A stretch of 64,000 nt of DNA from Collimonas arenae (GTDB lineage: Bacteria > Pseudomonadota > Gammaproteobacteria > Burkholderiales > Burkholderiaceae_D): NCBI RefSeq assembly GCF_000786695.1, contig NZ_CP009962.1, positions 248,001 to 312,000 of the forward strand, read 5' to 3'. The position numbers and the translations under genes were made by a program. Positions 1-64,000 of this stretch are shown here, piece by piece; the first letter of the stretch is position 1, and each line of letters begins with the position of its first letter. The notes under the pieces are model-generated. The model made no database searches. It saw nothing but the letters and a program-made list of their open reading frames with translations, and was not told where the DNA came from.

Positions 1-14
1 CGGCTGATGTCGAT

Positions 15-317
15 TTAACCGTCGCTAGTGATCACAAGACAGCCCTTCATAATTCTGACTTCCACCGGCGAGTGTGGCGAAATCCCTGCACGCGCAATTC
101 CCTTGCCACCTAAACGAATCCACAAAACCTCGGGATCTTCTTCCTGATAAAAGGAAGCTGTGAGCCGGCTAGCTTCGTCTGTAGCCATTGGATCGGGGAT
201 GGTTTGTGTGGGATTTTGCTTGCTGACGTCAGGCGGATACGTCAACGTATCAATGGGATGATTTGGCGGAGGTGAGGCAGATGCGGATGATGCTTTTGCT
301 GCGCGGAAGCTAGTCAT
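15..317 (-). CDS. SymE-like type I toxin family protein
   Basis: A 100-residue protein with a disordered Ser/Pro-rich N-terminus (residues 1-60) and a C-terminal segment of about 35 residues. That segment contains LWIRLGGKGIARAGI, then VEVRIMKGCLVIT, the pattern of the SymE/AbrB-like SymE family (IRLxGxWLxxAGF, then V-V-x-PGxLVI). SymE proteins are SOS-linked RNA- or nucleoid-acting toxins controlled by an antisense RNA. The start at 317 is chosen because AAAGGAG lies seven bases upstream; the longer frame to 557 runs through a structured leader and is unlikely to be translated. The consensus Trp after the first Gly is Lys here. A toxic role is inferred from family only. Confidence 0.7.
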   Translation of the reverse strand: MTSFRAAKASSASASPPPNHPIDTLTYPPDVSKQNPTQTIPDPMATDEASRLTASFYQEEDPEVLWIRLGGKGIARAGISPHSPVEVRIMKGCLVITSDG

Positions 318-334
318 TGCGGACTCCTTTGGGT

Positions 335-540
335 GGCAGTTAAGCCGCTTCCCGCTTCCTAACGGGAGGGCGGCAAATAGCAGGGTAGGAAGACCGGCAC
401 CCAAAAGCAAACCGGCAGCCCGAAGGCTCCCCACCATCGCCGCCCATAGAGAACGCGCAATGGTGCTCGCACAAAAAAAACCGCATGACGCGGCTTGTGC
501 GCTTTTGAGTATTCGGGCTTCCCAACCCGGCCCCTTCTTT
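335..540 (-). ncRNA. Putative C4-like structured antisense leader of the SymE-like gene
   Basis: The leader just upstream of the toxin ribosome site is rich in stems. Reading the minus strand, GCACAAGCCGCG at about 495-510 pairs with a CGCGGTTTTTTTTGTGC-like arm, giving a GCACAA/TTGTGC outer stem and a CCGC/GCGG inner stem. A second stem (GCCGC...GCGGC with CCCG/CGGG inside, about 346-375) sits directly before the AAAGGAG. CTTCCTA at about 385-392 is exactly complementary to TAGGAAG in the loop of that stem, so alternative pairing is possible. This layout resembles phage P1/P4 C4 antisense RNAs and the leaders of Icd-like genes. A degenerate relative lies at 2400-2463. Assignment to C4 is from memory of the family. 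Confidence 0.42.
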
Positions 541-557
541 TTCAGGGACGGCGTCAC

Positions 558-1134
558 TATAAACGCTAATGAATGCTATGACAATTCTACTCGGATCAAT
601 AGTCTGAGATATTCGGAAGATTCGTATAGGTGAAAATTTCGGAGCTGAAGGAGGAAGAGTACAAGTTCAGGGCAGATCTTGTAATGACATATCGCTCCAT
701 TTTTAAGCATCTTAATCTTCATACTGGCTCGATATTTGGCACAACTTATTTCATGGAATACGTCATTGTATGGCTTGATCCCGGTCTCTTTCGTTCCGAA
801 TGCGTATGGCCAGTTCCGTGGCGGTGGCAGTCTAGTGGGATATTTTCATGAGAGCAATTTTTCTCAAAAAATTTCACCTCGTGAAAGTACTTATATTGAA
901 GTATTTCTACATAAATTTATCTAAAAACGCGTTGATAGGATAGGTGGAAGTATATTTAGAAGTATTTTTCATGATTATAAATATGCAAAAATAACTTTAA
1001 AATCAATTAGTTATAATGTTTTGACTTAATTTTTACTTAGAAATAAAAATGTACTTTTAGATTAAGTATTAAAAAAACGTTGCAAAACATATGGGTGGCA
1101 AGTACACTGCGACTTATTCGTAAAGGAGTACGTC
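558..1134. other. AT-rich intergenic stretch with possible broken gene
   Basis: No intact gene is convincing. A GTG-started frame at 630-851 begins plausibly (MKISELKEEEYKFRADLV) but loses protein-like character after about 40 residues. A frame at 736-924 contains FVPNAYGQFRGGGSL, so the two could be pieces of one frameshifted gene. From about 880 to 1080 the DNA is strikingly AT-rich (runs such as TTATAATGTTTTGACTTAATTTTTAC) compared with the GC-rich genes elsewhere. This is typical of horizontally acquired or silenced DNA and probably supplies the promoter of the gene at 1135. Confidence 0.4.
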
Positions 1135-1917
1135 ATGGTCGCAATCAAAAAGAAGCCAAATCCACGTTCGCCAAATATGCCATTGGACGATGCTCTTGCG
1201 CGGGCCCTCAAAGTGTATCAAGCGGAAGGTCGACACTCTGCACCGAACGAAGTTGTTATGAAGCATTTGGGCTACAACGGGAAGAATGGTGCTGCATTGC
1301 AGGCGGTGGCATCCATCCGGTATTGGGGGCTTGTAGAGCGTCCTAGGGACGGCCAGCTAATGGTTTCTAAGACCTTTGAAGATTTTCAGTTCACGCCTGA
1401 TCCAGCTCACAAGCAGGAGTTGCTTATTGGTTTTCTGAAAAGCCCGCCACTGTATGCGGAGCTATTGGAAAAATATGCTGATAGATTACCATCGGATGGG
1501 AATTTGAAATTCGATCTCATTCAGAGGGGCTTTGATCCTGCAGCAGCGGATACGGTGGTGGGAATTTTCAAGCGATCTGTCGAATTTGTTCGTTATTACG
1601 ACGTAGTTGGGCAGCCTAAGGGGCAAGTCGAGTCAGTTGTGGAGAAGACGACTGAGGATATCGTGACTGAGGGGGGCGATATACGGCCCCAGGTTGCGCC
1701 TGTGGGGCAAGAGCTTCCGCGTTATCAATTTAGCGGTGTTAGTGGAAGCCATTTAGATGAGGGAATGGATCGAGTACCGGTGAAATTGGCTGGCGGCAGG
1801 CGAGCATTTCTTGAGATTCCGACTCCGTTTTATTTGGCTGATAAGGAGCGTCTTAAGGCTTACATTGATTTCCACTTGGCGGACGATGAAGATGTGCCGC
1901 AAACAGATGGTAAGTAG
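1135..1917 (+). CDS. Conserved hypothetical protein, 260 aa
   Basis: I do not recognise a named family. The start ATG follows AAAGGAG with good spacing. Residues 1-75 are basic and look like a winged-helix-type fold (KPNPRSPNMPLDDALARALKV, then a helix-rich segment ending ASIRYWGLVERP), suggesting a DNA-binding or replication-initiator-like domain. Residues 100-140 contain PPLYAELLEKYADRLPSD and LIQRGFDPAAADTVVG. The C-terminal part includes a VPVKLAGGRRAFLEIPTPFYLADKERLKAYIDF segment. No membrane segment or signal peptide is seen. The gene sits between AT-rich DNA and a strong terminator, next to a SymE-like toxin, so it is probably accessory. Codon use is visibly more AT-rich than in the core genes to the right. 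Confidence 0.75.
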   Translation: MVAIKKKPNPRSPNMPLDDALARALKVYQAEGRHSAPNEVVMKHLGYNGKNGAALQAVASIRYWGLVERPRDGQLMVSKTFEDFQFTPDPAHKQELLIGFLKSPPLYAELLEKYADRLPSDGNLKFDLIQRGFDPAAADTVVGIFKRSVEFVRYYDVVGQPKGQVESVVEKTTEDIVTEGGDIRPQVAPVGQELPRYQFSGVSGSHLDEGMDRVPVKLAGGRRAFLEIPTPFYLADKERLKAYIDFHLADDEDVPQTDGK

Positions 1918-1928
1918 GAAAGGAAAAG

Positions 1929-1959
1929 GGCCGGCACAGTTAGCGCTGTGCTGGCCCTT
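1929..1959 (+). terminator. Strong hairpin terminator after the 260-aa gene
   Basis: GGGCCGGCACAG, a short loop, then CTGTGCTGGCCCTT form a 12-bp stem with one wobble, eleven bases after the stop codon. On the minus strand the same stem is followed by CTTTTCCTTTCC, so it could also end transcription from the right. Confidence 0.75.
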
Positions 1960-2078
1960 AATCTCCCCGGACAAATGGACTGTCCAACGGGAGGCCGGGA
2001 AAGACCCGATTACATTGCAGGCGCATTATTGTGCTATCGGTCTCTGGTGTCAAGAGTCCTTGGATTATGGAGGCCTTT

Positions 2079-2213
2079 ATGGTCGCATCCAACCGTCCGG
2101 CTCCCCCTGGGTTTCGCTGGGTTTGCTGTAAGAGCTTCAAGCACTGGAGAAGCGGAAAATTAGTGTACCCAAAGAGTGGCGATTGTTTCATGTTCTTGGT
2201 ACGCGCTAAATAG
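2079..2213 (+). CDS. Small conserved hypothetical protein, 44 aa
   Basis: A 44-residue protein beginning MVASNRPAPPGFRWVCCKSF and ending FMFLVRAK. The PAPPGFRWV opening, the central HWR-x-GKLVYP and the C-terminal FLVRA match a short protein recurring in Burkholderiales genomes with no known function. GGAGG lies five bases before the ATG, supporting this start over upstream ATGs. It is followed by the degenerate leader-like copy, so it belongs to the same accessory patch. Function unknown. Confidence 0.55.
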   Translation: MVASNRPAPPGFRWVCCKSFKHWRSGKLVYPKSGDCFMFLVRAK

Positions 2214-2507
2214 GCTGGCTGAAAGTTATTTCATCACCTAGAGTATGCTTCTTGATTCCATTCCACGAGCGGTGAGGTCGCATCGTGATTCCTTGGTGGA
2301 TGTCGTAGCGAGTGCTTTCGACATCCCACTTCCCTGATCTCGGCGACAATCGAGCAAGTAAAGTTAAGGGCCACAAATTCAGGGTTAGATCTCGCGATCC
2401 ATAGGGGCAATGGTATGCGTACAAAAGACGCATGATGCGGTTTGTGTGTTTGTGGGCTGTCAAAAAATCCGGCCTCTGCTAAGAGAATTCCCAAAAACGG
2501 AGCAAAC
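2214..2507 (-). repeat. Degenerate second copy of the C4-like/Icd-like leader
   Basis: About 2402-2463 repeats the pattern seen at 450-510: CCATAG, GCAATGGT, then GTACAAAA, CGCATGATGCGG and TTTGTG. The inner stem is CGCA/TGCG here and CCGC/GCGG in the first copy, so both arms have changed together and pairing is kept, which suggests selection on RNA structure at some time. No SymE-like frame lies downstream on this strand. A separate stem, GTGGATGTCG with CGACATCCCAC (one bulge), lies at 2296-2329. No other gene is seen in this gap. Confidence 0.45.
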
Positions 2508-2960
2508 TTACGCACTAAACCGCACCGCCTGCCGCGCCAGCAAACGCCAATGCCCATCAAGCTTCTTCCAAACCATCAAAATCTTCAGCGACACATTTCC
2601 CGGTTTTCCTGAATCATTGGTAACGGCGACAAAGGTGTGCCGCACCACCGCCGTGTCCTGCACGATTCGGATGCTTTGGTCGGACAAGGCGATACTGGAA
2701 AAATCAGATTTTCCGCTGACGAGGGCATCGACGAATTCTGTCTTGTCCTGCACCTTTCCATTTGAATGGCCATAGCTCAGTTCATCCATCACCAGCGACT
2801 TCAACGTCGCGCCATCGCCGGGATGGTTCATCGCTGCACGCAAAGTTTCGACAACATCCGCTACCGCTTGCTGCTCATCTACTGGCGTGGCCGCCGCTCC
2901 TTGTGCAATCGCCATGGAACAAACCATCGCGATGCATAACATCATCCATTTTTTGAACAT
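2508..2960 (-). CDS. Secreted NTF2-like (SnoaL/DUF4440-type) protein
   Basis: A 150-residue protein with a clear signal peptide (MFKKWMMLCIAMVCSMAIAQGAAA, probable cleavage near residue 23). The mature part has the helix-then-curved-sheet pattern of the NTF2-like superfamily: VADVVETLRAAMNHPGDGATLKSLVMDELSYGHSNG, KTEFVDALVSGKSDF, and a final VSLKILMVWKKLDGHWRLLARQAVRF, where the LDGHWRLLARQ motif is typical of DUF4440/SnoaL_3 proteins. Such exported domains bind small ligands or act as uncharacterised hydrolases or isomerases. It is transcribed alone. Family assignment is good; the substrate cannot be inferred. Confidence 0.75.
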   Translation of the reverse strand: MFKKWMMLCIAMVCSMAIAQGAAATPVDEQQAVADVVETLRAAMNHPGDGATLKSLVMDELSYGHSNGKVQDKTEFVDALVSGKSDFSSIALSDQSIRIVQDTAVVRHTFVAVTNDSGKPGNVSLKILMVWKKLDGHWRLLARQAVRFSA

Positions 2961-3082
2961 TGAAGTCTCCTGAGGATTGGCAATTCGTTTTTCTTATCAG
3001 CCATCAAGCTGTCGGCAGAACTTGATCGTTCTGAAAACGGCATGGCAATCGGCGGTTTCGCGCCACCGATCGCCATGCTTGT

Positions 3083-4660
3083 TTAAGTCGCCAGCAAAGC
3101 ACCGTCAACCAGGCGCGACAAGCCCAGTGGATTGCCATCTTGCAGGGCCGCCGGCAGCAAGTCGGCGGGCAGATCCTGATAGCACACCGGCCGCAGGAAG
3201 CGATCGATTGCGCTGGCGCCGACCGAGGTACTGCGGCTGTCGGAGGTGGCCGGGAACGGGCCGCCATGCACCATCGCGTAGGACACTTCGACGCCGGTCG
3301 GAAAGCCGTTCACCAGGATGCGGCCAGCCTTGCGTTCAAGGGTTGGCAGCAGTTTTTTGGCCAGCGCATGGTCGGTTGCATCTAGTTGCAGCGTCGCCGT
3401 TAATTGCCCGGCCAGGTGTTCTGCCACGGCGCGCATTTCATCTTCATTCTTGCAGGCGACGATCAGCGAGCTGGGGCCGAAGATTTCATCTTCCAGTTGC
3501 TCGCTGGCCAGGAAGGTTGCGGCGTCGGTGGCAAACAATGCTGCCTGTGCGGCGCATGGGCCGGTTGCCGCCAGGCCTTGGCCGACGCTCTCAACGCCGG
3601 CAATGGCGCGCATGCGTTCGACGCCGCTGACATAGGCGCTGTGGATGCCGGGGGTCAGCATGGTGCCGGCGGCTTTGGCTTTCAATGCATTGGATGCGGC
3701 TTCCTGGAACTGCGCCAGGTGTTCGCCTGCCAGGCCGATCACCAGGCCGGGGTTGGTGCAGAACTGGCCGACGCCCATGGTCAGCGAATCGACGAAGGCG
3801 CTGCCGATTTGCGCGGCGCGCGCGGCCAGGGCGTTTGGCAGCAGGAACATCGGGTTGATGCTGCTCATTTCTGCGTAGACCGGGATCGGTTCACGGCGCT
3901 GTGCAGCGGCGCGCATCAGGGCCAGGCCGCCCTGGCGTGAGCCGGTGAAGCCGACTGCCTTGATGGCGGGATGGCTGACCAGTGCTTGTCCAACTGCGTT
4001 GCCATTGCCGATGATGAGGGAGAACACGCCTTCGGGCAGTTTGCAGGTGGCGACGGCTTGCTGGATCACGCGGCCGACCAGTTCGGAAGTGCCGGGATGG
4101 GCGCTGTGGGCTTTGACGACGACCGGGCAACCGGCGGCCAGCGCCGCTGCGGTGTCGCCGCCGGCGACTGAGAACGCTAGCGGGAAGTTGCTGGCGCCGA
4201 AGACGGCGACCGGACCGAGGGCGATCTTGCGCAGGCGCAGGTCGGAGCGGGGTGGGGTGCGTTCTGGCAGCGCGGAATCGAGGGTGGCGTTGAGGTAGTG
4301 GCCGTCGCGGATGACTTTGGCGAACAGGCGTAGCTGGCCGACGGTGCGGGCGCGCTCGCCTTCTAAGCGGGCGGTTGGGAGGCCGGATTCCTGGGTGGCG
4401 CGTTCGATGAGTTGCGGGCCTAGGGCCAGGATGCCGGTGGCGATTTCTTCCAGGAAGCTGGCGCGTTGTTCTTGCGTTGTTTCGCGGTAGGTGTCGAAGG
4501 CTTGTTGGGCTAGGGTGCAGGCTTGGTCTACGTTTGTTTGGGTGCCTGCGCCGAAGTCGGGGGTGATTTTTTCGTTGGTGGCGGGGTTGATGGCTTGGAA
4601 TGTGCCTTCTTGGCCTTTTATTGCGGATTGGCCGATTAGCATTTCGCCGGTGATGTTCAT
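3083..4660 (-). CDS. 2,5-dioxovalerate (alpha-ketoglutarate semialdehyde) dehydrogenase
   Basis: A 525-residue aldehyde dehydrogenase of the NADP-dependent alpha-ketoglutarate semialdehyde type, oxidising 2,5-dioxopentanoate to 2-oxoglutarate, the last step of D-glucarate/galactarate breakdown. Visible catalytic residues are the ASNFP asparagine (Asn158), the general base in YAEMSSINP (Glu264) and the nucleophile in GQFCTNPG (Cys301). The FTGS cofactor motif is at 238-241. The N-terminus [10 protein letters not shown] and total length match this subfamily rather than the 480-residue succinate-semialdehyde group. AAGGA lies upstream of the start. It follows the kdgD-type gene in the same direction but is separated from it by 550 bp of repeats. 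Confidence 0.9.
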
Positions 4661-4701
4661 TTATCTGTCCTTGGTGTTTTGGTCAATTCGGGAGGACGCA
4701 G

Positions 4702-4761
4702 TTAAATGGGGTCGGAGTTTTTTTTCGCGGTTTTTGCGAAAATTACTCTGACCCCTTTTAA
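4702..4761. repeat. REP-like inverted repeat (GGGGTCGGAGT / ACTCTGACCCC)
   Basis: Arms of 17 bases (TTAAATGGGGTCGGAGT and ACTCTGACCCCTTTTAA) match at 15 positions around an inner stem TTTTCGC/GCGAAAA. The 60-bp unit resembles dispersed REP-type palindromes of beta- and gammaproteobacteria. No coding potential. Confidence 0.6.
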
Positions 4762-4861
4762 CGGGCCACGGAGTACGTGCGTTGGTATTTGGATGTTCGG
4801 TCGTCGTTACTTGAAAAGGTTGCTACTCCGTGGATGCTTGCCGGGGGTAGCCCGGCAGCTA

Positions 4862-4895
4862 GTTACTTTTTCTTGCTTCGCCAAGAAAAAGTAAC
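4862..4895. repeat. Perfect 14-bp inverted repeat hairpin
   Basis: GTTACTTTTTCTTG and CAAGAAAAAGTAAC are exact inverse complements separated by six bases (CTTCGC). The flanks (GGCAGCTA before, CAAAAAGAAGGCGACC after) belong to a dispersed intergenic repeat that I recall as common in betaproteobacteria. It may act as a terminator or mRNA-stabilising structure. Confidence 0.6.
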
Positions 4896-5057
4896 CAAAA
4901 AGAAGGCGACCGCAAAGCCCTTGCCTTCCCTTCGGTCAGGTCCCCAAAAGAGGTGCGTGCCAGTCGGGTGGGACACAAACTCGCTGCGCTCAAACATGTG
5001 CCCCACAATTCCCGACAGTCACGCGCCTCTTTTGGCAAGTTCTCAATGCGGGGTAGT

Positions 5058-5173
5058 TCAACAGCAACGGCAACTTCAAGAGCAACGGCAACTGCAACTT
5101 CAAGAGCAACTGCAACTTCAAAAGCAGCTTCAACTTCAAAAACAACGGCAACTTCAACGTCAAAAGCAGCAAC
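5058..5173. repeat. Degenerate short tandem repeat, CAACTTCAA(A/G)AGCAACGG-type
   Basis: About 115 bp made of variants of a 6-bp CAACNN theme (CAACGG, CAACTT, CAAGAG, CAACTG, CAAAAG) in higher-order units of 12-18 bp. The minus-strand frame would be Leu/Lys-rich and has no plausible start, so this is not treated as coding. It lies between two genes of one catabolic pathway. Confidence 0.6.
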
Positions 5174-5212
5174 CCCGCGTTTTTTTGCGTGGGCTGCGCT
5201 GCTGCTTGGTAA

Positions 5213-6124
5213 TTACTGCGGTCCTTGCGCCAGGATCAGGGTTTTCAGTTGTTCGCGTTCTTCTGCGTTCAGGTCGATCAGCGGTGTGCGTACCGGGCCG
5301 CCGTCGTGGCCGACGATGGTGGCGCCGGCTTTGACGATGCTTACTGCGTAGCCGGCTTTTTTGTTGCGGATTGCCAGGTAGGGCAGGAAGAAGTTGTCTA
5401 GCAGGCGGCCGGTGGTGGCGTGGTCGTCGGTTTTGATGGCGTTGTAGAAATCGATTGCCAGTTTTGGCAGGAAATTGAATACGGCCGATGAATAGACTGG
5501 TACGCCTAGCGCTTTGTAGGGGGCTGCAAAGAGTTCGGCTGTCGGCAAGCCGCCCAGGTAGGTCAGGCGATCGCCGAGGCGGCGGCGGATTGAGACCATC
5601 AGTTCGATGTCGCCGATGCCGTCTTTAAAACCGATCAGGTTGGGGCAGCGGGCAGCCAGGGTTTCCATCGAATCGGCATTCAGGCGGCAGATGCCGCGGT
5701 TGTAGACGACGACGCCGAATTTGACCGATTTGCATACCGCTTCCACGTGCGCCAGCAAACCGTCTTGCGAGGCTTCTGTCAGGTAGTGGGGCATCAGCAG
5801 GATGCCTTGTGCGCCTAGGCGTTCGGCTTCTTGCGCAAATGCGATGGCGGTGCGGGTCGGGCCGCCGGCGCCGGCCAGGATCGGGACTTTGCCGCGGCAG
5901 GTTTCTACCGCCAGCCGTACTACGTCGGAATACTCAGAGGTGGTGAGCGAGAAAAATTCGCCAGTGCCGCCTGCCACGAACAAGGCGCTCGCACCGTAGG
6001 GAGCCAGCCATTCCAGGCGCTCGGCGTAGGTGCTCGGGCGGAAGTCGCCTTGCGCATCGAAGTCGGTAATCGGGAAGGACAACAGGCCGGAGGACAGTGT
6101 TTGCTTGAGTTCTTGAGGATTCAT
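5213..6124 (-). CDS. kdgD: 5-dehydro-4-deoxyglucarate dehydratase
   Basis: A 303-residue member of the DapA/NAL class I aldolase-like family that dehydrates and decarboxylates 5-keto-4-deoxy-D-glucarate to 2,5-dioxopentanoate. The barrel is visible from [15 protein letters not shown] (phosphate-type loop GGTGEF, 52-57) through VVVYNRGIC (Tyr141) to [11 protein letters not shown], where Lys167 forms the Schiff base. The GEFFSLT and [10 protein letters not shown] signatures separate it from dihydrodipicolinate synthase. Its product is the substrate of the dehydrogenase at 3083-4660, downstream in the same direction. The upstream gap holds an operator-like site at 6208-6227 shared with the transporter promoter. 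Confidence 0.92.
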
Positions 6125-6207
6125 GGTCTCGTCATGGGTAGTGCTGCGGTTGATAACGGAACGCCGCTGCTCGCTGTTGTCATGAGGCGTTTGGCGTTTC
6201 GACTTAA

Positions 6208-6227
6208 GTTATCAGTCATCGTACAAC
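6208..6227. promoter_or_regulatory. Operator-like site upstream of kdgD (GTTAT-N10-ACAAC)
   Basis: An imperfect palindrome 84 bp before the kdgD start. All but one of its 20 bases recur, inverted, at 7214-7233 in the FadR/transporter intergenic region. Sharing between exactly the two promoter regions of the pathway, next to a GntR-family gene, suggests the binding site of that regulator. Function inferred. Confidence 0.6.
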
Positions 6228-6388
6228 AAAGATTTGCAGTACGCAAGCATGTGTCGTTATCGATTTAATCGGGAAGTGGGGGTATTGCAGGCCGCAGAGC
6301 GGAGGATGCCGGTTGTTCCGGCGGCATTGCGCCGGCCGGAAAAGAGATTTGTCGCCGGAACTTGGGGCGCCGGCGGGCGGTGGGCGGT

Positions 6389-7147
6389 TTAGGGCATCGG
6401 CGCCATGCTGTCTTGTACTTTACGCAAGCGTTCGCGGCTGTTGCTCAGGTGGGTGCGCATGGCGGCGCGGGCGGTCTCGGGGTCCTGGCGCACAATGGCA
6501 TTGTAGATATCTTCATGCTCGCGGTGCACGCGGTCGAGATAGGCGGCCGGATCGTCATGCGCCAGCCGCGCCGAATTGATGCGGGTGCGTGGAATGATGG
6601 TGGTGCCGAGCTGGGTCAGGATGTCGACAAAGTAGCGGTTGCCGGTAGCTTGGGCGATGTGCAGGTGGAATTGCACGTCGGCGGCGACTGAGTCGCCATG
6701 TTCGTGCGCGCTCTTCTGGAAGGCGTCCAGCGCCTGCCGCATCAGCGCCAGTTGTTCCTCGTTGCGCCGCGCCGCCGCTAGCCCCGCGGCTTCGGCTTCG
6801 AGGCTGATGCGCAGTTCCAGGATCGCCAGGATGTCGCGCATGGTGATCACGGTTTCCGGATCGATGTCAAAATTACCGCTGCTGCTGGCGGCAAGTACAA
6901 AGGTGCCGATACCGTGCCGGGTCTCTACCAGTCCGGAGGCTTGCAGGTGTGAAATCGCTTCGCGGATGACCGTGCGGCTGACGCCCTGGGTACGCATCAG
7001 TTCCGACTCGGTCGGTAACTTGTCACCGGGTTTGCTGGTGCCGTCGCGAATGCTGTCGGCGATGCTGGCGACCACGCTCTGGGCCAGGTTGCGGTGCTTT
7101 TTGCGCGGGGCGCTTGGGGCGAGCGAGAGATTGAGCGGTGTATTCAT
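6389..7147 (-). CDS. FadR/GntR-family transcriptional regulator of the sugar-acid locus
   Basis: A 252-residue regulator. Residues 20-88 form the GntR winged helix (SIRDGTSKPGDKLPTESELMRTQGVSRTVIREAISHLQASGLVETRHGIGTFV). Residues 105-240 form the all-helical FCD ligand domain, with metal-binding-type positions in DVQFHLHIAQATGN and the terminal EHEDIYNAIVRQDPETARAAMRTHL. FadR-type regulators sense acids and usually repress neighbouring catabolic genes. It lies between kdgD (same strand) and the divergent transporter operon, and a near-identical 20-bp site occurs on both sides of it. No strong ribosome site precedes the ATG, so the start is moderately sure. Likely effector: glucarate, galactarate or a pathway intermediate (inferred). 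Confidence 0.88.
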   Translation of the reverse strand: MNTPLNLSLAPSAPRKKHRNLAQSVVASIADSIRDGTSKPGDKLPTESELMRTQGVSRTVIREAISHLQASGLVETRHGIGTFVLAASSSGNFDIDPETVITMRDILAILELRISLEAEAAGLAAARRNEEQLALMRQALDAFQKSAHEHGDSVAADVQFHLHIAQATGNRYFVDILTQLGTTIIPRTRINSARLAHDDPAAYLDRVHREHEDIYNAIVRQDPETARAAMRTHLSNSRERLRKVQDSMAPMP

Positions 7148-7213
7148 GGGCGGGGCCGCGGTTTGGTAAATCTAGTTGCTAAATTATTTTTGGCTGATTA
7201 TACTACGAATCAA

Positions 7214-7233
7214 GTTGTAGGATGACTGATAAC
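7214..7233. promoter_or_regulatory. Operator-like site in the FadR/transporter intergenic region
   Basis: GTTGTAGG...CTGATAAC, the inverse complement of the site at 6208-6227 with a single difference. It lies between the divergent starts at 7147 and 7336, and a further half-like CTGATGCTACAA follows at 7242. It is well placed for control of both the regulator and the transporter-dehydratase operon. Confidence 0.6.
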
Positions 7234-7335
7234 ACTCAACGGCTGATGCTACAAAAATGAGCACATAACACTAAAAATAGTGCCTGGAAGCTATTCCAAC
7301 GCTGGCCTTAACGCCGGCAACGACAGGAGACGTAG

Positions 7336-8748
7336 TTGACTATCGATAAAACGGGCGCACCGGCGCAGTTGCAGGGCCGGCGCGGCAATGTGCGTTACAT
7401 GATCTTGTTCATGCTGTTTGCGGTGACCACGTTCAATTACGCCGACCGCGCCATTCTTTCCATTGCCGGTACCGCAATGAAGGGCGAACTGGGCTTCGAT
7501 GCGGTCACCATGGGGTTCATCTTCTCGGCTTTCAGCTGGGCTTATGTGTTGGGCCAATTACCAGGCGGTTGGCTGCTGGACCGCTACGGTTCCAAGAAAA
7601 TCTACGCCATCAGCATTTTTGTCTGGTCCTTGTTTACGCTGTTGCAAGGCGGCGTGCATTTTCTCGGCGCGCTGTGGGCGGTGCCGGCGCTGTTTATGCT
7701 GCGTTTCATGGTCGGCCTGGCGGAAGCGCCGTCGTTTCCTGCCAATGGCCGCATTGTCGCTGCCTGGTTTCCGACCAGCGAACGCGGCATGGCGTCGGCG
7801 ATTTTCAATTCGGCGCAGTATTTCGCCACCGTCCTGTTTGCGCCGCTGATGGCGTGGATCACCCATGCTTATGGCTGGTCAGAAACCTTTGTGGTCATGG
7901 GCGGGACCGGGCTGGTCATCAGCATGATCTGGCTGCGCGTGATCTACAGCCCGAAAGACCATCCGCGCCTGAGCAGCGCCGAACTGGCGCATATCCGTGA
8001 TGGCGGCGGGCTGGTCGAGATGGACCAGGGCCTGAGCGGCGGCGATGGCGGCGAGTCCAAGGTCAACCGTGGCGCAAAACTCGCCTATCTCAAGCAACTG
8101 CTGAGCAACCGCATGCTGGCCGGGGTCTATCTGGGCCAGTACTGCATCAATACGATTACCTATTTCTTCCTGACCTGGTTCCCGATCTATCTGGTGCAGG
8201 AGCGCGGCATGTCGATCCTGAAAGCAGGTTTCGTCGCCTCGCTGCCGGCGGTATGCGGCTTTCTTGGCGGCGTGCTGGGCGGCCTGATTTCAGACCGCCT
8301 GATCAAGCGCGGCTTTTCATTGACCTGGGCACGCAAGATCCCGATCGTCGCCGGCCTGCTGCTGTCGACCACCATGGTCTTGTGCAACTACGTCGATACC
8401 CAATGGATGGTGGTGGGCATCATGGCGCTGGCATTCTTTGGCAAAGGCGTCGGCGCGCTGGGCTGGGCGGTGGTGGCGGATACTTCGCCAAAAGAGATCA
8501 TCGGCCTGACTGGCAGCCTGTTCAACATGTTCGGCAACATCGCCGGGATCACCGCGCCGATCGTGATCGGCTACATCATCAAGGAAACCGGTAACTTCGA
8601 ATGGGCGCTGGTGTATGTCGGCGCCAACGCGCTGGTGGCGGTGATCAGCTATCTGGTGATCGTGAAAGATATCAAGCGGGTGGTGCTCAAGCCGCTCGAC
8701 AAGGAAGCACAACCGTACAAGAAATTATCCGGAGTGGAATCGAGATGA
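7336..8748 (+). CDS. MFS sugar-acid (glucarate/galactarate type) transporter
   Basis: A 470-residue twelve-helix major facilitator of the anion:cation symporter family that includes GudP/GarP. Helix 1 is [25 protein letters not shown]; the loop 2-3 signature appears as [14 protein letters not shown]; helix 4 carries [25 protein letters not shown], a strong marker of hexuronate/glucarate permeases. The start is TTG, with AGGAGA nine bases upstream; the first ATG is 21 codons in, at the edge of helix 1, so TTG is preferred. The stop overlaps the next start (ATGA), indicating translational coupling with galactarate dehydratase. Expected to import D-glucarate or D-galactarate with protons. Confidence 0.88.
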
Positions 8749-10334
8749 GCGCAACATCAGCAGAAGCAGCAGAAGCGATAGCCGGCAAGCCGCTGTATAT
8801 CCGCATGCAGGATGACGATAACGTCGCCATCGTAGTCAATGACGGCGGCTTGCCGGCGGGGGCGGTGTTTCCTTGCGGCCTGGTATTGCGCGACAAAGTC
8901 CCGCAAGGCCACAAGGTAGCGCTGCGCGATCTGGCCGAAGGCGAAGCTATTATCCGTTACGGCGTAGCGATTGGTTTTGCCTTGCGCGCCATTCTGCAAG
9001 GCAGCTGGATCGAGGAATCGCTGGTGCGCATGCCACCGGCGCGTGAACTCACCAACCTGCCGATTGCGACGCGGGTTCCTGCGATGGCGAAGCCGCTGGA
9101 TGGCTACACCTTCGAAGGCTATCGCAATGCCGATGGCACTGTCGGCACGCGCAATATCCTGGCGATCAGCACTACGGTGCAATGCGTATCCGGCGTGGTG
9201 GAACATGCGGTCAAGCGCATCAAGGCCGAACTGTTGCCGAAATATCCGCATGTGGACGACGTCATCGGCCTGGAACACACCTATGGCTGCGGCGTGGCGA
9301 TCGATGCGCCGGGCGCCGAGATTCCGATTCGCACTTTGCGCAACATCAGCATGAATCCGAACTTCGGCGGCCAGGCGATGGTGGTCAGCCTCGGTTGCGA
9401 AAAACTGCAACCGGGCCGGTTGTTCCCGCAAGGCGCGATTCCGATCCAGAATACCGGCGGCAAGGAAGACGGCTTGCGCGTGGTCTGCCTGCAAGATGCG
9501 GAGCATGTCGGGTTTGAATCCATGATCGACGACATCATGGCGACGGCGGAAGAGCAGTTGGGTGAATTGAACCGGCGTCGCCGCGAAACCTGTCCGGCAT
9601 CCGAGCTCACCGTCGGCGTCCAGTGCGGCGGCAGCGACGCCTTCTCCGGCGTGACTGCGAATCCGGCGGTGGGCTATGCCACCGATCTGCTGGTGCGCGC
9701 CGGCGCCACCGTGATGTTCTCCGAAACCACGGAAGTGCGCGACGGCATCGACCAGCTGACATCGCGCGCCGCCAATGCAGAGGTAGCGGCAGCGATGATA
9801 CGCGAGATGGCCTGGTACGACGATTACCTGACGCGCGGCGGCGTCGACCGCAGCGCCAACACCACGCCGGGCAATAAAAAGGGCGGCCTGGCGAATATCG
9901 TCGAGAAGGCCATGGGCTCGATCGTCAAGTCCGGCAGCAGCGTTATTTCCGGCGTGCTGTCGCCTGGCGACAAGGTAAAACAAAAAGGCTTGATCTACGC
10001 CGCCACACCAGCCAGCGATTTTGTCTGCGGCACATTGCAACTGGCGGCCGGCATGAACCTGCACGTCTTTACCACCGGACGCGGCACTCCCTACGGCCTG
10101 GCGGCGGTACCGGTGATCAAGGTGGCGACGCGCAACGACCTGGCGCGCCGCTGGCACGACCTGATGGACGTCAACGCCGGCCGCATCGCCAGCGGCGAAG
10201 CCAGCATCGAAGACGTCGGCTGGGAACTGTTCAATCTGATGCTGGATGTCGCCAGCGGCCGCAAGCAAACCTGGGCCGAACATCACAAATTGCATAACGC
10301 GTTGACGCTGTTCAATCCTGCGCCGATTACCTGA
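8745..10334 (+). CDS. garD: Galactarate dehydratase
   Basis: A 529-residue UxaA/GarD-family hydro-lyase converting meso-galactarate to 5-keto-4-deoxyglucarate, the substrate of the kdgD product. The N-terminal SAF-like domain (residues 15-100) holds the [21 protein letters not shown] motif. The large domain contains [46 protein letters not shown] and the C-terminal [22 protein letters not shown], all typical of GarD. The start ATG overlaps the transporter stop, so the true protein begins inside a longer frame. No glucarate dehydratase gene is in the window, so galactarate is the substrate the locus can process by itself. Confidence 0.93.
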
Positions 10335-10388
10335 TGACGGTTGAGGTTGCGCGTTACATAAGCTTCCCATAAAAACAAGAGGACCCGC

Positions 10389-11486
10389 ATGCATCTGAAA
10401 AAAGCACGATATCCACGATATGCACGATATGTTTTCCTGGCGGGCTTCCTGCTGCTGGCGTCGGCAAGCTTCGCCAAAACCATGGTGTACGTGTCGAATG
10501 CCGACAGCCGCGATATCTACGTCATGGAACTGCAGCCGGACGGCAGCGCGACGATGGTGGAACAGGTAGCTACCGGCGGCACTGTGATGCCGCTGGCTGT
10601 CAGTCCGGATCACCATGTCCTGTACGCCTCGTTGCGTTCGCTTCCCTATTCTGTCAGCAGCTTTGCAATCAACCGGCAAAGCGGCAAACTAGACTTGCTG
10701 TCTACCGTGCCGCTGGCAGACAACATGGCCAATCTTTCGACCGACAAGAGCGGAAAATTCTTGCTGGCGGCGTCCTACACCGGTAACAAGATTTCCATCA
10801 ACCGCATTGGCAAGGATGGTGCGGTGGAAGCGCCGGCGCAGACCGTCATCGCCACGCGCGAAAAAGCGCATGCAATAGCAACGGACCCGGCGAATACGCA
10901 TCTGTTCGCCAGCAATCTTGGCGGCGACATCATCCTGCAATACAAATTCGATGCACACAGCGGCCAGGTGACGCCCAACGATCCGCCGTATGTCGAGACC
11001 AGGAGCGGCGCCGGGCCGCGTCACTTTGTGTTCGACCGCCACGCACGCTTCGTCTACTGCACCAACGAACTGGACGGCACACTGAATACCTATGCTTACG
11101 ATGCCGCTGCCGGCACCTTGAAATTGTTGTCCACCGTTTCGCTGCTGCCGAAAGGTTTCAAGGGCGATGCGCTGGCGCCGGCGGATCTGCACCTGACGCC
11201 GGACGGACGCTTCCTGTATGCCTCGGAGCGGACCTCCAGCACGCTCAGCGGATTCGCGGTCGATCCTGATAGCGGTGCGCTGACCCTGGTCGGCAGCTTC
11301 CCGACGGAGACCCAGCCGCGCGGATTCAATATCGATCCCAGCGGACGTTATCTGCTGGCGGTCGGACAAAAATCCAATCACATGAGCAGCTATGCCATCG
11401 ACCAGAAGAGCGGCGAACTGCACCTGTTGCATCAATATGAAATGGGCAAGAACCCGAACTGGGTCGAGATCATCGATCTGCAATAA
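10389..11486 (+). CDS. Secreted lactonase-family seven-bladed beta-propeller
   Basis: A 365-residue protein with a signal peptide (residues 1-30, ending LLLASASFA) and a PF10282-type propeller related to 6-phosphogluconolactonase YbhE. Repeated blade motifs are visible: YVSNADSRDIYVMELQPDG, HVLYASLRSLPYSVSSFAINRQSGKL, GPRHFVFDRHARFVYCTNELDGTLNTYAYD and PDGRFLYASERTSSTLSGFAVDPDSGAL. The PRHFxF and NELDGTL motifs are typical of the family. Being exported, it probably hydrolyses free sugar lactones in the periplasm rather than the phosphorylated ester. It stands just before a membrane-type FAD sugar dehydrogenase that would make such lactones. A tandem ACGATATSCACGATATG repeat encodes RYPRYARY at the N-terminus. 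Confidence 0.82.
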   Translation: MHLKKARYPRYARYVFLAGFLLLASASFAKTMVYVSNADSRDIYVMELQPDGSATMVEQVATGGTVMPLAVSPDHHVLYASLRSLPYSVSSFAINRQSGKLDLLSTVPLADNMANLSTDKSGKFLLAASYTGNKISINRIGKDGAVEAPAQTVIATREKAHAIATDPANTHLFASNLGGDIILQYKFDAHSGQVTPNDPPYVETRSGAGPRHFVFDRHARFVYCTNELDGTLNTYAYDAAAGTLKLLSTVSLLPKGFKGDALAPADLHLTPDGRFLYASERTSSTLSGFAVDPDSGALTLVGSFPTETQPRGFNIDPSGRYLLAVGQKSNHMSSYAIDQKSGELHLLHQYEMGKNPNWVEIIDLQ

Positions 11487-11491
11487 AACAA

Positions 11492-11594
11492 TAGGACTTA
11501 CGCAAAATTTCGCCAGCAAGGCATGCCGACGAAGATAGTACGAAGGTACAGCTAGGAGGCATAACGCCGCTGGCGGAATTTTGCGTAAGTCCTA
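11492..11594 (+). repeat. Inverted-repeat element, family A core with TAGGACTTACGC arms
   Basis: A 103-bp element six bases after the lactonase stop. Its 26-base arms (beginning TAGGACTTACGCAAAATT at the left, GCTGGCGGAATT at the start of the right arm) differ at one position. The core GACGAAGATAGTACGAAGG...GCTAGGAGG is shared with the elements at 27694 and 47411, whose arms are entirely different. There is no coding capacity. The long stem could also end transcription. Confidence 0.8.
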
Positions 11595-11622
11595 AACAAC
11601 ACACTCCTGGGAGACGCCAAGC

Positions 11623-12174
11623 ATGATGACACCGCTAGCCAAGATCACCCGCAGCCAACCGCCTGTACGCATGCAACGCCGCTTTTTCATGGGTGGCAGC
11701 GTTGCTGCCTTGTGCACCTGGATGCTGGGTGCGCCGTTGCTGGCGCAAGCCGCCGCTGCCAAAACACCGGCCAAGGAAGCATTTCTGAAGACATCCCTGA
11801 TGCTGACCGGCCATGCAAAATTACCGCCGGCGCAGGCGGAGCGTGTTTATCAAGCGCTGGCCGCCGGCGATCCTGCCTTTGCCGGGAAAATACTGGATCT
11901 GCAGAAATTCATCGCGGAGCGCAAGTTGAACGCCTCCGGCCTGCAGGCGGCGCTGGATAGCGAACAAGCCGCATTCGCCGCGCTTCCGCGCAACATCCTG
12001 CAGGGCTGGTATGTCGGCGTGGTCGGCAGCGGCGCGCAGGCCAAGTGCATCGACTATGAAGAAGCCTTGATGAACCTTGCCGTCAGCGATCAGCTGCGGC
12101 CGCCAAGCTATGCCTACGGCGCTTACGGTTCATGGGCAGCGCAACCAGTGCAGACAACGAGGAAGAAAGCATGA
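11623..12174 (+). CDS. Tat-exported small (gamma) subunit of FAD-dependent sugar/polyol dehydrogenase
   Basis: A 183-residue protein of the membrane-bound sorbitol/fructose/glucose dehydrogenase small-subunit family (PF12318 type). The N-terminus has a twin-arginine signal, MQRRFFMGGSVAALCTWMLGAPLLAQA (about residues 17-45). The mature domain is helical and ends with FAALPRNILQGWYVGVVG, KCIDYEEALMN and YAYGAYGSWAAQP, hallmarks of this subunit. It acts as a chaperone for Tat export of the catalytic subunit, which has no signal of its own. The stop overlaps the next start (ATGA). It carries no CxxCH haem motif. Confidence 0.85.
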   Translation: MMTPLAKITRSQPPVRMQRRFFMGGSVAALCTWMLGAPLLAQAAAAKTPAKEAFLKTSLMLTGHAKLPPAQAERVYQALAAGDPAFAGKILDLQKFIAERKLNASGLQAALDSEQAAFAALPRNILQGWYVGVVGSGAQAKCIDYEEALMNLAVSDQLRPPSYAYGAYGSWAAQPVQTTRKKA

Positions 12175-13769
12175 GCGACAACATATCGGCCGACGTCGTG
12201 GTCATCGGTTCCGGCATTGTCGGTGGATTGATTGCGCAGAAGCTGGCCAAGCAAGGCGTTTCGGTGCTGATGCTGGAGGCAGGGCCGAGAGCCGACCGGG
12301 CCACCATCGTCGCCAACTTCCGCAATTCTCCGCGCAAGGACGATTTCATGTCGCCCTATCCGTTTTCACCCTGGGCGCCGCATCCGCTCTACAAACCTAG
12401 CGATAACGGCTATCTGGTGCAGGCTGGTCCTTATCCCTATCCCGCCGAATATATCCGCATGGTCGGCGGCACCACCTGGCATTGGGCGGCGCAAGCCTGG
12501 CGTTTGCTGCCCAACGACCTGCGCATGAAAACGCTTTATGGCATCGGCCGCGACTGGCCGCTTTCCTACGACGAGCTGGAGCCGTTCTACCTGGAGGCGG
12601 AAACCAGGATGGGCGTTTCCGGTTCGCTCAAGAACGGTTCGCCGCGCAGCGCGCCGTTTCCGATGCCGCCGGTAGCGGAGTCCTGGGCGCAGCGCCGCTT
12701 CCGTGAACGGCTGGCGCCGGCAGGTTATGAAGTGATCGAAAACACGGTAGCGCGCAACAGCCAGGTCTACGATGGCCGGCCGCCCTGCATGGGCAACAAC
12801 AACTGCATGCCGATCTGCCCTATCGGCGCCCAGTATCACGGCGGCAACGCGGTCGATGCGGCGGAAGCCGACGGCGCCAAGCTGATCGCCAACGCCGTCG
12901 TGTATCGCATCGAGCACGATGAGAAGGGCCGCATCGCCGCAGTGCATTACTATGATCCGGACAAGAAATCCACGCGCGTCACCGGCAAGGTGTTCGTGCT
13001 TGCAGCCAATGGCATCGAAAGCCCGAAACTGTTGCTGCTGTCCGCCAGCGACAAGTATCCGCAGGGGCTGGGGAACAGTTCAGGCACGGTAGGTCAGCAT
13101 TTGATGGATCACCCCAGCAACAAGCTCACCTTTGAAACGGACGAAGCCAACTGGCCCGGCCGCGGGCCGATGAGCCCGGCGTCCATCAATCATTTGCGCG
13201 ATGGCGCGTTCCGCAGCGAACATGCGGCGTTCCGCATCGATATCAGCGACGCCTCGCAGGTGCTGGCTGTAACGCAAGAGTTGATCGCCAAAGGCGTGTA
13301 TGGAGTAGAACTGGAACAGCAACTGCGGCATCGGGCGGCGCGCCAGGTCAGCCTAAAAAACGTCATGGAGCAATTGCCGTTGCCGCAGAACCGCGTGGTG
13401 CTGAGCTCACGCAAAGATGCCTTGGGCATCCCGACGCCGCAGATCCATTATCAGATGGACGACTATATCCATCGCGGCATGGCCCTCGCCAGAGTCGAAT
13501 ACGGCAAGATAGCCAAACTGATGGGTGGCACCAATCTGCGCTACAGCGAGGAAGGCAAGTACAGCAACAACCAGCATATCACCGGCACCCTGAGCATGGG
13601 CGGCAACCCGGCCGATTCAGTGGTGGACAGCCATGGCCGCAGCCACGACCACGACAACCTGTTCATCGCCGGCACCGGCATCATGCCCACCTCGGCCACC
13701 GTCAATTCCACGTTGACTGCGGTGGCGCTGGGGTTGCGTAGTACCGACCTGATCAAGGCCGCCTTGTGA
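12171..13769 (+). CDS. GMC-family FAD sugar/polyol dehydrogenase, catalytic subunit
   Basis: A 532-residue GMC oxidoreductase. The FAD-binding GSGIVGG motif is at residues 13-19. A cysteine cluster RPPCMGNNNCMPICPIGA lies near residue 210, matching the 3Fe-4S site of Burkholderia FAD-glucose dehydrogenase. The C-terminal NQHITGTLSMGGNP carries the catalytic His, and PTSATVNSTLTAVALGLR closes the family signature. It oxidises a sugar or polyol in the periplasm after piggy-back Tat export with the small subunit. The usual third gene, a multi-haem cytochrome c, is missing: the next gene lies on the other strand. The acceptor must therefore be encoded elsewhere or differ. GAGGAAG precedes the ATG. 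Confidence 0.87.
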   Translation: MSDNISADVVVIGSGIVGGLIAQKLAKQGVSVLMLEAGPRADRATIVANFRNSPRKDDFMSPYPFSPWAPHPLYKPSDNGYLVQAGPYPYPAEYIRMVGGTTWHWAAQAWRLLPNDLRMKTLYGIGRDWPLSYDELEPFYLEAETRMGVSGSLKNGSPRSAPFPMPPVAESWAQRRFRERLAPAGYEVIENTVARNSQVYDGRPPCMGNNNCMPICPIGAQYHGGNAVDAAEADGAKLIANAVVYRIEHDEKGRIAAVHYYDPDKKSTRVTGKVFVLAANGIESPKLLLLSASDKYPQGLGNSSGTVGQHLMDHPSNKLTFETDEANWPGRGPMSPASINHLRDGAFRSEHAAFRIDISDASQVLAVTQELIAKGVYGVELEQQLRHRAARQVSLKNVMEQLPLPQNRVVLSSRKDALGIPTPQIHYQMDDYIHRGMALARVEYGKIAKLMGGTNLRYSEEGKYSNNQHITGTLSMGGNPADSVVDSHGRSHDHDNLFIAGTGIMPTSATVNSTLTAVALGLRSTDLIKAAL

Positions 13770-13831
13770 AAGATGGCCCTTTTGCCAGTTGAATCTGGAA
13801 AAGGGCCTGGAGGTTGTTGACGATTGCGGGC

Positions 13832-14848
13832 TTATCTTGGTAACTCCCGCGACTGCAGGTCGAACGGCACATTCGCCGGTATGTCCTCAGGATGATCCTT
13901 GTGCGGGAACAGCAACGCATATTTGGACTCGATGAAGTACACCCGATTTCCCACAATCACCCCGGAGGACGGATCGTTCAGCCCGTTGACGATCGTGTCC
14001 AGCGTCGCAGTGTTGCCGTTGATCCTGGCGAGGCTGACCTGGCCGCCGTAAGGGCCGGTCTTGCCGAAGGCGTTGCTCTCGAAGATCGCCATGCGGTCCG
14101 GCGCATAGATACGGATGGCGTCGGCATTTTTCAGCACCCGTGGCATGTCGATGCGGCTGACCGCGCCGGCAGCGCCGTTGTCCTCGACGTCGACTCGTAA
14201 CACATAAGGTACGGCGCTGACCAGGCTCACATACAGTTTGTGGTCGCCGTCGAGCGCAATGCCGTTCAGGAAGAGACCGTCGCTGCCCGCTCCCATGCGC
14301 GGATCTTCTTTCCAGATACTCAGCGCCGCAGCCCCAAGCGACAGACGCAATACGCGTGGATGGAAGGAATCGGTGACATACAGCGTGCCTTGGCTGTCTT
14401 GCGCCAGGTCGTTGCAATATCCTTTGTCAGGCATCGGGTAGCTGGCGCGTGGCACGCCGCTCGCGAGGTCGTAGCTTTTCAGGGCGCTCGGTGTGGACGG
14501 CACGCTGGTGAAACCCCAGTTGCCAGAGCAGACCCACAACAGCTGATGCGCGGCGTCGACCAGCACGCCCTGGCCGTTCGCCAGGCCGTTAGAACCGGGC
14601 TTCACTAGGATTTCCGGTGCGCTGCCATCGGGCCGCACACGCGCTATCGCACCCTGATGCCAGCTGCCGACATAAAACGAGCCGTCCGGTCCGATCGCCA
14701 GGCTTTCCGGATACCAGTCTGCCGGCAAGGCCAGGGTCGGCAGAGGGGCCGCAGCGCCTGCGGCGAGGGCCGGCTGTTGGCCGTACACCAAGGTGCTTAA
14801 TAAGATTGCAGATAAGGCAACGCTACGCAACAGGCTATCTGGCTTCAT
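13832..14848 (-). CDS. Secreted SMP-30/gluconolactonase-like beta-propeller
   Basis: A 338-residue protein with a signal peptide (MKPDSLLRSVALSAILLSTLVYGQQPALAAG). The mature part is a propeller of the SMP-30/NHL type: PADWYPESLAIGPDGSFYVGSWHQGAIARVRPDGS, GQGVLVDAAHQLLWVCSG, DKGYCNDLAQDSQGTLYVTDSFHPRVLRLS (CNDLA...VTDS is the metal-site blade signature) and LNGIALDGDHKLYVSL. The start at 14848 is preferred because GGAGAAG lies just upstream; an upstream ATG 13 codons earlier has none. It is divergent from a LysR gene that probably controls it. A role as sugar lactonase next to the FAD dehydrogenase is inferred. Confidence 0.75.
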   Translation of the reverse strand: MKPDSLLRSVALSAILLSTLVYGQQPALAAGAAAPLPTLALPADWYPESLAIGPDGSFYVGSWHQGAIARVRPDGSAPEILVKPGSNGLANGQGVLVDAAHQLLWVCSGNWGFTSVPSTPSALKSYDLASGVPRASYPMPDKGYCNDLAQDSQGTLYVTDSFHPRVLRLSLGAAALSIWKEDPRMGAGSDGLFLNGIALDGDHKLYVSLVSAVPYVLRVDVEDNGAAGAVSRIDMPRVLKNADAIRIYAPDRMAIFESNAFGKTGPYGGQVSLARINGNTATLDTIVNGLNDPSSGVIVGNRVYFIESKYALLFPHKDHPEDIPANVPFDLQSRELPR

Positions 14849-14947
14849 TTTCTTCTCCATATTTTGGGTAGGCGAAGCCATTCTCACTCCGGCATAAAAT
14901 TTGATAAACTGGCCAACACTTTAATCACTCAACACTCAGGCTTCTGA

Positions 14948-15829
14948 ATGGACCGATTAACCAGCATGGCTGTTTTCGTTCGTGTGGTGGAAAAAGGCAG
15001 CTTCGCCGCGGTGGCGGAGGAGTTTTCGCTGTCGACCACGATGGTCGCCAATCATGTGCGGGCGCTGGAAACCCATCTCGGCGCGCGCCTGCTGGACCGT
15101 ACTACGCGCCGCCACAGCCTGACTGAAATCGGTAGCGTGTATGTGGAGCGCTGCCGTGATGTGCTGAGCAGCGTGCAGGCCGCAGATTATGTCGCCGAAG
15201 CCTTGCGCGCGGTCCCGCGCGGCAAGCTGCGCATGACTTCACCGGTCACCTACGGCGCACATCGGCTGGTGCCTCTGATCGGCGAATACATGACCTTGTT
15301 TCCAGAGGTGCAGGTTGAACTGGTGCTCAACGACCGCGTAGTGGATATGGTGGAAGAGGGTTTTGAAGTGGCGTTGCGTTCGGGCGTGGTGGACGGCGCC
15401 AACCTGATCGCGCGCCCGCTGCGGTCGTCGCGCATGTTTGCCGTGGCCAGCCCGGCTTACCTGCAGCATCACGGCGCGCCGCAGCATCCATCCGAACTGG
15501 AAAGCCACAATTGCCTCGGCTTCATGTCCTGGGGAAAAGATCATTCCTGGCGTTTCACGCAAGACCAGGAAGAGGTGCAAGTACCGGTGCGCGGATCATT
15601 CATCAGCAACAACGGCCAGGCTCTGCTGACTGCTGCGCTGAGCGGCATCGGCGTCGTGGTGCAGGCGGATGTGCTGCTGGATGCGGCTATCGCGTCGGGC
15701 CAACTGGTGCGCCTGCTGCCGGACTGGAGCTTGCCGGCGCGGCCGATCCATCTGGTCCGCACCCGCGATTCGCGGCCGACAGCCAAGCTGCGCACATTTG
15801 TCGATTTCCTGGTGGAGCGGCTCGCCTAA
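14948..15829 (+). CDS. LysR-family transcriptional regulator
   Basis: A 293-residue LysR regulator. Residues 1-60 are the winged helix (MDRLTSMAVFVRVVEKGSFAAVAEEFSLSTTMVANHVRALETHLGARLLDRTTRRHSLTEIG). Residues 90-290 are the periplasmic-binding-like effector domain, with VVDMVEEGFEVALRSG and VVQADVLLDAAIASGQLVRLLPDW. It belongs to the large group annotated as activators of oxidoreductase or efflux genes. Divergence from the SMP-30 gene with a 99-bp gap suggests it regulates that gene. Effector unknown. Confidence 0.88.
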   Translation: MDRLTSMAVFVRVVEKGSFAAVAEEFSLSTTMVANHVRALETHLGARLLDRTTRRHSLTEIGSVYVERCRDVLSSVQAADYVAEALRAVPRGKLRMTSPVTYGAHRLVPLIGEYMTLFPEVQVELVLNDRVVDMVEEGFEVALRSGVVDGANLIARPLRSSRMFAVASPAYLQHHGAPQHPSELESHNCLGFMSWGKDHSWRFTQDQEEVQVPVRGSFISNNGQALLTAALSGIGVVVQADVLLDAAIASGQLVRLLPDWSLPARPIHLVRTRDSRPTAKLRTFVDFLVERLA

Positions 15830-15855
15830 GGCAAGACGATGACGACCGCTTGCAG

Positions 15856-16368
15856 CTACAAGCCGAGCCGGTAGAACCTGGTGTCCTGCTTCATGCGCGG
15901 GAAAGCCGGCGGCAGCTCCGCCGCCGTAATTTCCGCAAAACCGTTCTTTTCATAGAAGCGATGGGCTGCCAGGAAGGCCGCGGTCGTTCCCAGATAGATT
16001 TCTTTCAACCCCTGCTCCCTCGACCATTCGACCAGGGTTTGTAGTAAGCGGTGGGCTACCTGGTGTTCGCGGCCGCGAAACGGCACCTGCACGAACATCT
16101 TGCGCAGCGCGCCCTGGCCATTGCCGATATCCCGTAGAGAGATGCTGCCGACCACTTCTTCACCGGCCAGCGCCAGCCAGAAGTTACCGTGGCCGCTTTG
16201 ATAGAAATTGGGAATGTCGAGCAGATCGGGCTGGTCTTGCAAAGTAATGGGGACGCCGAATTCTTCCTGCTGAATCGGCAGGATCAGATTGGCGACACCG
16301 TCGCGATACCGTTCCGAGTAGGTGCAGATGGCTATCATTGTTGGCGATCCAGAGGAGAACGCTGTCAT
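15856..16368 (-). CDS. GNAT-family N-acetyltransferase
   Basis: A 170-residue acetyltransferase. The GNAT core runs from FWLALAGEEVVGSISLRDI (beta 2-3) through GALRKMFVQVPFRGREHQVAHRLLQTLVEWSREQGLKEIYLGTT to FLAAHRFYEKNGFAEI, where RGREHQVAHRLL is the acetyl-CoA P-loop variant (canonical Q/RxxGxG/A). N-terminal ICTYSERYRDGVANLILPIQQEEFGVPI and FPRMKQDTRFYRL at the end match a common bacterial subfamily. The substrate is unknown. A second ATG ten codons in (16338) is an equally possible start. It converges with the LysR gene. Confidence 0.85.
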   Translation of the reverse strand: MTAFSSGSPTMIAICTYSERYRDGVANLILPIQQEEFGVPITLQDQPDLLDIPNFYQSGHGNFWLALAGEEVVGSISLRDIGNGQGALRKMFVQVPFRGREHQVAHRLLQTLVEWSREQGLKEIYLGTTAAFLAAHRFYEKNGFAEITAAELPPAFPRMKQDTRFYRLGL

Positions 16369-16471
16369 TCGATGCTTCCGACACAGGGGACCGCGGTAGA
16401 AGCTGACTGCTTTTATTGCGAGCTTGGGAGGGGATGACAGCGAACCGGGCGGCTCGCTGTCATTTGGCTGC

Positions 16472-18607
16472 TTATTTCTCTGTTGTGGTGGCCGGTTGCT
16501 GCGCCGCGAACTTGGGATTGCTCTTGATCAGATCCGACTCGTCGCCCAGAATGTAGGCGGCTTCATTCAACAGCACGTCTTTTGCGCTCTTCTGCTTTTT
16601 CTCTGCCGCCAGATCGGCGCTGAGACTGCGTTCATTCGCTTGCAGGCCGTCGTCCTGGGTGTCGGCGTCGAGTGCATCCTTGTTGCCGATATCGCTGGCC
16701 TTGCGCGCCTTCTGGCGTGCTTCCTGCTGGGCCATTTCGGCGCGCCGGTCGGCTTCATTGAGCGAGATCGAGCGTTTCTTGCGCTGCGTGTTGATCTCGT
16801 TGACATCTTCCACAAAGCGCTGGAAATCCTTGTCTTTGTCCACCCGCGCTTCATGCCGGCTCTGCAGCACCGGAATCATGTCTTTCACGTCGCCCCGCTG
16901 CACGTATTCAGCCGGCTTGACTTGCGACCATGGCAGCGCGTTGTCGTAGCTGGACTCGCCGAAATTCTCGGTGTCCGAGAAGCCCGGCAAAGCGACATCC
17001 GGCGTAACGCCGCGCAGTTGCGTCGTACCGCCGTTGATGCGGAAGAACTGGGCGATGGTCATCTTCAACTCGCCGAATTTCGGCTTGTCGTTGTGCGCCA
17101 GCTGGTCCAGGTTGACCATGGTTTGCACGGTGCCCTTGCCAAAGCTGCCTTCGCCGATGATCACGCCGCGGCCGTAATCCTGGATCGCTGCCGCGAAGAT
17201 TTCCGAAGCCGATGCCGAACCGCGATTGATCAGGACGCCCAGCGGGCCGGTCCAGACCGGCACGGTGCGGTCGTCGCCTTCCACATTGACGTCGCCACGG
17301 GCGTTGCGTTGCTGGACGATGGGTCCCTTGCCGACAAACAGGCCGGTCAGATCGACCGCTTCAGTCAGCGAACCGCCGCCGTTGTTGCGCAGGTCGATCA
17401 GCACGCTGTCGACTTTTTCCTTCTTCAGATCGTTCAGCAAGACTGCTACATCGCGGCTGGCGCTGCGGTAGTTCTTGTCGCCCTTGCCGCGCGCATCGAA
17501 GTCTTCATAGAAGGCGGGCAAAGTGATCACGCCGACCTTGCGCGTGGTGTCGCCGTTCTTGGTGGTGATGATGGTTTTCTTGGCGGCCTGCTGTTCCAGG
17601 CTGATCTTGTTGCGCACCAGGCTGATCAGCTTGTGCTTGCCATCCGGACCGGCATCGGCTGGCAAGATGTCCAGCTTCACCACCGAATCCTTGGCGCCGC
17701 GGATTAGTTTGACTACGTCGTCGATGCGCATGCCGACCACTTCCGTCATGACACCCTTGTCGCCTTGCGCCACGCCGACGATGCGGTCGCCAACGGCGAT
17801 CTTGCCGGACAATTGGGCCGGACCGCCCGATACCAGTTCACGGATGGTGGTGTACTCATCCCTTTCCTGCAGCACGGCGCCGATGCCGACCAGCGACAGC
17901 TTCATGGCGATATCGAAATCGGCAGCGGCTGTGGTGCCCAGGTAGTCGGTATGCGGTTCGATCGATGTCGCATAAGCGTTCATGAAGATCTGGAACACGT
18001 CATCGCTTTTGTATTTGTAGGCGCGCGCCAGCGAATTGTCATAGCGTTTGCTGAGCGTATCGCGGATCGCCGGATCCTTCTTGCCAGCCAGTTTCAGGCG
18101 CAGCCAGTCGTTCTTGACGCGCTTGCGCCAGAGGTCGCGGCTTTCCACCTCGGTTTTCGGCCACGGCTCCTTGTCGCGCACGTAGGCAAAATCTTCTTTC
18201 TGGCTGAAGTCGAAACCCTGCTTCAGCAGTTCCTTTGAATACGTCAGGCGCTCAACGATACGTTGCTGGTACAGATTGAAAATATCGAAAGGGAGGCTGA
18301 GATCTTCTTTATAGATGGCGTCGTCCAGCTTGCTGCTTTGCGCGGTGAACTGGTCGATGTCCGACTGCACGAAAAAGAATTTTTCCGGATCCAGCAACTT
18401 GATGTAGCGGGTGACGACCTTGCCCGCGAGCGCATCATCCAGCTTCACCGGTTTGTAGTGGAAGCGGGTCAGGAACTGTGCGCTCAGGTGGGCTGCCTGC
18501 GCTTGCTGCTGCAATGGCGCCAGGACCGGCGGTGGTCCCGACTCCAACGCATGGGCAGCGGTGGACAATGCCAACAAGATACAAAGCAGACTATTTTTTA
18601 GGCGCAT
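16472..18607 (-). CDS. prc: Periplasmic tail-specific (carboxy-terminal processing) protease
   Basis: A 711-residue S41A protease that degrades periplasmic and lipoprotein substrates from the C-terminus. MRLKNSLLCILLALSTAAHA is the signal peptide, fixing the start at 18607 rather than 48 bases earlier. A helical N-terminal domain leads to a PDZ domain (KLSLVGIGAVLQERDEYTTIRELVSGGPAQLSGKIAVGDRIVGVA), then the catalytic domain: LIDLRNNGGGSLTEAVDL, then the serine in GSASASEIFAAAIQDYGRG and the lysine in GEGSFGKGTVQTM, the Ser/Lys dyad. The C-terminal region (DUF3340 type) contains the basic stretch INTQRKKRSISLNEADRRAEMAQQEARQKARKA. Length is slightly above the E. coli enzyme (682). Monocistronic. 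Confidence 0.93.
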   Translation of the reverse strand: MRLKNSLLCILLALSTAAHALESGPPPVLAPLQQQAQAAHLSAQFLTRFHYKPVKLDDALAGKVVTRYIKLLDPEKFFFVQSDIDQFTAQSSKLDDAIYKEDLSLPFDIFNLYQQRIVERLTYSKELLKQGFDFSQKEDFAYVRDKEPWPKTEVESRDLWRKRVKNDWLRLKLAGKKDPAIRDTLSKRYDNSLARAYKYKSDDVFQIFMNAYATSIEPHTDYLGTTAAADFDIAMKLSLVGIGAVLQERDEYTTIRELVSGGPAQLSGKIAVGDRIVGVAQGDKGVMTEVVGMRIDDVVKLIRGAKDSVVKLDILPADAGPDGKHKLISLVRNKISLEQQAAKKTIITTKNGDTTRKVGVITLPAFYEDFDARGKGDKNYRSASRDVAVLLNDLKKEKVDSVLIDLRNNGGGSLTEAVDLTGLFVGKGPIVQQRNARGDVNVEGDDRTVPVWTGPLGVLINRGSASASEIFAAAIQDYGRGVIIGEGSFGKGTVQTMVNLDQLAHNDKPKFGELKMTIAQFFRINGGTTQLRGVTPDVALPGFSDTENFGESSYDNALPWSQVKPAEYVQRGDVKDMIPVLQSRHEARVDKDKDFQRFVEDVNEINTQRKKRSISLNEADRRAEMAQQEARQKARKASDIGNKDALDADTQDDGLQANERSLSADLAAEKKQKSAKDVLLNEAAYILGDESDLIKSNPKFAAQQPATTTEK

Positions 18608-18811
18608 ATAACCTTCGATTCGATGTTCGTGCAAATTGGAGCGAAAGAGGAACAAAACAGGAGCAAAACGGGAGCAAAAACAGCATTGTTTTTAGTTTCG
18701 ATCGTAAAAAACGACTTTCCGCAAATTTGGCGCATGCCCTGTGCAATTTGACTGGCATAGGTAACACGCGTTCAATTTGACTAATTCTACTTGGCTTTGC
18801 TTAAGACTTGC

Positions 18812-19105
18812 TTAAATCCGGCGTTTCCACGAAGGCATGCCGGTTTGTACGCTTTTCCATAGGGAAACTGGGGTTTGACGACAGGCAGGTAACTGCCAGC
18901 GTCTTTTTCGGTTGGCCGACATTGCTTCCGCCCGGATAGCCGCAGCCATAATGATTTGGCGTCCGGCAATGGTTGAGCGTGCATATAGTGTGACGAGCTG
19001 CACTATTTCGTCTGCATCAACTTTCAGGGTATCCGTTCCCTTTGATACGACTGAGGTCTTGCCGGAAGGTTTTTCAGTGCGAGCCGTTATCGACTTGCCG
19101 TACAC
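18812..19105 (-). CDS. Hypothetical small protein, 97 aa (uncertain)
   Basis: I do not recognise this protein. It would start with GTG behind AGGAAC and is basic. The first 70 residues look protein-like (YGKSITARTEKPSGKTSVVSKGTDTLKVDADEIVQLVTLYARSTIAGRQ, then IIMAAAIRAEAMSANRKRRW). The last 25 (QLPACRQTPVSLWKSVQTGMPSWKRRI) look like read-through. An opposite frame at 18912-19133 has less natural composition. It lies alone in a 740-bp gap between the protease and the CMD gene. Confidence 0.35.
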   Translation of the reverse strand: MYGKSITARTEKPSGKTSVVSKGTDTLKVDADEIVQLVTLYARSTIAGRQIIMAAAIRAEAMSANRKRRWQLPACRQTPVSLWKSVQTGMPSWKRRI

Positions 19106-19346
19106 AAGTTCCTGTTCCGTTATGCCAAAATAGCAAGTGGACTGACCATTGTTTTAAAGAGTTGCGTAATGACCTGAAGCAGGCCAATCACTGGTTTTGA
19201 TGTGGCAGCGCTTCAGGCCAGCACTGCGGTCGGCGATCAATCTGACGCACGGCGATTACATTCGATGTAATTGGCGGACAGCGCAGCCGCCTCTACCATT
19301 TGGCTTTCGCCACCAGTCCGGTGGCGTTCACCGCCAAGGAGTTGCC

Positions 19347-19904
19347 ATGTTTACCTATCCCCTTCACACGATCGAGTCCGCCCCATTGCAATCGAAGCCA
19401 GTGCTCCAGCAACTGCAACGAACGTTCGGCATGATCCCGAACATCGCGGCCGCGATGGCCGCTTCGCCGGTGCTGATCAATGGCTTCATCGGCCTGTTTG
19501 AACGGGTGCATGCGAGTAGTCTGACGGAGCAGCAGATCCAGACCTTGCTGTTGACCAATGCGGTAACTAACGCGAGCGAGTGGCCGGTCGCGTTTCACAC
19601 TGCGCTCACGTTGAAGGAGGGCGTGCGTCCCGCCGATGTCGACGCAATCCGGCACGGCGGCCTGCCTGGCGATGCCACACTGGCTGCGTTGTCAACGCTG
19701 GCGCGCACGCTGATCGAAGGGCGTGGCCGTCTCACTGAATCTGACCAGCGACGTTTCTGCGAAGCGGGGTTCAGCTCGGAGCAGATACTCGAAGTGATTG
19801 CGGTGGTTGCCGCATCAACCATTACGAATTACACCGCCAGAGTTACCCGGCCGGTGCTCGAAGCACCGTTCGAGGAGTTTGCCTGGCATGCGCCCGCACC
19901 GTGA
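19347..19904 (+). CDS. Carboxymuconolactone decarboxylase/AhpD-like protein lacking the CxxC pair
   Basis: A 185-residue CMD-family protein. AAGGAG six bases before the ATG at 19347 fixes the start within a longer frame. The fold is seen in [66 protein letters not shown], where redox-active AhpD proteins have CxYCVAAH; here it is SEWPVAFH, keeping only the His. A disulphide-type peroxidase-reductase role is therefore unlikely, and decarboxylase-like or isomerase activity is more plausible. It is followed after 37 bp by an MmyB-type regulator, a recurring pairing in which the regulator controls the oxidoreductase-like gene. Confidence 0.8.
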   Translation: MFTYPLHTIESAPLQSKPVLQQLQRTFGMIPNIAAAMAASPVLINGFIGLFERVHASSLTEQQIQTLLLTNAVTNASEWPVAFHTALTLKEGVRPADVDAIRHGGLPGDATLAALSTLARTLIEGRGRLTESDQRRFCEAGFSSEQILEVIAVVAASTITNYTARVTRPVLEAPFEEFAWHAPAP

Positions 19905-19941
19905 GTCTGCTATATTCATCCGCCTCGACTAGGGAAAACCG

Positions 19942-20787
19942 ATGAACGTCACCAGTCCCGATCCGAAAATGCCGCCGAGTGAACTTGGCGATTTATTGCG
20001 CTATTGGCGGGACGTGCGTGGCGTGAGCCAGCTCGATCTGTCGCTCGAGGCCGGTGTCTCGCAGCGTCAGATCAGCTTCATTGAAAGCGGACGCAGCGTA
20101 CCGGGCCGGCATACGGTCCTGACCTTGGCGCAGACGCTCGAGGTGCCGCTGCGCGAGCGCAATGCACTGCTGCTCGCCGCTGGCTACGCGCCCGTTTATT
20201 CGGAAGCAGCGTGGAACGCGCAAGAGATGCACAGCGTCACCCGCGCGCTTGAGCGGGTCGTGCGCCAGCACGAGCCGTTTCCGGCCATCGTGATGGATCG
20301 TCACTGGAACGTGCTGATGACCAACGACGCCGCGCCGCGATTTTTTAACCACTTCATTGACATGGGTGCACGCAAGGGACCACGCAACATGCTGCATCTG
20401 ATCTTCGATCCGCAGGGCATGCGTCCGTTCGTGGCCGATTGGGACAACGCTTCCCGCAGCTTGTTGCAACGGGTGTATCGCGAATCGGTTGGTCGCGTGA
20501 TCGACGCCGACACCACGCGTCTGCTCGACGAACTGCTTGCGTATCCTGATGTGCCGCGCGACTGGAATGCACATCATGCGCCGTCCGCCACGCCCACCAT
20601 GCCGGTCATTCCGCTGGGTTTCGTCAGCGAGGGCGTAGTTCTCCGCTACTTTTCGATGGTGACGAGCATTGGAACGCCGCAAACCGTTGCCGCGCAGGAG
20701 CTGCGCCTGGAATGCATGTTTCCCGCCGATGACGCCACGGAAGCACGCCACCAGCAATTGTTCGCAGCGCATTCAGAGGAACGCTGA
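19942..20787 (+). CDS. XRE-family regulator with MmyB-like ligand-binding domain
   Basis: A 281-residue regulator. Residues 13-70 are a helix-turn-helix (LGDLLRYWRDVRGVSQLDLSLEAGVSQRQISFIESGRSVPGRHTVLTLAQTLEVPLRERNALLLAAGYAPVYSE). From about residue 95 comes the MmyB-like PAS-type domain (HEPFPAIVMDRHWNVLMTNDAAPRFFNHF), ending LGFVSEGVVLRYFSMVTSIGTPQTVAAQELRLECMFPADD. These regulators are thought to bind a hydrophobic ligand and control an adjacent redox gene, which here is the CMD gene upstream on the same strand. Both are probably co-transcribed. Confidence 0.88.
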   Translation: MNVTSPDPKMPPSELGDLLRYWRDVRGVSQLDLSLEAGVSQRQISFIESGRSVPGRHTVLTLAQTLEVPLRERNALLLAAGYAPVYSEAAWNAQEMHSVTRALERVVRQHEPFPAIVMDRHWNVLMTNDAAPRFFNHFIDMGARKGPRNMLHLIFDPQGMRPFVADWDNASRSLLQRVYRESVGRVIDADTTRLLDELLAYPDVPRDWNAHHAPSATPTMPVIPLGFVSEGVVLRYFSMVTSIGTPQTVAAQELRLECMFPADDATEARHQQLFAAHSEER

Positions 20788-20934
20788 GCAGCTTACGGAG
20801 ATCGGGGGCAGGTATTGCAATGACCTATGAAATCGCGTGTGTCTGGACGGCTCTTTCAATTTCGTATTTCGAGAATGTATCATTGCAAAACCTGACCTTA
20901 GGTTTTTGCAGGCCCACATACTTTAGGAGAGCGC

Positions 20935-21309
20935 ATGTTTGACCACGTTAAATTTGGAGTCAGTGATTATGCCGCGAGCAAAGCGTTCTTCCTCAAGGCA
21001 CTCGAACCGCTTGGGGTAGCTGTTGTCTCGGAGGGGCCGCCGACCTACGGTGTCGAGCTTAGCTCAGACGGTAAGGTTTCATTGTGCCTGTTCCAGACCG
21101 AGGAGAAGCCGGCGCATCTCCATCTGGCGTTCACTGCGGAGAATCGCCAGCAAGTCGAGGCTTTCTACCGCGCGGCTCTGGAGGCCGGGGGCAAAGACAA
21201 TGGTGCGCCTGGCCTGCGCCCGAACTACAACGCGAACTACTATGCGGCTTTCGTCATTGGTCCGGACGGCCACAATATCGAAGTCGTTTGCCAGAAACCC
21301 GAAGCCTGA
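20935..21309 (+). CDS. VOC-family (glyoxalase/bleomycin-resistance) protein
   Basis: A 124-residue vicinal-oxygen-chelate protein with two beta-alpha-beta-beta-beta modules. MFDHVKFGVSDYAASKAFFLKALEPLGV gives the first metal-ligand His (residue 4). HLHLAFTAENRQQVEAFYRAALEAGGKDNGAPGLRPNYNANYYAAFVIGPDGHNIEVVCQKPE gives the second module, with HLHLAF and the terminal Glu of NIEVV. GAPGLRPxYxxxYYAAFVxDPDGHNIE is the signature of a common stand-alone subfamily. It probably detoxifies or isomerises a small aldehyde-type compound. TAGGAGAG precedes the ATG. The formaldehyde-activating-like gene follows. Confidence 0.87.
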   Translation: MFDHVKFGVSDYAASKAFFLKALEPLGVAVVSEGPPTYGVELSSDGKVSLCLFQTEEKPAHLHLAFTAENRQQVEAFYRAALEAGGKDNGAPGLRPNYNANYYAAFVIGPDGHNIEVVCQKPEA

Positions 21310-21437
21310 CCTTTCATTTGACCCGACGCACGCTATCAGATAAGTTGTAGCTCAAACAGCACCGTCCGTTAAACACGGCGCGCGTGACTGATACTTTCAA
21401 CGTTGGACGTTGCAAGATCCTTCATAAGGAGCACTTC

Positions 21438-21842
21438 ATGACATCCCGAACCGCTTCCTGCTCGTGTGGCCAGCTTAGTATCGACGTCGACGGCGAACCG
21501 CGTGGCGTCGGTATCTGCAATTGCCTGGCGTGCCAGCGCAGAACCGGTAGCGTCTTCGCTGCACTGGCCGGTTTCGCCGCGCCGTACCGTGTCACCGGCG
21601 TCGCTACGGAATACTTGCGCACCGGAGACCAGGGCGCGCAGTTCGTGTTCCGGTTTTGCCCAGTCTGCGGCACGACGGTCTTTCATACGGAAGTCGGTTA
21701 TGAGGGCTCGGTTAGCGTCGCCGTGGGTGCGTTCGCAGATCCAGACTTCCCGGCGCCGACAGTCTCGGTCTACGACTGCCGCAGACACCCTTGGGTTCAG
21801 CTTCCTCCCGCTACCCGGATCTACGAGAAAGATCCCGGTTGA
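21438..21842 (+). CDS. GFA-family (glutathione-dependent formaldehyde-activating-like) zinc protein
   Basis: A 134-residue Mss4-like-fold protein. Zinc ligands are visible as CSCGQL (8-12), CNCLACQRRTGSVFA and FCPVCGTTVFH. GAFADPDFPAPTVSVYDCRRHPWVQLP is the usual C-terminal motif. Family members bind glutathione adducts of formaldehyde, though most are uncharacterised. The start at 21438 has AAGGAG ten bases upstream; an upstream in-frame ATG at 21384 lacks one. It follows the VOC gene and may belong to the same small detoxification cluster. Confidence 0.87.
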   Translation: MTSRTASCSCGQLSIDVDGEPRGVGICNCLACQRRTGSVFAALAGFAAPYRVTGVATEYLRTGDQGAQFVFRFCPVCGTTVFHTEVGYEGSVSVAVGAFADPDFPAPTVSVYDCRRHPWVQLPPATRIYEKDPG

Positions 21843-21895
21843 TCCGGATTTTCCTAGGGCCATCGGTTGAATCAATAGGCATTTGCAGTCGCTTG

Positions 21896-22795
21896 CTAGG
21901 CATGAGCCGCCAGGCTTTCGCTGATGTGATTGATAAACAGCCGTACGCGCGAAGGTATCAACCGCGATTCGATGATGGCGTACACAGGGATGGACGCGAA
22001 GCGCCAGTCCGGCAGCGCGCACTGCAGGCCGGCGGCGATGTCTTCCGGCGTCTCGCGTCCGGCAGAGACCGCGATGCCCATGCCGAGAATCGCCATCGTT
22101 CTTGACAGCCCCACGTTGTTCATCGCGTAGCGCCCCTTGACGGCGATGGTGACCGTCTCGGTCTCCGATATCAACTTCCACTGGGCTTGCTGCCTAAGCG
22201 GTGTCTGGATCAGCAGGCATTGGTGCTGCGCCAGGTCGCGCGGATGGCGCAGTGGCGGCGCGCCGGCGAGATAGGTGCTTGATGCACACAGGTGGCGCGG
22301 CAGCAGGCCGATCGGCTTGGCGATCAGCGAAGCCGGCATCGCTACCGGCTCGCCCATCCGGATGGCGCAATCGAAACCGTCGGCCACCAGATCGATGCGG
22401 CGTGGCGTCAGGTCGAGTTCGAAATCGATGAGCGGGTAGCGCTCGCCGAATTCCTTGATCGCCGGCGCCAGATAGGAAAGCGCCAGATCGACCGGCATAG
22501 ACACCCGCAAAACGCCGCCAGGCTGTTCTGCGCCTTCCAGCAACGCTTCGTGTGCAACATGCGCTTCGGCGACGATGCCTTCGCAGCGTCTGAAATACGC
22601 TTGCCCCGCCTCGGTCAGTTCGACCTTGCGCGTGGTGCGGTGAAACAGGCGTACGCCGACCAGCCGTTCCAGATCGGCGATGCGGCGCGATAAGGTTGAA
22701 TTCGGCATGTCCAGTATCTCGGCGGCGCGCCGGAACCCCTTGGCTTTCGCCACCGCCACAAATAATTCCATATTGGCAAGCAGTTCCATTCCCAT
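21896..22795 (-). CDS. LysR-family regulator of the ene-reductase fusion
   Basis: A 299-residue LysR regulator. The winged helix is at residues 6-66 (MELFVAVAKAKGFRRAAEILDMPNSTLSRRIADLERLVGVRLFHRTTRKVELTEAG). The effector domain follows (GVLRVSMPVDLALSYLAPAIKEF, DLVADGFDCAIRMG, MAILGMGIAVSAGRETPEDIAAGLQCALPDW). The start may be any of three in-frame ATGs in MGMELLANMELF. It is divergent from the fused alkene reductase with a 98-bp gap, a classical LysR-target arrangement, so it probably activates that gene in response to an electrophile (inferred). Confidence 0.88.
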   Translation of the reverse strand: MGMELLANMELFVAVAKAKGFRRAAEILDMPNSTLSRRIADLERLVGVRLFHRTTRKVELTEAGQAYFRRCEGIVAEAHVAHEALLEGAEQPGGVLRVSMPVDLALSYLAPAIKEFGERYPLIDFELDLTPRRIDLVADGFDCAIRMGEPVAMPASLIAKPIGLLPRHLCASSTYLAGAPPLRHPRDLAQHQCLLIQTPLRQQAQWKLISETETVTIAVKGRYAMNNVGLSRTMAILGMGIAVSAGRETPEDIAAGLQCALPDWRFASIPVYAIIESRLIPSRVRLFINHISESLAAHA

Positions 22796-22893
22796 TGCTC
22801 CATTAATGGATCAGTGAATTCAGTTTAAGCTATTTATCCCATTGAAGAAACGACCGATGATGAAGCCGTCACCAACCTTCATGAGAGAAAACC

Positions 22894-24879
22894 ATGTCTA
22901 CCTTATTTTCCAGTTTGCAAATCGGCCGCAACACACTGCGCAATCGCCTTGTCATGGCGCCAATGACACGTTCCCGCGCCGATGACGCCAGCGGCGTGCC
23001 GTCGCCGATGGCGGTCACTTACTACGGTCAGCGCGCCGGCGCAGGGCTGATCATTACCGAAGGCGTCTTCCCTTCGCCGATGGGCAAGGGCTATGTCCGC
23101 ACGCCAGGCATTAGCACCGCAGAGCAAGGTGCGGCCTGGAAGAAAGTGGTCGACGAAGTGCATGCCGGCGGCGGATTGATTTTCTTGCAACTGATGCACA
23201 GCGGCCGCATTTCGCATCCATCGATGTTGCCTGGCGGCGCGTTGCCGGTGGCGCCATCGGCGATCAGGCCTGCGGGCCAGTCGTTTACCGCAGCCGGGCT
23301 GATGGATTTCGTTGAACCACGCGCGCTCGGCACCGAAGAAGTCGAGGCCGTCATCGCGGAGTACGCCAATGCTGCGCGGCTTGCAATCGAGGCTGGATTC
23401 GACGGCGTCGAACTGCATGCGGCTTCGGGCTACCTGCCGGAGCAGTTCCTGTCTTCAGGCACTAATCACCGCAATGACCGCTTCGGCGGTTCGCTCGCGA
23501 AACGCGCGACCTTCATCCTGGAAGTGCTGGCTGCGATGAGTGATGCCATCGGCAGTGACCGGGTCGGCATCAAGATCTGCCCGGAGATGGGTTTCAACGA
23601 TCTCAAGGACGATGAACCGGTGCAGACGTACAGCTATCTGATCGAACAGTTGTCAGGCCTGAAGCTGGCCTACCTGCATGTGGCAAGCTCCAAGGCCGCT
23701 TTTGATTATCACAGCCTGCTGCGTCCTTTGTTCAAAGGCGTCTACCTGCTTGGCGGCGGTCTGTCCAAGGCAAGCGCCGAACAACGCATCGCCAGCGGCC
23801 AGGCCGACGCCGCAGTGTTCGGCAGCGCCTTCCTTGCCAACCCGGATCTGCCGCAGCGTTTGGCGCTTGATGCTCCGCTGAACCAGCCGGATCCAGCACT
23901 GTTTTATGCCCCCGGAGCGGCCGGCTATATCGATTATCCGGCGAGCCCGAAGCATACGGACACGCGCGCTTTGCGAATTCACGCCTATGGCGGAGCGGAA
24001 GCTGTGCAGCTGGATATGCTGGCGGTGCCGGTTGCCGGCGAAGGTGAAGTCGTGGTGCGGGTGCGCGCTGCCGGCGTCAATGCGCTGGATTGGAAAATAC
24101 GCGACGGCCTGGTGCGCGACGCTTTTCCTTTGCCGCTGCCCGCAACGCTGGGGCTGGAGTTTGCCGGTGAAATCGTCGAGGCCGGGGCCGGCGTGAGCGG
24201 ATTCGCTCCAGGTACGCGCGTCATGGCCGCGCTCGGCGGTTTGGGCGCGTATGCGGATTACGTGCTGGTGAGTGCCGATAAAATCGCGGCCATCCCGGCC
24301 GGGCTGGACGACGTCCGGGCGGCGGCGATGCCGGTCGCCGCCTTGACTGCCTGGCAATCGTTGTTCGAGGCGGGCGGCTTGCAGAAGGGCGAGACGGTGC
24401 TGATCCACGGTGCGGCGGGTGCGGTCGGCAGCTTTGCCGTGCAGTTTGCACGGCAGGCCGGCGCCCGTGTGGTGGCGACCGCGCGCGGCGTCAATGCCGG
24501 TCTGCTGCGCAGCCTTGGCGCCGATGAAGTGGTCGACTATCAAGAAAGCGCTTTCTGGGAACGTGCCGCCGATATCGACCTGGTGCTCGATCTGGTGGGT
24601 GGTGCGACCTTGCAGCGTTCATGGGATGTGCTGTCGGCCAAAGGCCGGATCGTCAGCACGGCCGCACCGGAAATCGTCGCTGCCATCCCCGCAGGGAAAC
24701 GAGGAAGCTGGTTCGCAATGCGTCCGGATTCTGTCCAGTTGGCCCGGTTTGCCGAACAAGTCGCCCAAGGAAAATTGCAAGTCCTGATGGACGACGTGGT
24801 CGCGGTGGCGCAGGCGGCAGCAGCCATCGAAAAAAATAAAACCGGGCATGGCGCAGGTAAAACTGTCATTCTGTTTTGA
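22894..24879 (+). CDS. Fused Old Yellow Enzyme ene-reductase and zinc-free MDR quinone oxidoreductase
   Basis: A 661-residue two-domain enzyme. Residues 1-350 are an FMN ene-reductase: APMTRSRA (22-29), FLQLMHSGRISHPS and VELHAASGYLPEQFLSSGTNHRNDRFGGS. The substrate-anchoring pair is His175 with Ser178 where OYEs usually have Asn or His; the Tyr180 proton donor is kept. Residues 360-661 are a zinc-independent medium-chain quinone oxidoreductase with ALRIHAYGGAEAVQLD, the NALDWKIRDG motif and the NADPH-binding LIHGAAGAVGSFAVQFA (GAAGAVG at 506-512). Each half is normally its own protein; the frame is continuous with no internal start of note. Both use NADPH against enones or quinones, so a tandem detoxifying reductase is inferred. 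Divergent LysR regulator. Confidence 0.88.
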   Translation: MSTLFSSLQIGRNTLRNRLVMAPMTRSRADDASGVPSPMAVTYYGQRAGAGLIITEGVFPSPMGKGYVRTPGISTAEQGAAWKKVVDEVHAGGGLIFLQLMHSGRISHPSMLPGGALPVAPSAIRPAGQSFTAAGLMDFVEPRALGTEEVEAVIAEYANAARLAIEAGFDGVELHAASGYLPEQFLSSGTNHRNDRFGGSLAKRATFILEVLAAMSDAIGSDRVGIKICPEMGFNDLKDDEPVQTYSYLIEQLSGLKLAYLHVASSKAAFDYHSLLRPLFKGVYLLGGGLSKASAEQRIASGQADAAVFGSAFLANPDLPQRLALDAPLNQPDPALFYAPGAAGYIDYPASPKHTDTRALRIHAYGGAEAVQLDMLAVPVAGEGEVVVRVRAAGVNALDWKIRDGLVRDAFPLPLPATLGLEFAGEIVEAGAGVSGFAPGTRVMAALGGLGAYADYVLVSADKIAAIPAGLDDVRAAAMPVAALTAWQSLFEAGGLQKGETVLIHGAAGAVGSFAVQFARQAGARVVATARGVNAGLLRSLGADEVVDYQESAFWERAADIDLVLDLVGGATLQRSWDVLSAKGRIVSTAAPEIVAAIPAGKRGSWFAMRPDSVQLARFAEQVAQGKLQVLMDDVVAVAQAAAAIEKNKTGHGAGKTVILF

Positions 24880-25030
24880 GACCAGTGATAAGAGCGATGC
24901 GGGGAGGAGCAAGAAAGCCATAGATCCTCCCCGGATTCCGGGAGCGCCTCTGAGGCTGTTGTTTCAACCGCACGAGTTCCGCTATCGGTAAAATAGCTTG
25001 TCCGCCCACAATCTGGAAAGTGCCAATAAT

Positions 25031-25426
25031 ATGAACGACAAAGCCGCTCCTTACCATGCACATATCTACTACACGCTTGCACATCGCGCCGTCGCTGAAG
25101 ATTTGCATCGTCGCCTGGGCGAACTGAAAGAAGCGGCAGGTATTGCGCCGATTCTTTTTGTCGGACAGCTGCGCGACCGCAAAGTGGGGCCGCATCCTAT
25201 TCCTCAATTCGAAATCCATTTTACAAAAGAAAAACTCGGCGTCATTGTCCCGATTCTTGAATCATCGGGACTGACCGCGCTGGTGCATCCGCTCACCGAT
25301 GACGATCTCGCCGACCACACCAGCCTGGCGCAATGGATCGGAGAACCAATCGAACTTGATCTCGCGCCGCTTGATCCTCCGGGCATGAACAAGGGCGTCG
25401 CCCGTTTCGGGAAAACCGATTTTTAG
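25031..25426 (+). CDS. DOPA 4,5-dioxygenase family protein
   Basis: A 131-residue protein of the PF08883 family. The metal-binding histidines appear in YHAHIYYTL (residues 8-16), GPHPIPQFEIHFTKE and ALVHPLTDDDLADHTSLAQWIGEP. Fungal and plant homologues open the ring of DOPA; bacterial members are mostly uncharacterised and occur in many aerobes as single genes. The start at 25031 is taken because the domain begins there; an upstream ATG adds only eleven unrelated residues. Not obviously in an operon. Confidence 0.83.
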   Translation: MNDKAAPYHAHIYYTLAHRAVAEDLHRRLGELKEAAGIAPILFVGQLRDRKVGPHPIPQFEIHFTKEKLGVIVPILESSGLTALVHPLTDDDLADHTSLAQWIGEPIELDLAPLDPPGMNKGVARFGKTDF

Positions 25427-25715
25427 CATACAGCTCATGCAAATTTCTTATGCTGCGGTGTTGCGGCTGCCGGCAGAGAAATCCGTGTTCGCAGATCCCC
25501 CGGCAATCGCGTCACTGAGGGAGTGCATATTCAACTTGGCGTGAATGCGGATACATGATTGCGCTAACACTGCGACATCTTGCCGAAGCCGGTTTCCTGT
25601 ATTGCCTGCGGTGCTTTTCCTGCACCCTCAAACGTCATCGATACGTAACTCTGCGGTCATGCAGCGGTAACACATCGTCGATAGAGTCTGGCTTTTCTTT
25701 CTCTATGGAAATGAC

Positions 25716-27689
25716 ATGGCGCACTCAAGTCGTAGAAAATTTCTCAAAGGTTCTGTGGCAGCAATGGGAGCGACCATGCTGCCACCGGCCGTCCAGCAAG
25801 CGCTGGCGGCGCCTGCCGTCAGCGGCACGCTGGGCTCGGTCGGCCACGTCGTCATCTTCTGCCAGGAAAACCGGTCCTTCGATCATTACTTCGGCACCAT
25901 CAAGGGTGCGCGCGGGTTTAATGACGACCACGCAGCGACCATCCAGGCCACTACCCGTAACGTGTTCAGCCAGGCCGACAGCACCGGCGCCTTGTACACG
26001 CCTTGGCGTCTGAATTCCAGCACGGCCTCGGCGCAATGGCTGTCGGATGTGCCGCATGATCTCAACACCGGCACCGCAGCCTGGAACAAGGGGCGTAGCG
26101 ACAAATGGATTCCCAACAAGGGCATGAATTCGCACACCTACATGACGCGCAACGACCTGCCATATCACTATGCGCTGGCCGATGCCTTCACTTTGTGCGA
26201 CAACTATTTCTGCTCGGCGCGGACCTCGACCAATCCGAACCGCCTGTACCTGATGAGCGGCACCATCGATCCGCAAGGATTGAACGGCGGCCCGGCGACC
26301 ACCAATGGCTTTACCTACGGTTCGCTGACCTGGCAGACTTATCCGGAAGCGTTGCAGGCGGCCGGCATCAGCTGGCGCACTTACCAGGAAGTCGATAATT
26401 ACGACGATAACGCGCTGGCATGGTTCAAGCAGTTCCAGAACCTGCCGACCAATTCGCCCCTGTACATCAACGGCGTGCAGACGCGGGTGCTGGCGGATTT
26501 CCAGAACGATGTCACCAATGACACGCTGCCGGCGGTGTCCTGGATCGTCGCGCCTGCCGCCAAGTCCGAGCACCCTAGCGGCTCACCGAATGTCGGCGTC
26601 GATTATGTGAACCAGTTCCTGCAAGCGCTGGCGTCGAATCCCGCAGTCTGGGCCAAGACCGTATTCATCTATACCTATGACGAAAACGGCGGCTTCTACG
26701 ACCACGTCACCACGCCAACGCCACCATCCGGCACTGCCAACGAATTCGTCAGCGGCGTGCCGATCGGTCTCGGTTCGCGGGTGCCGACCATTGTCTGCTC
26801 GCCATGGAGCCGCGGCGGCTGGGTCGCCAGCGAAGTATTCGATCACACCTCTACCATCCAGTTTCTGGAAAAATGGACCGGCGTCACTTGCCCGAATATC
26901 AGCCAGTGGCGACGTGACGTCTGCGGCGACCTGACATCCTGTTTCGACTTCAGCGTCAGCAATGCCGCTTTCCCGGTGCTGCCGAATACCGCCGCGCTGG
27001 CGACCCTGGCCACCAGCCAGCAAAGCTTGCCGAAGCCGGTGCCGCCGGCGGCCAACACGGTCATGCCGCCTTACGAAGCAGGCCAGAAGCCGTTGCGGGT
27101 GCAGCCGTACCAGCTTAATGGCTGGCTGACGCAAGACCTGGCCAACAAACAGGTCTGGACCAACTGGAGCAACGGCGGCAGCAAGCCGGCGCCGCTGCAA
27201 ATCAACGTGGATAATTACCGTAGCGACAATCCATGGATGTACACCATGGCGGCTAACGCCACCTCGCGCGACTACTGGCACGTGATCAGCTACGGCAATG
27301 GCTACTACGACCTGGAACTGCTGGCGCCTAACCAGTTCTACCGGCGTTTCAAAGGCTATCTCAGCGCCACCGCATGGCAGGGCCAGCCGGAGCCGCAGGT
27401 GCAGTTGACCAACAACGGCGTCGGCCAGACGGTGACTATTTTGTTCGACAACAGCGGCACCACCAATACCGCGGTGTTCACGCTGCTGGACCGGATCACC
27501 TCAGCCAGCGTCACCAGCCAGACCATCACGGTAGCGCCGAAGCAGACCTCGACCATCCAGTTCACCACCACCAATGGCTGGTATGACTTGAAGATCACCT
27601 TGGGCGGCGACAGCAATTTCATGCAGTCGATGGTGGGCTACACTGAAGGGCAGCAAGGCCTGACGCGGCCGCCGGTATTGCGTTGGTAA
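25716..27689 (+). CDS. plcN: Tat-exported phosphocholine-type phospholipase C
   Basis: A 657-residue non-haemolytic phospholipase C of the acid phosphatase/PLC superfamily. SSRRKFLKGSVAAMGATMLPPAVQQALA is a twin-arginine signal. The catalytic signature HVVIFCQENRSFDHYFGTIKGARGF (about 44-68) carries Glu51, Asn52 and the Asp/His pair. Further metal motifs are TYDENGGFYDHVTTP and GSRVPTIVCSPWSRGGWVASEVFDHTSTIQFLEKW. Two C-terminal DUF756 beta domains follow (LQINVDNYRSDNPWMYTMAANATSRDYWHV and VTILFDNSGTTNTAVFTLLDR). It hydrolyses phosphatidylcholine outside the cell. Upstream, 25427-25715 holds only the promoter region. Repeat elements follow the stop directly. The symbol reflects the closest characterised type; haemolytic activity is not predictable. 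Confidence 0.9.
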   Translation: MAHSSRRKFLKGSVAAMGATMLPPAVQQALAAPAVSGTLGSVGHVVIFCQENRSFDHYFGTIKGARGFNDDHAATIQATTRNVFSQADSTGALYTPWRLNSSTASAQWLSDVPHDLNTGTAAWNKGRSDKWIPNKGMNSHTYMTRNDLPYHYALADAFTLCDNYFCSARTSTNPNRLYLMSGTIDPQGLNGGPATTNGFTYGSLTWQTYPEALQAAGISWRTYQEVDNYDDNALAWFKQFQNLPTNSPLYINGVQTRVLADFQNDVTNDTLPAVSWIVAPAAKSEHPSGSPNVGVDYVNQFLQALASNPAVWAKTVFIYTYDENGGFYDHVTTPTPPSGTANEFVSGVPIGLGSRVPTIVCSPWSRGGWVASEVFDHTSTIQFLEKWTGVTCPNISQWRRDVCGDLTSCFDFSVSNAAFPVLPNTAALATLATSQQSLPKPVPPAANTVMPPYEAGQKPLRVQPYQLNGWLTQDLANKQVWTNWSNGGSKPAPLQINVDNYRSDNPWMYTMAANATSRDYWHVISYGNGYYDLELLAPNQFYRRFKGYLSATAWQGQPEPQVQLTNNGVGQTVTILFDNSGTTNTAVFTLLDRITSASVTSQTITVAPKQTSTIQFTTTNGWYDLKITLGGDSNFMQSMVGYTEGQQGLTRPPVLRW

Positions 27690-27693
27690 GTTA

Positions 27694-27805
27694 AGAGGCT
27701 GTTGCACACACACCTGGCGTTGTTGCCCTTGCTGCACCCTACTAGCCGTATTAGTCGTACTGTCTTCGTCGAAGCGCCTAGCCATCTGTGTTTGTAACAG
27801 CCTCT
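27694..27805 (-). repeat. Inverted-repeat element, family A core with AGAGGCTGTT arms
   Basis: A 112-bp element five bases after the phospholipase stop. The arms begin AGAGGCTGTT at both ends and stay related for about 25 bases. Read on the minus strand, the core GACGAAGACAGTACGA...TACGGCTAG matches the elements at 11492 and 47411. It is identical in plan to the 47411 element but lacks that copy's 68-bp internal insertion. It abuts the family B element without a gap. Confidence 0.8.
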
Positions 27806-27964
27806 AAGAACCTGCTCGAAATCTGTAGCCTCAGCTACGCTGACTTGGTCGTCAGCGAGGTAAAGAGCAGCGCAAAAAGCGGAGCATACTTGAGTATGTG
27901 AGCATTTTGAGCAGCGCATGCGCCCTGTTGACGGCCTCGCAATAAGATTTCGAATAGGTTCTAA
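27806..27964 (-). repeat. Family B miniature inverted-repeat element, copy 1
   Basis: A 159-bp non-coding element with terminal inverted repeats (AGAACCT...TCGAAATCT). It is nearly identical, with about five differences, to 35740-35898 in the opposite orientation. It contains the internal palindromes CATACTTGAGTATG and GCGCATGCGC. No transposase is nearby, so it would be a MITE-like or REP-type sequence. Confidence 0.8.
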
Positions 27965-28020
27965 GAAGAAGTTGGGCCCGATGCACCGCGTGAACGGCGG
28001 CACCGGGCTGGCGGCAAGTT

Positions 28021-28521
28021 ATGGATAAGAGAATGAACGAGAAGAAATTTGCAATAGGGCTAGGTTTGGCCGGCTGTGCGTTCATCGCATTGCTGGTATA
28101 TGTGACCATGCCCGAACAGGTATCGCAATCGCCAATAGAGCTGCTTCCCGGAAGCGGCGCTGCTGCGCCCGAAACGCCGGTCCCGGCAGTGCATGCGAAA
28201 CCAGGCAATGCAGTTGCCAGGACCGTCGCAGACTGCTCGATCCAGCGCCTCGATGCATGGCGTCTGGTCAGTGTAGAGATGGGTGGATACCGGCAAGCCG
28301 GCATCGCTGTATTGAACAATGACAAGCGCGGTTCGCTCACCGTAATTGAAGGACAGAGTTTTGACAGTGATCTGTTGCCGGAAAAAATTACAAGCAATTC
28401 CGTGACATTGCGTTGCGGCCAGATGGCCCAGATCAAGATGCTGGGTGAAAGCCGCGTCTCCGTGGAAGTACCGGCCGTTCAGGAGATGAGAACAGCGTTG
28501 CCCGATCCGGACAAGCACTAG
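28021..28521 (+). CDS. Inner-membrane hypothetical protein with GspC/PilP-like domain
   Basis: A 166-residue protein with one N-terminal membrane segment (FAIGLGLAGCAFIALLVYVTM, 10-30), a Pro/Ala-rich linker and a periplasmic beta domain: DAWRLVSVEMGGYRQAGIAVLNNDKRGSLTVIEGQSFDSDLLPEKITSNSVTLRCGQM. The order 'WRLVSV - AVL - G - I - I - VTL - GQ' resembles the HR domain of type II secretion GspC and PilP. No other secretion gene is near, so the resemblance is only suggestive. The ATG at 28021 or at 28033 could be the start. The next gene is a small exported protein on the same strand. Confidence 0.55.
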   Translation: MDKRMNEKKFAIGLGLAGCAFIALLVYVTMPEQVSQSPIELLPGSGAAAPETPVPAVHAKPGNAVARTVADCSIQRLDAWRLVSVEMGGYRQAGIAVLNNDKRGSLTVIEGQSFDSDLLPEKITSNSVTLRCGQMAQIKMLGESRVSVEVPAVQEMRTALPDPDKH

Positions 28522-28628
28522 TACAAGCACTCATTTTTGCGCCAGGCCGCGTGCATGGAAATGCCCGGCGCGCCATCATTGCAACTTTGCTGCTATTCTT
28601 GCCTTTCAGAATCAGTCGGAGGAGGGCA

Positions 28629-29048
28629 ATGATGAAAAATTATCGTCATGTGATTATTGCGGCATTGTTGCTAGCGCCCGCGATCTCGATAGCCGCTCCG
28701 GCTGGTCATGATTTTTCCAGCCAGTTCCAAGCTTGTTATGCAGCAGCCGACGCCAGCAATGAAGCCAGGTCGTCATGCCTGGCCGATGAGTTGAACGCGC
28801 AAAGCAAGGCAGCAGCGGATTCGCATGCGGCAACTGCGCAAATTTTACCGGGCGCTGAAAGGCAGGCATTCACCGACGATTTCGTGTCCTGGAAAAAGAC
28901 GATTCTGCTGGATTGTTCACTGTTCGCCGACAAGCAGACGGTCGCAGTGGAGAGAGAAAATACCCGGAAATATTGCCTGATCGAGAAAACGCTGGCGCGC
29001 TTGAATGGTGACGACCTGATCCGGCAAAACAAAACGTTCGGCAAATAA
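28629..29048 (+). CDS. Small secreted hypothetical protein, 139 aa
   Basis: Not recognised. A signal peptide (MMKNYRHVIIAALLLAPAISIAAPA) is followed by a charged, helical mature domain with four cysteines (QACYAAADASNEARSSCLADELNAQSKAAAD, then LLDCSLFAD and RKYCLIEKT). The spaced cysteines and DELNAQ-type helix recall lysozyme-inhibitor LprI/DUF1311 domains, but the match is weak. GGAGGAGGG directly upstream of the ATG at 28629 decides the start. Confidence 0.6.
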   Translation: MMKNYRHVIIAALLLAPAISIAAPAGHDFSSQFQACYAAADASNEARSSCLADELNAQSKAAADSHAATAQILPGAERQAFTDDFVSWKKTILLDCSLFADKQTVAVERENTRKYCLIEKTLARLNGDDLIRQNKTFGK

Positions 29049-29135
29049 GCCGGATTGACGTCGCATTGTTGACGCGACGACGGCGGCCCGTTCAGGAACG
29101 AGGCCGCCAGCCGCCAAAAGCACTTGCTGCTTGAA

Positions 29136-29564
29136 TCAGGCTTTGACGCCGACGATCACATGCGAAGCCTTGAAAATCGCCACTACCGGCTTGCCTGCCG
29201 CCAGACCCAGCGCCTGTGCGCTTTCCTGGGTGATGATCGCCGCCAGCGTTTCGCCGCCCTTGAGGCTGACTTCGACTTCCGTATTCACAGCGCCGGACTT
29301 GACCGTTTTCACTGTGCCTTCGAGGCGGTTACGGGTTGAGAACTTGATGCCGGCGTCCGGCGTCGACAGGATCACCCACGGTGCTTTGACCAGCGCCAGT
29401 GCTTCCGAGCCGATGTTCAAATCGAGGTATTTGGTGCTCTCGCGGGTAATCACCGCGACGATACGGTCGCCGCCGGCGAGCGTCAGTTCGACTTCGTCGT
29501 TCACCGCACCCGGAAGGATGGCGGTTACCTTGCCGGCGAATTCATTACGTGCACTGGTAAGCAT
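29136..29564 (-). CDS. Double Mop (TOBE-domain) molybdate-binding protein
   Basis: A 142-residue protein of two tandem Mop domains. Each reads ARNEFAGKVTAILPGAVNDEVELTLAGGDRIVAVITRES and STRNRLEGTVKTVKSGAVNTEVEVSLKGGETLAAIITQES, each followed by a GLxxGxxxxAxxKAxxVI motif. Di-Mop proteins (molbindins) bind molybdate or tungstate in the cytoplasm and buffer or deliver it for molybdenum-cofactor enzymes. AAGGA seven bases before the ATG at 29564 supports the start. It lies back to back with a decayed LysR gene; the same pair often flanks formate dehydrogenase loci, but none is present here. Confidence 0.87.
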   Translation of the reverse strand: MLTSARNEFAGKVTAILPGAVNDEVELTLAGGDRIVAVITRESTKYLDLNIGSEALALVKAPWVILSTPDAGIKFSTRNRLEGTVKTVKSGAVNTEVEVSLKGGETLAAIITQESAQALGLAAGKPVVAIFKASHVIVGVKA

Positions 29565-29803
29565 GTTCAATTCCTTGGTTTCGTATTGAGCGCCAGGTTT
29601 GAGGATCTGGAAAAAGGGAGTTTTATCTTACTCCAATGCGCGACGCCGGCGTTCATACCAGCCTGTTATTCCGTATGCCATTCCGCGTATATCAGAGATG
29701 GATTGCAGGGGGTCAATAAGGTACGGCAAGGCGTATCAGACAGGTCGCCGTGAATCACACTATATTTACAAATATGTAACGATAATTCCAAACAAAATCC
29801 ACA

Positions 29804-30055
29804 TTCATTCGCCAATCGACCTATCTGGTCACCCTGGAGCGGGAGAAGCATTTCGGCTGAGAGGCGCTGGCTTGCCATGCTTCGCAGCTGGCCTTGTCAG
29901 GCGCCATCCGCAGCATAGAGCGAGAGCTGGGAATGACGATCGTGCAGCGCAGCCGCCGTTTTGAAGGCTTCACCCCGGATGGGGTGCTGGCATGGGCGCG
30001 GCGGGTGCTGGCCGACTGCGAAGGCCTGCGCCAGCCTGTTGCCGCTGGTCGGCTG
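29804..30055 (+). pseudogene. Truncated LysR-family regulator remnant
   Basis: One frame reads IRQSTYLVTLEREKHFG, a TGA stop at 29858, then ACHASQLALSGAIRSIERELGMTIVQRSRRFEGFTPDGVLAWARRVLADCEGLRQ. This is unmistakably the LysR winged-helix region (normally YLxxLxREKHFGRAAxxCHVSQPALSxAIRxLExELGxxIVxRxxRFxGFTPEG). The effector-binding domain is missing after about residue 80, where the sequence runs into the convergent oxidoreductase gene. Internal stop plus truncation mark it as dead. Confidence 0.8.
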
Positions 30056-30126
30056 GATCTATCGGCGCGTCATACATCGCAAGCGCTGGCCATCTGCCTG
30101 GTATTGACAGAATGCCCAGCCATTCT

Positions 30127-31092
30127 TTACTCGAAAGGAAAGCGCATATCGGAATCCGCGCGCGCCATGTCCAGGGTACGGATCATGGCGCGCGACAGAT
30201 CGAAGCGCATGATGTCGCTCTGGATCTTTCCATCGCGCAGCAAGTTCGTGAAATGCTGAGTCTCATGGCAGAGGCCATCCCCCAGGTAAGCGGCCGATAA
30301 AATATCGCTGACGCCGGATTCCCGCACTAGTAATGCCTTGCATGGATTCCACCATTTTCCTTCGATCACCAGATGTCCCTTGCTGCCGCCGATCACAGCA
30401 CGGCCGTCGCTGGCGCTGCGCATCCCGCAAAAGAAATTCGACATGCCATGCGCATGCCGGGCGCTAACTGTCGCCATTTCATCGACACCGCTGATGCCGA
30501 TATCCAGCAATGCCTTGACCTGCAAGGCCGGGCCGAGCAGATCGCAGGCAAGAAACGCAGGATAAATACCGATGTCCAGCAGGCTGCCGCCAGCCTGGGC
30601 CGGATCGAATACCTTGTGTGTGCGATCACCGAACAGGTAGGAGAAGCCAGCGTCGACAAAATTGACTTCGCCGATTGCACCGTCGCCGAGTAGCGTCTTG
30701 ATCTGTCGGTAAAGCGGATAGAAGGCCGGCTTCATGGCCTCCATGAACAGCACCTTATGTTGTTCGGCAACCGCCAGCACCGATTCCAGCTGCGCCAGGT
30801 TAGGCGCGGCCGGCTTTTCCGACAGCACCGCCAGCCCTGCCTGGAGGCATGCGATCGCGTAGGCAGGATGTTCTATATGCGGCGTGGCGATATACACAGC
30901 GTCAAGACCGGCCTCAAGCAGTTCATCCAGACTGGCATAGCTACGCGCCAGTCCATGGCGTGCGGCGAATTTTTGCGCAGATTCAATGCGCCGCGAATAG
31001 ACGCCGGCCAGTTCAGCATCCTGTACGTATTGGAAGTCATCTGCGAAACGTTCCGCGATGCCGCCGCTGCCAATGATTGCCCAACGAATCAT
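30127..31092 (-). CDS. Gfo/Idh/MocA-family oxidoreductase
   Basis: A 321-residue NAD(P)-dependent oxidoreductase. MIRWAIIGSGGIAERFADDF is the Rossmann motif (GSGGIA, 8-13), which puts the start at 31092; 15 extra upstream codons are not conserved in type. Next come AGVYSRRIESAQKFAARHG, DAVYIATPHIEHPAYAIACLQAGLAVLSEKPAAPN (the family EKP motif with its Lys) and the C-terminal sheet domain GSLLDIGIYPAFLACDLLG (DIGIYP catalytic-region motif). It resembles trans-1,2-dihydrobenzene-1,2-diol or D-xylose dehydrogenase-type members. The substrate is unknown. Probably co-directional with the YCII gene but separately expressed. Confidence 0.88.
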   Translation of the reverse strand: MIRWAIIGSGGIAERFADDFQYVQDAELAGVYSRRIESAQKFAARHGLARSYASLDELLEAGLDAVYIATPHIEHPAYAIACLQAGLAVLSEKPAAPNLAQLESVLAVAEQHKVLFMEAMKPAFYPLYRQIKTLLGDGAIGEVNFVDAGFSYLFGDRTHKVFDPAQAGGSLLDIGIYPAFLACDLLGPALQVKALLDIGISGVDEMATVSARHAHGMSNFFCGMRSASDGRAVIGGSKGHLVIEGKWWNPCKALLVRESGVSDILSAAYLGDGLCHETQHFTNLLRDGKIQSDIMRFDLSRAMIRTLDMARADSDMRFPFE

Positions 31093-31162
31093 GTGTTTCC
31101 CTGAGTGAGTTGTCGCCAAGGCGAAACGATAACGCAAATCAGGGAAACTGGTAAGGCACGGC

Positions 31163-31456
31163 CTATGCCGCGCTCAACAGGCTTTCCAGCGTACGCGCTG
31201 CGATCTTGCAATCGAACTCGGCAATCTGGTAGTCGGCCACATCGGCCTGTACGTAAGAGTCTCCCGCCAGTAACGCCAGCAGGGCCGGCTTCGGCATGGC
31301 GCTGGCCAGTATCATGCCGCCCAGGCCGCTCTTCTTGGGCCCCGCAAACAGGAAACTGCCATCGTCGATGTGCTGCTTGACCCAGGCGCCGTGGCTGGGG
31401 ATATATGGCTGGACTGCGGCTGGGGCTTGGCTATAGCTGATGTTCAGGATATACAT
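31163..31456 (-). CDS. YCII-related domain protein
   Basis: A 97-residue ferredoxin-like dimeric protein of the YciI family. MYILNISYSQAPAAVQPYIPSHGAWVKQHIDDGSFLFAGPKKSGLGGMILA contains the conserved HxxW...GxFLFAGPK segment with a His in the putative active site. The end reads DSYVQADVADYQIAEFDCKIA. Roles range from dehydrochlorination to unknown. The start at 31456 is inferred from the domain boundary (MYILNI), with a weak GAGAA upstream. Confidence 0.83.
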   Translation of the reverse strand: MYILNISYSQAPAAVQPYIPSHGAWVKQHIDDGSFLFAGPKKSGLGGMILASAMPKPALLALLAGDSYVQADVADYQIAEFDCKIAARTLESLLSAA

Positions 31457-31600
31457 GACATTCTCACTAAAGTTGTTGTGACGCCTCCAGTATGCGAAAA
31501 CTCCGGCCATGGAAAAAGCCGCATAGAGTTTTGTCATTCCACACTGTTAGTGGTCAATCATCGCCGCTGCCGTGCTGAATAATTCATGCTTTACTCATGT

Positions 31601-33538
31601 TTAAAGCTGGTCGCGCAGGATGATCCGCAGATCGCGCTTTTCCGTTCCCGACAGAACCGAAACCCTGACCGTGCTGCCGGCCGGATCGTTGCGCAGGCGA
31701 CGGCGGAACATGGAAAGTTCATTCGCGGTAACCGGCTTGTCATCGACTGCGACGATCTGGTCGCCAACGCGCAAACCTGCAGCCGCCGCCGGCCCGTTCG
31801 GCGTGACGTCGACTACCTCGAAGGCCTGGTTGCCGACATTGATCCACATGCCGGAGCGATCGTACGCGGCTGTGTCAGGCACCGGCGCGGCGCGCGGTTT
31901 CAGGTACATGATCTGGCGACCGTAGTCGAAGGTGACGATGAAGCGCTTCATGAAGCCGCTGCCGATATTGCCTTCGTAGTTGGCGTCGGAAAATGCGCCT
32001 TTATCCTGCAGCGCCAGGCTGTTGATGACGTTTTCCTGGCGCACGCCGCCCAAACTCAGTTCACTGCCGCGCACCACGTACGAGCGGGACGGGCCGCCTA
32101 CGCCCCAGCCATCGATGGCCAGTGCGCCGTTGGGGTGTTTCTCGCGCCATTGGTATTTATCGACAAAAGGCTTGGTCAGCGTCGCCTCGGAACGCGAGCC
32201 GGTATCGATATTAAAGCGGGCGGGCACGCCATCCACGGTGCCGGCCACCTGCACCATGTGGTCGTAGAACTTGAACGGCACCGGCGTGCCTGCCGCTGCA
32301 GGGGAGAATTGAGCGGGATCGGTCAAGGTGATGGTCTGGGCATCGTAGTCGAAGGTGGTGACGAAGCGCCGGAACACTTCAAAGCCGATCATGCCTTCTT
32401 CTTCGTAGCCCTCGGTTTTGGCTGAACTGAAATTCAGCACGAAGGCTGGCGTATCGCTCATGGTCATGGCGCCGACTTGTATTTTGCCGACCTTGACGTA
32501 GCCGGTGCTGACGGTCTTTTCACCGGCGCCGCCGGACTGGGCGTCGCCCTTGGGGGCAAGGCCCACCGCTGTGGCGGTCGCGGGCGTCAGGATGTTATGG
32601 CCGCCGGTGTCGAAGATGAAGCGGAACGGCCCTTTGCCATTGATGAACACCTTGGCGTAGACATGGTTGTTGAGCAGTTCGAACGGAATGGTGGTGCTGC
32701 CGCCGGGCAGGCTGAGATTGCTGCGCGACCAGGAGGGCGCTGCATACGCGCTGGCCGGCCGGGCCGGCAGAAATGCCGCTTGCGTGAGCGTCTGCAATTC
32801 GGGATCGCCGCCTGTACCGCTATCGATCTTGACGCTGCCGGCCAGCATCACGCCGTCGACCCGGCGGTAGTCGGCATAGCTGGTGGTGATGGTCAGGAAT
32901 AACTGCACTTCGACTACCCTGGCCAGTAAATGCGATTGCTGATCGAACCATGCTTCGAACGGCTTGCCCCCCTGAGGATAAACCTGCAGCACGGCATAGC
33001 TGCGGTTGCTGTCGCGCTTGAGTCCAAGACTGTTGATCTTCGCGCCTCCTCTATCGGAACGCCACCATCTGTTGGCGTTCCGATACGCTTCATTGACGGC
33101 CAGCTGGATACGGTCGCCGCCTTCTTCCGGCGTGACTGCGCCGGACTGGTCGCGCATCCACGGCTGCTTGCCGTCGAAGCCGTTGGCCCCGCTGGTCGGA
33201 TCGGTATCGGATGCATCGATAAACCAGCCGTTGCGGATATCGGCGAGGGAGGTGACGGTGCCGCTCAAGCCGTTGCCGCGATAGGCGTACAGCGCTCGTA
33301 GCGTCGCTTTGCCTCGCCAGGCGTCGCCGCCGGCGGCTGCCCTGTAGGCGGCAAGAATCCTGGCGACGTCGCGCTGTGTGGTGTCAGAGCTTTGGGCGCT
33401 GTCGGAGGCTGGCGCTATGGCCATGCTTTCTGCCCCGTGCGCAGCGCCGGCGCACGCCAAAGCGCAAGCCAGTACCAAAATATTGATATGCGGCCGCCGG
33501 CTGCTGTCCTGCGCCATCGAAGATATTGGTGTTTTCAT
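31601..33538 (-). CDS. Exported tandem retropepsin-like aspartyl protease with PDZ domain
   Basis: A 645-residue periplasmic protein. The signal peptide is MKTPISSMAQDSSRRPHINILVLACALACAGAAHG. An N-terminal beta-rich domain (about 30-250) precedes two retropepsin-like halves, each with a catalytic-type motif: FRFIFDTGGHNILTP and ARFNIDTGSRSEATLTKPF. Each half has a following hydrophobic-Gly flap-like segment (GMIGFEVFRRFVTTFDYD, GNIGSGFMKRFIVTFDYG). A C-terminal PDZ domain reads GPAAAAGLRVGDQIVAVDDKPVTANELSMFRRRLRND. It could process or bind peptides in the periplasm. The AraC regulator gene ends 40 bp upstream, so they form an operon. Confidence 0.83.
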   Translation of the reverse strand: MKTPISSMAQDSSRRPHINILVLACALACAGAAHGAESMAIAPASDSAQSSDTTQRDVARILAAYRAAAGGDAWRGKATLRALYAYRGNGLSGTVTSLADIRNGWFIDASDTDPTSGANGFDGKQPWMRDQSGAVTPEEGGDRIQLAVNEAYRNANRWWRSDRGGAKINSLGLKRDSNRSYAVLQVYPQGGKPFEAWFDQQSHLLARVVEVQLFLTITTSYADYRRVDGVMLAGSVKIDSGTGGDPELQTLTQAAFLPARPASAYAAPSWSRSNLSLPGGSTTIPFELLNNHVYAKVFINGKGPFRFIFDTGGHNILTPATATAVGLAPKGDAQSGGAGEKTVSTGYVKVGKIQVGAMTMSDTPAFVLNFSSAKTEGYEEEGMIGFEVFRRFVTTFDYDAQTITLTDPAQFSPAAAGTPVPFKFYDHMVQVAGTVDGVPARFNIDTGSRSEATLTKPFVDKYQWREKHPNGALAIDGWGVGGPSRSYVVRGSELSLGGVRQENVINSLALQDKGAFSDANYEGNIGSGFMKRFIVTFDYGRQIMYLKPRAAPVPDTAAYDRSGMWINVGNQAFEVVDVTPNGPAAAAGLRVGDQIVAVDDKPVTANELSMFRRRLRNDPAGSTVRVSVLSGTEKRDLRIILRDQL

Positions 33539-33578
33539 GGTCAGATGATGATGTACCGGGGAGGGCCGTGTCTTGAAT

Positions 33579-34268
33579 CTATTTGACCTCGTTGCGCCAT
33601 GTTCCGGGCGAGCGGCCTGTGACGGCAAACACCGTGCGCGTCATGTGCGACTGGTCGGCAAAGCCGCAATCGATGGCGATGTCGGACAGCGATTTCTCGC
33701 CGCCGACAATCCGGCGCCAGGCCAGACGTCCGCGCAACTGCACGCGATAGGCAGATGGCGTGACGCCAAACACCTTTTGGAAGCCGCGTGAAACGGTCGC
33801 ATCGGCCAGGCCGCGCGCCTGCGCCCAGTGCTGCAGTCTCAGGTGGGGATCTCGCGCCAGGTCGGCGGCCAGCTGTTCCGGCCAGTCGGCCACCGGCAAG
33901 GGCGCGGCGTGCATGGCGGACAGCACGAACGCCGCCGCTTCACGCGGATCGCGCTCCGCCAGCCGCGCCGCACTATCCGGATCGGCGATCCGCATCAACG
34001 GCGCGCTTGGTTCTTGCCAGGTGTTCAGGGGAATATTCAGTATCAGCGCACTGGCGGAGAGGTAGCGGTTGAGGTGCGCTTCGAATGCGCCATGCACCAC
34101 GATGTCGCCGGCGCTTACCCGGAAGCGGCCGCGGTCGCCGGCTTCTTCATAGCTACCCGAGAGGACCAGCGCCAGATAGCTGGCGTCATGCCGATGGCGC
34201 GGCACGAGATGGTCGCCGCGCTGGAGTTGTAATTGGCAGGGTACCGGACTAAAACAGGTTGCACTCAC
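33579..34268 (-). CDS. AraC-family transcriptional regulator
   Basis: A 229-residue regulator with an N-terminal cupin sensor (LQRGDHLVPRHRHDASYLALVLSGSYEEAGDRGRFRVSAGDIVVHGAFEAHLNRY, with HRH metal-type residues). The C-terminal double helix-turn-helix is LRLQHWAQARGLADATVSRGFQKVFGVTPSAYRVQLRGRLAWRRIVGGEKSLSDIAIDCGFADQSHMTRTVFAVTGRSPGTWRNE. It lies 40 bp before the aspartyl protease gene on the same strand and probably autoregulates this two-gene operon. The inducer is unknown. Upstream, 34269-34549 contains no gene that I can support. Confidence 0.87.
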   Translation of the reverse strand: MSATCFSPVPCQLQLQRGDHLVPRHRHDASYLALVLSGSYEEAGDRGRFRVSAGDIVVHGAFEAHLNRYLSASALILNIPLNTWQEPSAPLMRIADPDSAARLAERDPREAAAFVLSAMHAAPLPVADWPEQLAADLARDPHLRLQHWAQARGLADATVSRGFQKVFGVTPSAYRVQLRGRLAWRRIVGGEKSLSDIAIDCGFADQSHMTRTVFAVTGRSPGTWRNEVK

Positions 34269-34549
34269 ATTCAGCCTCGCCGCAAGAGGTAAAGGTTGCC
34301 GTGTTTGTTTATCGGCGGCAATAAGTGTAGCAGCCCTGGGTTTGCCTATCCCGATTTTTTGCTTGCCGGCTTGCGGATGACGCGCCGCAACATCACTTCG
34401 TCTGCGCGGGTCTGGTGCAGATCAAGCGCTGTTGTTCATTGATACGTTTGCCGTGGGCGATGGGTAGCGGCTGGTGATGCATTATGTGTGCTTGGCGGGA
34501 TCGATTTGACGCGTGCTACCCGATGAGAACTGGTACGAATGGCACGCGT

Positions 34550-35251
34550 CTACCAAATGAACGGAACAAACCGATATCGCACCTTGCGCTTGTATTCCAC
34601 ATAGCCGTCCAACTCGTCGGTGAGCATCTTTTCTTCTCCAAGCGTACGCACGGCGAGCAGGAAAATAAAAACCGGACTCGTGACCAGGCCCCAGAAAGAT
34701 CCCAGCAAGAGCGGCGTTCCGACGAAAAGCAAAATCGCACCCAGATACATGGGATGCCGGACAAAGCCATAGACACCGGTTGAAATGACTTTTTGCTTGC
34801 GCTCACTCTGTACCCGCACCAGCGCGGAGGCAAACGTGTTGTCGGAAAAAGTGCGGAATATAAGAAACCAGGCGCCTAGCAGGAGGAGCGCGCCAAGAAC
34901 CTCGAGGGAGTACGGGAAGCCTGTCGTCCACATATACCGCCTGGCATCCAGAGGCATGACGATGCTCCACACGACATACAGAAAACCGAACAGATACACG
35001 AGATACGTGGCGTCTTTCTTCTGGCGGACATTGTTCATGGGTTGCAGCCGCTCTTTCAGAAGATCCTGGTCTTTGATGTAAAGATATAGCGTAGCGCTCC
35101 AACACATGGCGATGAACCATGCGCCCCAGATCCAGCACTGGACCCAAAGCCAATCGCCTGCGATGAATAGCATCGATGCCGGGAACACGAAAGGAAACCC
35201 AAGCGGCCAGAGCATTTGAAAAGCTGTTATTTTCCTGGAGTCGATTGTCAT
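34550..35251 (-). CDS. Isoprenylcysteine carboxyl methyltransferase-family membrane protein
   Basis: A 233-residue integral membrane protein with five or so hydrophobic segments. It carries the family's SAM-binding C-terminal region VISTGVYGFVRHPMYLGAILLFVGTPLLLGSFWGLV, where the GxYxxxRHPMYxG motif is diagnostic, and ends EEKMLTDELDGYVEYKRKVRYRFVPFIW. Bacterial members methylate small or membrane molecules, mostly unidentified. A small protein gene with a good ribosome site lies just upstream on the same strand (10-bp gap), so the two are probably co-transcribed. Confidence 0.87.
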   Translation of the reverse strand: MTIDSRKITAFQMLWPLGFPFVFPASMLFIAGDWLWVQCWIWGAWFIAMCWSATLYLYIKDQDLLKERLQPMNNVRQKKDATYLVYLFGFLYVVWSIVMPLDARRYMWTTGFPYSLEVLGALLLLGAWFLIFRTFSDNTFASALVRVQSERKQKVISTGVYGFVRHPMYLGAILLFVGTPLLLGSFWGLVTSPVFIFLLAVRTLGEEKMLTDELDGYVEYKRKVRYRFVPFIW

Positions 35252-35261
35252 GATCTATCCG

Positions 35262-35489
35262 TCATACGGGGACGTGCTGCGCAAGCAACGCGATCCCTCT
35301 TTCAGTCAGAGATACCACACCGTCCTTGCCAGGCTGCGCATCAATGAGTCCGTCAGCACAGGCATCTTCCCAGATCATGAAGCGCGGACAAGTGGTCTTC
35401 CAGACATCGACCGCCTCGGCGTAGCGGTGCGATCCCGGTGCAATCCACTCCAGCATTTGCAAGGTCAATGAATAATGCGCATCAGGCAT
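35262..35489 (-). CDS. Small hypothetical protein, 75 aa
   Basis: A 75-residue acidic protein (MPDAHYSLTLQMLEWIAPGSHRYAEAVDVWKTTCPRFMIWEDACADGLID, ending VSLTERGIALLAQHVPV) with no signal or membrane segment. The pattern 'WEDACADGLI...GxVSLTERGxALL' is like a winged-helix tail, seen in short proteins of many proteobacteria without known function. AAAGGAG before the ATG at 35489 decides the start over upstream codons. It is 10 bp before the methyltransferase-family gene, suggesting one transcript. Confidence 0.65.
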   Translation of the reverse strand: MPDAHYSLTLQMLEWIAPGSHRYAEAVDVWKTTCPRFMIWEDACADGLIDAQPGKDGVVSLTERGIALLAQHVPV

Positions 35490-35739
35490 GACAACTCTCC
35501 TTTCTGGCAGCGGCATCATTGCTAGCCTACGCCAAATTGCGCCGGCCTGTTTGCCGTACTTGTACAATCACCGGCCAGTGAGTTTTTCATTGCGCTGTAC
35601 TGGCGCAGCTGGCAGAACAGAGCTTCCGCAACAGCGACCATATCCGCGTCGCGTTCATGAACCGGCTATGGACTACGGCAGTACAGTACTGCGCGAATTT
35701 CCCCGGCTTCAAACATTCCTGTGACTGGCAGCGAAGACC
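35490..35739. other. Intergenic region, possible gene fragment
   Basis: No supported gene. A plus-strand frame between about 35590 and 35743 reads LAQLAEQSFRNSDHIRVAFMNRLW and so on to a stop at the edge of the repeat element. It looks more protein-like than the alternatives but has no usable start and may be a remnant. Two inverted CAGTACAGTACTG-like motifs occur near 35680. Confidence 0.25.
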
Positions 35740-35898
35740 TTAGAACCTATTCGAAATCTTACTGCGAGGCCGTCAACGGGGCGCATGCGCTGCTCAAAAT
35801 GCTCACATACTCAAGTATGCTCCGCTTTTTGCGCGGCTCTTTACCTCGCTGACGACCAAGTCAGCGTAGCTGAGGCTACAGATTTCGAACAGTTCTTA
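35740..35898 (+). repeat. Family B miniature inverted-repeat element, copy 2
   Basis: A 159-bp element matching 27806-27964 in opposite orientation, with about five differences. Terminal inverted repeats start TTAGAACCTATTCGAAATCT and end AGATTTCGAACAGTTCTTA. Its last three bases are the stop codon (TAA on the minus strand) of the YcbK-type gene, so the element either inserted exactly at the end of that gene or supplied its stop. Confidence 0.8.
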
Positions 35899-36549
35899 GC
35901 CCTTCCAGGTGCGTTCCAGGCCGGTATCTGCATGAATCCAGCCGCCGCGCTTGCCGGGCCGGTAATAGAAGCCGACGCCGCCCTGGCGGAAGCTGCGGAT
36001 CAAGCCGCCGAGTACGTCGGCATCCAGCTGCGCCAGGCGGATATCGGCCGCCCGGCCTGCCAGGTGCAGGGATTTGCGCGCCGCCGGTACGCCGCTCTCG
36101 ATCAGGCCGTTGTTGGTCGCAGGAGTGCGGTAACCAGACAGGATTTCCAGCGGCTGGACCATGCCGTAGCGGGCGATAAAGGCTTGCGTGCCCCACAGCG
36201 TTTCGAACAGCTTGGGGTCGATGGCTTCGGTTTTCTTGGCTTGCACGTCGCGCAGCAGATGGCATAACTCCTGGTAGGCGGCGTCTTGCACCTCGCCATC
36301 TTTCCAATACAGCAGCTTGGCGTGTTCGCCGCTGGCCGGGCGCGTTACTTCGAGCACGCGCGGCTTCACCCAGAAATCCATGTCTATCAGCTGGGCGTCG
36401 AAAATATCCGGCGGCGGGTCCATGCTGACCTGATCGGCGACAGCGGGTTTGGTGAAGATGGTCGATTTCGCGAATGATACTTCGGTAGAAAAGAGCCCGG
36501 CGGCACCCAGGAACAGACTCTTTTGCAGGAATTTTCGGCGCGATGACAT
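35896..36549 (-). CDS. YcbK/DUF882-type exported peptidase-like protein (M15 family)
   Basis: A 217-residue protein with a twin-arginine-type signal (MSSRRKFLQKSLFLGAAGLFSTEVSFA). The M15-like domain contains LEILSGYRTPATNNGL (SGYR motif), KSLHLAGRAADIRLAQLD (SxHxxGxAxDI zinc-binding His and Asp) and GGVGFYYRPGKRGGWIHADTG (WIHxD with the third zinc ligand). Such proteins act on peptidoglycan cross-links or bind the cell wall. The stop codon lies in the end of repeat element B, so the extreme C-terminus may be altered. Confidence 0.87.
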   Translation of the reverse strand: MSSRRKFLQKSLFLGAAGLFSTEVSFAKSTIFTKPAVADQVSMDPPPDIFDAQLIDMDFWVKPRVLEVTRPASGEHAKLLYWKDGEVQDAAYQELCHLLRDVQAKKTEAIDPKLFETLWGTQAFIARYGMVQPLEILSGYRTPATNNGLIESGVPAARKSLHLAGRAADIRLAQLDADVLGGLIRSFRQGGVGFYYRPGKRGGWIHADTGLERTWKG

Positions 36550-36780
36550 GGCAATCCAAATATAAGGGGATGGAGAATTTTATCTCACCGCCTTGTGTTT
36601 GAGTAGCGCTGTAACGTATTGAAGCATCTAGACGGCGACCGCGCGTGGCGTGCACATTTGAGGAAATGGAGAGCGTGGCAGCGGAAATGCCGCGTTGCTG
36701 GCATCATTCTGCATTCATGGTTTGCGCGGCCTCGCGCAATGACGGATCGACCCGACCGCTTTATTTCAAGGATATGCTTT

Positions 36781-37164
36781 ATGTCAGTTCTCTCTACCGG
36801 TTTCAAGACTGCGGTTATTGCAGCCCTCCTGAGTTTTTCCATGATGGAGAACGCGCTCGCGCATGCGCACCTGAAAGTCGAAGTGCCTGCGCACGATACG
36901 GTCGTCGCTACGGCGCCGGCGACGCTGCGGCTGGAATTCTCCGAAGCGCTCGAGCTGGCATTCAGCGGCGTTGCGCTGAGCGACGCCAAGGGTAACAGCA
37001 TCGCCACCGGCGCCGTATCGTTGGCGCCGGAGAGCAACAAGACATTGCTGGTGCCGCTCAGCGGCCATCTGGCCGCCGGCGTCTATACAGTCTCCTGGCA
37101 TGCGCTTTCGCGCGATGGCCACAAGACCAAGGGCAGATACAGCTTCACGGTCCAGCCTGGATGA
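36781..37164 (+). CDS. copC: Copper-resistance protein CopC
   Basis: A 127-residue periplasmic copper-binding cupredoxin-like protein. Signal peptide: MSVLSTGFKTAVIAALLSFSMMENALAHA. The mature protein begins AHLKVEVPAHDTVVATAPATLRLEFSEALE, with the N-terminal His as Cu(II) ligand, and ends LAAGVYTVSWHALSRDGHKTKGRYSFTV, with the second-site WHxxSxDGH. No Met-rich Cu(I) loop is seen, so it is the Cu(II)-only type. AAGGAT precedes the ATG at 36781. Its stop overlaps the copD start. Confidence 0.92.
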   Translation: MSVLSTGFKTAVIAALLSFSMMENALAHAHLKVEVPAHDTVVATAPATLRLEFSEALELAFSGVALSDAKGNSIATGAVSLAPESNKTLLVPLSGHLAAGVYTVSWHALSRDGHKTKGRYSFTVQPG

Positions 37165-38042
37165 TGCTGGATACGGTAGTCGCAGGAAATCGGTTTCTGC
37201 ATTACCTGACGTTGATGTTGTTGTTCGGCAGCAGTATCTTTGTATGGCGTCTTGCTGCTCCGGATTTACGTGTGGTTATCGGACGCCGGTTGAATCCGGC
37301 GTTGCGTATTGCGGCGTTGCTGGCTGCACTGACTACATTGGCAGGATTGTTCCTGCAGGCGGGTGAGATCGCCGGCAGCTGGCAGGCAACGGTCGATGTC
37401 CAGTTGCTGCAAAAAGTGCTGCGTACCGATATCGGCCAGACCTGGATTCTCAGGATGTTGCTGGCCTTGCTGCTCCTGGGGTTAACGCTGCGGCAGCGGC
37501 CAGGCCGCCTGGGCGGCGTCGTGCTTGGTTCCGCTCTCTTGCTCGCCAGTCTGGCGCTGACCGGACACGCCGCCATGGACGAGGGTTTGCGCGGTTTCCT
37601 GCATGCTGCGAATCATGTGGCGCATCTGCTGTGCGGCGGCGCGTGGCTGGGTTCCTTGCCACCTTTCCTGCTGTGCTTGCGATTGCTGGCCGATCCTGCC
37701 ACCCGTAGCGATGCTTCGCTCACCTTGCAGAGGTTTTCCAACGCCGGACATGTTGCCGTCGTCGGCGTGTTGCTCACCGGCGTCCTCAATACACTATTGG
37801 TGCTGGGCAGATGGCCGACCGATTGGTCTTCACCGTATCAGCTGTTGCTCTCCCTCAAAATCCTGTTCACGGCGGCGATGGCGCTGCTGGCCGTGATGAA
37901 TCGCTATGTGTTCGTACCGCGGATGAAGAGCGATGCGCCATCCGCAATTGCTTCGATCAGGCGTTACACACTGACGGAAATCGGGTTGGGCGCGGCGGTG
38001 CTGTTGCTGGTATCGTTATTCGGCATGCTGGAGCCGGGCTAA
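37161..38042 (+). CDS. copD: Copper-resistance membrane protein CopD
   Basis: A 293-residue protein with eight predicted membrane helices, of the CopD/PcoD family: HYLTLMLLFGSSIFVWRLAAPD near the start, SLALTGHAAMDEGLRGFLHAANHVAHLLCGGAWLGSLPPFLLC (with the conserved GHA and HxxHLLxxGxWLG histidines) and the final FSNAGHVAVVGVLLTGVLNTLLVLG. CopC delivers periplasmic copper to CopD, which moves it across or to the inner membrane. The ATG overlaps the CopC stop, so the pair is translationally coupled. No copper-sensing regulator or CopA/B is adjacent. Confidence 0.9.
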   Translation: MMLDTVVAGNRFLHYLTLMLLFGSSIFVWRLAAPDLRVVIGRRLNPALRIAALLAALTTLAGLFLQAGEIAGSWQATVDVQLLQKVLRTDIGQTWILRMLLALLLLGLTLRQRPGRLGGVVLGSALLLASLALTGHAAMDEGLRGFLHAANHVAHLLCGGAWLGSLPPFLLCLRLLADPATRSDASLTLQRFSNAGHVAVVGVLLTGVLNTLLVLGRWPTDWSSPYQLLLSLKILFTAAMALLAVMNRYVFVPRMKSDAPSAIASIRRYTLTEIGLGAAVLLLVSLFGMLEPG

Positions 38043-38185
38043 GAGCGATTTCGCGGCAGCGCATGAGGCAAGAACCGAGATTGGATTGCAGGTGGTGCGA
38101 ACAGACAAGCTTGTCGTTTGTTTATTGTGTTCATTTATTTTGTTCGCTTATTTTTTCTGAGTTCTTTTACGATAGGAAAATAGTC

Positions 38186-38980
38186 ATGAATATCGATTTG
38201 AGCAACAAACTCGCCGTGGTCAGCGGCTCGACTGCCGGCATCGGACTGGCGATTGCACGCGGACTGGCGCAGGCCGGCGCCGAAGTGGTGGTCAACGGCC
38301 GCAGCCAGGAAAGAGTCGAACAGGCGCTGGCGACCCTTCGCGCCGAGCTGCCGCAGGCGCGCCTGCAAGGCGTGGCCGCAGATCTCGGCAACGCCGCTGG
38401 CGTGGCGCAATTGATCGCCGCAATTCCGAAGGCGGATATCCTGGTCAACAACCTTGGCATCTTCGAACCCAAGGGCTTCTTCGACACCAGCGATGATGAC
38501 TGGCAGCGTTTCTTCGACGTCAACGTCATGAGCGCAGTACGGCTATCGCGTCACTACACACCGCTGATGGCCGCCGCCGGCTGGGGCCGGGTATTGTTCC
38601 TGTCGAGCGAATCGGGTTTGCAGATCCCGCGCGAGATGGTGCATTACGGCGTCACCAAGACGGCCTTGCTGGCGGTTTCGCGCGGGCTGGCGGAAACCAT
38701 GGCTGGCACCGGCGTTACGGTCAATGCCGTGTTGCCGGGACCGACCCGCTCCGAAGGCGTCGCCACTTTCTTTGAAGCGATGGCCAAAGAGCAGGGCGTC
38801 GGCCTGGAAAAGCTGGAGCGCGATTTCATTGCCGAGCATCGCCCGAGTTCGTTGATCCGCCGTCTGGCGACAGTCGAGGAAGTGGCGAACATGGTGGTCT
38901 ACCTGGCTTCTACCCAAGCCTCGGCTACCACCGGCACGGCAGCGCGGGTGGATGGCGGCGTGGTGCGCTCCATCTCTTGA
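38186..38980 (+). CDS. Short-chain dehydrogenase/reductase
   Basis: A 264-residue classical SDR. The cofactor motif is GSTAGIGLAIARGLAQAGAEVVVNGR (TAGIG about residues 16-20), with Asn-Gly-Arg after strand 2 favouring NADPH. NNLGIF is the NAG-type motif, FLSSESGLQIPREMVHYGVTKTALLAVSRG holds the catalytic Ser, Tyr and Lys (YxxxK), and GTAARVDGGVVRS is at the end. The specific replacement VNAVLPGPTRSEGVATFFEAMAKEQG marks a subgroup with unknown oxidoreductase function. The start at 38186 has AGGAAAA upstream; the longer frame overlapping copD is spurious. Confidence 0.9.
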   Translation: MNIDLSNKLAVVSGSTAGIGLAIARGLAQAGAEVVVNGRSQERVEQALATLRAELPQARLQGVAADLGNAAGVAQLIAAIPKADILVNNLGIFEPKGFFDTSDDDWQRFFDVNVMSAVRLSRHYTPLMAAAGWGRVLFLSSESGLQIPREMVHYGVTKTALLAVSRGLAETMAGTGVTVNAVLPGPTRSEGVATFFEAMAKEQGVGLEKLERDFIAEHRPSSLIRRLATVEEVANMVVYLASTQASATTGTAARVDGGVVRSIS

Positions 38981-39232
38981 CGTGCCAGGATTGAAATGAT
39001 CCGCTGCGCCGGCTGCCGGCGCAGTTTTATGCACTATCTTTTGCCTGGTCCCTGCCACTGACCGCGTGATGCCTGATGACACATTTGTCATACGAGTGTC
39101 ACGCGATCGTCCCGCATGAAATCCTACACTTGCGTTTAGCGATGCGGCAACACAGTCATACGCCGTCGCGCCGTCAAGTTTCCAGGACATCATCATGTGT
39201 ACTGTAAAAATCCATTTTACAAAGGCAAACCA

Positions 39233-40009
39233 ATGAAAACCCGCGTTAAACTTTCCCTGATCGCCTTCAGCCTGGCCGCAACCGCGTTCGGTTCCACGCC
39301 AGTGTTCGCGCAATCGGCGGTTCCACCCAAGGCGGTCAACGTGGTTCTGGTGCATGGCGCCTGGGCCGACGGCTCCAGCTGGGCCAATGTGATTCCGCGC
39401 CTGCAGGCCGCCGGCCTGAACGTCACGTCGGTGCAGAATCCCCTGACGTCGCTGGCGGATGATGTCGCCGCAACCCGCCGCGTGCTGGCGCTGCAGAACG
39501 GGCCGACGGTCCTGGTCGGTCATTCCTGGGCCGGCACCATCGTCAGCGAGGCGGGGGACGATCCCAAAGTCACCACCCTGGTGTATGTAGCAGCGCGTGC
39601 GCCGGACGCCGGCGAGGATTTCAATGCCCTGGCCGCCAGGTATCCAACCATGCCGGTGCGCGCCGGGGCCAAGGATCACGATGGTTATGTGACGCTGACC
39701 GAGGATGCTTATCTTAAGTATTTCGGCGGCGACCTGCCGCACGACCAGGCGCTGTCCTTGTATGCCACGCAGCAGCCGATTGCCAAGACCCTGTTCAGCG
39801 GCCGCACCACCGTCGCGGCATGGCACGACAAGCCATCCTGGTATGCGGTGTCGAAGCAGGACCAGACCACCTCGCCCGATCTGGAACGCTTCCTGGCGCA
39901 ACGCATGCATGCGACCACGATCGAACTGGATTCCAGCCACCTGTCGCTGGTGTCGCACCCCAAGGAAATTGCCGACCTGATCCTGGCGGCGGCGGGGCGT
40001 ACGCAGTAG
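39233..40009 (+). CDS. Secreted alpha/beta-hydrolase
   Basis: A 258-residue exported hydrolase of the EstC/hydroxynitrile-lyase-like group. The signal peptide is MKTRVKLSLIAFSLAATAFGSTPVFA. NVVLVHGAWADGSSW supplies the oxyanion region, VLVGHSWAGT the nucleophilic Ser (GHSWAG), and TTIELDSSHLSLVSHPKEIADLIL the catalytic His. The WADGSSWANVIPRLQAAGLNVTSVQNPLTSLADDVAATRRVL string is the mark of a widespread alpha/beta hydrolase often tied to stress or detoxification. AAAGG precedes the ATG at 39233. Monocistronic; 38981-39232 has no gene. Confidence 0.88.
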   Translation: MKTRVKLSLIAFSLAATAFGSTPVFAQSAVPPKAVNVVLVHGAWADGSSWANVIPRLQAAGLNVTSVQNPLTSLADDVAATRRVLALQNGPTVLVGHSWAGTIVSEAGDDPKVTTLVYVAARAPDAGEDFNALAARYPTMPVRAGAKDHDGYVTLTEDAYLKYFGGDLPHDQALSLYATQQPIAKTLFSGRTTVAAWHDKPSWYAVSKQDQTTSPDLERFLAQRMHATTIELDSSHLSLVSHPKEIADLILAAAGRTQ

Positions 40010-40174
40010 TGTGAAGAATTATTTGATGATTTCTTGATCGTCGTCTTGCTGGACGCCATAGCTCCGCGCGCGCAAAACAGCCGGAGTCGGTTGCGCCAGA
40101 CTGACTGCCGGAGGATCGTCTTATGGATTGTCTTATAATCGGCGACACAGCCCTTCAAACCTTGGAGTATCGCC

Positions 40175-40798
40175 ATGTCGCTTTCACTCTGGCTTTCTTT
40201 CGTTGCCGCTTCCGCGCTGGTCATCGCCATTCCGGGACCGACCATTCTGTTGATTGCAACCCATGCCGTAAGCTTCGGCCCGCGCATTGCGGCGGCCATG
40301 GTGCTCGGTTCGGCGCTGGGCGGAGCAACCGCGATGGCGCTGGCGATGGCCGGCCTGGGCGTGTTGCTGACGACGTCGACCCTGGTCTTCACTGGCCTGA
40401 AGCTGCTCGGCGCGGCCTATTTCATTTATCTCGGGATACGGATGTGGCGTCAGGATACGAAAGGAATCGATGAGGAGAAAGCGGTGCATCAGGTCAGCCC
40501 GTTGAAAGCCTTTTGCCATGCATTCCTGGTGACCGGACTCAACCCGAAGGGGATCGGTTTCTTTGTCCTCTTCCTGCCGATGTTTATCGACAAACAGGCG
40601 CCTTACGTGCCGCAGATGCTGATCCTGATACCGACAATGGCCGTCATCGGCATGCTCAATGACAGCCTGTATGCAGCTTGTGCGATACGTCTGCGCCATG
40701 TGATCCGCCGCGCCGCTGTCATGCGCCGCATCAACCGCGCCGGCGGCGCCATTCTGACCGGCCTCGGGATTGCGATCGCCGTACACCGTTCGTCGTAA
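40175..40798 (+). CDS. LysE/RhtB-family amino-acid exporter
   Basis: A 207-residue, six-helix exporter: LWLSFVAASALVIAIPGPTILLIATHAVSFGPRIAAAMVLGSALG (the AIPGP motif near residues 15-20 is diagnostic), LVFTGLKLLGAAYFIYLGIRMWRQ (KxxGAxYLxYLGI motif) and FLVTGLNPKGIGFFVLFLPMFID (xNPKxxxFF). It exports amino acids or related metabolites such as homoserine or threonine. TTGGAG lies before the ATG. It converges with the PstS gene. Substrate specificity cannot be read from sequence. Confidence 0.9.
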   Translation: MSLSLWLSFVAASALVIAIPGPTILLIATHAVSFGPRIAAAMVLGSALGGATAMALAMAGLGVLLTTSTLVFTGLKLLGAAYFIYLGIRMWRQDTKGIDEEKAVHQVSPLKAFCHAFLVTGLNPKGIGFFVLFLPMFIDKQAPYVPQMLILIPTMAVIGMLNDSLYAACAIRLRHVIRRAAVMRRINRAGGAILTGLGIAIAVHRSS

Positions 40799-40877
40799 AA
40801 AATGCGCAGGCGGCTTGCTTGCGCAATTTCAAGGCATCGTGGATTGCGGCCGCAATCCGACCCGGAGGTCAGGCCGG

Positions 40878-41921
40878 TTATTTCAGGAAAATCGGCACTG
40901 TCAGCTGCTTGCCCTTGGCGTCGACGACGGCGGACATTTCGTGCACCACGCGTGCTTGTACATTGTCGGGCAAGCGGATGTAGTCCAGGCTGTTGGCAAG
41001 ATCGTCGCCTTCCATGAAAGCCCAGGTAAAGAACTGGATGACCGCCTTGGTCCGTTCCGGCTGGCTGGTTACGCGGGGCAGATACACATAGGTAGCGCCG
41101 GTGATCGGCCAGCTGCCCGAGCCTGGTTTGTCTGTCAACATTTCTTCAAAATTGCCGGTGGTCTTCCAGCTGCTGTTGGCCAGGGCGCTATTGAAGGAGT
41201 TGGCGTTTGGCTTGACGAACTGGCCGTCGCGGTTCTTGAGCTGGGTGTAGTTCAGGTTGTTTTCGATGACATAGGCGTACTCGGCGTAGCCGATGGCGCC
41301 CGCCGTTTTCTTCAAGGCGGCGACCAGGTCGCCGGTGCCCTTGATGGTTTTGACATCAGCCTGCCAGGCGATGCTGAAATTGCGGCCGTACTGTTGTTTC
41401 CATTCCGGATTGACGCTGCTGAAATAGTCGGTCAGGGTGTAAGTGGTGCCGGAGCCGTCGGCGCGCGCCAGCGGTACGATGCGCAAATTGGGCAGCGTCA
41501 GCTTCGGATTTTCCTTGGCGATCGCGACGTCATTCCATTTGTCTATCTTGCCCAGATAGATGCCGGCCATGATATCTCCGGTCAGGCGCAATTCGCCTTC
41601 CTTGATCCCCGGAAGATTGATAATCGGCACGACGCCGGAAATCACGGTGGGAAAATCCAGCAGATTGAATTTCTTCAGGTCGGCGGCGGACATCGGCGCA
41701 TCGCTGGCGCCGAAATCTGTTGTGCCTTCTTTAATTTTCTTGATGCCGGCAGAGGAGCCGATCAATTCGTAGGCCAGCTTGTTACCGGTTTTCTTGTTGT
41801 AGGCGGCGTCCCATTTCAGATACAGCGGGGCCGCTGCGGTCGATCCGGCGCCGTTGATGTCGGTAGCATGGGATGCGCTCAGGCCGAGCGCGCAGGAGAG
41901 TACAACCAGATATTTCAACAT
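40878..41921 (-). CDS. pstS: Phosphate ABC transporter substrate-binding protein PstS
   Basis: A 347-residue periplasmic phosphate-binding protein. Signal peptide: MLKYLVVLSCALGLSASHA. Ligand loops are clear: INGAGSTAAAPLYLKW (AGST near residue 26), GSSAGIKKIKEGTTDFGASDAPMS, PLARADGSGTTYTLTDY and IGYAEYAYV, each holding a phosphate-contacting Ser, Thr, Asp or Arg. The usual pstCAB genes are absent on both sides, so this is an orphan or extra copy. I see no clear Pho box in the AT-rich upstream region. Confidence 0.92.
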   Translation of the reverse strand: MLKYLVVLSCALGLSASHATDINGAGSTAAAPLYLKWDAAYNKKTGNKLAYELIGSSAGIKKIKEGTTDFGASDAPMSAADLKKFNLLDFPTVISGVVPIINLPGIKEGELRLTGDIMAGIYLGKIDKWNDVAIAKENPKLTLPNLRIVPLARADGSGTTYTLTDYFSSVNPEWKQQYGRNFSIAWQADVKTIKGTGDLVAALKKTAGAIGYAEYAYVIENNLNYTQLKNRDGQFVKPNANSFNSALANSSWKTTGNFEEMLTDKPGSGSWPITGATYVYLPRVTSQPERTKAVIQFFTWAFMEGDDLANSLDYIRLPDNVQARVVHEMSAVVDAKGKQLTVPIFLK

Positions 41922-42324
41922 TTACAACCTTACGCGTGAGATGTCTTTGAGAGCCACAGCAAATTCTGTATTTTTCTGCAACTTGAACAGTAAATCAGCC
42001 ATTAATCAACAATTAAGCAGAGCGGCATTTTCGCAGAAATTCTCGAGAAATTGTATAAACGAATTGTATTAAACGACCTGAGACGGTAAGCAGGCGTGGC
42101 TTGTGAAGCCATGCCCAAAGCCGGTTTACGCTATGTGAACGTGCTGCGGATCAGTACTTTGGAACCTCAATTTTTCCTTTGGCGATTTCGGTCATTTCTT
42201 CCGACAGCGGTTTTTCCGGCATGACGGTTGCCAGGATGACCAGAGATAGCTCCAGCCGCCGTTGACCGCTGCCAGAAAATATCGGTTTGCGTGTAAACTT
42301 GCGGCATATTTTCACGGGATAACC
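41922..42324. other. AT-rich promoter region of pstS plus a possible tiny remnant
   Basis: 41930-42075 is AT-rich and probably contains the pstS promoter. A minus-strand stretch at 42151-42255 ends in VILATVMPEKPLSEEMTEIAKGKIEVPKY and a stop; it reads like a protein C-terminus but has no convincing start, so it may be the tail of a lost gene. Nothing else is supported here. Confidence 0.35.
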
Positions 42325-42837
42325 ATGTTCACTTCCACCACAGCAGAGCTTGATGTCGACTACGCTCTCCTGGCGCGCCAGGCCGTCAGTATTCTCGACA
42401 ACGAGCGCGACCAGAACTCCAATGCAGCGCAATTTTCAGCCTTCGTTTACCAGACCGTGGCCGATTTGAACTGGGTGGGCTTTTATTGGGTGAAGCCGCG
42501 TGGAGCGGCAAGTACGCACAGCGATGAACATGAATTGCTGGTCGGCCCGTTCCAGGGCAAGGTTGCCTGCGCCCGCATCCAGTTCGGCCGCGGCGTTTGC
42601 GGTACGGCCGCGATCAGCCGCCAGTCGGTGCTGGTGCCGGACGTGCATGCTTTCCCGGGACATATCGCCTGCGACTCGGCGTCGAACGCCGAGATTGTCA
42701 TCCCGGTGATCAAGAACGGTAAGTTATACGGTGTGTTCGATATCGACAGTCCAAGCCTGAACCGCTTCCGGCCGGAAGACCTGCAAGGGCTCGAATCCTT
42801 GCTCGCCGTGTTTGTGGCGGCGACGGATTTCGAATAG
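42325..42837 (+). CDS. msrC: Free methionine-R-sulfoxide reductase (GAF domain)
   Basis: A 170-residue GAF-domain enzyme reducing free L-methionine-(R)-sulfoxide with thioredoxin. The three catalytic cysteines are Cys82 and Cys92 in VACARIQFGRGVCGTAA and Cys116 in HIACDSASNAEIVIP, almost at the same positions as in the E. coli enzyme (84, 94, 118). LNWVGFYW, the DVHAFPGHIAC motif and the terminal GVFDIDSPSLNRFRPEDLQGLE complete the family pattern. It protects against oxidative damage. The start at 42325 fits the normal family length. Confidence 0.93.
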   Translation: MFTSTTAELDVDYALLARQAVSILDNERDQNSNAAQFSAFVYQTVADLNWVGFYWVKPRGAASTHSDEHELLVGPFQGKVACARIQFGRGVCGTAAISRQSVLVPDVHAFPGHIACDSASNAEIVIPVIKNGKLYGVFDIDSPSLNRFRPEDLQGLESLLAVFVAATDFE

Positions 42838-42878
42838 GCGCCTGCGCCTTTCCTGCGACATCCCTGCGCCTGGCGTTT

Positions 42879-43805
42879 TCAGGCCTTGCTCTTTGCCGCC
42901 ACCCACTCTGGCCGCTGGCCCAGCACGTCGAACAGTTCCACAATAATCGCCTTGACCTTGTACACCGCGTTGCTGAGTAGTTCGGTGTCGTGCCAGCACA
43001 GCGACAGCTCGCGTGAAAACAGCCGGTGGTCGACCTTGGCCAGCTTGAGCTTGTGTTCGTCGAGCTCGATATGTGCGGCAGACCAGGGTAGGACGGTGAC
43101 GCCGAGTTTGGCGATGACCGCCGCAAACAGCAGTGCGGTGGAGCTTGCTTCGAAGCGTACTTCGCAAGACAAGCCGGCTTCGCTCAAGGCCCAGTCGACG
43201 CGGCTGCGGATCGAGTTCGGCGCGCTCGGCAGGATCAGCGGCATGCGCGCCAGGTCGGCCAGCTTTATCGGTGCGGGCGGCAGCTGGAAATCCGGCCACG
43301 CAATCAAATGCAAGGCTTCGCTGATCAGCCGCTGCGCAGCAACGCCACGCGTTTCCACCGCATCGGCGACCACCGCCAGTTCGACCCGGCCGCCGCCGAT
43401 CAGGCCGCCGAGGTCCGCGCTCGGCGCTTCGATCAGTTCCAGCACGATACCGGGATAACGCTCGCGCACCATGCGCGCCAGCGGAATCGCCAGCACCCGC
43501 GAGGTGCTGGACGGCATGCCCACCGATACTTTACCTTGTGGGAATTCGGCATCCTGGCGCAGCAGTTCCAGCGTGCCGTCGGCCTGCCGCAGCAGTTCCA
43601 GCGCATGCCGGTACAGCGTCAGTCCCGCAGCGGTCGGGCTGACGCCATGCACGCTGCGCTCCAATAACTGCATGCCGAGATCGCGTTCCAGGTTGCGCAT
43701 CTGCTGGCTGACCGCAGGCTGGGCGATATGCAACGCCTCGCTGGCGTGCGTGACGTTGCCACACTCAACCACTTTCACGAAATACCGCAACTGCCGCAAG
43801 TCCAT
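42879..43805 (-). CDS. LysR-family regulator of the CoA-transferase/decarboxylase operon
   Basis: A 308-residue LysR regulator of the Nac/Cbl-like group. The winged helix is MDLRQLRYFVKVVECGNVTHASEALHIAQPAVSQQMRNLERDLGMQLLERSVHGVSPTAAG. The effector domain is VSVGMPSSTSRVLAIPLARMVRERYPGIVLELIEAPSADLGGLIGGGRVELAVV. The GMPSSTS motif with DLGGLI...LELAV is common in regulators of carboxylic-acid catabolism. It diverges from the MFS gene with a 157-bp, AT-rich gap, so it very probably controls that operon. Confidence 0.9.
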   Translation of the reverse strand: MDLRQLRYFVKVVECGNVTHASEALHIAQPAVSQQMRNLERDLGMQLLERSVHGVSPTAAGLTLYRHALELLRQADGTLELLRQDAEFPQGKVSVGMPSSTSRVLAIPLARMVRERYPGIVLELIEAPSADLGGLIGGGRVELAVVADAVETRGVAAQRLISEALHLIAWPDFQLPPAPIKLADLARMPLILPSAPNSIRSRVDWALSEAGLSCEVRFEASSTALLFAAVIAKLGVTVLPWSAAHIELDEHKLKLAKVDHRLFSRELSLCWHDTELLSNAVYKVKAIIVELFDVLGQRPEWVAAKSKA

Positions 43806-43962
43806 TTCCCACTCCTTCCATGTTCTGATCCTGTATCGCCATCCTATATGTAAATCCTATGAAGCTAGCGGAATAACATATTTTTAAATTATTGATCGCT
43901 TTTCTATACTTGGCTCACAAAACACAAAACCGCAGCCGATACAGGCTGACAAGGAGACAAGC

Positions 43963-45309
43963 ATGGACAAGGCAGTTGCATTACAGGAGCCGGTGATCAC
44001 GCCCGGTGCAAATCCCGGCATCAAGCTACAACGCACGCCGCTTACCCGCGAACAGATCGGCGGTTTCTGGGCCGTATATTCAGGATGGGTGCTGGACGGC
44101 GTCGATTCGGTGATCTATGCGCTGGTGCTGATCCCGGCGCTGACCGAGTTGCTGCCGGCCTCAGGCATCGTCGCCACACCCGGCAATCTCGGCATGTACG
44201 GCTCGATTCTGTTTGCGCTGTTCCTGATCGGCTGGGGTTTGTCGTTCATCTGGGGGCCGCTGGCGGACCGCTTCGGCCGGGTCAAGACCCTGGCCGCCAG
44301 CATCCTGATCTACTCTGTGTTTACTGGCGCAGCCGCATTTGCCGACAATGTCTGGGAGCTGGCGGCGTTCCGCCTGATCGCTGGTATCGGCGTGGGTGGC
44401 GAATGGGCGCTGGCCGGCACTTATGTGGCGGAAAGCTGGCCAGAAGATCGCCGCAAGATGGGCGCGGGCTATCTGCAAACCGGCTACTACGTCGGCTTCT
44501 TCATCGCCGCCTGGCTCAACTATACGATCGGCGCTACCTATGGCTGGCGTGCGATGTTCCTGTGCGGCCTGGCGCCGGCGCTGCTGGCCATTTTCACGGT
44601 GCTGCGCGTGAAAGAACCTGGCCAATGGAGCAAGGCTGCCCATGGCACCGTGGTTGCGGCCAAGACAGCGGCGCGCAGTTCTTTCCGCGAATTGTTTTCC
44701 CCGGCATTTCGCCGCCGCACCATCACCAGCGCATCGCTGGTGGGGGTAGCGGTGATCGGCTTGTGGGCCGGATCGGTGTATGAAGCCAGCGCGGTCGTCA
44801 CCCTGGCGACGCGCGCCGGCGTCGATCATGTCGGCGCGGTGCATCTGGCGTCGATCGGCGCTGCGATCCTGTCGTTCGCCACGATTCTCGGTTGCCTGGC
44901 CGCGCCCTGGCTGGCCGAACGGCTCGGACGCAGGACTGCACTCGGTATTTATTTCGCCGGCATGGCGGTCTCCATCGTGTTCGCCTTCGGCTGGGTGTTC
45001 TATCTGCCCGACGGCCTCAAGTTGTTCATGGTGTCGCTGCTGTTCCTGGGTTTCTTCGGCGGCAATTTCGCCATCTTCTCACTCTGGCTGCCGGAACAAT
45101 ATCCGACCCGGATCCGCGCCACGGCGTTCGCCTTCAATGCCTCCATTGGCCGCTTCCTCGGCGCCGGCGTGAATTTCCTGCTGGCGGCGGCGATCCAGTG
45201 GCAGGGTTCGCTCGGCCTGCCGGTGGCCTGGACTGCGGCGGCGTTCGTCGCCGGTTTGTTGATCCTGCCGTTTGCCGTGGAAACCCGCAACCATAAGCTG
45301 CCGCAATAG
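43963..45309 (+). CDS. MFS carboxylate transporter (AAHS/SHS type)
   Basis: A 448-residue, twelve-helix permease of the sialate/aromatic-acid:proton symporter type. The first helix carries a membrane Asp (IGGFWAVYSGWVLDGVDSVIYALVLIPAL). WGPLADRFGRVKTLAASILIYSVFTG is the loop 2-3 GxLaDRxGRr motif, and FRLIAGIGVGGEWALAGTYVAESWPEDRR is the helix 4-5 signature of acid permeases. It is the first gene of a three-gene operon with a CoA transferase and a decarboxylase, so it should import the acid they metabolise. AGGAGA precedes the ATG. Confidence 0.9.
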   Translation: MDKAVALQEPVITPGANPGIKLQRTPLTREQIGGFWAVYSGWVLDGVDSVIYALVLIPALTELLPASGIVATPGNLGMYGSILFALFLIGWGLSFIWGPLADRFGRVKTLAASILIYSVFTGAAAFADNVWELAAFRLIAGIGVGGEWALAGTYVAESWPEDRRKMGAGYLQTGYYVGFFIAAWLNYTIGATYGWRAMFLCGLAPALLAIFTVLRVKEPGQWSKAAHGTVVAAKTAARSSFRELFSPAFRRRTITSASLVGVAVIGLWAGSVYEASAVVTLATRAGVDHVGAVHLASIGAAILSFATILGCLAAPWLAERLGRRTALGIYFAGMAVSIVFAFGWVFYLPDGLKLFMVSLLFLGFFGGNFAIFSLWLPEQYPTRIRATAFAFNASIGRFLGAGVNFLLAAAIQWQGSLGLPVAWTAAAFVAGLLILPFAVETRNHKLPQ

Positions 45310-45340
45310 CCGCCAACCACAGTTACGATTGGAGCAACAG

Positions 45341-46564
45341 ATGCAAGCACTACAAGGTATCAAGATCATCGACCTCAGCCGCGCGCTGTCGGGACCATTC
45401 TGCTCCATGGCGCTGGCCGACATGGGAGCCGACGTCATCAAGGTAGAGTCCGGGCCGTGCGGCGACATGAGCCGCAGCTGGGGGCCGTTCGACCGCGGCG
45501 TCAGTACTTACTATTTGTCCTGCAACCGCAACAAGCGCGGCATCTGCCTCGATTTGCGCAATCCGCAGGGACTGGCGACGCTGCAAACGCTGATCGACGG
45601 CGCCGATGTCGTCATCGAGAATTTCAAGCCGGGCACAATGGCCGCCATGGGTCTGGGCTATGACGTTCTCAGCGCGCGCAACCCGCGGCTGGTGCTGGGC
45701 AGCATCAACGCCTTCGGCGCCGACGGCCCGCTTAGCAGCTGGCCCGGCTTCGACCAGATCGCCCAGGGATATTCAGGGATGATGAGCTTGACCGGCTTTG
45801 CCGACGGCGATCCGACCCGCACCGGCACCGCCATCGGCGACATGAGCTCGGGCATGTGGCTGACGAGCGCCATTTTGGCGGCGCTGCTGGAGCGCGAACG
45901 CACAGGCTGCGGCCAGCATGTCGGCAGTTCCTTGCTGGCCAGCCTGGTTGGCATGCTGAGCGTACATGGCCAGCGCTACCTGAGCCTGGGCGAAATTCCA
46001 CAGAGAACCGGTAACGCCCACTCCGTGATTGCGCCATACGGCGTCTTCGAGACCGCAGACGGCCCGCTCAACCTGGCGCCGATCACCGCCGACATGTGGC
46101 TGCGGCTGTGCCAGTTGCTCGATGTGCCGGAACTGCCGGACGATCCGCGCTTCGCCAGCAACGAGGCGCGCGTTGCCCATCGCGATGAGCTGAAAGTCTT
46201 ATTGGAAGCGCGCCTGAAGACGCGCAGCAAACGTGAATGGAGTGCGCTGTTCACCGACGCCGGTCTGCCGGCCGGGCCGATCCATACCCTGGACGAAGTG
46301 TTCGCCGATCCTCAGGTGCTGCATTGCCGGCTGGTGGAAACCACTGAACACCCGACGCTCGGTGCGCTAAGGCAGGTAGTGACGCCGGTCTCCAGCTACG
46401 GCGCTGCAGCGGATGCGCCTGTCACCCGCCGCGCGCCGCCTGCGCTCGGGGAACATACGGTAGAAGTGTTGCGGCAAGCCGGCTTCGGCCAGGCAGCCAT
46501 CGATGCGTTGCTGGCGTCGAAGGTGGCGCATCAAAGCGCAGCGCCGATGGCGGAGGCGGCATGA
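45341..46564 (+). CDS. CaiB/BaiF-family (class III) CoA transferase
   Basis: A 407-residue class III CoA transferase. The opening MQALQGIKIIDLSRALSGPFCSMALADMGADVIKVE and GVSTYYLSCNRNKRGICLDLRNPQG, VIENFKPGTMAAMGLGYDVL, SINAFGADGPLSSWPGFDQIAQGYSGMMSLTG and TGTAIGDMSSGMWLTSAILAALLERERTGCGQHV are family hallmarks. The catalytic Asp that forms the acyl anhydride is in AIGDMSSG (about residue 167). It would activate the imported dicarboxylate by moving CoA from an endogenous thioester. GGAGCAAC precedes the ATG. The ATGA overlap couples it with the decarboxylase. Confidence 0.9.
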   Translation: MQALQGIKIIDLSRALSGPFCSMALADMGADVIKVESGPCGDMSRSWGPFDRGVSTYYLSCNRNKRGICLDLRNPQGLATLQTLIDGADVVIENFKPGTMAAMGLGYDVLSARNPRLVLGSINAFGADGPLSSWPGFDQIAQGYSGMMSLTGFADGDPTRTGTAIGDMSSGMWLTSAILAALLERERTGCGQHVGSSLLASLVGMLSVHGQRYLSLGEIPQRTGNAHSVIAPYGVFETADGPLNLAPITADMWLRLCQLLDVPELPDDPRFASNEARVAHRDELKVLLEARLKTRSKREWSALFTDAGLPAGPIHTLDEVFADPQVLHCRLVETTEHPTLGALRQVVTPVSSYGAAADAPVTRRAPPALGEHTVEVLRQAGFGQAAIDALLASKVAHQSAAPMAEAA

Positions 46565-47364
46565 GCATTATTGCGAACGAATATTCGGTTGCGGTTACAA
46601 GTCGCATCGTTGAAAAACGGATCGGCCAGATCGTCTTCAGCAACCCGTCGCGCCGTCATGCGCTCAGCGCCGATCTGCTGGGTGCCCTGGAAGAACGCCT
46701 GGCGGAACTCGCCGCACAGCACGTGCCGGTGTTGCTGCTTGGCAGCGGTGTTGATCAGGAAGTATGGAGTGCCGGACACGATCTCGGCGAGCTGGCGCAT
46801 GATCGCGATCCAATCGCTTACGGCAAACCGTTGGAACGGGTATTGCGCGCCGTGCGTTCCTACCCCGGGGTAGTGATCGCAATGGTCTCGGGATCGGTAT
46901 GGGGCGGCGCGGTCGACCTGGCCATGAGTTGCGACCTGGTGGTCGCCGACCGCAGCGCGCGCTTCGCCATGACGCCGGCAAATATCGGCTTGCCCTACAC
47001 CACCAGCGGGCTGCTGCGCTTCTTCCGCAACCTGCCGATCCACGTGCTCAAGGAGATGTTCTTCTGCGCCATGCCGCTCAGCGCCGAGCGCGCCGCGCAT
47101 TTCGGCGTCATCAACTGCCTCGCAGAGAGCAGCGAGCTGGAGGCCACGGCGCTTGAACTGGCGCGCGGCATCGCCGACAAGGCGCCTTTGGCGATACGTG
47201 CGGTGAAAGAGCAGTTGCGGATCCTGGAAGATTTCCAGCCGCTGCCGGTGCAGGCCATGGAGCAGATCGCCGAGCTGCGCAGGCAAGCTTGCGCCAGCGC
47301 CGATTTCAGCGAAGGGCTGGAGGCATTCAGCGCGCGCCGGCAACCGTTGTTCCGGGGCATGTGA
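46561..47364 (+). CDS. Methylmalonyl-CoA decarboxylase-like crotonase
   Basis: A 267-residue crotonase-fold protein closest to E. coli ScpB (YgfG), which decarboxylates methylmalonyl-CoA to propionyl-CoA. Supporting features are SAGHDLGELAHDRDPIAYGKPLERVLR, VVIAMVSGSVWGGAVDLAMSCDLVVADRSARFAMTPANIGLPYT (oxyanion-hole GSVWGGA and the MTPxNxGxPY segment) and the C-terminal FSEGLEAFSARRQPLFRG. The start overlaps the CoA-transferase stop. With the permease and transferase it makes a path: import of an acid, CoA activation, decarboxylation. Whether the substrate is methylmalonate, malonate or another acid is inference. Confidence 0.85.
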   Translation: MSIIANEYSVAVTSRIVEKRIGQIVFSNPSRRHALSADLLGALEERLAELAAQHVPVLLLGSGVDQEVWSAGHDLGELAHDRDPIAYGKPLERVLRAVRSYPGVVIAMVSGSVWGGAVDLAMSCDLVVADRSARFAMTPANIGLPYTTSGLLRFFRNLPIHVLKEMFFCAMPLSAERAAHFGVINCLAESSELEATALELARGIADKAPLAIRAVKEQLRILEDFQPLPVQAMEQIAELRRQACASADFSEGLEAFSARRQPLFRGM

Positions 47365-47410
47365 TCGGCCGGGAAAGTGATGTCCGCATGGTGTTGAAAA
47401 AATATTATTA

Positions 47411-47590
47411 AGAGGCTGTTGTGAACACAGAAGGCCAGGCGCTCCGACGAAGACAGTACGAATAGTACGGCTAGGAGGGTGTAGCGGGGTTTCAGACGAC
47501 ATAGTCGTCTGCCTGCGGAACGCCCCTGGCTTGCAAGCCAGGGTGCGCCCTGCAAGGGCAACAACGCCAGGTGTGTTTGCAACAGCCTCT
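47411..47590 (+). repeat. Inverted-repeat element, family A, long form with insertion
   Basis: A 180-bp element with AGAGGCTGTT / AACAGCCTCT ends. It is co-linear with the reverse of 27694-27805 except for about 68 extra bases near 47486-47553. That insertion holds two perfect hairpins, CAGACGAC-ATA-GTCGTCTG and CCCTGGCTTGCAAGCCAGGG. The core GACGAAGACAGTACGAATAGTACGG is the family A core. The rest of the gap to 47740 holds only the presumed efflux-operon promoter. Confidence 0.8.
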
Positions 47591-47739
47591 AAATCAACCG
47601 CATGCAGCCGTCGCGCAGTTGCCTTGCTGTCACCTATACAGCAATCCTGAAACAATTCTGATACATGGCGGCTGCGCCCGCCATTGAAAATTCCGCTACC
47701 ATCACTTCACGCCGTTAACCTGCGTGGGACCTGTCGGAT

Positions 47740-50700
47740 ATGTGGATTGTTCAAATTGCGTTGCGGCGGCCCTATACGTTCATCGTGATGGCGTTGCTGA
47801 TCTTGTTGGCGACGCCGGTGGTGCTGCTGAAGATGGCGACCGACATCCTGCCGGACATCAACATCCCGGTCATCAGCATCATCTGGAACTATAACGGCCT
47901 CTCGGCTCAGGAAATGGGGCAGCGCATCGCTGCCAGCAACGAGCGCGGCCTGACCACGACCGTCAATGACATTGAGCACATCGAATCGCAATCGCTGGCC
48001 AGCATTTCCATCATCAAGATTTTCTTCCAGCCGACCGCCAACATCCAGACTGCGATTGCGCAAGTGGTTGCGGTGGAGCAGGCCCAGTTGCGGCAAATGC
48101 CGCCAGGAATCACGCCGCCGTTGATCATTAAATATTCGGCCTCCAGCATCCCTGTGATCCAGCTGGCGCTGTCGAGCCCGACCATGACCGAGCAGGCGCT
48201 GGGCGATACCGCCCTCAATTTCCTGCGGCCGCAATTGATTACGGTGCCGGGCGCGGCGATTCCCTATCCCTACGGCGGAAAATCGCGCGTGATCTCGGTC
48301 GACCTCGACACCAAGGCGCTGCTGGCCAAGGGCCTGACACCGACCGACGTGGTGAATGCCGTCAATGCGCAAAACCTGATCCTGCCGTCGGGCACCGCCA
48401 AGATCGGCACCACCGAATTCAGTATCAGCATGAACGGTTCACCCGATACGATTGCCGGCCTGAACAATATCCCGGTCTTGTCGAAGAACGGCGCCACCAC
48501 CTATCTCTCCGAAGTGGCGCGGGTGCGCGACGGCTTCTCACCGCAAACCAATATCGTGCGTCAGAACGGCGAGCGCGGCGTGCTGATATCGGTATTGAAA
48601 AACGGCGGTTCGTCGACCCTGGATATTGTCAGCACGCTGCGCGCCATCCTGCCGGTCGCGCTGCAGTCGCTGCCGGAAGACCTGAAAATCACGCCCTTGT
48701 TCGACCAGTCGCTGTTCGTCAAGGCCGCCATCAGCGGCGTGATCCGCGAGGCGGTCGTCGCCGCCTGCCTGACTGCCGCAATGATCCTCCTGTTCCTGGG
48801 TAACTGGCGCAGCACCTGCATCATCGCCGTCTCAATCCCGCTGTCGATCCTGGCGTCGGTGCTGGCGCTGTATGCGCTGGGCGAGACCATCAACATCATG
48901 ACCCTGGGCGGGCTGGCGCTGGCGGTGGGGATCCTGGTCGACGACGCCACGGTCACCATTGAAAATATCGAACGTCACCTGCATCAGGGATCGGATCTGC
49001 ACAAAGCCATCCTCGAAGGCGCGGGTGAAATTGCGGTGCCGGCGTTTGTGTCGACGTTGTGTATCTGCATCGTGTTCGTGCCGATGTTTTTTCTCACCGG
49101 CGTGGCGCGCTATCTGTTCGTGCCGCTGGCCGAGGCGGTCGTATTCGCCATGCTGGCATCCTATGTATTGTCGCGTACGCTGGTGCCGACCATGGTGATG
49201 CTGATGATGGACAAGGCGCACGTCGACCCGTCCGCCAAGCCGAACTTGTTGCAACGGGTCTATCGCCGCTTCGACGCCGGCTTCGAACGCTTCCGCGGCG
49301 GCTATATCGTGATCCTGGCCAGCCTGCTGACGCGCCGGAAAATGTTCGGTTCGCTGTTCCTGGGTTTTTGTGTATTGTCTTGCTGCCTGTTTTTCTTTGC
49401 CGGACGCGATTTCTTCCCGCGTGTCGATGCCGGCCAGATCCGCCTGCACATGCGGGCGCCGACCGGCACCCGCATCGAGGAAACGGCGCGCCTTGCCGAC
49501 GAGGTGGAAAAGGTAATCCGCGAGGTGATTCCAGCCAGCGAGCTCGGCCCGATCCTTGACAATCTCGGGCTGCCGTACAGCGGCATCAATCTCTCCTACA
49601 GCAATGCCGGCACCATCGGCACCATGGATGGAGAAATCCAGATATCCCTGAGCGCGGACCATCGTCCCAGCGCCATCTATGTAGAGCGTTTGCGGCGCGA
49701 GCTGCCAAAACGTTTCCCCGGCATGGAGTTCTATTTCCAGCCGGCCGATATCGTCACCCAGATCCTGAATTTCGGCTTGCCGGCTGCGCTCGATGTGCAA
49801 ATCAGCGGCCCCAACCTGCCGGTCAACTATGGCTTCGCCAGCAAGCTGATGAAACAGGTCAAGCTGGTGCCCGGCGCGGTCGACGTGCATATCCTGCAAA
49901 AACTGAACCAGCCGACGCTGGCGCTGGACATGCAGCGGCTGCAGATCAAGCAGCTTGGCCTGAATCCGATCGACGTCGCCCAGAATGTGCTGGTGTCGCT
50001 GGCCGGCAGCTTCCAGACCGCGCCGGCGTTCTGGCTCAATCCCGCCAACGGCGTGGTCTACAACATCGCGATACAGACGCCGCAATACCAGGTCGACAGC
50101 CTGGACGCGCTGCTGCGCACGCCGGTCGGCGCCAACGCCAACAACGCCAACAACGCCAGCAACAACGCTGCGGCGGCCACCGCCGGCAACGGCATCATGC
50201 CGACCCAACTGCTCAGCAACCTGGTGCAAGTCTCGCCGGCGCAGCAACTGGCGGATGTCTCGCATTACAACGTGACGCCGGTGGTCGATCTGTATGTCAG
50301 CGCCGAAGGGCGTGATCTGGGAGGGGTCTCGGGCGAGGTGGAAAAACTGGTGGACCAGTTGCGGGCCGAACTGCCGCGCGGTACGCATATCGTGATTCGC
50401 GGCCAGGTAGAGACCATGAAATCGTCATTCATCGGCCTCGGCATCGGGCTGCTGATGGCGATCGTGCTGGTGTACCTGCTGATCGTGGTCAACTTCCAGT
50501 CCTGGGTCGATCCCTTCATCATCATCACGGCGTTGCCGGCTGCGCTGGCGGGTATCGCCTGGATGCTGTTCCTGACCGGCACCACGCTCAGCGTGCCGGC
50601 CCTGACCGGGGCGATCATGACCATGGGGGTGGCTACCGCCAACAGTATCCTGATGGTGTCGTTCGCCCGCAAGCGCCTGGATGACGGCGTCCCGCCGTTG

Positions 50701-50988
50701 TCTGCCGCGCTGGAGGCCGGCGCCACCCGCATCCGTCCGGTATTGATGACCGCGCTGGCGATGATCATCGGCATGATTCCGATGGCGATCGGCTTTGGCG
50801 AAGGCGCAGAACAAAATGCGCCTCTGGGCCGTGCGGTGATCGGCGGGCTGTTGTTTGCAACAGTGTCCACTTTATTTTTCGTGCCGATCGTCTTTGCCGG
50901 CATTCACCGTCATCTGGCGCGCCGCAAGGAAGCGCGCGCCGGCGCGCCGCAGCATCCGCCATTGCCGGCGGCAGAGGGAGGTTCCTGA
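47740..50988 (+). CDS. RND multidrug efflux pump, inner-membrane subunit
   Basis: A 1082-residue RND permease. MWIVQIALRRPYTFIVMALLILLATPVVLLKMATDILPDINIP is helix 1. LGGLALAVGILVDDATVTIENIERHL holds the helix-4 proton-relay Asp pair (VDDAT), and PVRTx-like ALTGAIMTMGVATANSILMVSFARKRLDDG, RPVLMTALAMIIGMIPMA is in the second half. The divergent VDDATVTIE and LPxINIPVISIIWNYNGLS motifs fit a subfamily of proteobacterial pumps separate from AcrB. A low-complexity Asn/Ala insertion (ANANNANNASNNAAAA) lies near residues 797-812, in the second porter domain. The permease-adaptor-outer-factor gene order is unlike the usual adaptor-first order. Drug or solvent export is expected. Confidence 0.9.
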   Translation: MWIVQIALRRPYTFIVMALLILLATPVVLLKMATDILPDINIPVISIIWNYNGLSAQEMGQRIAASNERGLTTTVNDIEHIESQSLASISIIKIFFQPTANIQTAIAQVVAVEQAQLRQMPPGITPPLIIKYSASSIPVIQLALSSPTMTEQALGDTALNFLRPQLITVPGAAIPYPYGGKSRVISVDLDTKALLAKGLTPTDVVNAVNAQNLILPSGTAKIGTTEFSISMNGSPDTIAGLNNIPVLSKNGATTYLSEVARVRDGFSPQTNIVRQNGERGVLISVLKNGGSSTLDIVSTLRAILPVALQSLPEDLKITPLFDQSLFVKAAISGVIREAVVAACLTAAMILLFLGNWRSTCIIAVSIPLSILASVLALYALGETINIMTLGGLALAVGILVDDATVTIENIERHLHQGSDLHKAILEGAGEIAVPAFVSTLCICIVFVPMFFLTGVARYLFVPLAEAVVFAMLASYVLSRTLVPTMVMLMMDKAHVDPSAKPNLLQRVYRRFDAGFERFRGGYIVILASLLTRRKMFGSLFLGFCVLSCCLFFFAGRDFFPRVDAGQIRLHMRAPTGTRIEETARLADEVEKVIREVIPASELGPILDNLGLPYSGINLSYSNAGTIGTMDGEIQISLSADHRPSAIYVERLRRELPKRFPGMEFYFQPADIVTQILNFGLPAALDVQISGPNLPVNYGFASKLMKQVKLVPGAVDVHILQKLNQPTLALDMQRLQIKQLGLNPIDVAQNVLVSLAGSFQTAPAFWLNPANGVVYNIAIQTPQYQVDSLDALLRTPVGANANNANNASNNAAAATAGNGIMPTQLLSNLVQVSPAQQLADVSHYNVTPVVDLYVSAEGRDLGGVSGEVEKLVDQLRAELPRGTHIVIRGQVETMKSSFIGLGIGLLMAIVLVYLLIVVNFQSWVDPFIIITALPAALAGIAWMLFLTGTTLSVPALTGAIMTMGVATANSILMVSFARKRLDDGVPPLSAALEAGATRIRPVLMTALAMIIGMIPMAIGFGEGAEQNAPLGRAVIGGLLFATVSTLFFVPIVFAGIHRHLARRKEARAGAPQHPPLPAAEGGS

Positions 50989-50989
50989 C

Positions 50990-52237
50990 ATGTCTGAAAA
51001 ACGCCATGCCGTTCTCGGCATCCATGGCGCCGAAGCGCCGTCCCCTGCGGCTGGCGTGCGCTCTTCGCCGCGCGCCGATATCCGCAAACGCGCCAGACTG
51101 ATTGCCGGCGTCATTCTCGTGCTGCTGTTGCTGGGCGCGATTGCAACCGTCGCGTTGCGCCTGGTCCATGCCCGCGCCTTGACTGCCGCCACCAATGAGC
51201 ACGCGCTGCTGTACGTGACCACCATCAATGCCAAGGCAGCCACGAGCAGCCAGCCGGTGACTTTGCCAGGGACCCTGCAAGGCATGATCGAATCGACGTT
51301 GTATGCGCGCAGCAGCGGTTATGTATTGCGCTGGTACAAAGACATCGGCGCCAATGTCGCCAAAGGCGAATTGCTGGCCGATATCGACACGCCTGAAGTG
51401 GACCAGCAATTGTCGCAAGCAATCGCGGCGCGGGAACAGGCCGCCTCCAGCCTCGATCTGGCCAAGACTTCCGCTGAACGATGGGAGGCGCTGCGCAAGA
51501 AAGACGCCGTCACGCAGCAGGAATTGAACGAGCGCACCAGCGCTTACACCCAGGCCCAAGCCAATCTCGCTGCGGCAGACGCCAATGTGCGTCGCCTGCA
51601 GAAACTGGAAGGTTTCAAGAAAGTGATCGCCCCGTTTGCCGGTGTGGTGACGCGCCGCAGCGTCGATGTCGGCGACCTGATCGATGCCGGCAACGGCGGC
51701 GCCGGACGCGCCTTGTTTTCATTGGCGCAGATCGACCAGCTGCGGGTGTATGTCTACGTACCGCAGGCGTATGCGCAACGCATCCAGATCGGCGACCAGG
51801 TCGATATCACGCAAAGCGAAATGCCCGGCCAGACCTTCCACGGCAAAGTGGTGCGGACCGCCGGCGCGATCGATGCCGCCACCCGCACCATGCAGATGGA
51901 AATCAATCTGCCGAATCAGGAACACAAGCTGCTGGCCGGCGCGTATGTGCAGGTTGCGCTGCCGCTTGGCGGCGCTTCCGATGTGCTGATCGTGCCGTCC
52001 AATGTGATCCTGTTTCGTCCCGAAGGAGCGCGGATCGCCGTGGTCGGCGGCAACGGGCGCATCAAGCTGCGGCCGATCGTCATCGGTCACGATCTCGGCA
52101 ACTCGCTGGAAATCCTGAGCGGTGTCAGTCTTGCCGACAAACTGGTGCTGAATCCGCCCGATTCTCTGGCTGACAACGACGCCGTGACGATTGTCCAGCC
52201 TAAAGCCGCTGCGGCGCCGCAGAAGGCCAAGCTATGA
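50990..52237 (+). CDS. RND efflux periplasmic adaptor (membrane fusion protein)
   Basis: A 415-residue adaptor. One N-terminal membrane segment (RARLIAGVILVLLLLGAIATVALRLV, 35-60) anchors it. The lipoyl half-motifs flank a coiled-coil hairpin: TLYARSSGYVLRWYKDIGANVAKGELLADIDTPEVDQQLSQAIAAREQAASSLDLAKTSAERWEALRKKDAVTQQELNERTSAYTQAQANLAAADANVRRLQKLEGFKKVIAPFAGVVTRRSVDVGDLI. Beta-barrel and membrane-proximal domains follow (LRVYVYVPQAYAQRIQIGDQVDI). It links the RND pump to the outer-membrane channel. It starts one base after the pump stop, behind GGGAGG, and overlaps the next gene by ATGA. Confidence 0.92.
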   Translation: MSEKRHAVLGIHGAEAPSPAAGVRSSPRADIRKRARLIAGVILVLLLLGAIATVALRLVHARALTAATNEHALLYVTTINAKAATSSQPVTLPGTLQGMIESTLYARSSGYVLRWYKDIGANVAKGELLADIDTPEVDQQLSQAIAAREQAASSLDLAKTSAERWEALRKKDAVTQQELNERTSAYTQAQANLAAADANVRRLQKLEGFKKVIAPFAGVVTRRSVDVGDLIDAGNGGAGRALFSLAQIDQLRVYVYVPQAYAQRIQIGDQVDITQSEMPGQTFHGKVVRTAGAIDAATRTMQMEINLPNQEHKLLAGAYVQVALPLGGASDVLIVPSNVILFRPEGARIAVVGGNGRIKLRPIVIGHDLGNSLEILSGVSLADKLVLNPPDSLADNDAVTIVQPKAAAAPQKAKL

Positions 52238-53676
52238 ATACGCCGCGCCGCCTCGCACTGGTCAGCGCCGTCGTCTGGCTGGCGGGTTGCGCCAGCGGTC
52301 CTGACTATAAAAAACCTGACATCGAGATGCCGGCAGCCTGGCAATTCGAGGAGCCGTTCCATATCGCGACGCCGAACGACGGCGCGCTGAAAGGCAACTG
52401 GTGGGAGACGTTCCAGGATGCCCGCCTGAACCAGCTGGAGCAATTGGCCCTGACGCAAAACCAGACCTTGCGGATCGCCGCGACGCGTCTTGAGCAAGCC
52501 AGGCAACAGGTGACGGTCAGCGCCGCCGGCCTGTTTCCGCAGGTGAGTCTGCAGGCCGGCGCCGCTCGCCAGAAAATTTCAGCCAACCGGCCGCTCAGCG
52601 CCTATGGCACGCCGAGCCAGTCGACCGTGCAGAACAACTTCCAGCTCGGCTTTGCGGTCAGTTATGAAGCCGACTTGTTTGGCCGGGTACGCCGCACGGT
52701 GGAGCAGGCGCGTGCCTCTTCCGAGCAGGCTGGTGCTGATTTTGAAAACGCCAAGCTGGTGCTGATGTCGGAACTGGCCGCCGATTATTTCAATCTGCGC
52801 GAGCTGGATGCCGAAATCGACGTGGTGCGCCAGGGTATCGCCTTGCAACAGAAATCCCTGGAATTCATCACCGACCGCCATGACCTGGGCGTCGCTTCCG
52901 GCCTGGATCTGGCGCAGCAGCAGGCGCTGCTTGACGCAAGCAAGACCCAGCTTGAACTATTGCAAAACCAGCGTATGCAGTACGAACACGCACTCGCCAC
53001 CATGACTGGCACGCCCGCTCCGCAATTCAAGCTGGAACCGGCGCTGACGCTGATGACGGCGGTATTGTCGCCCTTGCCCGTTGGTCTGCCATCCGATCTG
53101 CTGCAGCGCCGCCCTGATGTTGCTTCTGCCGAACGCGCCGTGGCGGCCGCCAATGCCGGCATTGGCGTGGCGCGCGCGGCATACTTCCCGACTATCCTGC
53201 TGCAGCCGAACGGTGGCTGGGACAGCAACCAGATCGGCAATCTGCTGAGCGCACCCAGCCTGCTCTGGTCGCTTGGCACCTCGATCACCCAAAACCTGTT
53301 CGATGCCGGCAAGACCCGCGCCGGCGTGAAGATTGCCGAAGCCGGCTACACCGCTGCGGTAGCCAATTACCGGCAAACGGTGCTGGTTGCGATGCAGGAA
53401 GTCGAGGATGGCATCGATGGCCTGGCGGTGCTGGGGCGCGCCGGCAAGCAGGCCGAGGCGAGCGTGCATAGCTCGCAACGGGTGCTCGATCTTGCCAACG
53501 ACCGCTACACCGGCGGCCTCGACACCTATCTCGATGTCATCACGGCGCAGCAAACGCTGCTGACCAATCAGCGCCAGATGGTGCAGATCAACGGCCAGCG
53601 GATGCTGACCTCGGTTTATCTGGTCAAGGCGCTGGGCGGCGGCTGGCAGGGCGATACGGCGCAAGCGGCCAGGTGA
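52234..53676 (+). CDS. NodT-family outer-membrane efflux lipoprotein
   Basis: A 480-residue TolC-like outer-membrane factor. The lipobox is LVSAVVWLAGCASGPDYKKPD (lipidated Cys about residue 16). Two repeats of the OEP domain give the helical tunnel: WWETFQDARLNQLEQLALTQNQTLRIAATRLEQARQQVTVSAAGLFP, SYEADLFGRVRRTVEQARASSEQAGADFENAKLVLMSELAADYFNLRELDAEI, DLLQRRPDVASAERAVAAANAGIGVARAAYFPTI and YTGGLDTYLDVITAQQTLLTNQRQMVQI. It completes the tripartite pump. The ATGA overlap with the adaptor shows one operon. Confidence 0.93.
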   Translation: MNTPRRLALVSAVVWLAGCASGPDYKKPDIEMPAAWQFEEPFHIATPNDGALKGNWWETFQDARLNQLEQLALTQNQTLRIAATRLEQARQQVTVSAAGLFPQVSLQAGAARQKISANRPLSAYGTPSQSTVQNNFQLGFAVSYEADLFGRVRRTVEQARASSEQAGADFENAKLVLMSELAADYFNLRELDAEIDVVRQGIALQQKSLEFITDRHDLGVASGLDLAQQQALLDASKTQLELLQNQRMQYEHALATMTGTPAPQFKLEPALTLMTAVLSPLPVGLPSDLLQRRPDVASAERAVAAANAGIGVARAAYFPTILLQPNGGWDSNQIGNLLSAPSLLWSLGTSITQNLFDAGKTRAGVKIAEAGYTAAVANYRQTVLVAMQEVEDGIDGLAVLGRAGKQAEASVHSSQRVLDLANDRYTGGLDTYLDVITAQQTLLTNQRQMVQINGQRMLTSVYLVKALGGGWQGDTAQAAR

Positions 53677-53709
53677 ATTGGTCACGGTGGCGAGGCGAGT
53701 CGATCCGCG

Positions 53710-55104
53710 TCATTCCGCAAGCGCACTCCGTATAACGGCGGGAGTGACCCGCTTGGCGGATAACCACCAGACCATCGCAGCCACAAGCGCTGTGATGGCG
53801 ACAATCCCGAGCACGACGTGCATGGCGCGCTCAAACGGCTGCAGCGCTGCGATGAATGTGCCGAAGATGGCGACGCCTAGCGCTGCACCGCTTTGCCTTG
53901 CTGAATTGAGGGCAGCGGCGGCCACTCCGGCGCGGCTTTTATCGACAGTACCCATTGCCGGCGCAGTCACCGCCGGCGAGATGAAGCCGGAGGCCAGCCC
54001 GATTGCCAGCATCGGCAGGATGGCGGTCCAGTACAGTGATGCCGGCGTCGCCAGCAGCAAGCCGGAGGAGCCGGCGGCGTACAGGCCGAAGGCCATGCAC
54101 ATCGGCCAGCGCGTCCCGAAAATGCGCACCAGGCGGCTGGAAAACAGGCCGCCCAGCGCCACCATGATGGTCATCGGCAGGAAAGCCAGCCCGGTTTGCA
54201 GCGGCGAATAACCGAGTACGCGCTGATAGTAAATGCTGAAGATAAACAACACGCCGTAAAAGACAAAGGCAGATGCCATCGAGACAAAGGCCGAACCCGC
54301 GAACAGGCGGTTGCGGAAGAACGATAGCGGCAGCATGGGGTGCGCGCGCCGGGTTTCTATCGTGAAGAACAAGGTCCATGCAACGCCGCTCACCACCATT
54401 CCTGAAATGATCGGCAACGATCGCCAGCCGAACACAGCGCCTTCGATCAGCACCGCAATCAGGCTCGCAAGCGCGATGACTGCCGCAATCTGGCCGGCTA
54501 AATCGACGTGGCGGGAGTGCAGGACTTTGTCACGCGCGACCGACCACGTCAGCCCTATGCCGAGCAGGCCCAGCGGCAAGTTCACGAAGAAGATGCTGCG
54601 CCATCCGAACCAATGGATCAGTACGCCGCCAAGCAGCGGCCCGCAAGCCATGGCAGCGCCGCCGCAACCCATCCAGACGCCGACAGCGGAAGCGCGCCGG
54701 GCCGGATCAGGATAGGCCTGGTTGATCAGCGACAGGGAACAGGGCACCAGCATCGCGCTGCCGATGCCTTGCAACGCGCGCGCCAGCGATAGCGTCAGCA
54801 GGTCGGGCGCAAAGCCGCACAGCATCGAGGCAAGCGTGAACACGGCCAGGCCGGCAAGATAGATGTTTCTCGCGCCAAGGCGATCGCCTAGCGTGCCGCC
54901 AGTCAGCAGGAAGCTGGCGAAGGTCAGGGTGTAGGCGTTGACGACCCATTGCAACCCGGCGACGTTGCTGTGGAGCGTGCCGCTGATCTGTTCCAAGGCG
55001 ACGTTGACGATCGAAGCGTCGAGCAGCACGATGGTGTAGCTGATGCTGGTGGCCATCAGTATCCGGTTTCCGGGGAAAGGCTTTGTTTCGGTGGTGTCGG
55101 TCAC
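53710..55104 (-). CDS. DHA2-family MFS multidrug exporter
   Basis: A 464-residue, fourteen-helix exporter of the EmrB/QacA group. ISYTIVLLDASIVNVALEQISGTLHSNVAGLQWVVNAYTLTFASFLLTGGTLGDRLGARNIYLAGL gives motif D1 (LDxTIVNVALP-like) and motif A (GxLGDRxGxR). QGIGSAMLVPCSLSLINQAYPDPARRASAVGVWMGCGGAAMACGPLLGGVL is motif C (GxxxGPxxGG). GTG at 55104 behind GGAGA is the preferred start; 22 codons of the longer frame lack a ribosome site. It converges with the RND operon. Export of toxic organic compounds is expected. Confidence 0.88.
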   Translation of the reverse strand: MTDTTETKPFPGNRILMATSISYTIVLLDASIVNVALEQISGTLHSNVAGLQWVVNAYTLTFASFLLTGGTLGDRLGARNIYLAGLAVFTLASMLCGFAPDLLTLSLARALQGIGSAMLVPCSLSLINQAYPDPARRASAVGVWMGCGGAAMACGPLLGGVLIHWFGWRSIFFVNLPLGLLGIGLTWSVARDKVLHSRHVDLAGQIAAVIALASLIAVLIEGAVFGWRSLPIISGMVVSGVAWTLFFTIETRRAHPMLPLSFFRNRLFAGSAFVSMASAFVFYGVLFIFSIYYQRVLGYSPLQTGLAFLPMTIMVALGGLFSSRLVRIFGTRWPMCMAFGLYAAGSSGLLLATPASLYWTAILPMLAIGLASGFISPAVTAPAMGTVDKSRAGVAAAALNSARQSGAALGVAIFGTFIAALQPFERAMHVVLGIVAITALVAAMVWWLSAKRVTPAVIRSALAE

Positions 55105-55236
55105 GGCGGGTCTCCAGATGGCGGGCTGGAGATCAATATACTTTTTTCCCGATGCGAGATGCTTCGCCACGTGACGAAATGACGAAGTAATTGAATGTTC
55201 AATACGGCTGCTGCCATCTTGCGCAGCGGCTTTCAG

Positions 55237-55280
55237 AAAGAGCGCCCAGCCGGCCGGTCTGTGCCGCTGAACGCTCTTTT
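55237..55280. terminator. Bidirectional hairpin between the exporter and the peroxidase fusion
   Basis: AAAGAGCG (55237-55244) pairs with CGCTCTTT (55272-55279), flanked by A/T on both sides. It is just after the stop of the peroxidase-GRE gene on the minus strand and would give a U-run in either direction. Confidence 0.5.
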
Positions 55281-55305
55281 CATGAGGCTACTGAGGTTGC
55301 CGAGA

Positions 55306-58300
55306 CTACTCTTCCGGTGTGAAATATTGCCGCCGCTGATGCTGTTCCTGATGCATCGGGAACATGGTGGCGTAGAACTCGGTCCAGCCGCCCATCCGCA
55401 CCCGGACCAGGTTGTAGCGCTCCGGATCGTTGACCGCCGCCTGGTAGGTGGCCAGGTCGGCGCAGGTAAGGGTGATCAGGTTGGAGCCGGTTTCACCGCG
55501 CGCATAAGCTTTCACAAAGCGTTGCAACTCTTGCAGCGGAAAATCCTCCTCGATATTCATGTCGACAGGCGACGCGTTCGACAAGCCGTATTCGATCGAA
55601 TCGACGCGCCAGCTTTTGAGCGCCTGGTAGATGTTGCGGAAAGCCGGCGTCGGCGGCAGGTCTTGCGGCGCAGGGACGGGTGACAGATCGGAGGCGATCG
55701 GCATGCCGTTGCGCCGGCCGTCGGCCGATGCGCCGCAGCCGAGGCCGTCGCCGACATAGCCTTCGAAGGTGCCGATGCCTGGCGTAATCACGAACTCGGG
55801 GTTGCCGTAAGTGCTGGCGATGCCGTCCAACGCCGGTTTCAGGGCAGGGTGCGGTTTGCGTATGACGTCGACGCAAATGCGCACGGTGTTATCCATCAGC
55901 CATTTTCCCAAGGCGTCGACTTCGGCGTCGCCGCTGCCCCACTTGGGCAAAGCCAGCGCAGTCTCGCGCAGTTCCTGGTAACGGCGGCCGCGTTCCTCGG
56001 CGTCGGCCGGGCCCAGCAATTGGCTTTGATAGGGCTCGATCATGTTGAAGCCCCAATCGTTGATCAGGCAGTCGACCAGTTCTGGCAATGTAGTGACGGC
56101 GGTGGCCGGATCGAACACCAGTTTCTGGATCGCATACAGCGAATCGATAGTGTTGGAGATACCGACGCATAGCGGCGCGATCATGTTGAAGCGAGCGCCG
56201 CCGGCAGTCAGGTCGCGGCCGGATTCGGCACAGCCCTCGATCACCGCCGACAGCAGCGGGCTGGGGCAGATATCGGCCAGGTTGCCGAAGCCGCCCAAGA
56301 TCACGTTGTAGCTCTGGATCGTGATCCACTCCAGCTGTCGCAGGAAGATATCCTGCAATTGCTGGAAGCTGGTGATTGCAGCAACAGGCGGCGAACGGAA
56401 GGTTTGTTTGAGTCCGCGCAGATAGACCGGGCCGGCTTCGCCGTAGCAGGCGCCCTGGTTCAGGGTTTGCTCCAGCGCCGTCATCGGTGTGACGTTGTTG
56501 AAGGAGAAGCCGGTGGCGCCGGCCAGCATCGGTTCATAGCAGCCGTCAGCCGCATAATTGCGCGACCAAGCCAGCGTTACATTGCTGCCGGATGCATGCA
56601 GGGCCTGGCACAGGCGGTCATCCTGATACAGGATCGGATGCGCGCCGCCGGCCAGCAGGCATTTGGCCGCTTCGTCCATGATCGCATCGGGGATGCCGTC
56701 ATACACCCGCAGGGACAGGGTCGGCGCGTTGACCGGGATCCGCCGCGCCGCTTTCAGGCACAGCATGGTGACCGGGTTGACGCCGCCGGTCGGCGTGGCG
56801 TCGTCATTGGCGACATAACCGCCCACGGTAATTTGCTGAACCCACTGGTTGATGCCGCCGCCCTGCGGAAAGTTGCCGCCGTAACCGCAGACGGCGGTGG
56901 TGCCATAGTTGACGTAATCGGTGATCAGGCCACGATTGACGAAAGCGTTTTCACCGATCTTCAGCCACAGGCAATCGACGATTTCCTGCGCCCGTTCCGG
57001 GCCAATGTTGTCGTGCTCCAGCAAGGGCCACAGGATCTGGTCCAGCCGTCCCAGCGATGTCAGTTCGCCTACCAGGTGCAGACAACAATGGAAAGAAAAC
57101 ACCAGCTGCACGCCGTCCTGGAAGCTGAGCGGCGGCTCGGTACGCAGGTGGCGCAGGCGGGCGGCGACGTCGCGCATATTGTTGGCGTTCTCCGCCGTAC
57201 CGCAATCCCGTGCCGCGCCGGCGGCGGTTTCCGCCAGAGTCGCCCAATTGCCCAGATAGTCTTGTACGCCTTCCAGCGACAAGATCGCCGCAAGATAAAA
57301 TTCCAGCCTGCTCTTCAAGGCGCTGTCGCCGGGTTTGTCTTCCTGCAGCAGGGCAGCGGCCTGCGCCTGCTGCTGCAGTTCGGCGATCAAGCCGCCCAGG
57401 CCAAGCGTGACCAGCTTCTGGTAATGCGGCACCACGTGGCCCATGGCCGACCATTCGTTCAACTGACCCTTGAGCCAGGCCGCCACTGTTTCGTCCTCGG
57501 TCAGGTAGGGAACGACTTCCTTGCCGCGGCCCAGCGTGAAATCAGGGATCACGCCGACGATCAGTTCCTCGGGGTAGATGCGCAGCAAGCCGTTCTTGCG
57601 GGCGATCTCCGACTCCGGGCTGGACAGCAAACCGCCCAGCGTTTTGTGATTGGCCAGTGCTTTGCGCAAAGCCACCGAAGCGGTCAGCGACGGCGCCTCG
57701 GCCTGGCTCACCAGCTCCGACAAATGCGGCAGGCGCGGAAAGGGATGGCGCTTGAGCCAGCCGTCGTTCCAGTGTGAAAACGCCCGTCCCAGCAGCGCCA
57801 GCAGGCGAGGGCTGGGCGGATCGCCAGCGGCATATTTTCCTTCGCTCATCTGGTGCAGATAGTCCTGACCGTTGTAGAACATATAGCCGTTTTCGCTACG
57901 CGCTTTCCAGTGCGGGTCTTCCTGAACATCATCGATGCCGGCAGCCGGCACATTCAGTTCCTGCGCGTTCGGCACATACCAATAACTGCCGGCCACCCCT
58001 TGCACCACGCTCATCATGCGGTCGGCGGGCCGGTCCGGCATGCCGCCCATCATGTGCTTGATGATGGTTTCGAAGCGCGGTTGAGCGTTGCAGAAGGCCA
58101 CGAACATCAACCCTTTCTCACGCGCAGCGCTGCCCGCGTGCTCGCCGAACGGCAAAGCCTGGCGCAGCAGTTTCAGGTTGTCGCCATTGCTGTCGAGGAC
58201 ATGCACCCGATGGATATGTGCGTTGTGATCATGCTGCGGCAAGATGACGCCGGCGGGATTGCGACCCAGCATGGCGTCTTGCGCGTCGGGCAGCATATCG

Positions 58301-58854
58301 CCGATCGTGCTCCATTCGAACAGGAATTTCTGTGTGAAACCGTAACAGGCGCCGCGGAATTCGCCATCGACCAGAATGTCGCTGGCCAGGCTCACCGGAT
58401 CGTTCGGATTGGTGATGCCGTCAAGATAGCGGCCGCCCATCACCTTGCCGTCCGGCCGTTTGCCCAACGGCAGTATTTCGATCTGCGCCGCCAGCGCTTC
58501 CAGCCCGGGGCGTATGCTTTCCATCAGTTGCGCAGCAATGGCGGCGCTGTCGGCTTTAAGGTAAAGCAGCACATCGCCGCCGCTATCGCGCAGCTTGGGC
58601 GAACTGTCCAGCACTGTGCGCGATACCGGAATCTGGCGGTCATGCCAGCGGCCCCACAATTCCGGATCGAAAGCCGCCACCAGGCCGGCGTTTGCGGGCG
58701 ATGCCTTGGCGGCATTGGCAAGCGAGCGGACCAGGCTGAGCATTGCCTCTGCGGTAGTCTGGCTGTGGTCGCGCAGCGTGAGGGTGGCGATCTGGCCGAA
58801 TACGGCCCGGGTCAACAAGCCGTATTGCGTGTGTTTGATAGCGTCGATAAACAT
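55306..58854 (-). CDS. DyP-type peroxidase fused to a glycyl-radical-enzyme-like (PFL) domain
   Basis: A 1182-residue two-enzyme fusion. Residues 1-310 are a YfeX-like DyP haem peroxidase: RYLDGITNP (distal Asp145), AHIHRVHV (proximal His213), LKLLRQALPFGE (Arg231) and KGLMFVAFCNAQPRFETIIKHMMG. From about residue 400 to the end is a complete pyruvate-formate-lyase-like domain: PQGGGINQWVQQITVGG, ADGCYEPM with the thiyl-type Cys772 followed by Tyr-Glu as in GRE lyases and dehydratases (GCxE), YGNPEFVITPGIGTFEGYVGDGLGCGASADGRRNGMPIASD, and the C-terminal RVRMGGWTEFYATMFP, whose Gly1156 sits where the radical glycine lies (RVxGYxx). No activating radical-SAM enzyme is nearby. AAGGAT precedes the ATG at 58854; a start at 58935 is possible. 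Reaction unknown. Confidence 0.87.
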   Translation of the reverse strand: MFIDAIKHTQYGLLTRAVFGQIATLTLRDHSQTTAEAMLSLVRSLANAAKASPANAGLVAAFDPELWGRWHDRQIPVSRTVLDSSPKLRDSGGDVLLYLKADSAAIAAQLMESIRPGLEALAAQIEILPLGKRPDGKVMGGRYLDGITNPNDPVSLASDILVDGEFRGACYGFTQKFLFEWSTIGDMLPDAQDAMLGRNPAGVILPQHDHNAHIHRVHVLDSNGDNLKLLRQALPFGEHAGSAAREKGLMFVAFCNAQPRFETIIKHMMGGMPDRPADRMMSVVQGVAGSYWYVPNAQELNVPAAGIDDVQEDPHWKARSENGYMFYNGQDYLHQMSEGKYAAGDPPSPRLLALLGRAFSHWNDGWLKRHPFPRLPHLSELVSQAEAPSLTASVALRKALANHKTLGGLLSSPESEIARKNGLLRIYPEELIVGVIPDFTLGRGKEVVPYLTEDETVAAWLKGQLNEWSAMGHVVPHYQKLVTLGLGGLIAELQQQAQAAALLQEDKPGDSALKSRLEFYLAAILSLEGVQDYLGNWATLAETAAGAARDCGTAENANNMRDVAARLRHLRTEPPLSFQDGVQLVFSFHCCLHLVGELTSLGRLDQILWPLLEHDNIGPERAQEIVDCLWLKIGENAFVNRGLITDYVNYGTTAVCGYGGNFPQGGGINQWVQQITVGGYVANDDATPTGGVNPVTMLCLKAARRIPVNAPTLSLRVYDGIPDAIMDEAAKCLLAGGAHPILYQDDRLCQALHASGSNVTLAWSRNYAADGCYEPMLAGATGFSFNNVTPMTALEQTLNQGACYGEAGPVYLRGLKQTFRSPPVAAITSFQQLQDIFLRQLEWITIQSYNVILGGFGNLADICPSPLLSAVIEGCAESGRDLTAGGARFNMIAPLCVGISNTIDSLYAIQKLVFDPATAVTTLPELVDCLINDWGFNMIEPYQSQLLGPADAEERGRRYQELRETALALPKWGSGDAEVDALGKWLMDNTVRICVDVIRKPHPALKPALDGIASTYGNPEFVITPGIGTFEGYVGDGLGCGASADGRRNGMPIASDLSPVPAPQDLPPTPAFRNIYQALKSWRVDSIEYGLSNASPVDMNIEEDFPLQELQRFVKAYARGETGSNLITLTCADLATYQAAVNDPERYNLVRVRMGGWTEFYATMFPMHQEQHQRRQYFTPEE

Positions 58855-59028
58855 CTTAAGATCCTTATCTGAACGTGGCGCGAGGCCGTGGGAATGCAAT
58901 TGCCGCTGAGTGCGGGCCGGGAAGGTGGAATACATTAATATTTCTTTGTGGAAATTAATTCTATCGGAAAAATCCGCCGATTTGTCGAAATTGCGCTGTG
59001 CACGGCGCGGACGGAAACGAATCGCACA

Positions 59029-59050
59029 CGACTGTCAAATTTGACAGTCG
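59029..59050. promoter_or_regulatory. Perfect 22-bp palindrome in the divergent promoter region
   Basis: CGACTGTCAAA followed directly by its exact inverse complement, centred at 59039/59040. It lies 175 bp before the peroxidase-GRE start and 129 bp before the JmjC gene start. A gapless dyad of this quality between divergent genes is most simply a dimeric repressor or activator site. It does not match the FNR/ANR box (TTGAT-N4-ATCAA). The factor is unknown. Confidence 0.65.
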
Positions 59051-59178
59051 ACACGCGGCTAATATTGGAATATAGAAACAACATGACTGGTTTTTGGCGG
59101 TAGCGAGCGTATTCAGTAATCACACACCGGGCGAGTTTATTTGCTTCGGGTCATGGTTTTTCTGCGACGGGAGCGACG

Positions 59179-60348
59179 ATGAAAAAGCTGGGAATGGCCG
59201 ACCTGATACATCCGCTGGCGCTGGATACGTTCATGGCGCGTTACTGGCAAAAAAAGCCTTATATCGGCCACGGTTCGCCGCAACGCTTCGCCGAAATCGC
59301 CGCCATCCCTGAACTGGCCAGCATCGATGCCTTGCTCGAAGCCTGGCGCGGCGACGCCGATGCCTGGGCCCCGCGCGATACAAAAAATCCGCTGATCAAC
59401 GCCACCGCGAAGCAACTGCCGGCATTCTATGAAAGCGGCTACACGCTCTACCTGAGCAAGGTCGAAGAACATGTTCCCGCGCTGGAACCGATTGCACGCA
59501 AGCTTGAGCGCGATCTCGGCCTGCGCGAGGAGGATGTTTATTTCGAAGCCTTCATTTCGCAAGGCACCGGTTCCGGTTTTCACTTCGATCCCAACGTCAC
59601 CATCAACATACAACTGATCGGCAGCAAGCAATGGTGCGTCGCCGAGAACAAGCATCTGGTCAATCCGCATGTGGGCTGGTCCGCCGGCACCACGGTCAAC
59701 GAACACATGAAACGCTATGCGCGCCAGCCGTTCCCGACACGCATGCCGCCCGGCTGCAAACGCTTCGAGGCACGGCCCGGCACGCTGGTCTACCTGCATC
59801 CCGGTTACTGGCATTGCACCCTTAATCACGAACCGTCGCTGTCCTTGCTGTTCACCATCAACCCGCCGTCGTGGACAGATTTGCTGATGAATGAAATCAG
59901 GGACCTGATGCTCAAGCACGATGCTGGCCGCGAACTGGCCTTTGGCCTTGGCTCCACCGCTGACCATGAACAAAAGCGGCAGCGTCTGCAGCATTTGATT
60001 GATGCGGCGGGAGAGGCAGTGTCAGAACTTTCGGCTAGCGCCTTACTGGCCGACTGGGGCGGTGCGCTGACGGCTTCGTTTGAACGTAATCCGCAGATTG
60101 CATTCCATATCGATGGCGGCGTGGCCGGCGATGACGACGTGCTGGTCGTAAAGACCGGTCGCAAGCATGAACGCAGCGTGCTCGCAAAGGACGCATGGCA
60201 AGTGCTGAAGTGGATAGGCGCGCGGAAAAAATCTTTCCACGGCCATCAGGTGGCGGAGGCAACAGGCGCCGTGCCGGTCGCGCGGGTAGCCGAGATCCTG
60301 GAGGAATTTGTCGAGACCGGTTTGATCTTGCGCAATGGCGGACTGTGA
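59179..60348 (+). CDS. JmjC/cupin-type Fe(II)- and 2-oxoglutarate-dependent oxygenase
   Basis: A 389-residue protein of the bacterial JmjC (PF08007-like, ribosomal-oxygenase type) family. The metal triad is His135 and Asp137 in GSGFHFDPNVTINIQLIGSKQW with His212 in YLHPGYWHCTLN. The N-terminus LDTFMARYWQKKPYIGHG and the C-terminal winged-helix-like part (LKWIGARKKSFHGHQVAEATGAVPVARVAEILEEFVETGLI) fit the architecture of YcfD-like protein hydroxylases. It would hydroxylate a protein or peptide side chain using oxygen. GGGAG precedes the ATG. It diverges from the peroxidase-GRE gene and probably shares its control; whether it acts on that protein is speculation. Confidence 0.83.
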   Translation: MKKLGMADLIHPLALDTFMARYWQKKPYIGHGSPQRFAEIAAIPELASIDALLEAWRGDADAWAPRDTKNPLINATAKQLPAFYESGYTLYLSKVEEHVPALEPIARKLERDLGLREEDVYFEAFISQGTGSGFHFDPNVTINIQLIGSKQWCVAENKHLVNPHVGWSAGTTVNEHMKRYARQPFPTRMPPGCKRFEARPGTLVYLHPGYWHCTLNHEPSLSLLFTINPPSWTDLLMNEIRDLMLKHDAGRELAFGLGSTADHEQKRQRLQHLIDAAGEAVSELSASALLADWGGALTASFERNPQIAFHIDGGVAGDDDVLVVKTGRKHERSVLAKDAWQVLKWIGARKKSFHGHQVAEATGAVPVARVAEILEEFVETGLILRNGGL

Positions 60349-60353
60349 TTCTG

Positions 60354-60371
60354 GCTCGCCTGTCGGCGAGC
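60354..60371 (+). terminator. Stem-loop after the JmjC gene
   Basis: GCTCGCC-TGTC-GGCGAGC, a 7-bp GC-rich stem with a four-base loop, six bases after the stop codon. No U-run follows, so it could be an attenuated or factor-aided terminator. Confidence 0.45.
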
Positions 60372-60507
60372 AGAACCTGCTGACAGGTGCTGCAATGTGC
60401 TGACGCGTGTTGAAATATGTTGAATTGGCAAGCATTGCAGCCGGGCCAGCGGAAATGGACAAAAGCATGCAAAATGCATTGGTTATGTCACGTCGACAGA
60501 CCCTAGC

Positions 60508-61350
60508 GTGCGCCAGACCATGCCGGAAATCACATCCCAGACTCTTCTGAATACCCCGACGGCCGCCGTCCACGACGTGCATTGCCGTGGCAACTGCCGC
60601 CACAAGAGCGCGCTCGAATGCGCAGGCAGCACCCACATCGTGTTTCCCTATCGCGGCGTCTATATGCGGCATGTCGGCAGCGACGAGGCGGTTGCCGACA
60701 GCAACCAGGTCCTGTTCTTCAACGCGTCCCAGGAATATCAGGTCAGCCATCCGGTCGCCGGCGGCGACGCTTGCCTGTCGATTGCCGTCGATACGCAAAT
60801 GCTGCTGGAACTGGCGCCGCCCGAACTTGTGCAACACCAGGCGCAAGCGGTCTTCAAGCAGCAGCGACAACGCATCGACTCGCGCGCACAGGTGCTGGTG
60901 GCGCTGCTGCGGCACTCTTTGCGCAACGGTATCGCCGAGCCGCTGGAAGGGGAGATATTGACGCTGACCCTGGTGCGCCGCGCGCTTGGTTTGCAGACCG
61001 CAGGTGCTGCACATGCAAGCCACGGCCTACGGCGACTGGTGGACCGGACCAAGCTGGTGCTGACCAGCGATCCGGCAAGGCGCTGGACGCTGGCCGAAAT
61101 TGCTGCCGAAACCGGCGGTTCGCCGGTGTACCTGACCCAGGTATTCCAGCAGATCGAGGGGATGCCGCTGTACCGTTACCAAATGCAGTTGCGCCTGGCG
61201 CGGGCGCTTGATCTGCTCGACCAATACGAGGATCTGTCCGCACTCAGCCTCGACCTCGGTTTTTCCAGCCATAGCCATTTCAGCGCCGCATTTCGCCAGG
61301 CCTTCGGCCGCTCGCCATCGGCATTCAAGCAAGCGGCGTTGCAGCGGTAA
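60508..61350 (+). CDS. AraC-family transcriptional regulator
   Basis: A 280-residue regulator. The N-terminal cupin-like sensor (about 15-110) contains CAGSTHIVFPYRGVYMRHVGSDEAVADSNQVLFFNASQEYQVSHPVAGGDACLSIAV, with a Cys-rich opening VHCRGNCRHKSALEC. The C-terminal AraC domain is RRWTLAEIAAETGGSPVYLTQVFQQIEGMPLYRYQMQLRLARALDLLDQYEDLSALSLDLGFSSHSHFSAAFRQAFGRSPSAFK. The frame opens with GTG; an ATG four codons in (60520) is an alternative. It precedes the four-cysteine protein gene and is the best local candidate to control this cluster. Confidence 0.88.
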   Translation: MRQTMPEITSQTLLNTPTAAVHDVHCRGNCRHKSALECAGSTHIVFPYRGVYMRHVGSDEAVADSNQVLFFNASQEYQVSHPVAGGDACLSIAVDTQMLLELAPPELVQHQAQAVFKQQRQRIDSRAQVLVALLRHSLRNGIAEPLEGEILTLTLVRRALGLQTAGAAHASHGLRRLVDRTKLVLTSDPARRWTLAEIAAETGGSPVYLTQVFQQIEGMPLYRYQMQLRLARALDLLDQYEDLSALSLDLGFSSHSHFSAAFRQAFGRSPSAFKQAALQR

Positions 61351-61442
61351 TAAACACAAGTTACTAAAGATTTCGATAGCGGCTGATGTCGCCGCATGGT
61401 CTTCTACAGGTCCCGGCTTTCGGGTATTTACGGAGAACCATC

Positions 61443-61607
61443 ATGTCAGAAAAAACATGTGCAGCCTGCGATTACAAGCTTGACGAGAGTGCAATCAAGA
61501 TCAAGATCGGCGGCAAAACCGTCGAAGTCTGTTGCCAGGAATGCGCGCAAAAACTGCGCGACGCCTACGCCGCGATGCATCCAGCCGATGCGTCGTCAGC
61601 ACCATAA
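61443..61607 (+). CDS. Small four-cysteine metal-binding-type protein, 54 aa
   Basis: A 54-residue protein, MSEKTCAACDYKLDESAIKI through VEVCCQECAQKLRDAYAAM. The CxxC and CCxxC pairs about 20 residues apart make a TRASH/YHS-like zinc-ribbon module. The GGKTVEVCCxECAxKLR string is typical of small heavy-metal-binding proteins encoded beside transcriptional regulators. GGAG precedes the ATG at 61443. It lies 92 bp after the AraC gene, on the same strand. It may serve as a metal or redox sensor or chaperone (inferred). Confidence 0.72.
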   Translation: MSEKTCAACDYKLDESAIKIKIGGKTVEVCCQECAQKLRDAYAAMHPADASSAP

Positions 61608-61775
61608 GCGTGTGCGGTTACAGCCCCGCGGAAATGGCGGTCGAGAAATGAAAACATTGCCAAACTAGCGTAGCATCGGCAAGCGCGTTGCGCGGGGCAA
61701 CTCTGCCGGCCAAGGAAAGTGCGGGTTGCTCTGCTCGCCCATGATGTGCTGTTTTTTTAAACAACAAGGAGAATC

Positions 61776-62555
61776 ATGAATAACCTGAAACAGAAAGCGG
61801 AACAATTCCGGCAACTGCATATTCCAGGAAATCCTTTGGTGTTGTTCAATATCTGGGACCCGGGCAGCGCAACCGCGGTTGCCGCCGGCGGCGCCCTCGC
61901 AATCGCTACCGGCAGCTGGGCGGTGGCGCATGTCAATGGTTACGCGGACGGCGAGCAGGTGCCGCTTGATCTGGTCATCGGCAACCTGGAGCGCATCACG
62001 CACACGGTCGATTTGCCGGTCACGGTCGATCTCGAAAGCGGCTACGGCAGGACAGCCGCCGAGGTTGCAGGCGTGATCGAACGCAGCATCCGGGCCGGCG
62101 CCATCGGTTGCAACCTGGAAGACAGCTTCCCGGAAAACCGGACACTACGCAGCGTGACGGAACAAAGCGAACGCATCCGGCACGCCAGGAATGCGGCCGA
62201 CGGCCTGGACCTGCCGTACTTTATCAACGCCAGGACGGATATCTTCTTTCAGCCATCGGCGCCGCCGCATGACGACGCCCTGGTCGCCCTGGCGCTGCAG
62301 CGGGCGCATGCCTATGCCGAGGCGGGCGCGGACGGCCTGTTCGTACCGGGCCTGACCGATGAGCGCCTGATTGCAAGGCTGGCGGCCGAATCGCCGCTAC
62401 CGCTCAATGTCATGGTGCGCGAACAAACGCCCTCCTTGCCGCAATTGGCGCACGCCGGCGTGGCCCGGGTGAGCTACGGGCCAGGTCCATATTTAAAGCT
62501 GATGAAACAACTGGAGCAGGCGGCGCGGGATGCCTTGGGAACTACCTCTGCCTGA
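61776..62555 (+). CDS. Isocitrate lyase/PEP-mutase superfamily protein
   Basis: A 259-residue TIM-barrel enzyme of the phosphonomutase-like family. Motifs: NPLVLFNIWDPGSATAVAAGGALAIATGSWAVA, PVTVDLESGYGRT (Asp and Glu metal ligands), AIGCNLEDSFPENRTLRSVTEQSERIRHARNAAD and FINARTDIFFQ. The Cys of isocitrate lyase KKCGH is absent, replaced by the short GCNLED variant found in oxaloacetate decarboxylase-like and carboxyvinyl-phosphonate mutase-like proteins. It probably cleaves a C-C bond of a 2-oxo or 2-hydroxy acid. AAGGAGA precedes the ATG. Confidence 0.87.
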   Translation: MNNLKQKAEQFRQLHIPGNPLVLFNIWDPGSATAVAAGGALAIATGSWAVAHVNGYADGEQVPLDLVIGNLERITHTVDLPVTVDLESGYGRTAAEVAGVIERSIRAGAIGCNLEDSFPENRTLRSVTEQSERIRHARNAADGLDLPYFINARTDIFFQPSAPPHDDALVALALQRAHAYAEAGADGLFVPGLTDERLIARLAAESPLPLNVMVREQTPSLPQLAHAGVARVSYGPGPYLKLMKQLEQAARDALGTTSA

Positions 62556-62594
62556 ATCTCAGGCAGAGGCCGGAGATGGCTTGCACACAAGCTG

Positions 62595-62740
62595 TCACAG
62601 GAACTTGTAGGTCGCTTTAATCGTAAAGAAACGGCCGCGCGGATCGCCCTGCGTGATGTCGTAGCCGGAAGCGAAGATGAGCGGAATACCGGAGATGGCG
62701 GTAGCTGTCACAGTCGAAATTTTTCGTTAATGTTCAGGGT
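62595..62740 (-). pseudogene. C-terminal remnant of a TonB-dependent receptor
   Basis: The minus strand reads TATAISGIPLIFASGYDITQGDPRGRFFTIKATYKFL and a stop. The ASGYDxxxGDPRGRxFxIxxxYKF ending is the last beta-strand of TonB-dependent outer-membrane receptors, with the terminal aromatic signal (here followed by one extra Leu). Just upstream, in another frame, lies TLNINEKF, resembling the LNVNNLFDKRY segment. Everything else of the receptor is gone, so a large deletion removed it. Confidence 0.75.
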
Positions 62741-62750
62741 TCCCAAGGTG

Positions 62751-63041
62751 CTATTGTTCCAAAATGGTCGAAGCTGCGTTTTGAAGGGCTGTGCCAATCT
62801 GCTGCAAGATCTGTGATTGAACCGATGGGTGTTGCCAGTAGAGTGGGACGTCTAGCCAACGATTTGGCGCGATGCTCACAATGCGGCGTTCCTTTATTGC
62901 GTTTCCAATTAGTGACTCTGGTGCCAGGCACCACCCCAATCCTTGGGCGGCAGCCTCGATAAATCCTGTTGCGGTGGGAAGATAGTGTACTGGCGAATAC
63001 AAAGTAGAGATAGGACGTATCGAAACACCCCGTTCGAGCAC
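62751..63041 (-). pseudogene. C-terminal remnant of an ArgP-like LysR regulator
   Basis: A frame of about 96 residues, VHYLPTATGFIEAAAQGLGWCLAPESLIGNAIKERRIVSIAPNRWLDVPLYWQHPSVQSQILQQIGTAL. It matches the end of ArgP/IciA-type LysR proteins (GFxxAxxxGLGWGxxPExLI, then LDVPLYWQ). No DNA-binding domain or start of normal type precedes it: upstream frames are broken by stops such as the TAG near 63105. It abuts the receptor remnant. Confidence 0.75.
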
Positions 63042-63552
63042 TATCCTCCCTACTTCCCGGTAGTCTATATCTTCGCCTAAGAGAAGGACGACGTGAGTCC
63101 CCTAGGCCAGGTTCTTTCGAATACCTTCGTTTGGCGTCGTGGCTACCGCGCACATGAAATAGCAAACTATGGCGGTGTTACGCCAGAAGCCAGGAGAGTC
63201 ACTGCCACTTAGAGCTTGCCATCATTCCGGCATTCGCCACTGGAGTTGTCGTTGATGAGGCCAACGTCGATCCGATTCATCCCGCGCTACAAATTTAGTC
63301 CGTTCTGTCGGGAATGCTACTGCGGTCACGCTGACGAGTGAAGGAGGGCTCTTACGACAAGAAATTACGCTAATTATCCCGTGAGCAGCATTTGTCGGTG
63401 GGTTGGGGACTGATGTGAACGGGAAAGTCGCTTTGGCTGCCGCAGCCTACCTACGCCCCGACGCCAAGATCATCGATCGTAGATGTCCAATGACTTCGAC
63501 AAGGATTCGGAGCAAGGTAGCTACGATGGGAATAGCCGCGTTGCGACCGCTT
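63042..63552. other. Region without intact gene, decayed coding sequence
   Basis: Frames are short and interrupted. Protein-like pieces occur on the minus strand (LVSVTAVAFPTERTKFVARDESDRRW near 63270-63345) and on the plus strand (GTDVNGKVALAAAAYLRPDAKIIDR near 63405-63480), but I cannot assign either to a family. With the two remnants to the left this appears to be a decaying segment. Confidence 0.4.
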
Positions 63553-64000
63553 CTAGATCGGGAGACGGGTCGTTTGCTTGATTCGTCTGAGCGGGATCTC
63601 GGTTTCGACGTTGCGTATCCCTTTAATCTTTGTGAGCGTCTCCATCTGGAAGCGCTGATAGTCGTCCAGATCCGTGGCGGCGACGCGTAGGAGATAGTCG
63701 TAGCTTCCGGCCATCAGATGGCACTCAAGCACTTCTGGCGCTTTTTCCATTTCCTTTGCAAAGTGCTCGACTGTCGCTTTGTCCTGGCGCTCAAGCGTGA
63801 TTCGCACGAAGGCGGTAAAGCGCAGGTCAACGGCAGCGGGATTCAGCAGCGCGACATAGCAGTCGATGACGCCTTGCTCCTCGAGAAGGTTCACGCGGCG
63901 CAGGCACGGTGTCGCGGAGAGTCCGACGTGCTGCGCGAGTTCGGCATTGGTCCGGTTTGAATCACTCTGGAGCGCACGCAAAATGCGCTTATCTATTGCG
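63553..64000 (-). CDS. Lrp/AsnC-family regulator (N-terminus beyond window)
   Basis: A partial gene of 149 visible residues that continues past the right edge: reading in from the edge gives AIDKRILRALQSDSNRTNAELAQHVGLSATPCLRRVNLLEEQGVIDCYVALLN, the Lrp winged helix (A-DxxIL-xLQ-D-R opening). The RAM ligand domain follows: FTAFVRITLERQDKATVEHFAKEMEKAPEVLECHLMAGSYDYLLRVAATDLDDYQRFQMETLTKIKGIRNVETEIPLRRIKQTTRLPI, with the LMAGSYDYLL glycine loop that binds amino acids. Only about ten N-terminal residues should be missing. It probably controls an amino-acid gene to the right of the window. Confidence 0.92.
   Translation of the reverse strand, partial: AIDKRILRALQSDSNRTNAELAQHVGLSATPCLRRVNLLEEQGVIDCYVALLNPAAVDLRFTAFVRITLERQDKATVEHFAKEMEKAPEVLECHLMAGSYDYLLRVAATDLDDYQRFQMETLTKIKGIRNVETEIPLRRIKQTTRLPI

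What the first reader, a model, noticed from the sequence alone, without database searches (positions are those of the whole stretch)
55306..58854. Single protein joining a DyP haem peroxidase to a complete glycyl-radical-enzyme domain
Seen: one uninterrupted frame with peroxidase haem-site motifs (distal Asp145, proximal His213, Arg231) and, after a linker, a PFL-like domain retaining both the catalytic-type Cys (GCYE, Cys772) and a C-terminal RVRMGGW glycine loop. Known: glycyl radical enzymes are destroyed by oxygen and need a radical-SAM activase, while DyP enzymes consume peroxide. Joining them is chemically paradoxical. The peroxidase may protect the radical domain, may generate the radical without SAM, or the GRE fold may have a new oxidative role. 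No activase gene is within the window and the surrounding genes look aerobic.
Basis: partly seen in the sequence, partly recalled or inferred. Interest (0 to 1): 0.88.

Follow-up and report, generated by a model that had tools for sequence, protein, structure and literature searches.

The report
Haem peroxidase fused to glycyl-radical enzyme
One conserved protein joins a hydrogen-peroxide-using haem enzyme to a complete oxygen-sensitive radical enzyme, and bacteria examined that carry it without an ordinary enzyme of that type show no sign of the helper normally needed to switch such enzymes on, so the haem part may do that job.

Summary

New here: of 15 distinct fusion-bearing genomes scanned, 12 show no activase; the other three also carry a stand-alone glycyl-radical enzyme with its activase. 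Of 39 genomes with stand-alone enzymes, 37 have an activase beside it. The window genome's 12 radical-SAM genes resemble other families.

I think the haem/peroxide domain supplies the radical in cis, as the metal subunit does in class I ribonucleotide reductase. This is inferred: no haem-to-glycine distance could be measured, the substrate is unknown, and the 2016 paper reports a putative fungal activase.

The parts
55306..58854 (-). DyP-GRE fusion gene, 1182 aa
57949..58836 (-). DyP-type haem peroxidase domain, residues 7-302
58420..58422 (-). distal Asp145; D in 155 of 162 rows (E 4, N 1, H 1, gap 1)
58216..58218 (-). proximal (haem-ligand) His213; 161 of 162 (1 gap)
58162..58164 (-). distal Arg231; 161 of 162 (1 Pro)
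58312..58314 (-). Trp181, W in 168 of 170 rows (8 of the rows motif-selected), Met and Leu in the two stand-alone DyPs of the same genome; candidate radical relay residue (inference)
57835..57948 (-). linker between the domains, residues 303-340, with conserved W316, N322, N328
55315..57834 (-). glycyl-radical-enzyme (PFL-like) domain, residues 341-1180
56845..56937 (-). loop 640-670, longer than in 1r8w; holds R641, D646, G651, Q664, G665, Q670 (each in 99% of rows or more); low pLDDT
   Evidence: low pLDDT again in a second member
56533..56541 (-). Cys772-Tyr-Glu774 (catalytic-type Cys and Cys-x-Glu); C and E both 162 of 162
55384..55404 (-). glycine loop R1151-V-R-M-G-G1156-W1157; Gly1156 161 of 162 (the gap is P0109, a record named partial)
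59030..59049 (.). perfect 20-bp palindrome GACTGTCAAATTTGACAGTC about 180 bp upstream, between the fusion and the divergent JmjC-type gene; candidate operator, not shown to belong to the fusion

Best explanation
A distinct glycyl-radical-enzyme subfamily in which the radical-SAM activase is replaced by a haem peroxidase carried in the same chain. H2O2, or another peroxide, oxidises the DyP haem to a ferryl/compound I state. The oxidising hole passes through the docked interface, perhaps by conserved tryptophans, to the buried Gly1156/Cys772 pair, and the Cys772 thiyl radical starts chemistry on a substrate bound in the barrel. It would relate to ordinary GREs roughly as aerobic class I ribonucleotide reductase relates to the glycyl-radical class III enzyme. 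Shown here: two complete, co-inherited domains, invariant radical-type residues, and no recognisable activase in 12 fusion genomes. Inferred: fixed docking of the domains (from pTM), haem loading, the electron path, the radical itself, the peroxide trigger and the substrate.
For: (1) Cys772 and Glu774 162/162, Gly1156 161/162 in rows down to about 42% identity, including 49 fungal records and a starfish record. The barrel holds 97 of the 112 positions conserved at 99% or more, so it is not a remnant. (2) TIGR02494 activase: no match at E<=1e-10 in 12 of 12 fusion genomes without a known stand-alone GRE; 122 bits or more in 37 of 39 genomes with a stand-alone GRE, in all 37 on the same contig close to the GRE. 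Only 18 genomes are over the model's curated cut-off; the rest count by score and position. Fisher p = 6e-10, 9e-5 after collapsing to 6 lineages vs 19 of 21 genera. (3) The 12 radical-SAM genes of the window's genome resemble other families. (4) DyP His, Arg and Asp are kept; domain trees are congruent, r = 0.94. (5) pTM 0.91 in two members: with a 300 + 840 residue split this suggests a predicted fixed docking (inference). (6) The Chaetomium cochliodes fusion gene is induced 18.5-fold by peroxyacetic acid and 3-fold by H2O2 (PMC5041501). (7) Class I RNR is a precedent for a metal-made oxidant producing the active-site thiyl radical (PMC8463856, abstract and outline).
Against: PMC5041501 reports a putative PFL activase in C. 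cochliodes (contig 00230, 81% identical to CHGG_03160); I could not examine it, and no fungal genome could be searched. One metagenome member, P0166, keeps the GRE residues but has His for Asp145 and Pro for Arg231. No coordinates were available, so the haem-to-Gly/Cys distance is unmeasured. The conserved tryptophans of the barrel were not compared with stand-alone GREs and may be structural. Glycyl radicals are O2-labile (established knowledge), so a stable one is unlikely in aerobic hosts unless made afresh. Two of 39 stand-alone-GRE genomes also show no good activase (G030, G145), so absence in a scan is not proof; a very divergent activase could be missed, above all in genomes other than G000, whose radical-SAM genes were not listed. 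That no stand-alone GRE is present was checked for 8 of the 12; for G640, G876, G967 and G960 it was not. Six of the 12 are one family by the tool's kinship, a seventh (Massilia) by recalled taxonomy.
Confidence: 0.5

Rival explanations
1. Ordinary glycyl-radical enzyme activated in trans by a radical-SAM protein not recognised as an activase, active in low-oxygen niches; the DyP domain protects it by removing peroxide.
For: All GRE residues conserved. The 2016 paper names a putative activase in the fungus. HemN is present in the genome, so some oxygen-independent chemistry exists. Three genomes carry fusion or fusion remnant plus a canonical GRE with its activase (G379, G402, G235).
Against: No activase match in 12 of 12 other fusion genomes; in G000 the 12 radical-SAM genes found resemble other families. 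A peroxidase does not remove O2, the main threat to a glycyl radical (established knowledge).
Confidence: 0.25
2. The barrel no longer makes a radical: the Cys-Glu-Gly pocket binds a substrate or product and DyP does all the chemistry, or the invariant Cys is used for two-electron thiol chemistry with peroxide.
For: No activase; peroxide induction in a fungus; hosts largely aerobic (recalled). The glycine loop differs from RVAGY (RMGGW) and is predicted with low confidence in the window's protein.
Against: A scaffold has no evident need for Gly1156 in 161 of 162 rows next to equally fixed R, G and W, nor for Cys-x-Glu in 162 of 162. The barrel holds most of the highly conserved positions (97 of 112). 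The loop is predicted with confidence in the second model.
Confidence: 0.2
3. Chance or recent fusion, or an assembly join of two unrelated genes.
For: Patchy distribution, counts including the window's genome: 4 of 399 sampled genomes of the order, 2 of 398 of the phylum, 6 of 392 of the family.
Against: Same architecture in more than 150 proteins of bacteria and fungi, congruent domain trees. Eight shorter records match parts of the window protein; natural splits among them are not excluded.
Confidence: 0.01

Closest known systems
B12-independent glycerol/1,2-propanediol dehydratases and PflD-type glycyl radical enzymes (1r8w, 9rco, 5i2g, 8yjo)
   Different: DyP domain in front; longer loop 640-670; RMGGW instead of RVAGY; His281 and Ser282 of 1r8w stand against Glu597 and Leu598, so the substrate probably differs; no partner activase found in 12 fusion genomes.
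DyP peroxidases of the YfeX / KpDyP / VcDyP / DtpB kind (called type B for the Chaetomium fusion in PMC5041501)
   Same: Fold over residues 7-302, proximal His, distal Arg and Asp.
   Different: The GxxDG motif (recalled) reads GRYLDG, one residue longer by the alignment; near-invariant Trp181; fused to a GRE.
'DyP-PFL' fusion of Chaetomium cochliodes (PMC5041501, 2016; it cites Strittmatter 2014 for other cases, not read)
   Same: Same architecture; I take it to be the same family, since Chaetomium proteins P0046 and P0055 match the window protein at 64 and 62%.
   Different: In the passages and section read I saw neither catalytic-residue conservation across the family nor an activase survey in bacteria; the paper expects a SAM activase.
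Class I ribonucleotide reductase
   Same: Works like it, if the hypothesis holds: a separate metal site makes an oxidant for a barrel cysteine in aerobes (PMC8463856, abstract and outline).
   Different: Not a member: haem and peroxide instead of a separate metal/radical subunit, cis fusion, glycine loop present.

Membership tests
Glycyl radical enzyme (PFL-like, PF02901) | GRE barrel fold over the whole length | tested here: met
Glycyl radical enzyme (PFL-like, PF02901) | catalytic Cys (with Glu two residues on in the dehydratase/lyase groups) | tested here: met
   C772 and E774 162 of 162 rows, aligned to positions 433 and 435 of 1r8w
Glycyl radical enzyme (PFL-like, PF02901) | C-terminal glycine loop | tested here: met
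   G1156 161 of 162, aligned to position 763 of 1r8w; flanks differ (RMGGW)
Glycyl radical enzyme (PFL-like, PF02901) | dedicated radical-SAM activase in the genome (a feature of the system, not of the protein) | tested here: not met
   0 of 12 fusion genomes without a known stand-alone GRE at E<=1e-10; G000's 12 radical-SAM genes resemble other families; YjjW-activase profile at most 36.1 bits in those 12
Glycyl radical enzyme (PFL-like, PF02901) | glycyl radical by EPR, O2 cleavage at Gly | not testable with these tools
   needs protein
DyP-type peroxidase | DyP fold | tested here: met
DyP-type peroxidase | proximal His, distal Arg and Asp | tested here: met
   161, 161 and 155 of 162
DyP-type peroxidase | curated family score | tested here: inconclusive
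   Pfam PF20628 over its cut-off (73.6 vs 20); NCBIfam TIGR01413 just under (98.4 vs 100.5)
DyP-type peroxidase | haem binding and peroxidase activity | not testable with these tools
   needs protein
Class I ribonucleotide reductase (mechanistic analogue only) | separate metal/radical beta subunit and RNR alpha sequence family | not tested
   resemblance is of proposed mechanism only; not filed as a member

The most novel reading that the evidence does not exclude
A SAM-independent, peroxide-activated glycyl/thiyl-radical enzyme that works in aerobic bacteria, fungi and perhaps an animal, in which a haem compound I makes the barrel radical in cis: a further way, besides radical SAM and the RNR cofactors, of loading this fold with a radical.
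Probability: 0.45. Interest if true: 0.95.

Novelty: new variant of a known kind. Interest (0 to 1): 0.78.

Why it matters
Glycyl radical enzymes are treated as anaerobic and SAM-dependent (established knowledge). A tightly conserved family in soil bacteria and filamentous fungi that are largely aerobic (recalled), lacking recognisable activases where that could be checked and carrying a haem peroxidase in cis, makes it directly testable whether the fold can be driven by haem and peroxide. If so, it links aerobic class I RNR logic with anaerobic GRE chemistry and would give an oxygen-compatible biocatalyst for C-H radical chemistry.

Tried and rejected
Frameshift or assembly join: rejected. 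Degenerate remnant: rejected.

Gene neighbourhood as a clue to substrate: not conserved. The MFS gene downstream and the JmjC-type gene upstream are shared only with Collimonas humicola among the 9 loci compared (window, L012-L019); a protein with an RHxExxP motif (histidine-phosphatase-like by recall; no Pfam hit at 1e-5) lies downstream in 3 of 9 (L013, L015, L016). I did not find the substrate.

No model coordinates reach the script box, so the haem-to-glycine distance was not measured. The two fold alignments share sequences, so the two models are not independent. An upstream alignment used the wrong flank of L080 and L081 and says nothing for those two. The repeat finder listed no inverted repeat; the palindrome was read from the sequence and found by pattern.

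Direction of transfer: PMC5041501 proposes proteobacteria to ascomycetes. My midpoint-rooted tree instead nests the proteobacterial clade among fungal sequences, with weak supports on the way (0.39, 0.70) and many unlabelled metagenome rows, so I leave the direction open.

Rows dropped: records under 1000 aa (6 of 120; 8 of 169, all eight mapped). Eight locus rows were admitted only if they held the motif DGC[YF]E, so they are left out of the 162-row counts. L017 failed that filter because the script took another, longer frame; its own frame reads AADGCYEPM. A glycine-loop pattern was mistyped and returned nothing; the glycine counts come from alignment columns. The tree kept 162 of 170 rows, another set that happens to have the same size. 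The tool shows only the best 120 of 310 and of 595 protein matches. The second Fisher line used rough numbers and is replaced. Which rows are fungi rests on names and recalled taxonomy. In one search only the best 25 of 48 and of 64 families are shown for L067 and L074; L074 and L076 reach no curated cut-off; L070 was not scanned. PF13353 hits were identified only in G000 (L074 and L067, by position); those of the other genomes were not.

Literature: ten searches. Some show a capped list (20 of 55 papers, 20 of 209). Within the listings one paper on the fusion was found, PMC5041501. The library lacks most subscription papers and bioRxiv, so an unseen study is possible. PMC5033417 was looked at by passages only (a DyP gene; no fusion stated in them). 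Other listed papers were not opened.
Full report
What is there. Window 55306-58854, minus strand, is one frame of 1182 aa. The genome is 5.64 Mb in two contigs. It is most likely a Collimonas: its closest named relative is Collimonas humicola (91% identity), and genome G934, placed in the window's genus, carries the fusion at the coordinates of the C. humicola record. Pfam finds a DyP C-terminal domain and a PFL-like domain. No NCBIfam cut-off is reached: the best GRE model is the broad PFL2-3 subfamily at 175 bits against 678. It is therefore a GRE-like barrel of no type named in that library.

Active-site residues. In 162 full-length rows not selected by motif (window plus 161 of 169 proteins found, those of 1000 aa or more), C772 and E774 are 162/162. 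R1151, R1153, G1155, G1156 and W1157 are each 161/162; for G1156 the gap is P0109, a record named partial. H213 is 161, R231 161 and D145 155 of 162. Of the 112 positions conserved at 99% or more, 97 are in the barrel, 13 in the DyP domain and 2 in the linker. By the alignment to glycerol dehydratase, His164 is kept as H473, while His281 and Ser282 stand against Glu597 and Leu598, so a diol is not the expected substrate (inference).

Distribution. Named holders are Collimonas, Janthinobacterium, Massilia, Andreprevotia, Chromobacterium, Paracidovorax, Azohydromonas and Pseudomonas cichorii, 49 fungal records, a Bacteroidota and a Lewinella record, Chloroflexota, Longimicrobium, Archangium, a Rhodobacter and a Thermoanaerobaculia record, and Patiria miniata, a starfish (several are metagenome-assembled). 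In samples of whole genomes it is rare, the window's genome counted: 4 of 399 in the order at E<=1e-100, one of the four a broken fragment; 2 of 398 in the phylum and 6 of 392 in the family at E<=1e-40. The midpoint-rooted tree has two deep clades: one holds all 47 fungal rows kept and the 14 proteobacterial rows I had labelled, the other holds the labelled rows of other phyla, the starfish and three more proteobacterial rows (L021, L079, P0156). The proteobacterial rows lie among the fungal ones, not the reverse, with weak support; PMC5041501 proposes transfer from proteobacteria to ascomycetes. DyP and GRE trees correlate at r = 0.94, as expected for one old fusion; relatedness among rows inflates this number.

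Activase test. TIGR02494, the GRE activase model, gives at best 19.7 bits in the window's genome. The PF04055 scan gives 12 radical-SAM genes. Ten were scanned: seven pass the cut-off of a named family other than an activase (MoaA, MiaB, LipA, HemN, HemW, BioB, RlmN), an eighth passes that of PA0069, and two, a SPASM peptide-maturase-like protein (L074) and a B12-binding radical-SAM protein (L076), pass none. The other two look like RimO and QueE by motif and sequence (recalled). None looks like an activase. Fifteen distinct genomes with the fusion were scanned (G379 and G400, G934 and G406, G971 and G399 are taken as the same genomes by identical coordinates): three (G379, G402, and G235 with a broken fragment) also have a stand-alone GRE and an activase next to it; the other 12 have no TIGR02494 match at E<=1e-10. 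Absence of a stand-alone GRE was checked for 8 of these 12 and not for G640, G876, G967 and G960. As the yardstick, 39 genomes of the order with a stand-alone GRE: 37 have a match of 122 bits or more, all on the contig of the GRE and close to it; many of these are under the curated cut-off of 174 bits (18 of the 51 genomes scanned are over it) but are placed as activases are. The two misses are G030 (fragmentary GRE, 470 contigs, 46.9 bits) and G145 (no match at 1e-10). Fisher p = 6e-10; collapsed to 6 fusion lineages against 19 of 21 genera, p = 9e-5. The YjjW-activase profile gives at most 36.1 bits in the 12. PF13353 has hits in all 17 genomes scanned; only those of G000 were identified, as L074 and MoaA by position.

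How it most likely works. An activase-free GRE with invariant radical-type residues needs another oxidant, and the haem peroxidase fused to it is the obvious one. Peroxide gives compound I, and a hole moves to Gly1156/Cys772. Trp181 is absent from the two stand-alone DyPs of the same genome (Met and Leu there), and W362, W366, W671 and W934 are also near-invariant; these could relay it, but no distances were measured and the barrel tryptophans were not compared with stand-alone GREs. Peroxide induction of the Chaetomium gene (18.5-fold peroxyacetic acid, 3-fold H2O2; PMC5041501) fits. The same paper reports a putative fungal activase, which speaks against; I could not test it. The class I RNR parallel (PMC8463856, abstract and outline) makes the idea chemically reasonable but proves nothing.

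Novelty. The architecture is in print since 2016 with function unknown. Added here, as far as the searches of the literature show: conservation of the radical-type residues across phyla, the counted absence of activases, the co-inheritance of the domains and the starfish record. The mechanism, if true, would be new.

Noticed in passing
window 59030-59049: Perfect 20-bp palindrome GACTGTCAAATTTGACAGTC between the fusion and the divergent JmjC-type gene. Its 14-bp core is in five of 94 loci, all Collimonas-genus fusion loci (L001, which is the window, L019, L080, L081, L082; L019 and L082 appear to be the same genome), and not in the other 89; the outer pair changes symmetrically in L019. Candidate operator.
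   Followed up: partly
window 59179-60348: JmjC_2 cupin protein (possible ribosomal-oxygenase type, recalled), divergent from the fusion and shared with C. humicola.
   Followed up: no
L013:13539-14849, L015:13634-14890, L016:5116-6360: Secreted-looking protein with RHxExxP motif and no Pfam match at 1e-5, directly downstream of the fusion in three of nine loci.
   Followed up: partly
P0169 (Patiria miniata): A starfish record encodes an intact DyP-GRE with DGCYEP and RVRTGGW; possible gene transfer into an animal, contamination not excluded.
   Followed up: partly
tree: With midpoint rooting the proteobacterial fusions lie among the fungal ones, opposite to the published direction of transfer; supports on the way are weak.
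   Followed up: no
G235, locus L022: Remnant of the fusion (query 877-1181, 77% identity, two in-frame TGA) in a genome that has a canonical GRE with activase.
   Followed up: no
P0166: Member with the GRE residues intact but DyP distal Asp and Arg replaced by His and Pro.
   Followed up: no
G000:C1:5482868-5483299, locus L074: SPASM radical-SAM protein resembling the quinohemoprotein amine dehydrogenase maturase, below that model's cut-off.
   Followed up: no
window 362-549: C4 antisense RNA and isrK-type small RNA (Rfam) side by side on the minus strand, suggesting phage-derived DNA.
   Followed up: no
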